Of a stretch of 64,000 bases of DNA, positions 1 to 64,000 are shown in pieces. The notes under the pieces were generated by a model, which ran no database searches, was not told the origin of the DNA, and saw nothing but the letters and a program-made list of their open reading frames with translations. Source of the DNA: Protonemura montana. Taxonomy: Eukaryota; Arthropoda; Insecta; Plecoptera; Nemouridae. Where the stretch lies: the NCBI GenBank assembly GCA_947568835.1, contig OX387610.1:12939001-13003000 (forward strand). Direction: 5' to 3'. Both the position numbers and the translations under genes were made by a program. The first letter of the stretch is position 1, and every line of letters begins with the position of its first letter.

Positions 1-1344
1 CCAGCCAACTAATGGACAAGCGCCACTGTAATCGCAAATCGATTAATTCCCAAGTTAAACAGAAAAATAGACAAGGCTCTAAATGTTCAGCTAATTACCT
101 TTAAATCCTATTCGGTGTAAATGATCAATTGAGTTACCCCGGAATCGAATTTAAATTAAACAATACCCGACAGAAGTCTACCAAAAAAAAAAAAAAAAAC
201 CAGACACATTATTTTGTAATTGGTCGCCGATAACTAAGCCTGGAGGAAAAAAACGACATGACCCGAAAAAAAAATACCGAGAGACTGCAAAAACATCCCA
301 AGCTCGCGCGCTAATAAACAAAATAAACATCATCACCAGCTTGCTGGTCATGTTATGATCTTCTCGGCAAATCCATTCACATGGATCTAGTTATATAATT
401 CCATTGCAATGGAAAAAATAATAATTCCCCCTCTCAAACAATACCGTTCTCTCTTACTCTAGTTAATACTTCTACTCACACACAGCCCCGATTTGGACCT
501 CTAACTCCCTGTCCAATAATTTCAACGCACCCAGCTAACCCTATCTCATTCCAGCTCTACCAACGAAATTTACATTTTTATGAATAAAAAATATAATAAT
601 TGGCATCTCTAGTCAGAACTAAAAGGATTGGCATTCTATCTACTGTTAAAAATCAGATTTGCGTTGTGCAAAGTCGATTAGTTAGAGATGTGACATGTAG
701 AGACAAAAAAAACTCGTCTGCATATTTTAAAAGTTATTTGCATTCTTTCGCGGCGTGAAAGCCATTTGGGAAACACGGATAGACGAAAACGTGTATGCAG
801 AAGTGCACTCTGCGCTATCCGGTAACCGTGATCAAATTTAGAATACAAAACAGTTTAGAAAATCCTAAAAAAAAAAAAACTTTGTTGAAAATCAAATGCG
901 ATGAGTACAGATGACAAAATCCTTTAAAATCAAATTTTAAGAGTAAATGTTACAAAATCCTTATATAAACGATTTTAGAAATCAAATTTCGATCGTCTTA
1001 CACGTTTCTATTATTTTAAAATTACCTTCCCGTTCTCTAGTCATGCACTACATTCTCTACAACAATTTTCCCATCTAATTTATCCTCTATCAAGAAACCC
1101 CAAACCACGACTTGAATTCGCTAGAGAAAATCGACCCGAATTTCCTTCGCTGTTTGAAAGGCAAGGAATGAAAACAGAGCGAGCGGTTTCAATCCAACCC
1201 AAAGATCCGTGACGTCGTAATATGATCACGACATATGACTTGAATAAAGCACGAAATCTGATCGACCTTCCGTGCAAGATTACGAGCAAGTTATTCTGTA
1301 GAAAGAAAGTCATGAAGCCATTGAAAATACAGCGGGGAAATTGA
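1..1344. other. AT-rich non-coding stretch
   Basis: No gene or element is recognised here. It holds short A runs (around 183-199 and 868-880) and short open frames whose composition looks random. If the STAR-gene exon at 55466-55724 belongs to an intact gene, this would be intron, but that is inference. Confidence 0.5.
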
Positions 1345-1500
1345 AGATGACAAAAACTATTTCAACTGGGGTTTTGAATGTTAAGTAAAAAACAACTAAA
1401 TTTCCCAACGTTTCGTAACTTGTACCAGTTACTTTATCAAGGGTGAAAGCAGTTCTGACAATTTGAAAACTATAAGTGCTAGGGTACGATAAAGTAGACA
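1345..1500 (+). mobile_element. A-family foldback element, diverged copy
   Basis: This is one of seven copies in the window of a dispersed family, here called A. The left part carries the motif ACTATTTCAACTGGGGTTTT and then the hairpin block GTAACTTGTACCAGTTAC followed by CAAGGG. The right end carries AAGTAGACATGAGTTTAAAAA, which in other copies is the outer terminus of the element. The two halves therefore come from opposite orientations, as in the foldback copies at 20488 and 54541. The copy is diverged and its target duplication is not visible. Family assignment by internal similarity is firm; assignment to Penelope-like elements is inference. Confidence 0.6.
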
Positions 1501-2727
1501 TGAGTTTAAAAACATATTAAAACTGAATAATGTTGACGAAGTTGGTGAGAGCATACTACTGTCTGTAATGAACCTTCCAAGGTCAGTAAGTATAGGTAGG
1601 TTGTAGCTTGAGCTTGGAGGCTAGAGATGATCAGCCAACCACATCACGGTATTGCTAAATTTTCATAAGTTGTTACCAAAGTAATAACAACTTTACTCCC
1701 AGATTTAAATTTAGGATTTTGCATTTTATTTTTAGCTTAATTTAATTTTTTATTTGGCAGACAAATGGAAGACGAAGATAAATATGGATCCTAGAAGTAA
1801 AAGCAGTTTTGAAGGAAAGAGGTGGGAAATGGAATGAAGTATAGGAGAAAGAAAATTGGCTAGATAAGGAAGTGTGGACGAAGTTTGTGAATGAAAAGGA
1901 GTATTTAAAAGACATGAAGACGAAAAATGATACGGCCAAATCAGGTTAAATGCCTTAAATTAAACATAGCGTAAACTCTATTTTCTAGTCACAGACCCAG
2001 ATGCCGATTCCAGGCATACCGTAGGTACGACGCCGTTTTTTTTTTCAGAATGTCAAACATGTGGTTAGAATGTTTCGGCGACTGGTTTTCATAAAATAAA
2101 AAATGTATTTACAGCTTAGCATTCTGCTGTTTCTGAGAAAAAAGATTTCGTCAGTGCATGGTTATAGATTACAATTTTCCCTTACAGAAACCAGACTCCA
2201 ATGACGAATGGCTGAAGGTAATCGTTTCGAAACTATTTCGAGCAACAAAAAAAAAATGTTCGGAACAAAAATAAGCCACGACGAGGATGTTCCAAATTCC
2301 GCTCGATTTCCCAATAAAATTGATATCGACGGCCGTTAGAGCGCACGTCCGACAATCGCGTGCTTGATATTTGATTGGGATTGCCTGGTTGATACAGGAT
2401 AAATATTCACTGTCGGTGCAGGTTTCACTTCTCTACCGATCAGCATCGAACGTGTCGTACACAAAATAGATTCAACTTGCAGTTAATTCTCTTTGTAACT
2501 CTCTCCCTATCGAATAACGACATGTGAAATATTGAATTGCGAATGGATATACATTTCACTGGATTGGTATGCTGTATTTTTTCTGGTGATATCGAGTTCA
2601 AAGTTTCCCCGTTTGGTTTTTGGAACTAATCAATTACCTTCAAACCTGTAGTGGAGTTGTGGGTGTTTTTTTTAAACACTGTGCCTATTTTGATATATGA
2701 TACCTACAGATATATGCAACGAATTCA

Positions 2728-2729
<2 letters not shown>
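1501..2729. other. non-coding stretch, nothing recognised
   Basis: No coding or repeat feature is supported. Short open frames have the low-complexity look of chance frames in AT-rich DNA. Confidence 0.4.

Positions 2730-2766
<37 letters not shown>
2730..2766. repeat. poly(T) tract, about 37 bases
   Basis: An uninterrupted run of about 37 T. It could be the poly(A) tail of a retroposed sequence inserted on the minus strand, but I see no flanking target duplication and no recognisable retroposed body to its right. Confidence 0.8.
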
Positions 2767-2770
<4 letters not shown>

Positions 2771-5190
2771 AAATTCAGTGAATTACAAAAATGAATTATT
2801 GGCTTGGTATTTGCTACGAATACGGTGAACTCTACAACGAGGAAATCTACATCACAGATATTTCCAATTATTATCTTTTTTTTCTCTTCCGTCTTTTTGT
2901 TATCCAGTTAAAACGTGCACGCGAGTGTTCTTTGATTATTACATTTATCTTTCTTTGAGTTTACAATTGAACTTTAAAACCAATTACCGTGAACCTAAAA
3001 AGCAGGCTTTGGCAATTTTTTTTTTTTTGCCGGTAATTGGAATTACCGGCCCCAAAAGAAATTCTAGCGAAACGTAAGTACATGAAAGACAAAGATAACT
3101 TTATGTTTTATAAAGCCCAGGCTTATGGAGAAACTGAGGTATAAGCTTTTGGTAATTTTTGCCAAATTTTTTGTGGTTTTACGAATTTATGTGCCCATAA
3201 GCCCAATTAAATTGACTAGTCGTTCTCGAATATTAAATACAATAAATGGGAACATATATTTCAGATGATATGCATTACTTTTAGTTTCAATCGTTTGCAT
3301 GACGTAGGTTAATGTAAGGCATCACCGGCCTGCATTTTATATGCAATATATTTAAGAAAAATAATAAAATAATACAAAAATATTAAAGATCACGAACATA
3401 ATACTAGATCAGAAAGAAATTCGTGTGTAGAAGGCAAGGCTAATGATAGTATATTTTATAGAGGAGTAAGAAAATATTATGCACTTCCTGCAAACATCAA
3501 AGGCGCGGAAGATTTTGTTAAGTTTAGTAGAAAATTTGAAAGTTTTGTTAGTATCTAAGTAAAAATTTAAGCTAAGAAATTACAAAAATGTAAAATATAC
3601 TGTAAACAGCATTATTTTTGCTAAATAAACAGCTTCAAAACAAAAAAAACTTAATTCTAAGAAAAAACGTCCAAAATCCTTTTGCAAAGTTGATCAACCC
3701 GAAATATCTACTTTATCTGTGCTTCATATGAAAGAAATCAAATCGGAAAACAAGAAATAACCTAATATCCACCACAATCACATCAACACATGCTTTTCCG
3801 AGTTCCCCTAAACCGGCTTCCTTCCACACATAAAAGCAATGGCTTGGAAACAAGAAAATTGCCCACTTCCGGGTATAAAGCGAAAAATCCGCAGGCTAAG
3901 TGAATTAAAATGCACTTTTCAAACATCACGAACACAGTTGCAAAAAAAAAGCTAAAATACATTTTTTTTTTGCTTTTTCTTGTAAAGAAAAACACTTGCT
4001 AATCGAATTTCACTTAGATTTAGCACGACGTCCGCGTACTTAAACGAATTAGAAGAGATAATCTGAGATATTATCCTTCGTAGCAAGCTTTGATGTGGCT
4101 GATCTACTCCAGAGATCTTGGAGCTCTCCTCATTTCTATAGCGCCGGGGTGGAGAAATGTCGTCGGGTAAAAGTATGATGACAGCACTAAGATCCATGAT
4201 AGATTGGATTGAATCTCGAGGTCTCGTCGTGACGGGGTAACAAATCGCAATTTTATTTATTAGAATAACTGACAGCTCGTGTGTAGATATCCATGAGGGT
4301 TTTCAAAGAAGATAGGAAAACTTCAGACAGATCTAGACCGATAGATCAGACGGTTTCCATATAGATATCATCAAAAGCTATGATTTTTTTTTCACAGAAG
4401 TTATAGATTTCTAAAATTTTGTACGATTTTGCTTAGACTTGTTTTTTTTTTAAATAATTTCTTGAAAATACCGACTTGAACGATGAGTGCTTTTAAATTC
4501 ACGGTAAAAGTCAATTTCATTGAAACAAACCGAACAAAACGCAACCAATCATTAAGTTTGGAGCGAATAGTGTGCATCTTAACTTTTTATCATTTTGACA
4601 TGAGTTGGATTTCTTCTGTAAACCCCATCTAATCTGGCAAAAATAGATTGGTTTCAGGGCTCACTAATCCTTTACTTAATAACTTTCATATTTTAATTAT
4701 CGTTTCCCTCCTCGTCGCCAAATTCTAAAACCAAACAAGCCATATCCATCACAACAGCTCAGAGAAATTTGTTCCCAACAGCAAAAAAACCAACATTACT
4801 TTTCCCCACATAGCAAAATCTAAATTGCGTTCGGGCGTACCGATTCCCGAAACCGCGATAAGCTCAGCGCTTTGAGGGAAAAGTCATCAAAAACTGCACT
4901 AGACCGTAATCACCCACCGTTTGTAAAGCAGTACTGCAGTGAAACCTCATCATAAAACTGCATCTAGTGGACATGAGCTTTGTGCAATCTGTGGACATGT
5001 TGTTGTCGCAAAAGCCGCGGTACAAAGCTAATGACTGGCTGGTTGACAGTCAAACGTGCACGCAGTGAATTGGGCAGACATTTTGTAAGCACACGCTTTG
5101 AAATCAATGTGGCTATACAGAGAGGTTTGTAAAGGGTTGTTTCAGAATTTTTCTGTTTCTTGTTTGGAGTGTGGCAGTGGTGTTGTCAGT
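2767..5190. other. non-coding stretch with one palindrome
   Basis: Apart from the palindrome at 3029-3050, nothing is recognised. There are several T runs of 8-12 bases. The sequence is AT-rich and short open frames are not protein-like. Confidence 0.4.
3029..3050. repeat. 22-bp near-perfect palindrome
   Basis: The arms are GCCGGTAATT and AATTACCGGC, 10 bp each, with a 2-base centre (GG). A run of T lies immediately to the left. The palindrome is GC-capped in an AT-rich setting. It could be a cruciform or hairpin, a dimeric protein site, or the remains of two abutting element ends. No function is assigned. Confidence 0.7.
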
Positions 5191-5191
5191 C

Positions 5192-5335
5192 TGGTTTTAC
5201 CGAAATCTCGCCTCCCAGTTGAAGTGTTAGTTGAATCTATTGCCGTGACGACTTCCAATCACATGCAGTGAAATTTAGATGTTTCTGTGAGCTAGAGGTC
5301 CAACTTATAGTTCAACACTTTGGTAAAACCCGACC
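5192..5335 (+). mobile_element. C-family small TIR element
   Basis: A short element of about 145 bp bounded by GGTTTTACC on the left and GGTAAAACC(CGACC) on the right, which are inverted repeats. Between them lies a block (ATTGCCGTGACGACTTCCAA onward, with TTTCTGTGAGCTAGAG) shared with 11984-12131 and with the tandem array at 21401-22000. There is no coding capacity. It looks like a MITE. The superfamily is not determined because no clear target duplication is seen. Confidence 0.6.
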
Positions 5336-5607
5336 TTAATGGCGTTGTAGACAAACGCTATGGTTGTAAATGTACACAAAAATATCCATTTTTTTTTTAG
5401 TCAAATTTGAAAGTTGCCAACATTTGCAAAATAAGATACCTCAAAAATTTATTTTAAGTAAATCGTACTGAAATAAACGCAGTTTATAGAAATTTAACGA
5501 CTTTTCGGATTTCAGCTCTTCGTTAGCAGTCATGGCTAGCGATAGAAACACCAATTTTAGGAATTTAGCATTTAGGTACCAATTTAGATTTTTAAAACCA
5601 ACCCATG

Positions 5608-5800
5608 CTGTCGAGAGGTTGATAAGCAAGGCGAGTGAAGTTGCTGTACTAACTTTCATCCCTCCGACCTCTCTCCCGAACAGAACTAGTCATGTATATG
5701 ATGGTCACCCATACAATACCTGACCCAGCGCAGTTTTGCTTAACTTCGGTGATCTCAAGAGAACCAGTGTGACACGCCAAACCGTTCGACAATCCACACA
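5608..5800 (-). mobile_element. 5S rRNA-derived SINE, partial copy
   Basis: Read on the minus strand, it begins with a 5S rRNA-like head: GGTTCTC then TTGAGATCACCGAAGTTAAG, later TATTG(T)ATGGGTGACC. Next comes the family-specific segment with GTTCGGGAGAGAGGT, and it ends after the CTCGACAGCATGG block. The 5S-like part matches the internal control region used by TFIIIA and RNA polymerase III. The 3' tail seen in the copy at 47563 is missing. Only one head unit is present. Confidence 0.75.
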
Positions 5801-5847
5801 ACAAAATGGAGGTGGTCACAAAATGGTAGAGCCGTTACGCCACTAGA

Positions 5848-5855
5848 GTTTTGAG
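5848..5855. repeat. hAT target-site duplication, left
   Basis: GTTTTGAG, identical to 6518-6525, directly flanks the element at 5856-6517. Eight base pairs is the hallmark length for hAT transposons. Confidence 0.85.
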
Positions 5856-6517
5856 CAGTGGCGGTTCGTGGGGCAAAAAAGTGGGAGGCACAAAAAACAC
5901 TTATAACAACACTCAACAGAATCCGCACCTTGCAGTTGGAATACAAAACCACGCGCACACGATAACGACACAGTTTCAAACAAACTCACAAAAAAACAAG
6001 CAAACTCGCCCGCGTTCAAAGCAATTTAAATTTATATAGATATACTGATATAAATGTGGATTTTATGTAGAAAGGAGCAATGGGGTTTATCCAGCGTCGA
6101 TGGTACCTCTAGCAAATGCATTCGTGAAATATCGGGTCTGCTTCGGGTCACGTGATCTCGATCGGCTCGTAGATGCTTGGTGCCATCATAGATACCATGA
6201 CCGTGCCACCCCTCTGACGTGGCTGTGACGTTTTAGCCATACCCCCCAGCACACCTCGGCGATTCCGACCACCCCTCAAGCACCACCAAGCGGCGCGGTG
6301 CCTCAGCGTGCCTCACTTTTGCCCGCGGTGCCCTACCTGTATCGGCAATCCGCGCGACACCAATGGACCGTGGGTTGCCTGCCAGCCGGTAGTTACGAAT
6401 TACGAGTGAAATAAAAAAGCTACAACGGAAACTTTTAAGGAAACCCAAAACCTCTCCTTCTCTCTCCTTTTTTTGGGGAGGCCGTGCCACAAGTGCCCCA
6501 TGCACAAACCGCCACTG
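5856..6517. mobile_element. non-autonomous hAT element (MITE), 662 bp
   Basis: The element starts CAGTGGCGGTTCGTG and ends with the inverse CACAAACCGCCACTG. CAGTGGCGG-type termini are typical of hAT transposons. Perfect 8-bp duplications (GTTTTGAG) flank both ends. Inside there is no transposase-like reading frame, so it depends on an autonomous relative. The interior is GC-richer than its surroundings, which explains several long but meaningless open frames between 6233 and 6761. Termini and duplication are directly visible; superfamily assignment follows from established hAT features. Confidence 0.85.
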
Positions 6518-7067
6518 GTTTTGAGCGAGCGAGTTTGCATGAAAATTGTGCATGTGACATTGCCAGTAGATTAACATTAGCACCGAGAAGGAAGGGGAAA
6601 ATGGGAAGCTGGTTGGAAAATAATAATAAAAAACCCTCTGAAAATTGAAAAGTGTTTTTTCGAGTTTTGACGCGTGCTGAGCGGGAATTGACAATGCGTG
6701 GGGTGGAATTATTAACTGTGTAGTTCTGTTGAATGCACGGCTGGAAGTGAACTCGAGTCAATTAGAATTTGAAATTAAAATGTATGTGATGCTTCGTAAT
6801 TAGTACTTATTATTTATACATTCCGAGTTGGTGCACAAAAAAATTTCAAATTGGATCTTCTGATTATACTCATTTTTTTTTACTGATTATAAAATTATGA
6901 TAGCCAAGGTCGTTTTTAGGTCTAGAACACAGTTTTAAAACTGCAAACTATGAATTTAACTGTGTTTTTTATTCATTTTTCGCGAAAATATACCAAAAAA
7001 TTAAAATGCACATCAGGGAGTATTTTATCTTACAGAAAAATGTCTATTAAAATAAGTATGAGAGTAG
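6518..7067. other. short non-coding interval
   Basis: The first eight bases are the right target duplication of the hAT element. The rest holds no feature that I can support. Confidence 0.5.
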
Positions 7068-7370
7068 GTTATGATGGTTTTTAGACTCATGTCTACTTGA
7101 TTTATCCTTAGCACTAGTTTTAACAAAAACTATTTGAAATGGGTCTAAAATGCTTAGTAAAGGACAACTAAATTTCCCGACGTTTCGTAACTTGTACTAG
7201 TTACTTCTTCAAGGGTTAGAGCAGTCCTGACAATTTTCCGATAACAAAAGAACCACATCAAATTATAACAATTACCTAGTTCAAGCTTCCTAAATGCAAT
7301 AATCCGGGTCAATAACTAAAAAACTAACGTATTTTGTATTTTCTGAAATAAAATCCAGAAAACATTGGTT
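7068..7370 (-). mobile_element. A-family element, minus orientation
   Basis: It begins with the family terminus TGATGGTTTTTAGACTCATG, continues through the hairpin block (TTTCGTAACTTGTACTAGTT followed by ACTTCTTCAAGGG), then an internal segment with CCTAGTTCAAGCTTCCTAAA shared with the copies at 54541 and 63285. On the minus strand the hairpin reads GTAACT-loop-AGTTAC followed by GAAACG. The inner end near 7370 is set only by where similarity to the 54541 copy fades. Confidence 0.75.
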
Positions 7371-8679
7371 CGTGGGTTTACATATTTTTGTTTTAAAGTG
7401 AATCTCAAAACGTATATCGATTTCTAACAACGCTACTTTGTCCACGGATTGGTTTAAGTCAATAATTGCCACTGTAACATGCTAGCTGTCAAAATAACAG
7501 GATTGACCTGCAATGTGGAATGTTTCATCCACCTGTGGTCACCTAAGTGTGTTTGAGTTTATGCAAAGATCACTGGTTTTTTCTTCTGAGGGGCGAGGGT
7601 AGGTATATGAGCTGGCAACACAGCGCAAATTCCACAGGTAAAAATTTTGAAAAAGCCGCTTAGAAACTAAAGAAATAATAATAATAGCACGATATTTTTT
7701 TGGGATATATACATCTCCATTTTCGCCATATTTTTTTTATGCTACCTAAATATTCTACAAAATCACTTTATGTAAAACAAAAAACATACCAAATAAACAA
7801 AACAAAAAAACTGATCACAAAGCTCCCGATTAGCCGAAGCCATCCACGCGCCAATCAAGTCGATAATAGTTAAAACAACATCAATCAGAATAGAAATGCT
7901 TGTGATTAAAATTAAATCATCGAATGCATGTTCTGCGTCAAACAAAGGCAGTCTAATTACTCGAAAGCCTGATTAAAGGGAGGAATTAGGGCACAGAGGA
8001 CAATGAATTCAGCAACTCGCACGAGGTCCAAGCCTCGGTTAGTAAATTGAAAATGCACGACTGGAATACATGAATCGTTAGGTTTAACGATATTGAAAAT
8101 CCAGTTTGCGTTATGTGATAATTAATCTCATTATTTTTCGGTAGTTAGTTTCTCTTAATATGAGATCCAAATATCAGGGATTCATCGATACAAATTCAAT
8201 GGCTCAAAATTGTAGGTAATTGTTTTCAATTTGGCTTTCATTAGAAGGTGGTAGTGCCTCAATCTTCTTTTCCTGAGGGATCTGGGGAACAAGATCCTAT
8301 TTTAAAAATCTCTTATAGTGCATATTTTGCGGAAAATGCATTCTAAAAAATATGTATAAAAACAGGATAAAACTAATAAGGTATGATTTCAAAATGGTTG
8401 GCTCGTGTACTTTTATGTGAAGTTTTGGTAGTTTTAAAATTTTGAAGAAAATTGGGATCCACAGATGCTAAGAAAACCCAGGTTTTCTTTTGAAAAACAC
8501 CGGAAAAACGCCTTGAACAGACTCTTTTACAACGCGTGTAACTATAAGACGAAATAGTATTAATGATTTTGAAAAGCGTCAATCTGTTGGCAATAGAATG
8601 ATGAGTCGCCTAGTTATTGTTTCGTCGCGATCGGACAAGTAGTTTGACCGATTATTTGTATCCAAAAAACCTAGATATA
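7371..8679. other. non-coding stretch, nothing recognised
   Basis: AT-rich sequence with no supported gene, repeat or RNA feature. Confidence 0.4.
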
Positions 8680-9996
8680 GACCTGAGTAAGCTGCTACTC
8701 CAATAGACCTAAGTAAGCACTCACTCCAATAGACCTGAGTAAGCTCCCACTCCAATAGACCTGAGTAAGCTCCCACTCCAATAGACCTGAGTAAGCTCCC
8801 ACTCCAATAGACCTGAGTAAGCTCACACTCCAATAGACCTGAGTAAGCTGCTACTCCAATAGACCTGAGTAAGCTCCCACTTCAATAGACCTGAGTAAGC
8901 TCCCACTCCAATAGACCTGAGTAAGCTCCCACTCCAATAGACCTGAGTAAGCTCCCACTCCAATAGACCTGAGTAAGCTCCCACTCCAATATACCTGAGT
9001 AAGCTCCCACTCCAATAGACCTGAGTAAGCTCCCACTGCAATAGACCTGAGTAAGCTTCCACTCCAATAGACCTGAGTAAGCTCCCACTCCAATAGACCT
9101 GAGTAAGCTCCCACTCCAATAGACCTGAGTAAGCTCCCACTGCAATAGACCTGAGTAAGCTTCCACTCCAATAGACCTGAGTAAGCTCCCACTGCAATAG
9201 ACCTGAGTAAGCTCCCACTCCAATAGACCTGAGTAAGCTCCCACTCCAATAGACCTGAGTAAGCTCCCACTGCAATAGACCTGAGTAAGCTGCTACTCCA
9301 ATAGACCTGAGTAAGCTCCCACTGCAATAGACCTGAGTAAGCTCCCACTCCAATAGACCTGAGTAAGCTCCCACTCCAATAGACCTGAGTAAGCTCCCAC
9401 TGCAATAGACCTGAGTAAGCTCCCACTGCAATAGACCTGAGTAAGCTGCTACTCCAATAGACCTGAGTAAGCTCCCACTGCAATAGACCTGAGTAAGCTC
9501 CCACTCCAATAGACCTGAGTAAGCTCCCACTCCAATAGACCTGAGTAAGCTTCCACTCCAATAGACCTGAGTAAGCTCCCACTCCAATAGACCTGAGTAA
9601 GCTGCTACTCCAATTGACCTGAGTAAGCTCCCACTGCAATAGACCTGAGTAAGCTTCCACTCCAATAGACCTGAATAAGCTCCCACTTCAATAGACCTGA
9701 GTAAGCACCCACTCCAATAGACCTGAGTAAGCTCCCATTCCAATAGACCTGAGTAAGCTCCCACTCCAATAGACCTGAGTAAGCTCCCACTCCAATAGAC
9801 CTGAGTAAGCTCCCACTCCAATAGACCTGAGTAAGCTCCCACTCCAATAGACCTGAGTAAGCTTCCACTCCAATAGACCTGAGTAAGCTGCAACTCCAAT
9901 AGACCTGAGTAAGCTCCCACTCCAATAGACCTGAGTAAGCTCCCACTGCAATAGACCTGAGTAAGCTCCCACTCCAATATACCTGAGTAAGCTCCC
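8680..9996. repeat. 26-bp minisatellite, about 50 copies
   Basis: A head-to-tail array with the unit CAATAGACCTGAGTAAGC plus TCCCACTC (26 bp). Variation is concentrated in the last eight bases (TCCCACTC, TGCTACTC, TTCCACTC, TCCCACTG), so variants can be used to trace copy history. The unit length is not a multiple of three and no minus-strand frame of the unit contains a stop, so all three minus frames stay open for hundreds of codons. Those frames repeat every 26 residues and are artefacts, not genes. Confidence 0.95.
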
Positions 9997-10974
9997 GATA
10001 CAACAGCCTTAAATTATCGACTTTTACCAACCAGTAAGAGCATGAGAAATAACATCAAACACCTGACTGTATAATAAGCTGCAACGCGGTCTATTTGACA
10101 AGAACTTACATTATTCAAACCGAACGAATGCATTTTTCGTCTGCCCTAGTTACATCTCTAGTTATTTTCGATTTAAAACGGATGAGTTTACTCTCGTGAC
10201 TACGCTATCCATCTCAATTATAATAATCTACGTCAGCCACGTCTAGACAATCCATTTCCCGCGTTTTTACTATTTACGTGACAAGACTTTTCCTTCAAAA
10301 CATTAATGAGTTTTGCACTAAGTCTCATGCTTACTGCTGGTACAAAAAAAGTATACGAACATTTCCCTATGAATATGCAGTACAGTTAAAAATACTACTT
10401 AATATCCTCCCTATACACCGAGGCAAGAAGTACACCAGCTGTAACTCCGTAATTAGCGAGACCACGACGCTCTTGAAACTAGTTAGTATTTGAAACTAGG
10501 AATATGCATTGGCTAACTATTTCAAAACCCTGGAAGCAGCACCTCAGAGAAGCTCATATATACCATGCTGATAATTCATTGTGGAAGTCTAACGTAGCAT
10601 AAAATTAGCTGCTTTAGAATGGGGTAGTTCACGTCTATGAAACTAGACTAACGGGGAACAAGTCAGAAGACCACGCTGGTTCGAGCAGACAAACGAATAC
10701 TTTCCAAAGTCATGCGTTAAGTACGCTATTTAGCCAAGTTGTTTATACCCAGTTAAAATTTGAAACATTTAGCTGCAAGTTCAGTTGGTCAAATGCAGTG
10801 CCAACTATTTATAACAATTTAAATTACAGTGAGCTAAGTAATTCCGTAAAGTTTGTGCTGGTATGTTGGTATACTGGTGTGAAGATTGCCAACCTAATAA
10901 AACAGAGAGAACATTTTTTTTTAAATTTATTTCTGTAGCTTACTTAATGTTTGACCGACCATTCTCATGAGTCA
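9997..10974. other. non-coding stretch, nothing recognised
   Basis: No supported feature. Short open frames on both strands look random. Confidence 0.4.
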
Positions 10975-11098
10975 TAAATATATAATGTAACATGTACAAG
11001 TTACGAAACGTTAGGAAATTTATTTGTTAGTATTCAACCCCAGTTTAAATAGTTTTTGTCAAAACTAGTGCAAAGGTTAGATAAAGTAGACATGAGTC
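10975..11098 (+). mobile_element. A-family element, right-end fragment
   Basis: It carries GTAACATGTACAAGTTACGA followed by AACGTTAGG, then TTCAACCCCAGTTTAAATAG and the terminal AAGTAGACATGAGTCC. The hairpin arms GTAAC and GTTAC are kept. The far right terminus (AAACCATCA in other copies) is altered. Confidence 0.7.
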
Positions 11099-11983
11099 CA
11101 CTCATAAGTCTTACCGTTATCATAAAGCTTTTTACCTGTTTGCAGAGTGATAAACCAGTTGATTAGCTAGTATTGATTTGGTATTCCATTTAAAAAAGAG
11201 CTTGTTGTCATGACATGCAGTTAGAATCAGATTCAATATAGACGGAAAACAAGGTTACAAGGTGACGAAGCCACAATAGCAATATAAATTCATATCTTCA
11301 ACCCTATAAATATCTATATATGAAACGACATGCTTTATGGAGTGGCCGTATCCCCATATTTTTATATCCATAATTAAAATAGATATGTGAACGCTAGTGG
11401 GTATACTAAAAGATAATTCAATCGAGTCAAACGTTGCAGAAATTCTAATCTAAAAGCGTTCGAAAGTGAAATACGAATCGAGCCTTGCACGATGGCACCA
11501 GTTTTTTTTTTTTTTACAATGTGGTTACAAACTATTTCGAGGAGACACGAGAACCGCCACAAGCAATGAATGTCAATGGAAATATCGAGTGAGACCGCCG
11601 AGTGAAAGACACCTCGGCGGTGAGATATCATCGCAAGCCGCACCCTCCCCCACCCATCACACCAATAAGATACCATTGCTATAACCGGAGATTGAACCCC
11701 AAGCCGTAACAAATATTTCAATTTCCCGCGAAAAACATGTCAAGATTGATATCGTCGACGGTGAATGCGACGGGGGTGACAGTGACAGCGCCCCATTCTC
11801 GGATGTTTGTTCACAGTTTTATTTTTAGTGCGCGTGCTTCAATTTAATTTAATGATTGTAGCAATAAGAAAAATGCTCTGACAGTTTAGATTTTATATAC
11901 CTTGCGAGTAGCGGCGTTCTGTGCTTTATAATTTTCTCGGTTTTTGTACGCTTTAGGCTACAACGAAGGTAGTTGTACCTAAA
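11099..11983. other. non-coding stretch, nothing recognised
   Basis: Contains a short T run (11503-11514). No gene is supported. Confidence 0.4.
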
Positions 11984-12131
11984 GGTTTTACCGCAATTTC
12001 GCCTTTTATTTTAAGTGTTGGTTAAAACTATTGCCATGATGACTTCCAATCACATGCAGTGAAATTCAGATATTTCTGTGAGTCAGAGCGCCAACTTTTA
12101 GGTAAAAATTTTGTTGTAAAACCCGACCTAA
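11984..12131 (+). mobile_element. C-family small TIR element
   Basis: Left end GGTTTTACC, right end TTGTAAAACCCGACCTAAT. The interior contains GACTTCCAATCACATGCAGT and matches the copy at 5192-5335 along its whole length, including the flanks that are absent from the 21401-22000 array. It is a second independent monomer copy, so the full element is about 145 bp with short inverted ends. Confidence 0.65.
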
Positions 12132-13139
12132 TTGTAAAAATGAATGCAATTTTAGACGAAATCAGTGAAATGCGTAAAATATTTTTAAATCATTTTCTTA
12201 TCCGAAAAAAATATATTCAAAATAAAATGCGTTGTTTTTTATTTTTTAACGAAAGAAGAAATATTTAATATTTAACCGAAGTTAAAATACTGTAAATTCA
12301 TTGAAAAGAAGGAGAGGTCTTAGTACCATTTGGTCAGAAACCAAAAATTCAAACTTAACAAACACTGTTCGCAGAAGAAGGAGTTTCTCTTCCAGTCCCA
12401 ATTTCACCCGATCGCAATACCCACTCAACATTATCCCAACTCGATCAAGTCGCACATCCTCAAAGCACACAACCTCAAGTTAAACCATTCTTCCAACTAA
12501 AACCACCTTAACAGTAACACCCATAAGTGCACATCCCCTCGAATCACTTCCTGGACTCTACCAGCGGGTTATCCCAACGATCCAAATCAACAGCACCCAG
12601 CTAACGGAACAAGCAACCAACATTGTCGCTAATCCAGCACTAGCAGCACAGCGGCTTAAACCCCAACAGCCTCAACCCTCTGCGAAACCACCGTCGCCGG
12701 TGCCCACACACTAAACGCCAAAATCGGAAGGAAACGGAAAATAGCGTCTGTGGTATCATGAAGTTCAAAACAATATTCGAAATCGCTATTGTGATATTAA
12801 GCGAAATCCCCTCTATATATAGCGATCGCGGTGTATCCCTAATATTCAGCTGTTGCACGAGATAAGTGTTTAATGTGGCCTCTCCTCCACCCCCTCGCTG
12901 ATCTTATAATATAGCACCTAATAACATTATCGTGTTATAGCACTTTGTCTAGAGTTTAGGTAGATTGCGTGAGTACATGGGTGGGAAATGGTGTTGGAGA
13001 GAGCAAAGTGCAAACAAGTGGCAAATACCTTTGCGCTCGACGCCCCGTAGTGTGGGATAAACTATAACTATAGATGTGTGTTTGGGGACCCCAAATGTAA
13101 ACACTGTGTTCGTCAAAGTGCATAGTAAATATCATTAAC
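12132..13139. other. non-coding stretch, nothing recognised
   Basis: Moderately AT-rich. 12300-12720 is locally C-rich on the plus strand with some longer open frames, but none resembles a known protein. Confidence 0.4.
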
Positions 13140-13339
13140 CCCGTAAACCAGCTGGGATGATGATCTTGAACCGTTTGTCTTAAAGTAAAGTCACGAGGAA
13201 CGTTCAGTGTGTGTGCAACGTAAGGAAATAAGACGTTGCTTCAATTACACGGTGTTAGATAACTACAAGAGAATCGCTTCGTGACCCAAATGCAATGTTG
13301 AATTGGCAATTAATCGAGTTTAAAAGTGATTGTTATATG
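13140..13339 (+). other. possible untranslated exon ending in a splice donor
   Basis: The sequence ATATG/GTAAGTA at 13339/13340 matches the consensus splice donor well. About 140 bases upstream is TTCAGTG, an initiator-like motif, with AGACGT (similar to the insect downstream promoter element) about 26 bases after it. The spacing is two bases off the canonical one. No coding sequence is seen. This is a weak guess from motif content alone and may be chance. Confidence 0.15.
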
Positions 13340-13959
13340 GTAAGTACACTAGATAGTTTGTACGCCTTGTAAGTGGTGGCTGGGAAATCGAGTTTGTTTT
13401 ATTCAATGTTTTATAATGTGCGGTAAGGTGTTGTGGAAGACGAATCTAATTTTCTTTTAGATTGCCTCGCCGCCGACACATTTCCCAGGGTAATTTCCCT
13501 CACGTAAGCAGGAACAGCGAGACTAAATGTTTTACTCGCTTCGAGATGTATTCTTTGCGGGATGCTCGCTTTTCTGCTCGCTTTTTATTCGAGATGGTAT
13601 TCGTCAGCCAATAGCGACGAGCCGTACGATTGGCCTTGAGACCAAGGCCGAGATATGTGGACGCGTTCCAAGGTCGATTGCGGACGCCAAAACCTTGACT
13701 TTAGATGTGCAACTTCGGCGTGGAACTCCAATAATAATCACAAAAGAAAATATTGAAAACATTCAATCTTTACATCTGATCTACAAGATTGTTTTGTATT
13801 TGTATTTGCTTATTGTCATAAGAATTCCTTTGAATGTACAGACATGTCATAGGTTACACATGATCGGTAAGAGATATAACTTGCACGAGTGAAGCAATAT
13901 AAATTAAATAACATGTACCACATTAGCACCGATAGATAACTAAAAAACTGTCCGCAGTA

Positions 13960-14078
13960 CTGTCTATTCAGGATCAAAAATAAATAAAAAATACACTCTT
14001 CTTGATTATCGGCTTTTATGGGCAAATATGGTGAGAAATCTGTGACAGCTGTTGGTGTTTCTTATCCTGAATAGACAG
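13960..14078. mobile_element. 119-bp Tc1/mariner-like MITE
   Basis: Perfect inverted repeats of 18 bp run 13957-13974 (GTACTGTCTATTCAGGAT) and 14064-14081. Taking the flanking TA dinucleotides as the target duplication, the element runs from CTGTCTATTCAGGAT to its inverse. TA duplication plus short inverted ends fits the Tc1/mariner superfamily. It is far too short to encode a transposase. The TA is part of the symmetric repeat, so the superfamily call is inference. Confidence 0.5.
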
Positions 14079-17000
14079 TACAAGAAGTGAATAACTAAGA
14101 TTTATAAAACTGTCATTTAAAGTGATCCAATTAGCAAATGATTGGGTCTGAATAAACGGACTGATATGCTAAGTTCTCTGACGGCTGCAAACCAAACCGT
14201 GAACGTATTTACAGATCACACTTGGATTATATTATTGAAATCATGACTGATTGAGCGAACAAAACATGTGGCACTGATACATCACCAATTTGTCATCGTT
14301 CTTTGAGCTTGTTTTTGCCCGCTTTATGTTGTCGTCAAGCGCAGACGAAAAAGCATCGATCGCCCAGCGCGTTAGTCGCGTGTGATCGATACGCTTTGAC
14401 CGTGGTACCGGGTCTTTGGCAATGTTGGAACAGGCCCGTTCATCTGAATCGAAACGGAACGGCTAGCCCCGATTCGGGGGAATTATCATAAAAGAGATTT
14501 CGGGTAGAAAGTTCGCTGGGAAATGGTTGACGAGAGAGACTTTGAAAAGCCTGGAGGCCTGATTATCAATGATGTAGAACGATTTTTTTTTGCTTACATC
14601 TGCGCGGAACTGGCGAACTAGATGCAGGTCAACTTTTTTTCGATGGTGTTTTTATGAAAACCAACGGGAATAAATTGATTAAAAAAATATAACTCTTATG
14701 CGCTTTATAGTATGTTAAGAAACTATAATAATGGCAATATGTGGTTGCACCCTTAACAACCAAGGAATTTATTTATAGTCAAAGTTAGCTTATTACTTAG
14801 TGTAATTTTAACAACTTTAGCTTAACTAATTAACTACCCACATAACTTTGGTGTATGAGGTTCTAAGTCAGCCAGGATTTAAAATATAGTTAATAAACTC
14901 AATGGCCGTTACCTGTAGTTAAAATGCATACTGATGCATGCTCGTTTCAGGTATTACGATAACATAATAGCACAACTACTTGCAAAGGTAAGCCCTATAC
15001 AGTGAGCCACCAGTACGCTATTTCCTGCGGAAAAAGATCAAACAGGTCAGACACGGAAATGCAAAGAGGGCAGAAATAAACTCATACCGGTATTCAAAGC
15101 CGAGAGATGCCATTGATATGTATGCAAGCAAACAAAAGATAATATTTGCACTGGCATGTACGCGAGTACGTCCGTTTGTTTATACAGGTATAAGTAAACG
15201 CACGCTGGAGTGATTAGACCCCCTGTAGCCATCAGAATCATATCTGTAGGTGAACTATTATTATTATTACCTCTAACAAGCGAAGCATGCGTGCAACAGC
15301 GAGGCCGCACGGTTCTAGCGGGCAAAACATGAAAATCCCTGCCAGGCGGGAAATCGAACGGCTGGAAAAACAGGGGAAGCTTCTGATAAAATAGAGCGTA
15401 GAGTTTCAAATTCAAAGCGCAGCGGCAACAACGGGGCGGATTAGGCACACCGTTGAATAACGCTCGTGTGCGCTTCGTAAAATTGTGCCACGTCATCTTT
15501 AGCGTCGTCTCTTTTCGCTGTCGGCGTCCCTTTCTCTTCTGGTCGACATGTTGTCGCTGGTTTTCTCTGTCGCATCTGTTGTCTGCGTAGATTCGCGTGG
15601 ATGAAAAGCGATCAGAAACAGAAAAGAAAGAAGCTAACAAGGTGTTGGGAAAGTGTATGTGCGCGGTGATAAGACTTGAAAAGAATAAGGCGTGTGTTCA
15701 TTAAGATGGAACAGATCTGAGAAGCGTTTTTCACGCTGAATTTTTTTTTGCTCGAATAACGAAGGAAACTTTTGTGTAAGCTTCTCAGCTCGATGCGATC
15801 AATTTTGAACGATTCTTTGTTGATCAGAAGACTTTGTATTCGTTGCAGTTGCTCGCGGAATGCCAGTGATGAAGTTGCCAACAGTAGAAAAAGAAAAAGC
15901 TTCAAAACGAATTCCGAAGATGTCCTTGAATTGAAAAGTTCAACCTTGAATGATACAGAGTTGAACCACTTTAGGATCGATACAAGTATATTGAAGAACC
16001 TTATCGACAAATGCCACTGTCGATTTATTTACTATCTCGATTTTAACCGAACATTAAAACTCGAAAGCAAAAGCAAATAGTAGAAACGTTTCAGAGCATC
16101 AACAAAATGACTGAGCTCAATATTTTTAGTCTAAAATTACTTAGAAGCAACAAAATAAAAACAGCAAAGTCGCACAAAGACCGCTGTGGATCTGGCTTGG
16201 ATCATTGTCGACGTCGAAGGCCACGCATCAATCGTGGCCACCGTCGTTGAGTGGGCGCCCAGAGGTTATCAGCAAAATGGCGGGCGATGACAGGTGACCC
16301 ATGTCACGGTGGCCGATGGTTGCCGGTGTCATTAGGGTCAGTTCGGAGGCCGATCCCGGCCAGAGTGCCAGATGTCGCAACTCGGTAGATGGCATCAATC
16401 ACGCGACGGGGTATCGGGGCGTCGCGGCGCCGGCGTCGATTAACGCGTCTGAATAATGTCACTGCTTTCTTGGGAGGACTTTTTTTCAACAGGAAATACT
16501 CGAAATGTCCGTGTTTTTTCGCGTTCAAACACTCCATGTTTGCTATGTTGTATCTATATATGTGAGGCAGATATTAGCAAAATTTTATAAAACGAAAATT
16601 CAATGCAAGCAAATTCTTAAGTACCAATAAACAGTACAGACAAATTTTTATTAAAGATGATTAAAAAAGGGGAAGTCGTTAGATAAAAATTACACTATTA
16701 AACATACAAAGTGCAAATAAATATCGAATTGATGACAAAGCGCTTACATGCAGTTACGCGGTTTGGCATAAAACTAAAAGTTATTGCCCGTTTTGCCACC
16801 GTTAAACCACCGAACACCGAACGAGCGTCGTTAAAATAACAGAAAAATATAGGACAATGCTTCGTTAAACACGACAAAAAAAGGGTAGCCGGTGAGTGCG
16901 CGGTTGAAATGGTTTACACTAATGCCAGGACATTAAAAATCCAGAGAGAGCTTCCACTTCGGAATTGCTTGTACCTTGCAAGAGAGATCTGCACAGCTGT

Positions 17001-17424
17001 ACAAAGTAATAACTCGACCAATACGCGGGGCATTTTAATGCCGAGCACTTGTACGTAACTAGATAACCTACTGTGCACCTACATGTAATCATAGCAGATT
17101 GGTAATTGCAGATGCTGCTATGTACAATGCTCGGTACTGCTGTTGAAATTGTCAGCAGAATAGCATGATTGTGGCAATAGAGTTACAACTATACGTCAGC
17201 AAAGACAAATAATACGACGGATCGTCATCATGTTGTTTACTCTGAAACCGCCAATCAAATTGAGGTGTTACGATCGAGCTGCGTTAGACCAAATTCAATT
17301 TTAGAGCACAACGGCTTGGTGAATAGTGGCATTCGATTTAAATTCCACACCACGGTATACTTTAACTAATTAATGTACTTGCACCCATTTAGTTAAACCA
17401 GCGAGTTTATAAGTAAAGTCAGAG
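14079..17424. other. non-coding stretch with two weak open frames
   Basis: The minus strand has a 197-codon open frame ending at 15047 (upstream limit 15640, no ATG at that limit), and the plus strand has a 95-codon frame from an ATG at 15793 to a stop at 16080. Neither resembles a family I know. 16190-16460 is GC-rich and CpG-rich. I do not call genes here. Confidence 0.3.
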
Positions 17425-17605
17425 GGCAAGTGTTAATGTTAACAGTTTTGCTTAGCAAACGAGGCCGGCAACATATAGTAACGGTAGGTGCCACCAGATG
17501 GCGCTTACAGGCGTTCTTTTTAACAGGCCTCTACAATTAAATAATTACGAATCAAAATATCGATAGATGTATATATACATCAATCGTTGACGTTAGCAAA
17601 AAGAA
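17425..17605 (-). mobile_element. B-family dispersed element with CTCF-like core
   Basis: One of seven copies of a dispersed non-coding family. The shared block is GGTAGGTGCCACCAGATGG, preceded by AGCAAACGAGGCCGGCA and followed by CAAAATATCGATAGATG. Other copies lie at 20705, 23192, 24108, 32852, 37425 and 49690. The family has no coding capacity. Superfamily is unknown. This copy is the one with the best-preserved CTCF-like motif. Confidence 0.65.
17491..17504 (+). promoter_or_regulatory. exact match to the CTCF core consensus
   Basis: CCACCAGATGGCGC fits the consensus CCASYAGRKGGCRS at all fourteen positions. CTCF is a zinc-finger insulator and architecture protein conserved across bilaterians, and its core motif is similar in insects and vertebrates. 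The site sits inside a B-family repeat. The corresponding positions in other copies are degraded by one or more changes (24167-24180, 20890-20903, 37639-37652, 49940-49953). Binding is not shown by sequence alone. Confidence 0.45.
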
Positions 17606-20487
17606 ATACTGATAAAGAGAAAACCAGTTACGAGCAATGAGTCCAAATGAATTCAAACGACAGTCACTTTATCTGGTAAGATCTTTGTTGGTAAAGTAGT
17701 CATTTGCCGTCCAATTTTCCAAGGGGAGAGAATCCAATATTACAACTATGATAGTAGGTACGGTTCTTCAGTCCATTGTCAACTTCATTACCATTGACGC
17801 GTTAAGTCTAGCAGAATTGAAGTATGCGGCCATGCGGTTTGACGCAGAGCGGCAGCGTGGTCTGGATGCCATCCCCCGAATCACGCCAGGAATTTGCAGA
17901 AATCCAACATCAAGGGGAAAATTGAAATATCACAGACATTAGACAACTTGGTTCATGTACCAATCATCGAATTACCAAGCCTAATTTAATTAACTCGGTG
18001 AGGAAATAAAGAGGGAAATGTAACACCCTCGATTTTCCTAAATTTCCCGGTGACCATCTCGACGCCCACATACGTGTTGAAAATTCTGAAATTAAATTCC
18101 ACCCCGTGCGCAACCCCCCAGATCTGTCATTGTACGGGAAAACCACCCGTAACTAAGGATCCTTTTCGTACTGGTTTGCGCGGTGATATAATGATTACAT
18201 CAATAACCCATTAGACTTCATATCGAATAAACTTGAAGAATTCGCCGGGCGTGCTGGACCAGAGCTGTGTAAAGCGCTATCAGATTAGATTGGAATGGAA
18301 TTGATGTTAACCCCGGTTGTCCGGCGAAATGAAGATTAATCGGGCTCCGAACCCAGCGCCCCGATCTCGTTTCTAGGCGTTTTTTCTTTTTTTTTTGCCG
18401 CTCCTCTGGACGAGGAAAGTCGTCACAATCGTCGAAGCTACAGGACGACGACAGTGGTTTTTGTCGCTTAATTTCCGCGGTATGCCAACATTATGTCTCC
18501 GTTCATGTAGCTGCGAGCTCCACTTCTTTGTCTTTCCGGTCGCTAATCGAGAAATGGGAATTAGGCGCTATCGTCGGGTAATTGATCTATTAAGATGGAT
18601 GGCCCAGCTGCTTCTTTAAAAAAAATTCTCGTCTATAATGTCCTGTTTTTACTATAAAGTAAACCGATTCAATTTTCTTTGAACACAAAAATAAATCTTT
18701 GTACTACAAAAATAATAAATGGCATACGATTTGTATAGAAATATAGGTTACATAGGAAATTGCAGAATCGAAAAAAAAATCAATCACGTCAAAATTAAAC
18801 GTCAAAATCTCACTGACAAATATCTATTTGTGAAGCTTTCTTTTTTCAAATACAAATCGAATGAAAACCTTCGCAAACAAATCTCACCGATTTCCATGTG
18901 ATAAAAATGAGCTTCTAACATCCATTCATCGCCACTTAAACGATGCCATCCAATAAAATAAAAACCCGGATAAGCTCGGAACCCCAAGCCTCTCGTTCCA
19001 ATGCCATCACACTGTTATCGAACATTCAGTTAGCCTAATCCCATTATCACTTTGCTTCATGTGTATCGCAATCCTGACCAGACTTTCCCATCGTCCTACA
19101 ACTGGATACCGTGAAACTTTCTGCCCGCCGTGATGTTCCTTGTTCATTCCCTGGTTTCAAAAGTGGTATGCCTTGGCAATCAGAGGCAGCTCAGGACCAT
19201 AAGGTCTGTTATGGGTCCGCTAAGACCTCAGAATGTTGAGCTGGGGGAAAGCTCTACGCTCGACTCGTGGGATAAAGCGATCGACCGCCGACTTTTCGAA
19301 AGACCGCGAGGAAACCCGTCGAGCAGTCGGCAGTAAAACGTTGAATGTGTGTAGAGTTTCGAATGGTTCGGTGGTGTAATATGTCTCTGTACTAGGGTAG
19401 GTAACAAGGACCGAACGACATTGAAACAACAAGAAAATAATTCAATATTTCAACCTTTTTTTTTCTCTTTTTTTGTAGATCATTGAATCATGAATCACAT
19501 GAGATTTCTTCATTGGCCAAATTTAATTATTGTTTCTCTACTTTCTGCTAACGTCATCATGATTGAAAATAAAAGATTTAAATTCTGGAATTTCTCAGTC
19601 ATGCGGATTTTATTGATTTGCAAGAAATTGATAGAAAAAGTGTTAAAAAAAAAACTTGCGAGAAATTGTCTAAAAAAGCAACGCATAGATATAAAAGATG
19701 TAGATACTGTCACGGTGTGCAGACCTTCATAGATATCAAATCACAATTTAATTATTTACAATTTGAGGAATTTTTTGGTCTTTAGAGCTCGCTACACTAG
19801 ATTGTCTACTATCTTCTATTACAAATAATAGCGATGGCCTTGACAAATGACCTCGACCGTTAAAGAGAATGTTGACTTCAATTTTCACGCACGTTCATTG
19901 GCTAGGAGAGACAGTAAAACGTGGTAAATCTCTGAAAAAACGCATAATCTAACATACCGGTATAACCTAGCCAATACTGAGCCGCACGCTCACCGAAAAA
20001 CCTGTTGGATTTTCTTCCTTCCTTCTTTCATTTTCTTATATTCCATGAGAAAAAATGCTATACCCGAGTGTTAGGTCACATCGGGAAAATTGTATATATG
20101 GGGCGTCGGTGTAGCGAAAATAAGCCGTTTCGGAAATCTGTCCGGCGCCAGCGTATAGGTACGCCGTTCGTACAATATGAATAAATGATGAAAACAGCTT
20201 CTTCCTTTTTTCCCCAAGAGTTGACGTGTGTGTGTGCATGTGTGCATTTTTCGATATATTGGCTCGAATAATACCGTTACGAAATATGATGCGTGTGTCA
20301 GGCTGATGCAGAGTGCATTTAAAAGTGCATAAAGGCTGCATTTACATTACGCTGACGTGCAAAAGTGAATTAGGCTCAAATAGCATCCATGGTTCCTGTT
20401 TAAATTACCATTGAGTGAATAGGTATGGCCAGAGGGCCAAAACTAACAGACTACTTTATCGGCAAAAATGGAAGATGCTTTTAACTT
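17606..20487. other. non-coding stretch, nothing recognised
   Basis: No supported gene. There are scattered short open frames and T runs. Confidence 0.4.
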
Positions 20488-20695
20488 TTAAGAAAAACTA
20501 TTTGAAATGGGTTTTGAATGCTAAGTAAAGGGCTACTAAATTTCCTTTAGTGATTTAATTTAGTAATATAGTAATTAGTAATTTCCCTAAGGGAAATTTA
20601 GTAGCCCTTTACGTAGCATTCAAACCCCCTTTTAAATAGTTTTTGTTAAAACTAGTGCTAAGGATAAATCAAGTAGACATGGGTCTAAAAACCAT
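20488..20695 (+). mobile_element. A-family element, compact foldback form
   Basis: The left arm (TTAAGAAAAACTATTTGAAA through AGGGCTACTAAATTTCC) is the inverse of the right arm (GGAAATTTAGTAGCCCTTTA through AAATAGTTTTTGTT). Arms are about 60 bp with about 35 bp between. The right arm runs on into the family terminus AAGTAGACATGGGTCTAAAA. The hammerhead-like hairpin block is missing, so the centre has been deleted or replaced. Possible 13-bp flanking duplications match at only 10 of 13 positions. Confidence 0.75.
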
Positions 20696-20704
20696 GTTTT
20701 TAAG

Positions 20705-20935
20705 TTATATCACCGCCATTTAGTATGTTAAAAAAATTGCTATTTCTCACAGATTACTCACATTTGCGTCCAGTTTACGCTCTCTTCATCTGTATTAATT
20801 CCCACCTCACCGATTGACAAACACGTTCAGAAATTTTCAGTCGTAGGTCTTTTATTTTTAAGGTTTGCTAAAAAAAAGTACGTTCGCTAGCGCCATCGGA
20901 TGGCACCTACCGTTACCACTGCTCTAGTTCCCATT
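20705..20935 (+). mobile_element. B-family dispersed element
   Basis: It shares TTTCTCACAGATTACTCACA, CCAGTTTACGCTC, ACCGATTGACAAACACG and the block GCGCCATCGGATGGCACC with the other B copies. It abuts the A-family element to the left. The CTCF-like core has diverged (two mismatches to the consensus). Confidence 0.65.
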
Positions 20936-21400
20936 TAAAAGTGCATTTATACCTTCTACAATATGCTGACGAGTACAAATGTCCAGTAGATTCATTTCTA
21001 TACGAGCTTTTTTTTTTCAATTTTCCCATATATCAGCATCTACGGTTCTGGTATATATTACCATGTAGTATAGTTCAAAAGGAGGAAATATGAAAATTTA
21101 GAAAAGTGCATGGTAAACAACATCGCGAATGCACGGCGACGGAGTCTTATTGTGATATGCAAAATGCAAGTAGACAATATAGATGAGTCAGCAAAGGGAT
21201 TCTATATTCTAAAGACAGCGTCATGGCTTACATGCACAATGGTTGCTCTCTTTTGAGTTTCGACCAGTATTTTTTCTCATTTCTTTTGTAGTTTGCCCTT
21301 GTCTTGAAGATAAACCAGCGTAGATGAAGGTGCTTTTATAAACAGGATGTGAAAAATGTGTTATATCGATCTTGCAGACTAATTAATTGAGAAGTGTAAG

Positions 21401-22000
21401 TTGAAACTGTTGCCACGACGACTTCCAATCACATGCAGTGAAATTCAGATGTTTCTGTGAGCTAGAGATCCAACTTATAGTTGAACATTTTGTTGAAACT
21501 GTTGCCATGACGACTTCCAATCACATGCAGTGAAATTCAGATGTTTCTGTGAGCTAGAGATCCAACTTATAGTTGAACATTTTGTTGAAACTGTTGCCAC
21601 GACGACTTCCAATCACATGCAGTGAAATTCAGATGTTTCTGTGAGCTAGAGATCCAACTTATAGTTGAACATTTTGTTGAAACTGTTGCCATGACGACTT
21701 CCAATCACGTGCAGTGAAATTCAGATGTTTCTGTGAGCTAGAGATCCAACTTATAGTTGAACATTTTGTTGAAACTGTTGCCACGACGACTTCCAATCAC
21801 ATGCAGTGAAATTCAGATGTTTCTGTGAGCTAGAGATCCAACTTATAGTTGAACATTTTGTTGAAACTGTTGCCATGACGACTTCCAATCACATGCAGTG
21901 AAATTCAGATGTTTCTGTGAGCTAGAGATCCAACTTATAGTTGAACATTTTGTTGAAACTGTCGCTATGACGACCTCCAATCACATGCAGTAAAATGTGA
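21401..22000 (+). repeat. 92-bp tandem array, seven copies, from C-family interior
   Basis: Units start at 21409, 21501, 21593, 21685, 21777, 21869 and 21961 (period exactly 92). Each unit contains GACTTCCAATCACATGCAGT and TTTCTGTGAGCTAGAGATCC. Copies 1-6 alternate strictly between GCCACGACG and GCCATGACG, so the true amplified unit was probably a 184-bp dimer. Copy 7 is diverged and truncated. The unit is the inside of the C-family element (5192-5335, 11984-12131) without its inverted ends. Confidence 0.9.
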
Positions 22001-23191
22001 GCTTTAGAACAAAATGTTTGCAAACAAACTACAAGACGTCAAAACAAAATAGATATTACACAAATGATTTGCTTTCAAAACAAGGTTGTCACGTTTGATA
22101 TTTTTTAGATGTATGTCTATTTATCTAACCTTGGCACTAGTTTTTTATTTGTCACGATTTGCATGCATTTTACGAGGAAACCAGCAAAATTGTATACACT
22201 TTGAACAAAAAAAAATAGAGTCAAAAGCGATGCCGCAAATTGAAAGGCTAAAAACGCCAAAGGGCAAGCGATGGACTACGTGGATTCAGCTAGAAAAGCG
22301 TCGAGGATCGACTTGGAGCTATTCCAAAAAGGCGGACGGGCTAATTGTTTAGCTCAATTACTTGGTTGGCGTCCATAAATAAAAGTGAGCGGAAGACAAA
22401 GAAAAAACAACCACTTTACTGCAGTTCAACTTTTCGAACGGGACTCGCCTTTGCTAAACATTTGTGGAACGCGCAAAGCAACTTACGTGTTCCGATTTCT
22501 TGCAGAAAAGCAACTCCCGCGCAACTCCGAAAATCGCACGCCGGCCTGCGGTTTATCGAACTTGATTTACGTACATTTTCGTTAGACCAGGTGGTCTCCA
22601 CCGCTCTCTTTTATCTACAAAATTCCTAATTTTATACTGGCTTGAATTTATCGTAAATCTCAGAGGATCGAGCATATAAAAAAGAAGAAAAAGAATAACT
22701 CCCATACATTTCCTAGATTTTAGAGTGCAGTTTTCCGTTCCCGTCAAAGTAGACGACTCAAAGAGTGATTCCCATCAGAATGCATCATGCAGACAACAAC
22801 GTCATTAGCCTAGTTCAGTGGAACGTACCCTAGGACGTTAGAGGAACGTACCTAAGGCTGTAGGAGGAACGCAACCAACGAAAGGTGTTGGTGGAACGTA
22901 TCCAAGGCTGTCGTTTCGTATCTTCGCAAACGGTGATGGACATATCTTAACAGTTTTTTGATAAGGTTTTGAGGTTGAAGTGGCTTAGATTTAAGTCTGG
23001 ACAGTTATTTTACTTTCGTACACAGATACTTGCTGGACTTTAAATCGAGATATTATTAGTAAGTACACCGAGTCTTAGCAGTGTACAGGCGCAGTTATTT
23101 CACAAATCAATAAATTCCCAATTAGTCAAGAGTTTATAAGCACTACGATTTAGCTGCCGGCTCGTGAAACGGCAGCCAGATGATCACTACG
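22001..23191. other. non-coding stretch with degenerate short repeats
   Basis: 22819-22911 contains four loosely repeated GGAACGTACC/GGAACGCAACC motifs spaced about 23-30 bp apart. A 94-codon plus-strand frame at 22345-22629 resembles no known protein. Confidence 0.4.
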
Positions 23192-23455
23192 CGCCGACAA
23201 AAATGGAGGTTGGAAAGAAATTGTGTTATTCCGTCGTTTTGAGCGTTAGTAAATTTAATTAAATCATATTTCTCGCAGATTACATGAATTTGAGACTGAT
23301 TTACGCTCAATTTTTGTATAAATGTACACCTAGTCGATTGATGAAAATGTACCAACATTGTATGTCATAATCCTTTGAAAGTAAAGTTTTGCAAATTGTT
23401 AGAGGCTTGTTTGCCGAGCAGAAATTTCAACATCAGCGCCAAGACTTTCGACTAA
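23192..23455 (+). mobile_element. B-family dispersed element, diverged
   Basis: It contains GACAAAAATGGAGGTTGG, ATTTCTCGCAGATTACATGA, TGAGACTGATTTACGCTCAA and, further right, TTGCCGAGCAGAAATTTCAA with ATCAGCGCCAAGACT. These match the left and right portions of the other B copies. The CTCF-like block is not preserved. Confidence 0.55.
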
Positions 23456-24107
23456 TTGGAAACCTAATCCCAGAACCGATACAAAATAAGGGTTCGCAAG
23501 ATTTAGAATTTGAAATGACTCGATCTCGATCTCTATTGACCGTTCCTTTGGTCGCCGGCATTGATAAAATACCATTAGAATTGCATCCACTGCGCTGCTG
23601 CGAGCCAGACATTGGCAAAACATCAACCGACACGGCCAATTAATGAAGTCGCGTGTTCACTTCTGCAGCCAAACATCTCAACAAAAGTAATTACAATAAT
23701 AAATGTTATAGATTGGCGAGGCCTGTCCCGAGCATGGAACAACCGACCGACCCCTCGTTCTGTCTTCAAGACGTTTTGCGAACGGGTCGTCGAGCCAATA
23801 GTTTAGCATTGAAATCTTGCTGCGTGTAAAGAACCGTGGTAATATCTTTAAGAGAAGCTATAAGAAGCACCGTCGCTTTTGGCTCGAAGCTAATCTGTTT
23901 TTTTTTTTTTCTTGTGGCCAAGCCAAGTTCAAAGCTGTTATTTAAGTGAACTTTGTAGCGAGGTGTTTTTCACTTATCCAATATTAGCACTGCATGTTAA
24001 AATGGCCGTTGTCCGCATTCGCTCTTCTGGGCAAAGAATGGTATGACCATTGAGTTCATAAAATAAATTAGAGTGTAATAGAGGGTAATTAGAAGGTAAT
24101 ATTAGAG
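23456..24107. other. short non-coding interval
   Basis: Nothing recognised except a T run at 23899-23910. Confidence 0.4.
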
Positions 24108-24290
24108 CGCTAATGTTAAACTTGCTGCTGAGCAAACGGGCGGGCAGCATTAGGTAACGGTAGGTGCCACATGATGGCGCTTGCTGTAGTCCTTTTAAAT
24201 AAATCCCCATGGTTAAATGAACGATTCAAAATATCGATACATGGATATCAATCATTGTGGTAAGCATTATTAAAATAATAATTATAAGCT
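24108..24290 (-). mobile_element. B-family dispersed element, minus orientation
   Basis: Contains GCTGAGCAAACGGGCGGGCA, GGTAACGGTAGGTGCCAC and ATGATGGCGC, followed by CAAAATATCGATACATGG. It closely parallels the copy at 17425. The CTCF-like core has one mismatch (CCACATGATGGCGC). Confidence 0.65.
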
Positions 24291-24636
24291 TTAACTATAG
24301 TCAAAAATGTGAGTGATCTGAAATTTCTTAACATTCGAAACGACGGTGAATTTGGCGGCCATTTTTCGCTCATTGGCGCTCGGGTTTGAAAGCGGTACAC
24401 TTTGAAGTCTGGCGCGTTGTAACATCGGTTATAACAAAACAACTTGGCGCTCACTTCGCAAGACGCGGGCGCAATTGGGATAAAAATAATTGTAACCTGG
24501 ATTTCTCGGGGAATACGTTGGAATATATAAGTACAGGTGCGCCTCCTTCGCGTTCGCTAGACATGAAGTAATCTTCTGAGCCCAACTAATAATACAATTA
24601 CTTTATGCAATAATAGGTACGTGTTTTTATGTATGC

Positions 24637-24658
24637 ATATATATATATATATATATAT
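24637..24658. repeat. (AT)n microsatellite
   Basis: About eleven AT dinucleotides, directly visible. Confidence 0.9.
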
Positions 24659-26257
24659 TTACAGAGCGAGCACTTTGCTGGTTCGTCGTTTAGTTTTAGT
24701 TTTTTTTTTTTTTTGATGGATTAAGCTCCATCACTTCAGAGAAACGAGCGTTGCAAAAAGCTTGTTTTTATTATGAACCCACGTCACTATAACATAGATC
24801 TCTTCCGCCGATGGAGGTGCCAGGATGCACTTAAAATCATATTTTTCCACCACGCTTAGATTGTCAACAATTTTCACACGCAAAAAAACGAGAAAAACCG
24901 CACAGTTCTTCACCGCCCCTCACAACAGAAACGGTCGACCATTACCACGAGCCAAATGACTGTAACCCCCAAACACACATCCTCAAACATACGGCACATA
25001 AATCCTCTTAATCAGCTCAAATTTACACCCAAAACATACTGCTAGGTTTTCAGCACTTAAAACTTGCAGTTACAGTTCAGTAGCGGTAGAGTGCGCGCGT
25101 GAACGACCACGACCTAAAATATAGCTATCTCTCTCTGCGAACAAGCGCGTAACCTCGCTATGGTATAGATGGATTTATATTGGCTCAAGTCGCCTTGTTT
25201 CCCATCGTGTTAACGCGATACCCCAACTCCCGCTCCGCGCACTCACACACACTGGCCACGGGTAATGGGAGAAACTTTCGGCCACCACCAAGAGTTAGCA
25301 CCTAATGTGTAACGTCAAGTCAGTTAGCACTCCTCTGACCACTGACATTGAGAAAGTCCACGAGCTTTTGTGCACGATTGAACTAGAACATGTAATTTCA
25401 ACTAAATGCGCCTTTGTAAAGCATGAGAATTGCTTCTTCTCAGAGATAGCTGGTGACCATCGATGGCGGAGCCAGCGAAGCAGCAACAAACTCCACTACT
25501 CAAGTTTAAGTAACAAGTTGCATGGGTGAAATTACGACCTCTCCCGTTTTGGACATCGTACGCTCGGACATGTTTATTACGCCGCCGGTTTTTGGCGCGT
25601 GGAGGCGGGGGAGTAGCTGGATAAACTTTGCTAAATGACGACCTCGCGTACAGTGTATACCCAATCTGTTTGAACTTCGACCCGTAAGGGAAGACGCCGC
25701 GTACAGAAGCTGAGAATAAACGCTACACGTAGGTTCGCTGGGTGTGTTGTCTACGTGGACCACGTGACACGAGTCTTTGCTTGCGTTCTCCTCGGGGGGT
25801 GCGTTTGTGTTTGTGTTTGTGACAGAGATTAGGATAGGGTTCGCCTCAGTACCGAAATGCGGCCCGTCGTATTCCCGGTTTCGGCTATGGCATGTTTATG
25901 AATTCAAATCAGAGGTGGCATAATAAGTCAGTTCCAGTTACGCCCGGGCATCAAAGTGATTTGAATTTCTCTGTGAAAATACACCCTGAAAGGTCGGTGT
26001 CACGTTCCGCTATGATTTCACTTAGTTAACAGACAAAAAAAAACACGAACGAGTGGTGAAACCAGAAAACTTTTTTTATGATGACCATATAATAATACAC
26101 CGCGTTCACGCGATGATTGTAATTGAATTAAAACCGTGAAATATATTGTCAACGTCATGCTTCAAGTATCATCAACGTCAGTTTTTTGATATGAAAGGGT
26201 TCACAGTTCCACCACCGTTAACGAATGAAATTACAAGAACCGAAATTAAATAGTTGA
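24659..26257. other. non-coding stretch, nothing recognised
   Basis: 25060-25300 and 25540-25800 are richer in CG dinucleotides than the surroundings but hold no recognisable exon. Confidence 0.4.
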
Positions 26258-26279
26258 CTCTCTCTCTCTCTCTCTCTCC
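26258..26279. repeat. (CT)n microsatellite ending in a possible splice acceptor
   Basis: A perfect CT run followed by CCAG, so it doubles as a polypyrimidine tract plus AG. About 340 bases downstream GCCGC/GTGAGTTA resembles a donor, but no reading frame stays open across the interval. An untranslated exon is possible and unproven. Confidence 0.7.
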
Positions 26280-28649
26280 AGCACGCCAGGCCAAATTACG
26301 CGCCTCTCAACTCGCCACGACAAAAGGGTCTGCGAAATTTTCATCGCTTCCATTGAAAGCAAGACTGTCTGAAAAACTTGCCGGCTACCACACCAAGCGC
26401 ACGGTTCAAATAACTTGACAGCTATTACAAGTGAGTGTTTTCAGCACAATGGCCACACACCAGCGACACTGTCGTCAACCAACTCTCCAGACTCTTCATC
26501 TGCCACAAGGGCATCCACGACGCCCACATATTTCACCGCTTCTGTCCATTTTGTCACCCCCCGTCAACGGAAGGTAGCCGCCCGCCACTTCTCGGCACGG
26601 ACGCCGGCGAAGCTTGCCGCGTGAGTTATTGGGCTACTGCCTTTTTATGAGTTGGGTTATGGTGGTAGAGGTGACGCCACGGACTGCGTCGTAATGGATG
26701 AGCCGCCTGGGACAGACGTCTCTCTGTGTATCTGAGTGTATATATGTTGTGTACGAAGGAGAGAAGAAACGGGGAGAGAAATACAGGCAAGACAGAGAAC
26801 AAGGCGCCGAGAATGCGTTACAAGAACGGAAACAAAAAAAACGTTTTTTTTTCGCGTGCGACAACAATGGTTGGGAGACGTGATTGAACAGGTTTGTTTA
26901 GCCATTACTGGATAGTGCTGCTATTTGCAATTCATGAGATCTTTGCCTGATGTTAGGTCGCCCTAGGAGATGCGGACGTTTTTTTTAAATAGAGCCGTGT
27001 TGCGATTCTTGGCGTAGATGTTAAGTGTTTTGTGAACATGGTTATAAAAGTTTGCTAACAGATTCAAAATGATCGATCTTATAGTTAAACTATATATGGC
27101 GTTATCAATCAATGTTAACACCTACAAAACCATTTCCCAGGGCGTTTCTTGTACTAGCCGGTCGTAGAGCGAACAAAAACAGTGAAAAATAGCAGTAATA
27201 TGCATTCGCCCTTAGCACTAAGTTTAACCCAAACTTTTGCGGCGCAAGGCACAACTTTTCCTCCACTTGCACGGAGAACAAGAGTCCAGATTGATAGATC
27301 ACTAAGGAAACTAACCGACAAATTTGCTGCGACGATGGGGCGAAAGACTATAAACGTAGGCAAACGCGAAGCCATCCTCAAGTTCAGATAAAACCATATA
27401 TCAGAGCCATGTGAGCACACTCGAGGAAAAGTTTTCCCGTCGTACTCGAATGTCGGAGAAGAGTTCATCATACCGTGCACACGAAAATAGTGACTGCTTT
27501 ATGTATTGTGTATGAAGCATAACAAGCATCTCGTCTCTTTACACCGGTGCAGATCTGAGTTACGTATAAGTTACCTCCACACACATATATGTGCAGAAAG
27601 TAATGGAAACAAAGTATAAAAAATTGTGAATTATTCACGGTAACATGCTCGCTGCTAGGCGTACTATGTATGCACATGCGAGGGTAGAAATTGCATGGCT
27701 CAGAGTTAGACAACCTCTAACTATACCCGGCGAGAGTAGTGATCAATGTCGCCACATGGATGGTCGTACCCGGATTTATTCACAGGGTATACACACTCGA
27801 AACTCGACGCTAGCATGGATGTGCAACCACAACGCTATGGTCGAATCACAAATGCATGGGAGCTAGCTTCAAATCTCGGTAGTTCTTCATCTGGAACACC
27901 AGTGCCTACTCTAGTTTGTAAACGATTGACGCACAGGCGCCGCTTCGTGTCAGTGGTGGTTGTTTTTTTTTTGTTTTCGTTTTGGAAATTGGAGCACCGC
28001 GGTGTTTTAAATCGACGACCTTTGTCTATGCCCTTGGGATGATTTTGCAACATGAACGTGTTGGCACAGGATTTGCCTATTATCTCTGGAATGGTTCGGT
28101 TTATGTAGATCGCCATTCTCATTATCTTCATGTCATTCACCGACAGCGATCAGACTATGTAGCAGTGCTCCGAGCTGTTTGCCAGGTCATCAATCAGAAC
28201 ACTCTTTGAAAGGGTAACAAACAATATGCAGCGCACGATTTTGACGCGCAAAAATCAGCAAAATAATTTTTACTGCAAATATTGCAAATAGGTCACTATT
28301 CAACTCTGAATTCCAAAACAATGCCATGCCTGTAAGTACATTCTAATTAACACTGTCATGTATTGCTTATATTTCAAAAAAAAAAAAAAAAAAGTTATAA
28401 AAAGGTAGTGTCCATGGAACCAACCAATGACTTTGATTAAACCTTATATAACCGTCCTGTCACGCTCACCTTACATCAAAACCTTCTTTTTTTTATCACG
28501 TACCTAGACTTTTCATCAAAATCATCTACCTTTATCACCTATTTACCTTTCGCTATCCTATAAATTAAACTTAAGATTAAGTAAGGCTAGGTTACGATAC
28601 AAAACATTCGCTAACCACAAGAAAAAATGACACTAATAGCCTGAAAAAT
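26280..28649. other. non-coding stretch with protein-like but unrecognised frames
   Basis: 26435-26650 (plus), 27154-27480 (minus) and 27835-28200 (minus) have less biased composition than most chance frames. The last would read on through one in-frame TGA near 28153-28155. None matches a family I know. A 19-base A run lies at 28376-28394. Confidence 0.3.
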
Positions 28650-28741
28650 ATCACCACTTTCATGATGGTTTTTAGACTCATGTCTACTTGATTTATCCTT
28701 AGCACTAGTTTTAACAAAAACTATTTGAATCACCACTTTCA
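28650..28741 (-). mobile_element. 66-bp A-family insertion with 13-bp target duplications
   Basis: ATCACCACTTTCA occurs at 28650-28662 and again at 28729-28741. Between them, 28663-28728 is exactly the terminal 66 bases of the A family, from TGATGGTTTTTAGACTCATG to AACAAAAACTATTTGA. This fixes the family's outer terminus (CCATCA when read on the minus strand). A long duplication and severe truncation from the other end are typical of target-primed reverse transcription rather than cut-and-paste transposition. Confidence 0.85.
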
Positions 28742-31700
28742 AGCGCAATTCGTACATCGACAAAGGTATGCATCTGAAATTCTTGAGAAGAATTCCCATT
28801 TTTACCGCAATAAGCAAATGACACTTGTATCTGTGCATTGATTGAACCAACTCATTCTTCCTTGTAGTACGTTACATTGGCTGCAGCGGAGCGATAACTC
28901 TAGTTCACTTTTCCACCACTGCTGCCCTGTCTCTGTCGTCGCGTATACGGTAGCGTTACGTAGCTACAGTTACGTTCATATGACAAGCCGTGTCAGCCAA
29001 CGTAAATGATGGGGTTTTTTGTTTAGAAAAACCTTGCCGAGAGACTGGCAAGCCGAGTCTTTCGGAGAGAATCGCACGTTTTAAATATGAATTCGCGTTG
29101 TTTTTTTTGTTGTTGTCTCTCTCGGCATGCGGCGTCTTGATCTGTAAAACGGGTTGAGATATGAGAAAATTCAAATATTAAAATGTCGAGCTTAGACCAA
29201 AAGGCTGATATAAAATTGAAACGGACATAACGCGATGGGAATGGAAAAGGCTTTGCGATTCAGGGCACGGATCTACGACGGATAGGTGTGAAACGTGCTC
29301 GGACCTAAATGGTCGGTGACCTGCATTTTTTTACTCGCGAAAAAAATATATTTTTTGCATTCAACATATGAACTGAATTCATAAAAACAAATTCTGATAT
29401 CACCTTTAGGATTTTAGTGGAAAATTCACATTCGTAAATTCCCCATAGGTATGTGTGTGTGTCTACCTATATGCACCGACATAAATGCGAACTCATTTTT
29501 TACAATGGTAACGACTCCATTGTGTACATACATTTACAAAAATATCCTGGAAGTCACGTGCGTAGTGAGGATTTACAACGTAACACTGCCGTCGTAACTC
29601 TTTAAGCACACCATTAAACAACACCCACTCAGCACATTAACAACATGTCCTTTCCTCGTTCATGCATTTCATAAATGCATTCGCAACAATGCAACATGCT
29701 AATTCGCTAAAATACATACACACTTTCGAATTCCGTTTCACCCTTCCCGACTCGACAATCAACAGAATAAATTCACAAAGGTGAAGCACCAATCTGAAAT
29801 AGTCTACAAAATTTCTGAAATCCTTTCCATTCAAATACGATTATGCATATATGCTAGCGTGAACTGTGAGCGTCAACCGATTTCGTTCGGATTAAAATAA
29901 ATCTAAACACAGTTTAACACGAAACGACAAGAGGATTCGCTCCACGTACCCTACCCTTACTCTTGTAGCTTTGTTAATTAACATGTAGGTGTGCAATTAC
30001 ATATTCATCAGAATGTTCCACTCAGAACTGAAGATCTGAAACTGTCTCAAAGCATTTGAAGTGCAGAAATTGCGTGGTGATTCAATGGAAATTTGGATGT
30101 AGGGTCATGAATATGTTGACAATGTACTTGCTATGTGAGAATGTAATTTGCGAATGGTGTGCCGTTATGGTAACATGCGTCAGGCGATCGCTTACCACGT
30201 TTTATTTTCTTATGTTAATGGTGCTGATTTGAGAGGTTTATTGCATGTGCAATTCGGGTTTGAATTCGGTTCTAACATTTTTCACGCAACAATAAAACGT
30301 TTTGGTTTTGAACGTGGTTCCGTGTTTTTAACTCGATTATCAGGTGCACGCAGCCACGTCTCGAATTTGATTTTAAATATCGTAATGACCGCTTTCAATG
30401 CCTTTCATTTTTATCTTTTTATAAAAATCTATAGATCTCTTCGTGAATGTAAGAAAAATTGAGACATTTTATGGAACGGCCGTTAGGCGAAGCGAACAAA
30501 TTATACGACATGGCAAAATTGCACGTTCAAGTACACTACACGCGATTGGTACCCATTTCAAACCAGGCTAGTGAAGTTATTCGCTACACAATTTCAAAGT
30601 TACTTACTCTAGTATGACCGGACTTTATCGTCGCAAAGGTACGGAACGTAAAGCCACTAGTTCCGCCCGGAAAATCAGGTCGTATCCTGATAAGAACCAC
30701 CACATGCATGCTTTGTAGTCGACCCATCTGTGTCTTCCCCTGAACCATACGACACCTAACATTTTGATTATTTATCTCAAATATCAGTAATAATGTCGTT
30801 ACTTTCTCATCCTAGCAGTCGTAAGTTTGCTTCACTGAATTCTTCGCGATTACCCGGAACCAAACCTGGGACACATCAAACAAGCGATTTTATTTAAAAA
30901 AATTTGCAAAAAATGTCGTCAAAATTGAACAAATACTCATCATAGTTGCTAGTTAGACCGGCTGACTTAGTTTTACTTTTTCCTGGGTCTGATTAGAGGT
31001 CAAGTGACATAGAAAAGTACAGGCAATGGATCTAAGCAGGTTTTCATTTAAGTTTACCGCCTAGCTGGGCAACAATTGGCAAGCGCAATCCGTTTTCCAT
31101 GGCTCTTTCGTAGTAGGTAACATCAAAACAACACTGCAGTGTACTACAAGCCTGTGGGATCATGAAAACCAGCGTGGTGCGGGCCAGTGCACCCCACCGT
31201 GACCCCATGTGCGCAACCCCACTCCAAACCGTTCCCCAAAAGCTCACCAGAGCCGAACACGGGAGTTTTCCTTGCTACATTTTGGGGAGAAGTGACTGAA
31301 AACCAACCCGTTAAGTTCCTCTGAAACTCGAACATCCCGCAATTCGAACTCTAGCCAGGGTGTGCACGCCGCCGTATCAATTATCCAAGTTTAATTAGAT
31401 AGGTGCCTCTACTTAGACTTAACTTGGGCTTGCTCAAGTTTCCTGGATTGCCTGGCCGCGAATTCTCTGTGATGTAAATTATTGGTCCTCTATATGTGTA
31501 ATAAGGTATGGGAGATCGTTTCGTATTCGCTTTGGATAAAGTTTTCGAGGTTATGTGGCTTAATTTTTAACCTACGGTCGAAAAGGAATTACGGGGCAAG
31601 TACATTAAAATAAGGTAGCAGGAAATCCGATAAAGAGGTTCTAGCCTCTTAAAATTACATTTTAATACTTAGGTATTTTCTCTAGTAATTGATTTAGAGA

Positions 31701-32851
31701 AACCTTAATAAATTCCTATGTTACGACAACATTAGAGCAAAGTAAGTCGATATTAACGTGTTCTGCTAGTTGTAAAAAAAACATACTAGCACCTAGTACA
31801 TTTTCTTGCACAACATTGCATAACATCGGAGGATATTTGCATTGCCAAAAAAAAGTGCGTCAATCTTCATATACCTCGGCGTATCAGATTTTTAGCGAAT
31901 TCCTACGCTTATTTCGCGTCGATGGAGGTGCCTTGCGCTCCGGCTAAAATCTTAGATATTTTCCAAAGCAATTCAGTGTTTGCTAGACACACTCTCATTG
32001 TGTATCAAATTCCAAACAACAAATACTATAAGAGGTAAAAACCTCTTCAAAGATAACATTATACCTTTGATCAACAAAATCTTGATTTCACAAAACAAAC
32101 CAACTACAAAATGTGTTCAGCTAGCGTACACCATTAATCTCAGCTATTAAAAAACAAAAAAAAAAAAAAAAAACTAACAAAGTACTTAGCTGCGAATGTT
32201 GCCAAACCCTAGCCTACCACTAAGTACATCTCCGTCAAGTATCATCTTAACACTGCAATTAGTTCATAGCACACAAACACACACACACAAACACGGTGTC
32301 TATTTCATGAGAGCGTACTTTGCATGTACATACCATGTAGAAGCAAGTGCACAAGTAACAAGACACTTGCTAAAAGACTCGACATACTCTAGCGGCAATA
32401 ACTAAGTAACACAGCCACGGGAAGGCATAAGTAAGCCTACGATATTAACGTAGCCCGCGACTTAATTAGAAGCTCGCTGGTAAGACAACAGAGGGGAGTG
32501 TATGATTATAGTATGGATGGTAAAACTGCAAGACGTTTTCTTAGAGTCGCTCGTCTTTCTGCTAATGGGAAATGAGTTTAGTGCGTCTTATGTACGGCTT
32601 CGCCGGTTCGACTTGGGTTCTGCTGTACGCACGGATTAGTGAAATGGGTGCTCAGAAAGTGAGAGTGGTGGGCGTTAAGGATGGATCGACTACCTCTTAA
32701 GTTACTACGGTGCGTATCATATTTTCGAGTCTGTGGGGGAGGTTTTTCTGGTCGATCATAGCTTGGATCATATTTCGTAGCCGTGGTGATGAGTTGCAGT
32801 CAAAATGCGGGTGTTTCCGGTAAGTTTTTCGGGTATTTTTTGCGAGATTTG
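28742..32851. other. non-coding stretch, nothing recognised
   Basis: It includes a CA-rich microsatellite (32270-32294) and an A run (about 32157-32173). The 104-codon plus-strand frame at 30148-30462 resembles no known protein. 31030-31360 is GC-richer with an open minus frame, possibly a decayed repeat. Confidence 0.35.
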
Positions 32852-33120
32852 GCGACCGTACCGACAAAGATGGAGGTCGGCCAGAAATAAAAAACACCGT
32901 CAATGCGAGTGTTAAGATTTTTTTTAGCTATTTCTCGCAGATCGCTCGTATTTGAGACTAACTTATTCAAAGTTAATCTTTATTGATGATAACCTCGGCA
33001 ACTGATATGCATATGTCGATTTTTTAAGTCGTTATTATTTAATTATACAGGATTGGTTAAAAAATAAACACCGGCAAGTGCCTTGAACCACACGAGAATT
33101 TTTAACATTAGCGCTAAACC
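32852..33120 (+). mobile_element. B-family dispersed element, diverged
   Basis: Shares GACAAAGATGGAGGTCGGCC, ATTTCTCGCAGATCGCTCGT, TTTGAGACTAACTTATTCAA and ACATTAGCGCTAA with other B copies. The CTCF-like block has been lost. Confidence 0.55.
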
Positions 33121-36100
33121 GTTTCGCTGCTTCACAAATGTCGGAACTAAATGTTTTCAGCCAAGAAATTACAGGAAGAGATATGCATTTTGCTTCGAAT
33201 AGCTGAACATTACAAATAACAGTCTATAAAGTTTTGAAAACGGCGACGCGTTTTCCTGTAAGCATTCTCTTTCTAAAACAAAACCGAGAACACATTATGC
33301 AACAGAATTTGCATCATTGAATTTCTTGGCGCATTTTCAAAGCACCTCGAAAGTCGTTGTTGTGATAATACAGCCGTTAAAAGAAAGCCATAAGATTGAC
33401 AACAAATAGTTTCACTTCCATGGAACTAAACGGTCATAATGTCACACGGCGATCAATTCAAATAATTAATGCAGTAAGCGATCCGTAGAAAAAGGCACTC
33501 TAATTGACCAACTGATGTCCGTTAGGCACGCCACTCGATAGACGTACGCTACGGGTTAAAATTATGCTGTTATAACTGAACATGTATGCAAAAATCAATA
33601 CAAACCGTGCACGACAATACTTCTATAATGTATTGAAATTTAAAAGTAATGCATGCGTGTGCATTGAGAGTAGTTTACTACGAGACTATTGTCGGATGAA
33701 CGGTATTACTGGCCAGAGTGGTTCTCATAAAAGACGGCAAAAGTGAATTTCGCTAAAGAGCATAACACATTTTCCGAGCTGTACAACTTGACGTATTTCT
33801 AGCTACTTTTTTGAACACTTTTTTGCATCGCTGTCTCAAGAAATTCTATCAAATCAAAGAGAATGTCAGCCCGGAAAACGTCAAATTTTTCTAAAAACTC
33901 TCGGGTGTTTTTCAACCCATCCCGAGCTTCTGACTTTACAGCTTTGCTTTCAAAATGAGTTTACGCTCCGTATCTTTTTTTAATTTAAAAATTCCAAAAA
34001 CTGTAAACCAGAAAACACATTTAGCCAATAAAAACCTTGGAAAGCAGTTAGCTTTCAAATCCCAGGTATAAAAAAGGATTTTTTTTAAACTACATGTAAA
34101 ACCTGTAGATGAAATTCAAGACAGTTATCCATGATTTTGACTGCGTTCAACAACAAAGTCCACCGTCCACTTAATCAGACCCTAACTAGAATACCAGCTG
34201 TACACATATTTGCAACAAGCTTCACAAAACAGCTCGACAACACTGACAAGGAGCCTGGGACAACATGCCCTGGACCACCCGGGTTCCTTCAGCTAACAAG
34301 CCGGACACAAGCAAAACCAAAGCCGAGTAATCCTAAAGTGACGACGGTTTGATCTCCTTATTAAACCTATTTCTAGTCTACTCATCAATGGAGGATTATA
34401 GAGAACCATGGCCCACGGCACAACTTTATGGCTCCACGGTTATGCATCCTTCGTCTTTGAATAATAGATTGCGTTTGTATGTTACTACTGTTCAAGTATA
34501 AGCAGTAATCTTACCTATATATATACAGCGGTGGTGCTACTGAAGGTGATATTTCTTGCAGGTAAATACCAAAACGGATTTACTGTATAAATGGATGTGC
34601 CGTCTTTGTTCTAGAGGGAAGAGATAACGTACCTGCAACAGAGAAATGGAACAATTCGGTTTTAGTAATGTACATTTCTATTATTCATCGTACACATTGC
34701 AGAACTGCAGATCTTGTGAGGATCTAAGTCCATGATTCAGACCAGATTTTTTTTTATTTTATCATTATTTGTTTTATGTTTTTGGTGCAGAACGCCAACG
34801 GCAATGTGTATAAGTATCTTTTGGACTACGAAAGGACCCTCAGGCGTGTTATATATCTTCACCGTATATGCCTATATAGCTTGGCCATTACATATCAAAC
34901 CCCTAAATATGATAAACACATGTAAATAGCCAAACAAACCCACGCATATTTCAAAGCTGAAAAGTAAGCATGCCCTGCGGTGCAATACCAAGGTCGTAAA
35001 CCAAATTGAAACGTATTATCGCCGAAACTCAAAAGCTTTGCCGCATAAATAATTCGGTGTCAAAATTCCGAATAGATAATTGACCAGAATAGAGCTAGCC
35101 ACGGTGAAGCTTTATGCAGATTTAAGCAAACTCTTGCATTTCTGCATCCGACTCAGACACGTTCGCAATGGCTTATGGTAGTATAGCACACGAGAAATAT
35201 AGTTTGCACATAGTTATATCAGATAATTATGTTAGTTTATGACGGCACCGTAAGGCTACATGTGAACCTATTTGACTAATTTATAGACTGGCATATATTC
35301 GAACATCTCTATCAGTCGAGAATCCAGCAACCATAGATAAATAGATTAAAACTTTGCGGCGCTTTTGATGCTACCGAATGCAGATTAGCGGCTGTAGAGT
35401 GCGCGGTTCTGGGTATCGTTTTTGTCGGTACACATGCCGTGATACTGCGATAGCGATGGGGATGATAGCGATAGTCGGAATTCAATTTGTTTAATGGGGT
35501 GCCACAAGGATCCGATATAACACCGTCTTGACTAATTGACAAAGCTTTGAGGGGCTAAAAACCGTTATGAATTGCTGTTCTGTACCATGGCTCTATCAAT
35601 ATTTTCAAAATCACTGTATATTGTTTCGTTGTTGTCAAGTTCTTAAAATTTAGCTGCTGTTTTTCACCATGTTCATCTCTCGTGCGAAAATAAGAAAAGA
35701 AAATCATTGCCCTTTGAACCATAAAATGAATTATAACATCACAGGTTCATAATTCCTTGAAATGAGAACAGTATTCTTAACATGATGTACAATATGGGTG
35801 CTTTCCGAAATCAAAGGGTGGACCAAAGTCGACACCACAAGAAAGGAAGCCATTGAGGCATTGTTAGCGGGAGAAATTGTGATGTTGAAAAAAGAGCGAA
35901 GAAATATTCGTTTCAAATAATAAAACGAAGATTTAAAGCTTTTCTTGGTCGGGGTGTCACAAAAGCATCTGAATAGAGGTCAGATTCACGACGAAAATGA
36001 TCGGTTCCGGCTTTCGAATTTCATTCGATTTGTTATTTCATCCATATCGCCGAAAAATACAATTTCAATATAAATATTTCTTTCTGTTTCCTCCGAAATT

Positions 36101-36417
36101 CGGCAACGGGAGCACATCAGATTATTCCGCTAAATATCCGCACATAAATCCCACGCAATCGCAAAAGAAAGAAGAGAAAAGTCCCATTTCCCTTCGAAAA
36201 AAAATATATTCAGTTAGAATTTATCTACCCATGGCGTCCGGTGGTCTGGTCTTCGTATTATAGCCCCCCAAAAATATATAGAGAACCCGGCCATACACGG
36301 TAATACCTTACAGACTACGAGCTACGGGAATAGGGCAGGGAAGAAAAAAAAAACAAGATTTATTTATCAGACTTACATTCGAAAATTGGCGAATTTATCG
36401 GTGGCAAGTGCGAGCGC
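33121..36417. other. non-coding stretch, nothing recognised
   Basis: No gene or repeat supported. Open frames such as 34131-34352 (plus) and 35997-36263 (plus) do not resemble known proteins. Confidence 0.35.
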
Positions 36418-36728
36418 TCAGTTTTCATGAGCCCGGCTAACAATGTTAGATGATGCAAGATGCTGGGCTAGGTCTAGGGGGTGTGAGGGCGTGGGGGCAG
36501 CAGCCCTCAAGTGATTCTGCGGGTTGGCATCATTTACTGAAACCCCAATTTCACCTAGTTTGGCCACTAGATCCTCCGGCGATAAGAGATGGACGGTGTT
36601 TGAGTCTACCTTATATAAAATGACTAGATGCCTTTCAGTTTCGCTCTGTACCTGTTCTGTTTCGATTGATTCGGCCAAATAAGTGATAATGCAATACCAT
36701 ACGTGTTGCCTTAATCCCTAAAATAGTA
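36418..36728 (-). CDS. possible terminal coding exon, unknown protein
   Basis: The minus-strand frame is open from a possible splice acceptor (CTATTTTAG near 36721-36729) to a TGA at 36418-36420, about 100 codons. The interior has balanced, protein-like composition, with segments such as HLVILYKVDSNTVHLL and LVAKLGEIGVSV, and a Pro/Ala-rich stretch AAAPTPSHPLDLAQ. A polyadenylation signal AATAAA lies at 36364-36359, about 55 bases past the stop, which suits a last exon. There is no ATG in this frame near the start, so it would have to be spliced to upstream exons. It does not fit the reading phase left by the donor of the exon at 55466-55724, so it is probably not that exon's direct partner. 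I recognise no domain. It may be chance or a decayed element. Confidence 0.3.
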
Positions 36729-37424
36729 ATTGTGTACGTCTCTTACAGCAACTTTGTTCAATTTGATCTTGTAAATAATATTAGATATAATAAGGAGTTC
36801 TAGTCATGCATGCAAACAAAGGTTCAAAAAAAAGAAAAAACATTGCATCAAATGTTTAAATCTCCGTGGGCTGCCAATTTTCCTGCTTACCTTGAAACTT
36901 TTCTGGCACTTTTCTGCAATTTTTTAAAGAGTGTGCAAACACCGTTATTTTTTATTTAAAAAAAAAGTTCGAATGCAGAATCGTTTCCTTGGCTTCCCTA
37001 TTCCAGAGTTGCGAATCCTGTAAGCTCTGTAATGATCAAGGGATGCACACTGCTTATCGGTAAAACTAGTTGGCAAAGCCACCAGATCCACACTCTCGGA
37101 TTCACCATTATACCCCAACCTTATGAGCGTTTGCTGAGAAGTACAAACAGTCCATGACCCAAATCCAATCAAATTTATAAAAATTTTCTTTTCGTCCTTT
37201 GTACAAGAAAATTGTGTACAGCTTTGGTCGTCGGAACCCTCGTTGTATAATTACATTTTGCAGGACTGATATTTTACTTGTGTCCCCAGAGAATCTCATC
37301 TGGCATAGACACAATAATTGCAAATAAACGTATGAATACTGTGACTGTACTACCATTGGGTCTTTAAATAGTCAGAGACACACCGATGATGTTATACTGA
37401 TTACGCGAAAAATGACCACCGAAT
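36729..37424. other. non-coding interval, nothing recognised
   Basis: No feature supported. Confidence 0.4.
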
Positions 37425-37730
37425 ACTACCGCATCGACAAAAATTGCAGTCGCCTACAGATGGAGTTACCGTCGTTTTGTGTGTCAAGAAAATTATGTTG
37501 TTATTTTTTTCAAAACACTTGCATTTAGGACTGGTTAACGCTTAATTCATATTTATAAATGCTAACCTTAACGACATGCATGCGTCGATACATTGAGTTG
37601 TAATTATTTGTAACGGTTTATAAAACAAACAGTCACAAGCGCCATCGGGTAACATCTACCGTTACCACACGTAGCCGGCCTCGTTTGCTCAGCAGAAAGT
37701 TTAACACCAACGCTGGGACTCTTACCAATC
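37425..37730 (+). mobile_element. B-family dispersed element
   Basis: A long copy. Left part GACAAAAATTGCAGTCGCC with ACCGTCGTTTTGTGTGT, middle TTAGGACTGGTTAACGCTTA, right part AAGCGCCATCGGGTAACATC then ACCGTTACCACACG and TTTGCTCAGCAGAAAGTTTA. It matches the copy at 49690 over nearly its whole length. The CTCF-like core is disrupted. Confidence 0.7.
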
Positions 37731-39426
37731 GGAGAACGTCACAGCGACACAAAAACATATCAGATCCTTTATGTCATCAGTCCACTGAGATTTAATTCGT
37801 CCACGATACTGCAATATTTTTAGATTATCCGGTGAACTCAATGCAAAAAAAAAATTCAGCATGCAAGTTTTTGCAATTAAAAGTTTCACATTAGGTAGAT
37901 ATGCACTGGGTAGCATGCATTAATGCGACATGTCCCGACGGTATTATCCGTAATACCCGCTCCATACATTTTATGTAGTACACCTGGTGATAAACATATA
38001 CTTTCATATATATAGTACCTATGCACGGAGTACATACTATATTACCACCAACGCAGAGTATGTCTATTCTGCAAACAGAAAATCCCCGTTCGAAATCTCT
38101 ACTTTACATTGTGTGGGGTTTTTTTTTTTTTTTTCTTCCAGCTTGACTAATGTAGCATGGAATTTATGAAGCGTTTACGACTTGCATGCAGCCATCCAAT
38201 TTTTAGCTACATTATGAATATTTACAGAGCACATTACATACGACTCGTTTACAGCGATTTCTTTTCAATAAAACCTACAATATGCGACACCTTTACAGCT
38301 TGTTTTAGTAATGGCAAAATAAATTCTTCTCGTCTAGGTCAGTGCATGCAACTGGTAAAACATTAATGGATGAATAAATTATCTCGTAGACAATGAGGAA
38401 ATTCTTGTCGATTTTTTTTCCCCGCCCAACTTTCCATGATTTAATCGTTAACATTCCTGCACAGAAGTGATCCAAAATTTCGCAAAAGCGAACGAGTAAT
38501 TAAATTAACGTGTATACAGGCCGTAAAGGGGGGAGATAAAAATTACCAGAAATTTGATTAAAATGTCCGAAATAACATTGAAAAGCAACAAAAGCTTAAC
38601 GAACCAATTTTCCTTTTCTCAACGATTCTCAACGCGCTCGAGGCGCCCCGGCGGTCGCTTGCGTTTATCTCAATCAGACTCGCTAATTAAAATACAAGCG
38701 GAATTTAATATTGGTTAAATATAAACACTATCAAACTTTATTAAACCAAGAAAGAAAACTCGCTGAATGATGTTGCACAGAGTGTGCTTCTTGATTTTCC
38801 GAGAAAAGCCCGACCTCTTGGATTTTCCCTTTTATGATGCCCTCAGTTCAGTAGCAACGTTCTTACCTAAGGTGGAAGCAGGAAACTTCAAAATAATCCA
38901 GCCTCAAATGTTGGATTCTGAGTTTCTGTGCGTATTTTACGCATATTTAAGTCATACGTAGCTTATCATCCTTTGATAGTCAAAACCATCCCCTTCTACT
39001 TATTTTATGCCATTGGGTAACCCCAAACAACAAAATTAACATTTCACCATGTGTTCTTACATAGGAAGTGGAGGAGCCAGGTTGCTTTGCGGGCTGCGTT
39101 TAGGAGGTGCGTTTAGGCATAGTCAAAGACTCCAGCAAGACCTTGAATTGAATGGCAAATATAAGTTACTGATTGGTCACCAGATGAACTTTACATCTAA
39201 TAATTACTGACATATCAATAGGCACATCATGTAGTATCCATGGAAATTAGATTGTCAGTGGAGGTGCCAGTTTGCTCTGCGGGTTGCGTTTAGGTGATCC
39301 TGAGATCTCTGTCAGTCGCTATATGGCATTTAAAAAGAGCTTAAGTATCTAGAAATAAATGCACACAAGTAAGACTGGAAAGTAGTTTGTTTAGAGGAAA
39401 TATTACCCCTTAGTTTCGCGCATTGT
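37731..39426. other. non-coding stretch with a short duplicated block
   Basis: GGAGGAGCCAGGTTGCTTTG at about 39070 recurs as GGAGGTGCCAGTTTGCTCTG at about 39259, each followed by CGGGYTGCGTTTAGG. The pair is about 190 bp apart. The rest holds nothing recognised. Confidence 0.4.
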
Positions 39427-39439
39427 GTGTGCAAAGATC

Positions 39440-39935
39440 GATTGATTGATTATTATGGTTTAACGGCGCTCTGTTATGACAACAGGACGTGCGGCACTGG
39501 TCTAAAGGCGTCGGATGAAGAGAAAGAAGATGAACCTAACCAGTCAACAAAGGGGAAGGGGACTATTGGCTTAACGTCCCTTCCGACGGACGGTACAACT
39601 CGAACAACAGGATTCCTCCACAAATCTATGCTGTCGAGAGGTTGACAAGCAAGGCGAGTGAAGTTGCTGCACTAACTTTCATCCCTCCAACCTCTCTCCC
39701 GAACAGAACTGGTCATGTGTATGATGGTCACCCATCCAATACCTGACCCAGCGCAGTGTTGCTTAACTTTCATCCCTCCAACCTCTCTCCCGAACAGAAC
39801 TGGTCATGTGTATGATGGTCACCCATCCAATACCTGACCCAGCGCAGTGTTGCTTAACTTTCATCCCTCCAACCTCTCTCCCGAACAGAACTGGTCGTGT
39901 GCATAATGGTCACCCATTCAATACCTGACCCAGTC
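39440..39935 (-). mobile_element. 5S-derived SINE with three head units, minus orientation
   Basis: The 3' end of the element lies on the left (GATTGATTATTATGGTTTAA), then the core with the hairpin-forming CTTCCGACGG, then the CTCGACAGCATAG block. To the right are three tandem copies of the 5S-derived head module, each with GGTCACCCATCCAATACCTG or a variant (the inverse of the C-box-like TTGGATGGGTGACC). The outermost head is cut off at about 39935. It is one of several loci with multiplied heads. Confidence 0.8.
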
Positions 39936-41916
39936 TGATGAAAGTCATAGGAAAATAATAGCATGGAAAATTTCAGATAAAAACATAGTTTTTATTTAAT
40001 TAAATATGAAGATTCTTTGCAATAGACTCTTTAAGTGATATCTATTATCATACGGAATAATCCTGAGAATAAATAATAGAATAAAGCTCACATTGGGACA
40101 AAATACCTTAGCTAGAAACGTGCATTTTAAGCTTAAAAAGGAATTAAGTTCGGATTAGTTCCTGGCCATTCACTAAATCTGCCATGAAAACCGACCTGGC
40201 GAAAGCTTCCCGTGCATTACTTGCTCTTTCTTATCTTTGATTTGATGTGTTTTTTCGGATATACTCTGCATTGAAGAGGTTTGTGGCCCTCGAAAGGGTC
40301 TCACGTCTCGATGTCTCGAAGAGGCAAGGCTCGTCATCTTCAGGAGAATGATGTTGTCTATGTTTTATTTCTAATCTTTAACCTCTAGCTTTTGCACATC
40401 ACTATATGATACCAGGAAGACAACGCCGCTGAATTCACCCCGTCTTCCATCAAAACACCCTCAAAATAACCGGTAGCCGTTTACGAAAGTTATTAAAAAA
40501 TTATGCAAATATTTCCACCCGAACGCGATTTAATTTTTGTTCTTTCCATCGCACCACAAAGTCGCATGAATGAGAAATGATTTTCCTCCGCGGTTATCCC
40601 GTCTCGTGTTTACACGGTGCTCACACGGGTAGTTATAAAAGTTTCCCGACTGCAGTCACCGAGTTGGGTCGCTGTGATCCCATTGCCAGCTGCTAAAATA
40701 GCGTGGCGAGCAACGCATGCAAAAATTAACAAAAATACCAACGGTTTTTGCCCATTTTTTTTTTTTGGCGTGTGAGTTTGCACGAAAATTTTGTCGGTCT
40801 CAGCGAAATTCCGTCACGTTAGTTTCCTTTAGCGTGAAAAAATAGCTCTCGCCGTAAAGTTCGGGATGTGTGGTGTCGGTTATTTTTAAACAAGTTGCTG
40901 GTTTATCGTTGCTGGTGGATAAAAAAGTGTGGGAAAATGTGATTTGTTACCGCTCTCGATTGCACGAGCACGCAGATTCAGAGATTTATTTCATTTTTGA
41001 TAGCGAATTGATTCATTCTTCCAGTTTGGCAATGCATTTTCCGTAGGTTCTTTAGCGGATTGTATGCTAAAATGTTCTTCACTAGTTAAGCTAGGAGGTA
41101 TCAAGGTTTTTTACCATACTAAAACTGATTTCATGTTACCACCAACGTAAACTTAGCACGGATTCTCATGAATTTATATTCCTTTTATAAACGAAATGTC
41201 ATTTTAATGAAAAGCCTATAAAAACACGGCATCATCTTCTCACAAAAGCGCTTTTCTTTCGACTTTTAAGACGTTCAACATCAAATTTGGCGCCCTGGCA
41301 AATCAGCAACACCGAAATTCATCACGCTAGAGTTAAAATTTGACAAAATACGTCTCGTCAATTTTAAATAAAATGACAAGTCTGAACCACATGCAGCCGC
41401 CGGTGAATTACGACTAGACACATAGCTAGCTTCCATTGAGGGAAAGGGAAGGCATTAATCCTGGCAAAGTCAATGTTAGACGTCTACCAGCTCTACTGTT
41501 CTGATGGAGGTTTGCCAAATGTTCCCTCTTCGTCCCTCACCTACCAACCATCATCTCGCTGTCTGCATTTTCATCGTGTCCAGACATTAGGAGGACTGAG
41601 AGATAGAAGACAACGTTTTAACATCAGTGCTGAAAGGAGTTTGATTAAATATTGAACTTGATTGAGTGGCCAATGAAAGCTAAATAGCGAATTACTGTTA
41701 GCCTAGGAATGTGCTTGGGGGGATGTTAACGAGAAGAAGCGGCGATTCCGTCTAGGAGTTAGCGAGCAAAGAAGATGTTTAAAGCTAGAAAGTTTTGGTC
41801 ATTTCTTATATTTACATAATGACACCTTATTGTTATTTTTTATATGTACTTTTATCAACTTCTGTTTTTACTTTTTACTGACATGTCCAATATTGTTTAA
41901 CAATTCAATTGGGATG
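39936..41916. other. non-coding stretch, nothing recognised
   Basis: No supported gene. 41470-41900 may be the body of a retroposon whose tail is the following AAAT repeat, but the sequence gives no recognisable protein. Confidence 0.35.
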
Positions 41917-41966
41917 AATAATAAATAAATAAAATAAATAAATAAATAAATAAATAAATAAAATAA
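41917..41966 (+). repeat. (AAAT)n microsatellite, possible retroposon tail
   Basis: About ten AAAT/AATA units after GGGATGAATAATAAAT. AT-rich simple tails of this kind mark the 3' ends of many non-LTR retrotransposons. No coding body is identified to its left. Confidence 0.7.
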
Positions 41967-43245
41967 CTCATTGAAGATCCTAAGATCTAGTGAGGTTTGT
42001 AATGATAATTATCTCGTTTCTAAGAAATCTAAATTAGTGTTTTATCTTTCACGGTGCCCTTTTTTTGTGTGAAGATTTCACAGATTCATTTCTGTCTGTT
42101 AATAAATATTTGTAGAGGAAAATTGCAGAAGAAATTCGGTGTTTATTTAGCTCTCTTAGATCTAAAAATCAAGAACGACGAGTTACTTAGATATTAATAT
42201 TTGGCTATTTTCTCAGCTGATATTTTCCAAGGAGTTTTTTAAACAAGGCAAAGCTCGGCTGGCTTTTACGCCAGAGTTTCTATGAATATAGCTCATCTTG
42301 AAGTTCACTGCGAATTTCCTCTCGACAGGAATTTCTTTGCTGCACGATCTCGAGAGAACCTTCAGAGCGTACATCATTTCATATTTATCCAAACACCGAA
42401 TTCAATCAACGAATATTCTCATCATATAAACAGAATTAATAATTCATCCGACATAGTTGGAAAGACGTCAAAGACATTTCCTTATTTTATTGTGCCGCAA
42501 AATTCTACACTGAGAAACTCGAAGAGTACCAGTAATTAGCTACAAACGTACCAAGTTCTTAGAAAACTATCTTCTTCAGTACTTTAATGAGTACCACTAA
42601 TGAACGAACATCACAACTTTAATTACCTACGATAATCACCTTAAGAAAATCACTTTTTTGAATGATGATTTTTCATCGTCAAAGAAAATTCCTGTCGCAA
42701 TCCTATTTCATGTCACCCAAGAAAAGCCATCAATTATTAATCTACTACAATGGACCTCGTCTCTTAAAAGTGCTCTCTCACTTTGCAAAAATTCCTTTTC
42801 AAGACTTCCAATGAATTATTGATAACACTCGACGAGGAAACCTATAAATAATCAATGTACCATTGATTTCACAGAAAAGTCCTTTTTTAGTTTTTGTTTC
42901 TGTTAGCGAAAACGGCAAGTAAGAGTGAACTAATTACTGTTATCCAAGACATTAACAAACTTCAGGTACAGGAAACATTGTACATTATTAACGAACATCT
43001 AGTTTTACTTCCAAATCCCCTAGTAAATGTTCCGTTTCGTTGTAAATACCAACAGCAAACAGTAATTAAAAGCAGACAAAACTAGTCCATGTCATTCAAA
43101 ATGCAAGGCATTTTTTAAAAGAGATAGTTTGAGAGTTCACATTTCCACTGCCAACTAAATGACAAACTGATCCAACCGATTGAAATAATTACCATACATC
43201 AAAAAAACTCCCAAACTAACCAAACCAAACTAAAGCATACAATTA
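41967..43245. other. non-coding stretch before the RT remnant
   Basis: No supported gene. If the retrotransposon at 43246 were longer, its upstream part should lie here, but I cannot recognise reverse transcriptase motifs, so the copy is probably truncated at its 5' side. Confidence 0.4.
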
Positions 43246-43629
43246 ATGGCCAAGGCCAGTAGTGACCCTTGTGCCGATATATTCATTAAAGACTCATGCC
43301 GGCCCCTTTTCAAAAAGTTTCATATTCTACCATTACCATGCGTATATATATTCAACTGCATTATTTGTGTACATAACAACAAACAAACAGCCCCTCCTAA
43401 TAGCAACCCGCATGACACTAGGAAGACAGGAAACCTTCCCCTAGCAAAACACCATCTCTCAATTTTAACTAAAGGCCCTCTTTATGCTGGAGCCAAATTG
43501 TACAATGCTCTCCCGACACAGATTAAAGCTAGCAGTGAGAATACTTTTAATTATAAACTTAAAGAATTTTTATTGTGTTACTGTTTTTACTCTACTGACG
43601 AATATTATGAAAAATGTAAATATTTGTAA
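43246..43629 (+). pseudogene. C-terminal end of a non-LTR retrotransposon reverse transcriptase
   Basis: The frame encodes the extreme C-terminus of a non-LTR retrotransposon polyprotein. Recognisable signatures are DSCRPLFKKFHILPLP followed by a short hydrophobic stretch (residues about 17-45), a His-Asp-Thr-Arg (HDTR) motif near residues 57-60 equivalent to the family's H-x-Y-x-T-R element, and PLYAGAKLYNALPTQIK near residues 78-94, ending in a Leu/Cys-rich helix. These are typical of the region after the thumb domain in jockey, CR1 and related elements. The RT catalytic domain and endonuclease are absent. About 75 bases past the stop lies a (TTA)n tail, so this is the true 3' end of a 5'-truncated insertion. 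The open frame suggests fairly recent insertion. It is not a host gene. Confidence 0.8.
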
Positions 43630-43701
43630 ATACATTTTATATCAAACGATAGGAATTATCCTGACTGTCTCTATATCTTTGTGATTCTTTGGACAATAAA
43701 A

Positions 43702-43727
43702 ATTATTATTATTATTATTATTATTAA
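43702..43727 (+). repeat. (ATT)n tail of the retrotransposon
   Basis: Follows GGACAATAAAA and closes the element whose coding remnant is at 43246-43629. Short tandem 3' tails instead of poly(A) are usual in CR1/L2/RTE-like elements. Confidence 0.8.
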
Positions 43728-45662
43728 CTTGTTTAAATATAAGAAAACTTTGCCATGCACTAAATATTTTTTGTTAACATTTGTATTTTCATATAAATAT
43801 ATAATAATAATCATATACGTACTCATTGAAAATATATATATACCCGACTTCTATACCCAAAATCGATGTAACTTAAAATATTAGATCCACTATACAATAC
43901 CCTTACCGTCCTACAGAGCGTCCCTTACAGTAAAACAACACGGACAGAGTGGCCTAATCACTTTCCACGACAGTGACAAATGTTCAACCTAGGTCCACTA
44001 GTAAATAGTTAATAGCCAACGTCGATAAGCGTCGGCCTGGCCGATGGTATGAGTGAGGATACAGTGAGGATAAAGTGAGGATAATACAGGAAGGGGTTGG
44101 CAACATTTTGTGGTGAGTTGTGTCATGTGGCTGGATTGTGGTTGGGTGTAACATCGGGTCAAACCGAGTGGGAGGGGGACGGGGGGGGGGGGGGGGGGGG
44201 GGTGGGCTATGTCGGATTATTTTAGGGGTTAATGCTATTGTGTGTAATATGTCTGTTTTAGGCGATCTAGTGCTATTGTGTTTCATTACCTGATGGATGT
44301 GTTCGGTGTGTGTTTTGAGCTGTTTCATCTCTGTCATGGAATGTTGTCAGGTTTCTTTTTTATGTGTTTTTTGGATTGTAAATAACAACGAAAATACTCA
44401 GGTTAAGTGACTTAGAGATGAGTAAGATCATTTTTTTAAGTTAGTATCTGCAGTAAATATTAGAGACACATGTGTTTTTCCAGTTTTATTCCAGTTTTTT
44501 CATATGTAATTGCAAAAACTGTGTTTTCTTAGACATCACATTTGCCAGAGCAGCTTGTTTTTCGATACTCAACTTTTTATCGCAGTTTGTTATTATCCTT
44601 AAAAAAAAAAAATACTTGAAAAGCGAAAAAGTTCACGTTACAAAAAAATCTCTTCAAAAACTCTTTCAAAGCGCAGATTTTAAACAAGCCTATTATTTTA
44701 CAACATTTCTTCATAAATTTACATAAACTTTCCTCGCGTAACTATGTAAGATCATGATTCTCTCAACACAACAACGTCCCAAAAGATCACAGGTATTTCC
44801 TTGCCAAAAATCACCATCAAAATATGCCAATAACATTTTTTTTTTGTGGCATATCAAATTTCGTTAGCATATAGCCACCTCAAGCAGCTTTTATCATTTT
44901 TATAGAAAATTGAGATAACCATAGTGCTCTACCCGTCTAGAATCTGCAGCTAGAGATGGGCACCCGCCAGCACCATAAGCCGGAACATAAGCCCCCTTTC
45001 GTCGTAAAGACAGTGTTACTTGATACGCACCTATCCAGTATCACTAAAAAGAAGAGTTTTTAGCCACCCGAGACGCCATATATAGGGTGCTCAAAATGTA
45101 CAAGTTTAAAATAAAAAGCAGTGTGACCATTCTGAACGTAAAGGAGGTGCGAAAGAGAATTTTATGTTCAAAAGTGGTTGGGTGCACGTTTGAAAAGTGG
45201 GTGGATTACTGAATGATATCATAATACCCGATGTGACAGCCATGAAGCGGTACTGGGTGTTTTGTGAGTGCTGGGGGTGGGATGTGGCAATAGTGAATTT
45301 TGAAATTAAAACAGACGGGACGGTATTAAAATGATGCGAAGTGTGGGCAACAGCGAGTGAGATGAAATTATTTTATGGTCATGAAAAGATAATTAAATTT
45401 TCAATTTGGAACGCATGATAAGCCCAAACTGCAGGCCGGTACTTAAAAACAGTTCGGAATGAAATGATGGTGCCCATTGATTAAAATTTTTGGGGTGCGA
45501 TTAAAAGGTGGTAACGGGATAAACTTGTGGCAGGAACACAAACTGGTCTGATCGGAGAGCGACGTGTTGTTACCTGATATGCCATATTTAAGTGGGAAAG
45601 AATTGCACAAATTTAAGGTAAAACTGGTCTGACTTCCTAAAACTTATACAATTAACTTTATC
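43728..45662. other. non-coding stretch with a G run
   Basis: Apart from the G run at 44181-44202, nothing is firmly recognised. TAGAGATGGGCACC at about 44951 looks like a hAT terminus, but no matching right end or duplication was found. Confidence 0.4.
44181..44202 (+). repeat. 22-base G homopolymer
   Basis: An uninterrupted G run inside a G-rich strand segment. It has strong potential for a G-quadruplex on the plus strand. Homopolymer length is prone to sequencing error, so the exact count is uncertain. Confidence 0.85.
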
Positions 45663-45905
45663 ATTGAATTGGCATTGGCATTCCATGAATTGGCATTGAC
45701 ATTCCATGAATTGGCATTGGCATTCCATGAATTGGCATTGGCATTCCATGAATTGGCATTGGCATTCCATGAATTGGCACTGGCATTCCATGAATTGGCA
45801 CTGGCATTCCATGAATTGGCACTGGCATTCCATGAATGGGCATTGGCATGCCATGAATTGGCATACCATGAATTGGCATTGGCATTCCATGAATTGGCAT
45901 TTCAT
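45663..45905. repeat. 21-bp minisatellite, about 11 copies
   Basis: Unit GAATTGGCATTGGCATTCCAT (21 bp), with an internal 6-bp subrepeat TTGGCA/ATTGGC. Variants have CACTGGC, ATGGGC or GACATT. Because the unit is a multiple of three and lacks stops in several frames, long frames with 7-residue repeats appear on both strands; these are not genes. Confidence 0.95.
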
Positions 45906-47562
45906 ATATGACAATTTACTAATACAATCAGGATTGCGGCTGCAGATAGTTTACACAGGGTGCCAGGCGTTTTAGTTCAAATGATTTGCGTGAATCAGCA
46001 CCCAGAAATGTGTAGAACTTTTTTCAATTTTGCCACTTATTTGAAAATTGTGCTAAAATCCATCGGTCACATCATAGGTATACCTACCTACAGGAATATA
46101 AAATAAACAAAAAATAAATTGACCATGCCGAAGCCACAGTGATGTATTCGTAAAATGTTTAGTGGGGGTACGCAAAAATGACCCATTTTTTTGTGTCGGG
46201 GGGGGGGGGGGGGGAGGAGGAGACCCAAGGCGAATGCACCGAAAGAGTGGAAAATAGGGGGCTTCGGGCGCAGCTCCAAGTGAATTTTTATTCTAAGGTT
46301 TCTTTTGGAGCCAATCTACGAGTTTACGATGAAATTGGGCTTGGAATGACATGGTCAGAACTGCATTTTTAATTACGTAATGATTTTGAGAAAATTAAAT
46401 TAATGCCGCCCTCTCATGTCTACACCTTCCCACATTGTTGCAGTCTTCAAATTTGGTAGGGATTCGGGAATCTGGTAAAAGAAAGTCAATCATTTTAATC
46501 GAATACTGGTTTAAATTTTTGTTGAAACTATCCATAGATACGCGCGTACTTTCGCGTTGAGGAGATTACATCAGTTTCCACAATGACTCTTTTTCATTGA
46601 ACTCTTCTTCATTCGACGTTTTCTCTTCTGTATCTTGAATTGAACTAATTCGTCCAGTGTGGCTCGTATGTGGCAATTTGGTTATTGTTTGTATTGTTGT
46701 CTTTCCTGCGAATTCTTATTATTTGAAGCGGGCTTGCTTCTGAGAGCTTGCACCACCGTGCGACGCCGCGAAAGCGGCTACCGACTTCCCTAAGTGATAA
46801 CAGTAATATGGTTCTAACTAACCCCTTTGTTGCAAGTCGCGACGCCGACATAATTCCAGCCTACCTACTCTTAGTACGTTCGCATACAGTGGCAATCTTG
46901 CTAGGTCTATTTTTAAGTAAGTGGATTATTAGAAATAAAACCCTTAACTGGGATATTTTCGCCTTGAAAATAAAGAAGTGCAGGATATTCCGAATAATCA
47001 TAATTTAATACTGCTTTCCCGTGCGTTCACCTGCGTTCCCTCAAAAATTCAAAGTGGGGGTACGGCCAAAAATAAAATTAATAGTGGGTGGACTGCGTAC
47101 ACCCGCGTGCATTGACCAATACATCGATCAGATAGGCAACAGCCACAATCAAAATGACCTATTACAAGGTTTATATATTTTAATCAGAGTCCCAGCTCTA
47201 GTGTTAATCTAACTTCGATGCTAAGTCTTTTCGCGAAAAATTCTCACCGATATGTAAGTACATACACTGTAAGAACTGGAACGAGGTATAATTTGTGAAA
47301 ATGAAAAAAAATCATTACGTTACTTAAGACATATTTGTGACAATTTATTTGTATTGATTGTTATTACAACGATTGACGCGTTTATATTTTAAATCATTAT
47401 ATAAAAATTATGTTTGAGATTTTCATGACAATGATTGTTATTCAAAATCAACTTTTGAGTAAACTGTGTCATATTTTTTTATCAGCTCCCGAGGTTGCGG
47501 CCAAACTGTTTGGCTTTCTTCGGTGGCAAAGAAAATTTGAAAGAAAAACGAAAAATAAAAGG
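45906..47562. other. non-coding stretch with a G run
   Basis: 46100-46300 and 47020-47100 share the motif GTGGGGGTACG and may be remnants of one repeat family. No gene is supported. Confidence 0.4.
46198..46214 (+). repeat. 17-base G homopolymer
   Basis: An uninterrupted G run followed by GGAGGAGGA-like sequence. It is a second G-quadruplex-prone site about 2 kb from the first. Confidence 0.85.
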
Positions 47563-47993
47563 CGACCGAACGGTTTGGCGAGTTGCAAACCCCGGTTCTC
47601 GTGAGATCACCTAAGTTAAGCAACAGTACGCTGGGACAGGTATTGGATGGGTGACCGTCATACACATGACCAGTTCTGTTCGGGAGAGAGGTTGGAGGGA
47701 TAAAAGTTAGTACAGCAACTCATTCGCCTTGCTTATCAACCTTTTGACAGCATGGATTTGTGGAGGAATCCTGTTGTTCACGTTGTACCGTCCTTCGGAA
47801 GGAACGTGAAGCCGGTGGTCCCCTTGGTTCTCTTTGACAGAACGCTACGTGCTGCCACCGGGTTTCCCCTCCTTCTAGGCTAGGTTATGCTCATCATCAT
47901 CCACTCATTCACCGACGCCATTAGACCAGCGCCACATGACCAGATGTCAAAACATTTTGTCGTTAAACCCCAATAATCAATCAGCAAAGGCAC
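47563..47993 (+). mobile_element. 5S rRNA-derived SINE, near full-length reference copy
   Basis: It starts near CCGAACGGTTTGGCGAG. The first about 100 bases track 5S rRNA: CCGGTTCTCGTGAGATCACC, AAGTTAAGCAACAGTACGCT and TATTGGATGGGTGACC, which are the A-box and C-box portions of the 5S internal control region. The body follows: GTTCTGTTCGGGAGAGAGG, the ACAGCATGGATTTGTGGAGG block, a core with CGTCCTTCGGAAGGAACG (self-complementary CCTTC-G-GAAGG) and AAGCCGGTGGTCCCC, then a distal domain from CATCATCATCCAC to GTCGTTAAACCCCAATAATC and a short CAATCA tail. About 430 bp, no coding capacity, one head only. A SINE with a 5S-type promoter belongs to the SINE3 class. The GTCCTTCGG...AACGT core resembles a domain shared by many animal SINEs; its exact name is not confirmed. 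Confidence 0.85.
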
Positions 47994-49689
47994 ACGATAC
48001 ACACAACAAGCCAGGTAGAAAATGTCTACTTCACAATAAGCAATTATTGATGTTTTAATTGGTTATTATTTTAATTGTCTAGCGGTGTGTTAAGCCCGCA
48101 GCCGCAACGGTCACCTAGTAGTTGAAAAAGTGGCAATGAGAGACAACAAAGCTAAACGAAACAGAAACATAGTGCCATATTATTATGCAACATTCTTTCT
48201 TTTACCCAATCAAATATTTGTTGCCCCTTTTCTCTGATCGCCCATGTAACTGGAATCATTTAAATCAGCAGTTCTATTCCAACTAGCAGACACTCACATT
48301 TAAAAGTGTCACCGAGAACAATTGGGAGTGGATTACCAGCGAATGGCTGGCACGATCCGCAATGTGTGTCTATTTAAAAATTGATGCCCGGAATCGTCCA
48401 TTCCAGTCGCTTTTTCGTTCGAAATTAAATGGTCGACAGGCAGTTGGCGTTTTCAAATGTCGGGGCAAAAAATTGGCGATGTGAAATCCTGATTCCAGAA
48501 CGCAGCGATGGTCAATTAATAGAGAAAAACACGAATCTCTTGAATCGTGATATGATTTTGTTACACCCCGTTCACAACCCTTCTGTGTTTTATTGGTATT
48601 TAGGCTCTCTGTGCTCGAAGACGGTTTTCTAGCACTACCATCGCTTATGTTTAGAGGTCATGTACCCAATTTTATAACTATTTATCAGTGAAAATGATAA
48701 AATTAGGTAGAAAACCTGCATTTTATCCACTGTAAGCATTGAAAACAACCGATTTTTCATAAAGACACATTTTTCCAATGGAAATTAAGAGCTTTTACAT
48801 ACATTTCAACGAAACAAAATGGTAAAATCGCATCCCTACGCAAGTCTCGCGAATTTTAGTCCAACTCGTTGTCACACATGCCGGGTCGTGCGTGTGTAGG
48901 TATTTAATCAAACACGCAACACAAACAAGCGCGGTAATGAATTGCGTCTACCGAGGAGCGAACAGTTCAAGCATGCAACTTAATTAAAATCTGTTAAATT
49001 ATTAGCGCACCACGCTCAAGAATTACCTGGTGAATAAATAACCAAATAATTATAGCTGAAGAACACCAGGTAACATATTGCCGCGGAGACAATTAATCTA
49101 CACGCCGTACAGAACTTTCCTATACAGTAGACCACTTTTTCTCATCAAAAATATGTCGAAAATTTATATTTATTCAAATAGATCCCGATTTGAATCTTGT
49201 CTCGAGACGATTTACTGCGGTCGTAACTCGTCGGTAATGTCCTACAAAAGTGTTATTTTCTGCAATAATTTACAACTTTATATTGTATATACGCCACCAG
49301 ACTTGACAATTATGAATCGAGTTTATATAGACACTAGTTTATTGTTGTGTGCATAAGCGGTAAAACCTATAGCATTTACATTCTAACTACGGTATCGCTG
49401 TACATACATTTGTTTCGTGTGATCCAACAAATGAAATTCAATTGAAATAACTGCCGATGTGCGTTTGGCAAATATCATTATGTTTTGTAACAAAACTTTT
49501 ACACACCAATGAGAGGAATTTAAATAAAAAAGCACTTCATTAAATTAAGTCTAGAGTAAAAAAAAAATCAGCATTCTACTTGTTCATCACTGATTTAAAT
49601 TGGTCATAACTTTGTTATTTTCAATTTGCAAACAATTTCCGAAACTAAAGTTTAGTTCAAATGTCGATGAGGGCCAGCGCTAATATAAC
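47994..49689. other. non-coding stretch, nothing recognised
   Basis: No gene or repeat supported. Confidence 0.4.
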
Positions 49690-50025
49690 AGCAGTTGTCG
49701 CAAAAAAATGACAGCCAAATTTCTACTTCACCATTAGATGATTCTACTAGATGAAGTCATCGTCGTTTCGTGTGTTAAAAAATTTCATTTTGTTATTTCT
49801 CGCAGATTACTCGCATTTGAAACTGGTTTACACTCAATTAATCTTTAATAATGTTAATCTCAACGATTGATAAACATGTATCACTGTTTTTAGTCGTAAT
49901 CACTTAATTTTAGAGGTTTGTTTCAAAGACCGACCGCAAACGCCATCCGGTGGCAGCTACCGTTACCAAGTTTTCCCGACTCGTTTTCTCAGAATACATT
50001 TTTAAACATTAACGCTGACTCTCTG
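49690..50025 (+). mobile_element. B-family dispersed element, longest copy
   Basis: Contains TATTTCTCGCAGATTACTCG, AACTGGTTTACACTCAATTA, CAACGATTGATAAACATG, ACGCCATCCGGTGGCAGC, ACCGTTACCAAG and TTTTCTCAGAATACATTT. It is the best single representative of the family in the window. The CTCF-like core differs at two positions. Confidence 0.7.
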
Positions 50026-50562
50026 GCCATACCTGTACACTCAATGGTTATACACCTAAACAAAACATCCATACATTAACTTCTAAACAGTAGGCACAAA
50101 GGCACAAATTAATATTCAATCATAAAATATTCAATCAATGCACCCTAGTTGCATATCTATCACGTTATCAATATATCCAGGCAACACAAAATGCAACAAT
50201 ATAATAAACGAACAAACCCATACCTCACGAAATTTGCACCGAAGGTCCACATAACCAATTCCCTAGCGATTGGTCTATTACCAGATTGCAACAATATATT
50301 GCACCGGTTGCAACGCACTGCACTATGCAGTAGTCCCATCAGAGACACGTAGGTATTTAGCGACATTTATGCATCAATTACACTGCGGCAGTAGCATGGT
50401 AATCACGGTAGAAAATTTAAAGCCCAATTCATATTATGCAACTCTAATTACAAATAGAATTGCCTTTTGCTAAAGGGTGAACTCATTGCGTGGCCATAAT
50501 TAGGCACAAAACGAAGAGAACAGGAGAGTACACACATCTGTGGGATAAATATAGTTAATCCA
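50026..50562. other. short non-coding interval
   Basis: Nothing recognised. Confidence 0.4.
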
Positions 50563-50745
50563 TGCTGTCGAGAGGTTGTTGAGCAAGTATTGTACTAATT
50601 TCCATTCTACCAACCTCTCTACCAAAGTATGATGGTCACCCATTCAATACACGACCCAGCGCAGTGTTGTTTAACTGATCTGACGAGAACCAATGTTTCC
50701 GACAAGCCAAACCGTTCGGTAACCCATTTCTAGTTTGCATTGTGA
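50563..50745 (-). mobile_element. 5S-derived SINE, partial copy, minus orientation
   Basis: Left end CCATGCTGTCGAGAGGTTG, then a diverged body, then GGTCACCCATTCAATAC and the 5S-like GTTGTTTAACTGATCTGACG, ending at CCAAACCGTTCGG. It covers the same span as the copy at 5608: a single head and no 3' tail. The 3' part may be removed preferentially, or may never have been copied. Confidence 0.75.
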
Positions 50746-53700
50746 TGAACTGCTCGATGCCGGGCTCGGTTGATATGTTTTTAGTTTCATTTCAGGGTTT
50801 CAGTGAGTTGTTTGTGCCCTTAGGCGTGAAGTTATTGTTATTATTCACATGTTAAGCAATTACTGCTATCCGTGCTTTGAGCGTACGATCCAAAGATACT
50901 AGTTTATTTATAACCTTCCGTCTGGTAACTTCAATACTATTAGTTGTGGCTTTTCGGATAAATATATATTTACTGAAACAAATATATACAGTTATTTACC
51001 TGGTATTTGAGTACGTATTCCCTTCTATTCTTCAATTCACATCTCCTTTTTACATTTTCCATCCCTCAGATCCCATTCCACACTTAACCTCTTCCTAGAA
51101 TCCCAATCCCTCTTTTTCCTAATTTTTTCCCTATCAATTTAAATTCATGACCATTTTAACCTTCAAACTTTGCCGTCTCTTACCTATCTCAAATCTCTTT
51201 CCACGCATTCCATCCCCAAAAATATTTATATACATAAGTTAATCATGTTGTTAAATTGCGCTCTTTTTCAAAATTCGAATTTCCTGCTAAAAACGCTCAA
51301 ATGAAACCTGTTTGTGTATTTAACACTACTCAAAAGCCATCAAAACATTTCACCCACACGACGCTACATAGAAACGTTTCAAACACAATATTGATGGCAC
51401 ACAATGTTGCAGGACAAACGGCCAGCGCTTTGTAACATCGATGAATACGGCAGGACACAGCCTGAAATAAGGTGACAGGTGCAGTTACGCAGCACACAAC
51501 TGCATTATTGTATCGATACCAAAGGCTTGCATTCATTTCAGTGATCGAATTGTTATGGCACATGCACGTACGTCCCTTCTATTCAGCACGTGATTTCTGT
51601 TAAATGCATTTCAAAGTGCAAACGTCGCGTTTTGATGCTGTAATATTGGAGTTCCATGCGTGGGCGCTGCGTTAGTTAGCACTAACGGTAGAGGTGGCAC
51701 ATTTTGTGCAGAATCGTGGATTGTTTGCTGTGGAAAATGAATTTTCAGGGGGTGGCAGAATTTTAGAAAATATCTACAGCATGTGGCTCTGAATTCTGTT
51801 GTTTGTTGTGCAGCAGAAATAACATAGCTTTGTTTGTTTTGGTGTTTGGTTATGTGCGTAGACCGTCCAGTCAGTGGAGGAGGGTTTAATTTCATAATTC
51901 AGAGTGGACAGGTAGGTAGATATTTAGATATATACATCCATCTACCTACCTATAATACTATGACCTTTTCTGGCAGTACGAACCTTGATTAAAATTATCA
52001 GGCTTCTAGTCTGATTGTAATAACAAATTGATTTGGCCAAAAAAATCAAGATGTTCATTAAATTTACCTCTTTTTTTTTCATAACCTAATGGAATCGTTG
52101 ACTGTAAGCTAAAAACTAACATCCATTGTCAAAATAATTCAGATGACTCCTTTGTCAACTTAACCTCTTGCTTATTGTACTGGAGATCGTAAAACTGGCC
52201 CTATGGTAAAACAGAGTGATCATAATTCATAAGCACTCATGACCTTTTGTCTTAGGGATAGTTGACATAGGGATAGCCGCATCCGCATCGATAGCACACC
52301 AAAAATACAAATAACTCTACTTAACAAATGTAAAAAATGTGCTATTTCAAACATTTTACAGTCAAGTATCGTTACTATCAGCTTTACTAAATTTACCTTA
52401 TTTTTCGTACAAGCTATCCTGAGTTGTCAGACGTGTGGGACCGTCAAATAGCAGCTTCTAGTCGCTAATCGTGTAAATCGAACTCCGACTGCGCCACATA
52501 ATCAACCAAGAACTAGCAAAATCTAACCCAAGAGTTATCTGTCACGTTGACTACCCCCGAATCACCTTTTATTACTCACACATAAAATATCACTAAAGGA
52601 TCCTCGTTCATGCCTACAAGAAACAACCATTACCGTACACGCAGCAACCCTCTAGACTTCTACTAACTAATTTGATCATTGTTTCATTACAGAAACTACA
52701 CCCTTAGGCCCCAAAATCCCGCGAAAACCCTACGGTCACCAAAAACAAAGAGTTATTTCACATATCAAACCGTGATACTAATTGAAATTACTGCATAACT
52801 GAATGCATTAAGGTATATCTAGTTGTACAACTGGTAAGCATTACTACCTAAAGGCGGCCTCTGGTTCACCACTAAGCAATTTTCACGACAAACCCCATGC
52901 TTTTCACATCTCGCGCGCACTTTAATGGGTAAGCTGTTGGAGCGAACTACCCCTAATGGTGGTTTAATTACAGTCAGATAATTAGCGAGAGCACCGCGCG
53001 GCCCGTTATGAGGGAACGGTGAGAGGTTAAATACTTGAACGAGCAAAGTGACGTTATATTTATTCTCTTGCGTGGTGACGGATTGCTGAACGTGGATGTT
53101 GGCTGGTCTTTAGATAAGTTGCAAGATTGTGGGGTTAGTGAGGTGGTTTCTGAGAGAAGGGTGAATAGGAATTAACCCTTTGTGTCCGTGGACTAGTAGG
53201 GACTGGTTTTGGAAGGTGACTGAGTTTTTTTTTTTTTGTAGGGGACAGCGGGGTCTTTATAGAGCTCATCTTGTTTTATATGTATATTTCGTTTGGTGAG
53301 AGAACGTACTTTACTGGCAAAGTGACATGCGGGGTAATTGTCGTTTAATTGAGCTAAAATCCTTCTTTTATTGAATTGTTACTGGAATTTTTTTGTCAAT
53401 CATAACAATCGAGCGATTTAATATGCAAATATTACAAGTATTTTGAGATTCAGCCACTGAAACGCAACTTAAATGTCGCTCATGAGTAGTTGATGCTAAG
53501 GGGCAGTCCTGGTGGACCTATCCCTTCGAACTTGACTACCACTGAAAAAATATCACAAGCAAAATATTTCTCCTTCAAAAGTCAAAACTCTCTATGCAAA
53601 GGTTATTTCGTTGAAAATGTCAACGTAAATGTAACCATAAATCATGTGTTAGGATTTTATTTTTCACACACCTGTAACGCAATTGCCTTGCAATTCCTAG

Positions 53701-54527
53701 CAACCAGCACGAGCTAAATAAATAATTACCCAACATGTATGACCGCATTTATGCCTGGTTTTTTCGTGCAATTTTTGGAATTTTTCCCCCGCATTTCTGC
53801 GCATTTTTTAAAGTGTCAATTAACGATACAAAGGAAGTCAATCAAATGATGACGGCTGGTAATCCACACAGTTTTTCATCACAGCGACAGCCAATCAAAA
53901 CTCATAGAATTGCAAAGGCTTGATTGATTGGCAAGATTGATGAGGTAATTATATATTTTATTGATTTTTTTTACTCGTGAGGGTGACAGTGAGGGTGCTC
54001 GTCTATTTTAACATTTTCTTAAGATGATCGGCGAGAGATATACCAATACTGAAATTAATTTTTTCTGACATCTTTCAATAAAAATCCGCTCTGTGATTCC
54101 GAACGTTGGTGAAATCCCTGAAAAGCAGTTTCTACACTCTAGGCTTAGGTGCCGGCAAATCGTGATCCCATCAAGTGATATCAACTCGAGAGCTTAGAAA
54201 TGATACAACTTTTCGACCACGAAGAACCAAGGAGAAGAAAAAATAAATAAAATCCGAGAATAAGATGCTGCTGGCAGTGGCTATATAAAGTTTAGTTCAC
54301 CCTCGTCACTGACGTTGGGCATTAAAACTTTGAATATAATATAGAAATATAAACATGTGCGACACAAAATCGATTGAGAAGTCAAGTTTTTTTTTCAACC
54401 TAGGACTGACAGTTTGAATTCAAGTATTTTTTTACTCTAAAAGACACCATCTTATAGTAAATGTTTCAGGTATTTAATTTAAAAAAATGCAATAATGAGG
54501 TGGCTCGATGGCCTGATCAAAAAAGAC
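50746..54527. other. non-coding stretch, one small palindrome
   Basis: 51911-51950 has 10-bp perfect arms (GGTAGGTAGA / TCTACCTACC) around a 20-base AT-rich loop. Nothing else is supported. Confidence 0.4.
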
Positions 54528-55019
54528 TGTGTCAATTGTTTTAAGAAAAAATATTTGAAATGAGTTTTGAATGCTAAGTAAAGGGTTACTAAATTTCCCG
54601 ACGTTTCGCAACATATACTAGTTACTTCTTCAAGGGTAAGAGCAGTCCTGACAATTTTCCGATAACAAAAGAACCACATAAAATTATAAAAATTACCTAG
54701 TTCAAGCTTCCTAAATGCATCTAAATAAAATAATCAGGGTCAATAACTTAAAAACTAACGTATTATGTATTTTCTGAAATAAGATCTCGAACACATTGGC
54801 GTTTTTTAACTAACTAATTACGTGTATGGAAAAAAACTATGAAAAAAAACTGACTGCTCAAACCTCTGAAGAAGTAACTAGTATATGTTGCGAAACTTCG
54901 GAAAATTTAGTAACCCTTTACTTAGCATTCAAAACCCAGTTCAAATAATTTTTCTTAAAACTAGTGCTAACGATCAATCAAGTAGACATGAGTCTAAAAA
55001 CCATCATGTGTCAATTGTT
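54528..55019 (+). mobile_element. A-family foldback element (466 bp) with 13-bp target duplications
   Basis: TGTGTCAATTGTT flanks the insertion at 54528-54540 and 55007-55019. The element, 54541-55006, starts TTAAGAAAAAATATTTGAAA and ends CTAAAAACCATCA. The left part, up to about 54640, is the inverse of 54866-54950; each arm contains a hammerhead-like hairpin. Between them is an AT-rich segment with CCTAGTTCAAGCTTCCTAAA. No coding capacity. Long duplications, inverted terminal blocks and ribozyme-like hairpins together recall Penelope-like retroelements and their inverted terminal repeats. That assignment is inference; the boundaries are directly seen. Confidence 0.85.
54866..54896 (+). ncRNA. 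hammerhead-ribozyme-like core
   Basis: CTGAAGA (54866-54872), one extra A, a five-pair stem GTAAC (54874-54878) / GTTGC (54887-54891) with an eight-base loop, then GAAAC (54892-54896). These are the conserved CUGANGA and GAAA elements flanking stem II of a hammerhead ribozyme. The extra A before stem II and the absence of an obvious stem III with a cleavage triplet argue against an active ribozyme in this form. In other copies the stem is GTAACT/AGTTAC, so pairing is conserved through sequence change. Confidence 0.35.
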
Positions 55020-55465
55020 GTTTGACAATAATTTTATTTTTACCATTGTTGTCGAGAAGTTATAGCAAATAGATACCGTAATGATGCCAATGTAGATGTT
55101 AATGTCTATCTGTTTTCGCGCTCAGTCCAATATTGGGTGTGCAATTCAGATTGTCTATTAATAGTAATCTTTCCGGCTAGAACACTTGTTATCGCTGTGA
55201 AACATTGCTTTTTATTTACCCCGTTCAGATCTATTCGAAAATCCCGACCACTACAGCGGCGCCCTCCCACGGGAATTCTTCTCCACGTGCATCTCAAGCT
55301 AACGGCATGGCAAACCTTACTACCTGCTAGCATGCACTCCAGCCTGTCACAAGGTTATCGCCCCTCTCAGACAGGCCTATTCATTCGAAATCTCAGCATG
55401 TTTACATCATGATTAAATGAACAACTATCGATAATACAAAAAATAAAATAGATATGCTTCTTTAC
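55020..55465 (-). other. start of the first intron of the STAR gene
   Basis: Lies directly downstream (minus strand) of the exon donor at 55465/55466. No branch point or acceptor is identified, because the next exon was not found. Open frames here are not protein-like. Confidence 0.5.
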
Positions 55466-55724
55466 CTTGGTCCAGTAGGCGTAAAGCATTTGGCCACTGC
55501 GACGAATCCAGCGATTGTTTCTCCATAAGTAGCTCGCGAACATATTCCCCGGCTTTTTCTGACGGTTTACAATCATCCATGTCAACTTCACTATCACTCA
55601 TCATCTTGAACAAATTATCACCGTTATTATCTGACTCGACCGGATCTGTTTTTATCTCACAGTTGGTATTGTAGCTCGGTAAATTTGTGTGATCTCCGTT
55701 GGAAGGTGATAGCGAAATCGCCAT
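55466..55724 (-). CDS. first coding exon of a STAR/KH RNA-binding protein (KHDRBS or quaking-related)
   Basis: The minus-strand ATG at 55724-55722 is preceded directly by an in-frame TAA, which fixes the start. The exon encodes 86 residues plus the first base of codon 87 and ends at 55466 in CCAAG/GTAAAG, a good donor. Residues 1-50 are Ser/Asp/Asn-rich and acidic (MMSDSEVDMDD), with IKTD at 24-27, a possible SUMO site. Residues 54-86 (PSEKAGEYVRELLMEKQSLD, then PNALRLLDQ) match the QUA1-type dimerisation segment that precedes the KH domain in Sam68-like proteins. Proteins of this family bind single-stranded U/A-rich RNA in the nucleus and control splicing. The KH domain, QUA2 and C-terminus must lie in later exons, not recognised in this window. 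The exact orthologue is uncertain, so no symbol is given. Confidence 0.75.
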
Positions 55725-56000
55725 TTAGTTTCCACTGCCACAGCTTTCAGAGAGAGAGCGACCCTTAGACGGCACCGGTCTATCGCACAGTGAAGTTAGT
55801 TCCAATACTCCGAACACCTGGCAGTCGGCCACAGCGTTGTGTTGACAGGAACGCTCGATAGAGGCGCTATCGAACGGGCGCTGAAATCTCGCGCAAGGCA
55901 TTTGAATTTTGTCAGGGATGTGTAAAGTTGTGCCGTCGTGCCGCTAGTCGCGTTGGTTCGTGATAATTCCGCTGGTCGCCGCGAGTTTTGAAGGTGTTTT
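55725..56000 (-). promoter_or_regulatory. 5' UTR and promoter region of the STAR gene
   Basis: GC- and CpG-richer than its surroundings, as expected for the 5' flank of a broadly expressed gene. It contains the CGATA palindrome at 55855-55873. No TATA box is apparent. The transcription start is not determined. Confidence 0.5.
55855..55873. promoter_or_regulatory. paired CGATA / TATCG motifs
   Basis: TCGATAG and its inverse CTATCGA are separated by five bases, about 130-150 bp upstream of the ATG. In Drosophila, inverted or clustered CGATA motifs bind BEAF-32 and overlap DREF sites at housekeeping promoters and domain boundaries. Position and symmetry fit; whether this species uses these factors is unknown. 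Confidence 0.35.
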
Positions 56001-56493
56001 CGACACGAGTTTTGTTTTAGTGCCGTTGTGTCATAAAACTTTGTGGAATTTAAGAAACAAATGTGTTGTATATATAAACTTTCCCGTATTAATCGAATAA
56101 ATTACTAGCTTGCAATGTTCTACGAAATGTTTTCAAATGCAAACAGAGTTGTTCACGCTGTCAATTCGTTACATTTGAAAACTTGTGGCAGTTGGTAAGT
56201 TCAACCTATTTTTAAATCTTAATATCCATCGGTTAGTTTTAAGAGCCACAATATTCTGTGAATTTACAGGTGAATTTCTTTGCTGTGGTTCCATATCGTC
56301 AGTGATTCCATATCGCCCTCTATAATATATAACGTGATTTATTTTGTTTGAATAACCGTATCCAATAGGCAATGGCAAAGATGTTTCAATTAATGGCGTT
56401 TGATCAATTTTTTGACAGATAGTACCTTGGAAGAAGATTATTAATTTAGATGAAATCTGATTTAAATTGCAAACGCTTGCAATGCGCGAGGTA
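56001..56493. other. non-coding interval upstream of the STAR gene
   Basis: Nothing recognised. Confidence 0.4.
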
Positions 56494-56578
56494 TTTTATT
56501 ATTAGAAACACTAATAACCTCTCAAAAGTTGATGCCCAGACGGTTTATTATTAGTTATTAGTGTTCCTAATAATAAAA
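56494..56578. repeat. 25-bp inverted repeat (foldback)
   Basis: TTTTATTATTAGAAACACTA(ATAAC) at 56494-56518 is the inverse of 56554-56578 with one mismatch; the loop is 35 bases. It could be a small MITE or a stable RNA hairpin. No clear target duplication. Confidence 0.75.
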
Positions 56579-57360
56579 AAAGATTATTAATGCTTACAAA
56601 CAAAGTAAAATTGATATCTACCTACGCTTTAGTGTCGACAGTGACTTATAGTAATAATAATGAAATGTCTGATGGATGCATGAGTATATTAATTGATTTA
56701 TCTTCTAAAACGACTTCGAATTCTAGTTGTCACATTCGCACCAAATCTCAGCGCAAATATAATAAATATCGCACTTTAAAAGAAAGTCGTTTTGTATAAG
56801 TTTGTCATTCGTTTTGCTTGTTTCTCATATTATTCTCAGCCAACTGGACGTTTGCTTAAAATTAATTTGATCCACGAAATCTATATCTGAAGATATATTA
56901 CATTACTTTTTTAGTCCCAGGACTAAATTGGTCGATTAAAATAGCCGTGGGTATAATTTTTAAATGCGAATCAAATGTATCATTAATTGTCTTAGATGTT
57001 TCTGCAGATGTAAGAGGTTTAAGCGGTATAAGAGGTATGCAGAGATGTGTTACCTAAATGTCCTATAATACTAATTGACAATTGTATATCCATCTGTATC
57101 GCAGTGTAAGACTTTACGCTTTGAAAACAAGCGCCCAACTCGGTCGAAACTTGCACCGGCGCCAGGAAAATCACGTCGCGTTGGTCGCGAAAACGGGCGC
57201 TCCGAGATTTTCCCCGCTTTTCACGTGTTTTCCGTCGCGCGTGAATCATTCGCCAGCCGGGAAAGTCCGTCGCGTTGCGAGACAAAACTAGAAGCGTCGG
57301 TAGAAACTTTTCCAGTGGCGGCGGTCGGCAGAGAATTCTTTTATGTCTGGACGTGAGGCT
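56579..57360. other. non-coding stretch with a CpG-rich segment
   Basis: 57120-57350 is strikingly rich in CG dinucleotides (GTCGCGTTGGTCGCG, CCGTCGCGCGTGAA). It could be a promoter or untranslated first exon, or a repeat with its own base composition. The 93-codon plus frame across it has a low-complexity look. Confidence 0.4.
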
Positions 57361-57710
57361 GAACGTTTTGGCGTGTTGGAAACACTGGTCTTTGTGAGAT
57401 CACCGAAGTTAAGCAACACTGCGCTGAGTCAGGTATTGGATGGGTGACCATCATACACATGACCAGTTCTGTTCGGGAGAGAGGTTGGAGGGATGCAAGT
57501 TAAGCAGGTATTGAGTCAGGTATTGGATGGGTGACCATCATACACATGACCAGTTCTGTTCGGGAGAGAGGTTGGAGGGATGAAAGTTAAGCAACACTGC
57601 GCTGAGTCAGGTATTGGATGGGTGACCACCGAACGGTTTGGCGTATTGAAAACACCGGTCCTCGTGAGATCACCGAAGTTAAACTACACTGAGCTTGGTC
57701 AGGTAATACT
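57361..57710 (+). mobile_element. 5S-derived SINE heads in tandem
   Basis: Three head modules begin with AGTTAAGC at 57407, 57498 and 57584. A second complete element start (CCGAACGGTTTGGCGTATTG) then follows at about 57629 and breaks off at 57710. The first head has CACCGAAGTTAAGCAACACT and TATTGGATGGGTGACCATCA. The body and 3' tail are missing. The nested second start shows either insertion of one copy into another or template switching during copying. Confidence 0.85.
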
Positions 57711-58376
57711 GATAGCACTATTTTCCCCGTTTTTTTTTTTTGTAACATTACAGAATTATGTTAATTGTTATAATTTTCCAACACTTTGAAAACAAATTTC
57801 TTGAAAATACCACAACATTAAAAAAAAAAGTAACATTTTTCTAAATATACAATTTCTGACCGGAATTAACTCACAAAATAAACAACTCGCGGTTTCTGCC
57901 CCCTGTCTTTCAAGTACCAATTTGCCGACTGATGAAACGCATCCACACGAACATTTTAATTATCACAAGTTTGCCGTTCCGTTGCCGCCACTGGTACACT
58001 CTGGCAAACAAATGAATAGGTGCATAGTGCCACCAAGTACCCTCCCCCTCCCCCTTCCCCTCCCCACCCCGTCCCACCCCATGTCACAAGCTCATGGGAG
58101 TTGTTTATGGGACACTGCAAATAAAAAGCAATGTTCCCGAAATAAATCAGTTCGTTCATTGCAACATTAACGTGTTGAATGTGAATAACTGCTCTACTAC
58201 CTTTTTATTTATTGGCAATGGAAAAATCGACTATGTTACTATGTGAGCGGATAGCCGTACGCGTGGTTGTACCTACACAGTGCTGGTGTTTATTTTGTAA
58301 TTCTCCTCAGCGAAAGTGCTTTGTTTATTTTTGACATATGGCTTTTTCCGGTATCTTTGCGATGATAATAAACCGA
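57711..58376. other. non-coding interval
   Basis: Includes a C-rich segment (58043-58080, CCCTCCCC type). Nothing else is recognised. Confidence 0.4.
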
Positions 58377-58990
58377 ATGGTTTTAACTGTTGAAAAGACA
58401 GGTTCACATGAGGTCAGCGAAGTTAAGCAACACTGCGCTGTTTCACGTATTGGATGGGTGACCATCATACACATGACCAGTTCTGTTCGGGAGAGAGGTT
58501 GGAGGGATGAAAGTTAAGCAACACTGCGCTGGGTCAGGTATTGGATGGGTGACCATCATACACATGACCAGTTCTGTTCGGGAGAGAGGTTGGAGGGATG
58601 AAAGTTAAGCAACAATTTGCTGAGTCAGGTATTGGATGGGTGACCATCATACACATGACCAGTTCTGTTCGGGAGAGAGGTTGGAGGGATGAAAGTTAAG
58701 CAACACTGCGCTGAGTCAGGTATTGGATGAGTGACCATCATACACATGACCAGTTCTGTTCGGGTGAGAGGTTGAAGGGATGAAAGTTAAGCAACACGGC
58801 GCTGTTCCGCGTATTGGACGGGTGATCATTGTACACATGACCAGTTCTATTCGGGAGTGAGGCTGGAAAGATAAAAGTCAGTCGTTTTTCCCTTTGGTGG
58901 TCTTCGATAGGAATAGGCAACGTGCCAGCACCAAATTTAATATCCTTTCTTCTAGTCTAGGCTAGATTCATCATCATCCTCATCATCATC
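58377..58990 (+). mobile_element. 5S-derived SINE with five tandem promoter modules
   Basis: It starts with a diverged 5' end (CGAATGGTTTTAACTGTTG). Head modules begin with AGTTAAGC at about 58421, 58512, 58603, 58694 and 58785, spaced 91 bp. Each holds about 45 bp of 5S internal control region (AAGTTAAGCAACACTGCGCT ... TTGGATGGGTGACC) plus about 46 bp of family-specific sequence (GACCAGTTCTGTTCGGGAGA). After the last head the body is shortened and joins the distal domain (CTTCTAGTCTAGGCTAG, CATCATCATCCACTCA). This is the clearest case of promoter-module multiplication in the window. Confidence 0.9.
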
Positions 58991-60320
58991 CACTCAATTA
59001 CTGATAATAATTGACAAAACAATGCGTTTTTTTAATGAAAATCGAAAAAAACAATCAGAGTTAACGTTGGTATAGCTATTCTCACATTTTCAGAACGAAA
59101 TAGGTAATCGGCACCGAATCCTGATCTCCACCTACTCTAGTATACCTATAAACTCAATGGTAGCACGGTCTACTGGAACATTTCCTGCAAACCCGACATC
59201 ACACTTCATCTTATCTAAATTTAATGGATGCACGAATGATTACGACGCAAGTTTAATCAATTCTGATTATCAAAACGTTCCGATTTCAAATCCAATGATG
59301 AATGTTGCAAAGCTCGCTGCAGGATTTGAAAAATAAAACTAGTTTTAGGTCATTTCTCGGTTTATTTGCAACGGTCGGTTTGAATTACGTGACGCAAATC
59401 TGTAAATACTAAATCAGAATGGCATAGATAGAACGTCTCCATCTGGCAAGCGACAGTCTATTTCCGAATATGAAATTAAATATCAAGATTTCAGAGCAAA
59501 TCTACGCGTTTGGGGAAAAAAAGTATCTCCTAAAGTTATGTATTAGGGTAGTAAATTTTCTAAATAATAAACATTTATTAAAGTTAATTTTTTTATAGTG
59601 TTAACTGAATCGAATACTTCAAGTTACGTACAAATCGCGTTATTATAAATACTTTAAATTAGTTAATGCAGATTTTGCGTTGAGAATTATTCGCCAAGAA
59701 GCGTACATATTTACATGCATTTTTAAATTTAATTTCTCGTGCACGAGCAGTGGTTTTTTGTGTCCTGCAGTTGGTATTTAAAAGTATGATAGCAATGAAG
59801 TTGGCTTTCCTGCTACAACAAGTTGGTGCTAATAATGAAACAGCTGTTTTTATAGTTCTGTCAAAACTGAATAACCTTGTGCTTTTAGTTCCTGAATTTG
59901 TTTCTCCTATATCGTGTTACTATAAATTAGTGTGCTTTTAAATATGCCATTAGAAAAAAAAAGATTGTTCAGAAAACAACGCAGAACATGGCAACAGCAT
60001 TCGAGTTGAAATTCGACGTTGAAAATAGAACAGGCCCAGACGCCGGTACAGGTATCACATAATTTAAAGCACATGTAAGCCATACCTACCTCATTACTCA
60101 TTAGTGGTGAAAATTCCTACGAAAATTTGAACTCATTTTACTTAGGACTGTAATTTTTGGTGTTAAGGTACATTTTCCCAGCAAATTATAAGAGCAAGAC
60201 ACTTGAAACTTTTAGCACATGTGTAACAACTTATGTTATTGTGTATTTAAATCAAAAATCTATTTATTTTTATATTATAATTATGTTTAAGAAACATCGT
60301 TCTGATTTAATTAAAAAGAA
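58991..60320. other. non-coding stretch, nothing recognised
   Basis: AT-rich, no gene or repeat supported. Confidence 0.4.
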
Positions 60321-62583
60321 GAGTCACATGTCCAGTCGAACACGTGAAAGTTGCACTGGGACAGATTCACATGCCCAGTCGAACACGTGAAAGTTGCACT
60401 GGGGCAGAGTCACATGCCCAGTCGAACACGTGAAAGTTGCACTGGGGCAGAGTCACATGCCCAGTCGAACACGTGAAAGTTGCACTGGGACAGAGTCACA
60501 TGCCCAGTCCAACATGTGAAAGTTGCACTGGGACAGAGTCACATGCCCAGTCGAACACGTGAAAGTTGTACTGGGGCAGAGTCACATGCCCAGTCAAACA
60601 CGTGAAAGCTGCACTGGGGCAGAGTCACATGCCCAGTCGAACACGTGAAAGTTGCACTGGGACAGAGTCACATGCCCAGTTGAACACATGAAAGTTTCAC
60701 TGGGGCAGAGTCACACGCCCAATCGAACACGTGAAAGTTGCACTGGGACAGAGTCACATGCCCAGTCGAACACGTGAAAGTTTCACTGGGGCAGAGTCAC
60801 ATGCCCAGTTGAACACATGAAAGTTGCACTGGGACAGAGTCACATGCCCAGTTGAACACATAAAAGTTTCACTGGGGCAGAGTCACATGCCCAGTCGAAC
60901 ACGTGAAAGTTGCACTGGGACAGAGTCACATGCCCAGTCGAACACGTGAAAGTTGCACTGGGACAGAGTCACATGCCCAGTCAAGCACGTGAAAGTTGCA
61001 CTGGGACAGAGTCACATGCCCAGTCGAACACGTGAAAGTTGCACTGGGGCAGAGTCACATGCCCAGTCGAACACGTGAAAGTTGCACTGGGACAGAGTCA
61101 CTTGCCCAGTCGAACACGTGAAAGTTGCACTGGGACAGAGTCACATGCCCAGTCGAACACATGAAAGTTGCACTGGGACAGAGTCACATGCCCAGTCGAA
61201 CACGTGAAAGTTGCACTGGGACAGAGTCACATGCCCAGTCGAACACGTGAAAGTTACACTGGGGCAGAGTCACATGCCCAGTCGAACACGTGAAAGTTGC
61301 ACTGGGACAGAGTCACATGCCCAGTCGAACACGTGAAAGTTGCACTGGGGCAGAGTCACATGCCCAGTCGAACACGTGAAAGTTGCACTGGGACAGAGTC
61401 ACATGCCCAGTCGAACACGTGAAAGTTGCACTGGGGCAGAGTCACATGCCCAGTAGAATCCGTGAAAGTTGCACTGGGACAGAGTCACACGCCCAGTCGA
61501 ACACGTGAAAGTTGCACTGGGACAGAGTCACTTGCCCAGTAGAATCCGTGAAAGTTGCACTGGGGCAGAGTCACATGCCCAGTCGAACACGTGAAAGTTG
61601 CACTGGGACAGAGTCACATGCCCAGTCGAACACGTGAAAGTTGCACTGGGGCAGAGTCACATGCCCAGTCGAACACGTGAAAGTTGCACTGGGACAGAGT
61701 CACATGCCCAGTCGAACACGTGAAATTTGCACTGGGGCAGAGTCACATGCCCAGTAGAATCCGTGAAAGTTGCACTGGGACAGAGTCACACGCCCAGTCG
61801 AACACGTGAAAGTTGCACTGGGACAGAGTCACTTGCCCAGTCAAACACGTGAAAGTTGCACTGGGACAGAGTCACATGCCCAGTCGAACACGTGAAAGTT
61901 GCTCTGGGACAGAGTCACATGCCCAGTGGAACACGTGAAAGTTGCACTGGGACAGAGTCACTTGCCCAGTCGAACACGTGAAAGTTGCACTGGGACAGAG
62001 TCACATGCCCAGTCGAACACGTGAAAGTTGCACTGGGACAGAGTCACATGCCCAGTCGAACACGTGAAAGTTGCACTGGGACAGAGTCACATGCCCAGTC
62101 GAACACGTGAAAGTTACACTGGGGCAGAGTCACATGCCCAGTCGAACACGTGAAAGTTGCACTGGGACAGAGTCACATGCCCAGTCGAACACGTGAAAGT
62201 TGCACTGGGGCAGAGTCATATCCCCAGTCAAACACGTGAAAGTTGCACTGGGTTAGAGTCACATGCCCAGTCGAACACGTGAAAGTTGCACTGGGACAGA
62301 GTCACATGCCCAGTCGAACACGTGAAAGTTGCACTGGGGCAGAGTCACATGCCCAGTAGAATCCGTGAAAGTTGTACTGGGACAGAGTCACATGCCCAGT
62401 CGAACACGTGAAAGTTGCACTGGGGCAGAGTCACATGCCCAGTCGAACTCGTGAAAGTTGCACTGGGACAGAGTCACATGCCCAGTAGAACACATGAAAG
62501 TTGCACTGGGACAGAGTCACATGCCCAGTCGAACACGTGAAAGTTGCACTGGGGCAGAGTCACATGCCCAGTCAAACACGTCA
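60321..62583. repeat. 43-bp minisatellite, about 52 copies
   Basis: Unit: CACATGCCCAGTCGAACACG followed by TGAAAGTTGCACTGGGACAG and AGT (43 bp). Each unit contains an inverted repeat (TGCCCAGT ... ACTGGG(G)CA) and, in most copies, the palindrome CACGTG (E-box core). Two main variants end in GGGACAG or GGGGCAG. The rare variant GTAGAATCCGTG recurs at 61452 and 61753, exactly 301 bp (7 units) apart, and TTACACTGGGGC recurs at 61254 and 62114, exactly 860 bp (20 units) apart, showing block duplications. There are no unique spacers, so it is not a CRISPR array. Confidence 0.95.
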
Positions 62584-63284
62584 TTTAATGACTCTTTGTA
62601 ATTTTTTTTTTAATTTCTCTAATTTTTCTTGGAGTAAGAGTACATTGTGGTACCGAGCGAAGTAGACAAAGCAATTTTATTCTAGCTGTGACACAAGAAT
62701 CGTGCAATATCTCTGAATTCTATCAGATCTGAAGCCATGTACCCGCTAAAATCATTTAAACAAATAAATAGATGCCCCGACACGACTTGGAATACGTTAG
62801 AAAAGCGAAAATGAAAATCTCATTAATTTTTAGTTAATTTGGAAAAAATACAAGAATTAATCTTGAACAGGTGTTACTGTAATTACAATGTATCATCACC
62901 TATGTACTCATGACCATCGCATTCACTTGGTTTGGTTTCAATGCGTTCAACTGAAATTTACAGCACCGAGAATTTAAAAGATGATATCACTTGTAATTTA
63001 TTTCTCTGCATGATGTGAAATATTGTTCGGTAAATGAATGTATGTACCGCGTACCAGTTCCAAGAAAGTCATGCTTCTAGGTCGTCTGGGGTTATACTTT
63101 TAATAGAAGATGTGATATTTTTAGATAATTTAAATTAATTAAATATTCTCTGCCAAAATCATAGTTAATGAGGTGAATCGCTCGGTTGTAACAATAACGT
63201 GTGGAACTCAATTCAAACTGGCGGAGATTTCAAGGGCGCCATATTATTTCGATAATAGAATTATCAATTTTCGTATATTCATTT
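62584..63284. other. non-coding interval, nothing recognised
   Basis: AT-rich sequence with no supported feature. Confidence 0.4.
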
Positions 63285-63490
63285 CGATGGTTCTTAGACT
63301 CATGTCTACTTGATCTAAACTTAGCACTAGTTTTAGCAAAAACTATTTGAAATGGGTTTTGAATACTTGTACTAGTTACTTCTTCAAGGGTTAGAGCAGT
63401 CCTGACAATTTTCCGATAACAAAAGAACCACATAAAATTATAACGATTACCTAGTTCAAGCTTCCTAAACGCATCTAAATAAAATAATCA
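63285..63490 (-). mobile_element. A-family element, internally deleted, minus orientation
   Basis: Begins CGATGGTTCTTAGACTCATG. A deletion then joins GGGTTTTGAATA directly to CTTGTACTAGTTACTTCTTC, removing the GAAAC side of the hairpin. It continues through CAGTCCTGACAATTTTCCG and CCTAGTTCAAGCTTCCTAAA. No duplication found at its ends. Confidence 0.75.
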
Positions 63491-63719
63491 GAAAATGTAA
63501 TCTACAACTTAATGTGGTTCTCTTCTCTCAGAGTCTCGCCAGATCGTAGATATACTAACTTCCATTTACTTTCGTGCATTCATCTTGAATAAATAACTGT
63601 TTTTCGACTTAGCTCTGACGATTTGGCTCTTATTTGGCTCTTTCTTCAAATCTCTTTTCTAAACATAACTTAGCTCGTGAAGCGCTGTGATGACAATGTC
63701 TCTGTGGCACTGATCGAAT
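63491..63719. other. short interval between two repeats
   Basis: Nothing recognised. Confidence 0.4.
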
Positions 63720-64000
63720 ATGGACTGGTCATGAGTATGATGGTCACCCATCCAATACCTGACCCAGCACAGTGTTGAGTAACTTTCATCACTTCAACCT
63801 CTCTCCCGAACAGAACAGGTCATGTGTATGATGGTCACCCATCAAATACCTGACCCAGCACAGTTTTGCTTAACTTTCATCCCTCCAACCTCTCTCCCGA
63901 ACAAAACTGGTCATGTATATGATGGTCACCCATCAAATACTTGACTCAGCGCAGTGTTGCTTAACTTTCATCCCTCCAACCTCTCTCCCGAACAGAACTG
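63720..64000 (-). mobile_element. 5S-derived SINE heads in tandem, cut by window end
   Basis: Three head modules in minus orientation, each with GGTCACCCATCCAATACCTG or a variant and CTCTCTCCCGAACAGAAC. The array continues beyond base 64000, so the number of modules is unknown. The 3' part of the element is missing on the left, where the array begins abruptly after GAATATGGACTGGTCATG. Confidence 0.85.

Follow-up and report, generated by a model that had tools for sequence, protein, structure and literature searches.

Insect SINE3 elements, among them HaSE3, PxSE4 and PxSE5, have been described as having a 5S-derived 5' part with an A box, an IE and a C box, followed by an unrelated body and a short-repeat tail, and as being flanked by target-site duplications (PMC3272025; PMC8010984). 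In these respects they are like the SINE described below; however, the available sections of the two papers describe them without tandem promoter modules, and the words tandem and multimer are absent from the available text of one of them (PMC8010984), whereas here the module occurs from 1 to ~20 times. Type 1 promoters are thought to lean on signals lying upstream of them, which are not carried along into a new copy (available part of PMC3272025, following Kapitonov and Jurka), and it is this old puzzle, how a 5S-type promoter survives retrotransposition, that the present element touches.

Conversion of the promoter-bearing part of a SINE into a tandem repeat, as seen here, has been described for Hy/Pol III of Hydromantes and Satellite 1 of Xenopus, which in the passages available are tRNA-derived and are satellites (PMC9659126), whereas here the promoter is 5S-derived and most sampled arrays lie in a SINE with a body. 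The mouse B1-derived VNTR of the same passages (PMC9659126) has likewise grown from a SINE, but its short GGCAGA unit is not a whole promoter. Another example of a 5S-derived promoter on a retroelement is provided by Cassandra and Ajax, TRIM elements with 5S-like LTRs (PMC10886601, in excerpt), and long tandem arrays of Cassandra have been reported, to judge by a title. Membership of the present family among these TRIM elements was considered and rejected: Cassandra and Ajax have LTRs, as far as the excerpt of PMC10886601 goes, whereas the duplication-flanked elements found here have a 5S head at one end and a microsatellite tail at the other. Among the titles, abstract openings and passages of the open-licence literature that were searched, a SINE with tandem promoter modules was not found.

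In Protonemura montana, a tandem-module SINE is present that is real, genome-wide and unusual. It is described here from a window, by which we mean the whole stretch of 64,000 nucleotides that was analysed (C13:12,939,001-13,003,000), and from the 258-Mb assembly of 34 contigs to which the window belongs. The reading that we hold to be probable is that the Pol III promoter segment of a SINE3-type SINE was turned into a VNTR by microhomology and that the family has spread partly as retrotransposed arrays. As judged from sequence, the promoter segment of this parasite would then be, in many copies across the genome, a counted tandem block of variable length that is movable as a whole array.

Structure and 5S origin of the five-module element

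The stretch from 58,372 to 59,055 of the window is one SINE, in which, by alignment, five 91-bp modules stand between a 5S-derived 5' half and a body that has an internal deletion and a tail (Table 1). Tandem Repeats Finder reports a period of 91 with 5.0 copies and 91% matches at 58420-58878, in addition to the module starts placed by BLAST. A preliminary description of this DNA had proposed five heads at 91-bp spacing before a single shortened body that ended at 58990. The five-fold reiteration at 58,372-58,874 is confirmed and the body is indeed shortened, but the 5S 5' half is present only once, and the body reaches ~59055, ~65 bp beyond the end first given.

Table 1. Coordinates, strand and basis of the features discussed in the text (window positions unless a contig or locus is named)
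Feature	Position	Strand	Basis
Single 5S-derived 5' half (5S ~1-48) of five-module element	58372..58419	+
Module 1: A box, IE, C box, degenerate 5S 3' end, ~19 bp of body start	58420..58510	+	BLAST
Module 2 of five-module element	58511..58601	+	BLAST
Module 3 of five-module element	58602..58692	+	BLAST
Module 4 of five-module element	58693..58783	+	BLAST
Module 5, most diverged of five-module element; T at module position 22 common with module 1	58784..58874	+	BLAST
Shortened (internally deleted) SINE body and tail of five-module element	58875..59055	+
5S 5' half of second array element	57358..57405	+
Three modules: one full, one with 17-nt deletion, one cut after C box	57406..57628	+
Second 5S 5' half joined to C box of previous module (92-bp type junction), then partial A box region	57628..57705	+
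Body and tail of three-module element, two matched pieces	39443..39678	-
Three modules, first lacking 18 nt	39679..39933	-
Array leaving window, to ~64,021 (L077)	63724..64000	-
Complete single-module element	47563..47983	+
Single-module element, 3' truncated	5597..5788	-
Single-module element, degenerate	50557..50720	-
15-bp minisatellite loci	L066, L073, C1:31610290-31611189, C1:31859834-31860103

The 5S origin that had been claimed for the head was borne out both by alignment to the genome's own 5S genes, which served as the reference (47 scored matches, all above the family cut-off), and by Rfam. Head and module together align to the own 5S gene over 76 nt at 84% (E 6e-22), and the first 44 nt of the module alone match 5S positions 49-92 ungapped at 36 of 44 sites (82%, E 3.5e-10), where the chance level, taken from one shuffle of the window, was a best of 25/44 on the + strand. 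For the second half of the module, BLAST against the own 5S gene gives no match. The Rfam 5S model is above its gathering score at three window loci, with the whole 120-nt model aligned to window copies, and in the copy at 47565 this alignment pairs the 5' CCGAACGG with CTGTTCGG. Because CTGTTCGG lies inside the module, the module seems to hold the diverged 3' part of 5S, followed by ~19 bp of body. Helix I still pairs in this copy in the Rfam alignment, both of its strands differing from the 5S gene sequence. The repeated unit runs from 5S position 49 to the 3' end and on through ~19 bp of body, and leaves out the 5' half of 5S; what had been described as reiteration of the whole head applies to this part of it. 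The element is a 5S rRNA-derived SINE of the SINE3 type, ~420 bp long when it has a single module, and sampled elements bear AAT/AATC-type tails, the tail pattern having 7,548 matches.

The 5S genes themselves occur on both strands at C11:70-105743, where a large part of the cluster has a period of ~9.5 kb. At L005, 0.2 kb separates one 5S gene from a histone 3' stem-loop, and 5S and histone genes seem to be linked in this cluster.

Abundance and array length across the genome

Module-module junctions, head entries and body exits were counted on both strands with patterns allowing up to 3 mismatches, for each of which the reversed-pattern control gave 0 matches. Junctions number 26,906 (13,476 + 13,430), by a pattern that includes the breakpoint itself and so cannot show other breakpoints to be rare; head entries number 11,063 (5,617 + 5,446), a count that also takes in the heads of 92-bp arrays; and body exits number 9,438 (4,753 + 4,685). 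If the three patterns are equally detectable, this corresponds to ~3.4 to 3.9 modules per element, ~38,000 modules and ~1.3% of the genome, with junction matches exceeding entry matches 2.4 to 1. The number of modules per element has a skewed spread. Sixteen elements from the exact-match entry list on C1 (0.2-21.5 Mb), hand-picked and non-random, comprise 14 with a single module, one with two and one with eight, and arrays sampled via the junction list reach 21 full modules. Most chains of at least two modules end in a body (27 of the 34 distinct ones sampled, or 28 when the chain at 58420 is added), and chains with a body hold from 1 to 14 modules. The sample behind these array lengths is small and non-random, and this has to be counted against our preferred reading.

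Probable birth of the repeat at short direct repeats

The breakpoint of the repeat lies at AAGTTA, a 6-nt repeat that is present at the A box (CACCG-AAGTTA-AGCAAC) and again 91 bp on, at the body start (GATGA-AAGTTA-GTACAG), and the module junction reads GATGA-AAGTTA-AGCAAC. The six bases common to both sides of the breakpoint suggest either slippage or a template jump in reverse transcription, and the data favour neither over the other. As the junction suggests, a jump or slip between the two AAGTTA copies would add one module.

The same SINE has given rise to other tandem forms. In the 92-bp repeat, which comprises 5S 1-93, the C box is joined to the head start (2,541 junction matches; examples are L069 and window position 57,628). 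A 15-bp minisatellite with the unit ATCATACACATGACC, which has 6,690 overlapping matches genome-wide, seems to have developed within the module from a direct repeat of GACCA. In all, a single SINE is the source of tandem repeats with units of 91, 92 and 15 bp, formed at short direct repeats.

Spread of arrays and change of length in place

Target-site duplications were sought by scoring words common to the two flanks of an element, for 47 elements with both module and body, among which are three copies of one insertion. A score of at least 10 was reached by 12/47 elements as opposed to 6/2142 mispaired flanks, and a score of at least 8 by 15/47 as opposed to 95/2142. Scores of at least 10 occur in 6/20 single-module and 6/27 multi-module elements, so that duplications are about equally frequent in both classes. 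At a score of at least 13, which is found in 0/2142 mispaired flanks, are L063(-) with four modules, L067 and L075 with seven each, L076(-) with two and L076(+) with one. Several observations count against our preferred reading: 35 of the 47 elements, single or multi, score below 10, and in the five-module element of the window the flanks contain no clear target-site duplication and the last module is diverged.

The clearest case is L067: it starts at ~module position 52, seven whole modules, a body and a tail come after, and the perfect 14-bp duplication AAACACTGGACTCC flanks it on both sides. Since this element is cut inside a module and yet seven whole modules follow, its template RNA held several modules; it is the only clean 5'-truncated array with duplications found, which also counts against the preferred reading. 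For the four-module element L063(-), related segments without the insertion exist, and its joined flanks align across the site to L062 at 83%, the alignment to L061 and L072 being weaker (74-75%). Under the preferred reading, target-primed reverse transcription would copy multi-module transcripts, probably those of Pol III, into new sites, and arrays would move as arrays. This movement is shown for one element, L067, and is supported for the SINE family.

Similar behaviour is known from the SVA elements of apes, non-autonomous retroposons with an internal VNTR whose variable copy number is inherited through retrotransposition. In the family described here the tandem number likewise varies among insertions (n=1-14 with a body) and the array of L067 was copied through RNA; the SVA VNTR, however, is not a Pol III promoter, and the likeness is one of behaviour, with no sequence relation claimed.

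A different origin of the arrays, which we regard as unlikely, would be the local birth of satellites, where single-module SINEs insert and arrays then grow in situ, by slippage or unequal exchange at AAGTTA, towards satellites. If growth were purely local, the modules of one array would be much more alike, whereas in 19 arrays of at least 4 modules (two duplicate copies excluded) the mean module difference is 0.049 within arrays, 0.047 for adjacent modules and 0.056 between arrays, and the G/A variant at module position 22 is mixed inside arrays and common across them. The similarity of within- and between-array differences points the same way as L067, to arrays copied as arrays, although rapid local formation of arrays from nearly identical modules would likewise make the two distances similar; L075, with a module difference of 0.006, is the one array that looks locally grown. 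L067 itself, with its seven whole modules and 14-bp duplication, is impossible to derive in this way from a truncated single module. Change in place does occur: between L061, with 10 modules, and L072, with 9, the 5' flanks are 99.5% alike over 1,300 bp and the 3' flanks 95% alike over ~990 bp, and the variant patterns differ by one missing module. L062 is an older copy of this insertion (flanks 93% and 95% alike), with 10 modules and another variant pattern. The presence of 10, 10 and 9 modules at one shared insertion indicates that length also changes after insertion, and in the preferred reading array length would then drift at the locus by gain and loss of modules, as is shown for this one insertion. 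A second shared insertion, L061(-)/L063(+) with 13 and 5 modules, was rejected, its 5' flank being tandem-repeat and its 3' match only 117 bp. Local growth towards satellites is further favoured by L064, with 21 full modules and one partial module and no body, by the 15-bp and 92-bp arrays that arise from other parts of the same SINE, and by the clustering of exact-match arrays in parts of C1, where entries are spread. On C1 up to 29.42 Mb, exact-match junction loci in 0-2, 2-19 and 19-29.42 Mb number 16, 1 and 17, and exact-match entry loci 20, 31 and 43 (loci collapsed by hand), so that 2-19 Mb holds 1/34 junction loci versus 31/94 entry loci (Fisher p 3e-4). Among the matches listed, which on C5 extend to 18.5 Mb, exact 92-bp junctions occupy 2.3-2.8 and 21.0-24.5 Mb of C4 (25.9 Mb long) and 0.5-2.7, 13.1-14.5 and 17.6-18.5 Mb of C5. 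In the parts viewed, the middle of C1 and of C4 is avoided by young arrays, a distribution that fits locus-dependent expansion or retention. The preliminary description had offered both a tandemly promoted SINE and a satellite being born from a SINE head; the former is closer, because the arrays are located within SINEs and travel as components of them, whereas the birth of satellites looks like a side branch (L064; the 15-bp arrays L066 and L073; the 92-bp arrays L069).

The arrays might also have been carried around by one segmental duplication or a larger mobile unit. Three inverted array pairs on C1 (L061, L062, L063) do share flanking or middle sequence, and L072 has the flank of L061, but elsewhere in the sample both flanks and target-site duplications are particular to the locus, L097-L099 are unlike outside the SINE, and the 26,906 junction matches are genome-wide, all of which makes this origin very improbable. 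One segmental duplication, named beforehand as the outcome that would speak against independent loci, was rejected as a general account in view of the target-site duplications and unlike flanks, and it holds for the C1 segment of L061-L063. The inverted C1 array pairs, ~2-3 kb apart, had also been considered as a foldback or TIR element, which was rejected because L061-L063 share a larger two-SINE segment.

A strand pattern was noticed further along C1. Among the matches listed, 52/52 exact SINE exits in C1 30.03-31.84 Mb and 36/36 exact tail matches in C1 29.97-32.68 Mb are on the + strand, exit and tail strands being mixed in the rest of C1 and in C2; the sampled loci L097-L099 have unlike flanks, as given above. 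At L099 (C1:30845000-30848900), two SINEs lie in introns of a + strand gene whose exons, by motif, presumably encode a DNA polymerase delta catalytic subunit.

Promoter capacity of inner modules

Compared with the 5S gene at the same spacing and ungapped, the module retains 13/15 positions of the A box, 4/6 of the IE and 13/18 of the C box, within the limits that we take these boxes to have. The consensus module has no TTTT (T4 stop), which is carried by 11/216 modules. The earlier proposal that each module is a complete potential TFIIIA/TFIIIC unit is right by sequence, the three boxes being kept in 5S register. With the boxes in this register and no T4 in the consensus, inner modules could start transcription, and real initiation at some of them is possible, though we lean against it. 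Most inner modules are taken to be passengers.

It could be supposed that additional modules persist for their effect on the Pol III output of the SINE, which every added TFIIIA/TFIIIC unit would raise, the module before it serving as a fixed upstream flank. That the module consensus keeps all three boxes in 5S register agrees with such a function, as does the excess of junction over entry matches, but the A box of inner modules is no more constrained than the non-5S part, each being 2.2% off consensus, and we consider selection for a tandem promoter rather improbable. Extra A-box conservation in single elements (1.1%) was dismissed as selection bias, most of them having been picked by exact match there. 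That this is the first SINE family with a VNTR Pol III promoter, in which arrays retrotranspose as arrays and inner modules initiate, each giving the next a fixed upstream flank, may be put forward tentatively; if true, multimerisation would free a 5S-derived SINE from dependence on its insertion site. The ~27,000 junctions and array lengths from 1 to >10 provide a natural dose series, in which one can ask whether promoter number affects Pol III output, retrotransposition success, or neither.

Other module loci and repeats in the window

Six further loci in the window had been listed with module numbers, and these were largely upheld. The three modules given for 57361 are present, but only one is full and the locus (57358-57705) is a composite, in which the three modules are followed by a fresh 5S 5' half. 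At 39440 there are three modules, the first without 18 nt, but 39440 is the 3' end of the element. The estimate of at least three at 63720 agrees with two full and two partial modules at 63724 (-), beyond which L077 has one further 38-nt partial match, to ~64,089, and the single modules reported for 47563, 5608 and 50563 were each found, at 47563, ~5656 and ~50627.

Other tandem arrays in the window are located at 60320-62581 (43-bp x 53), 8677-9996 (26-bp x 51) and 21400-21996 (92-bp x 6.5), in none of which does the SINE module have a BLAST match. A MIR9563 match at 20516-20621 scored 49, compared with a gathering score of 90, and was set aside as a palindromic repeat. An ORF at 43234-43629, which we take to resemble the C-terminal end of a non-LTR reverse transcriptase, is followed by an ATT run at 43702-43726.
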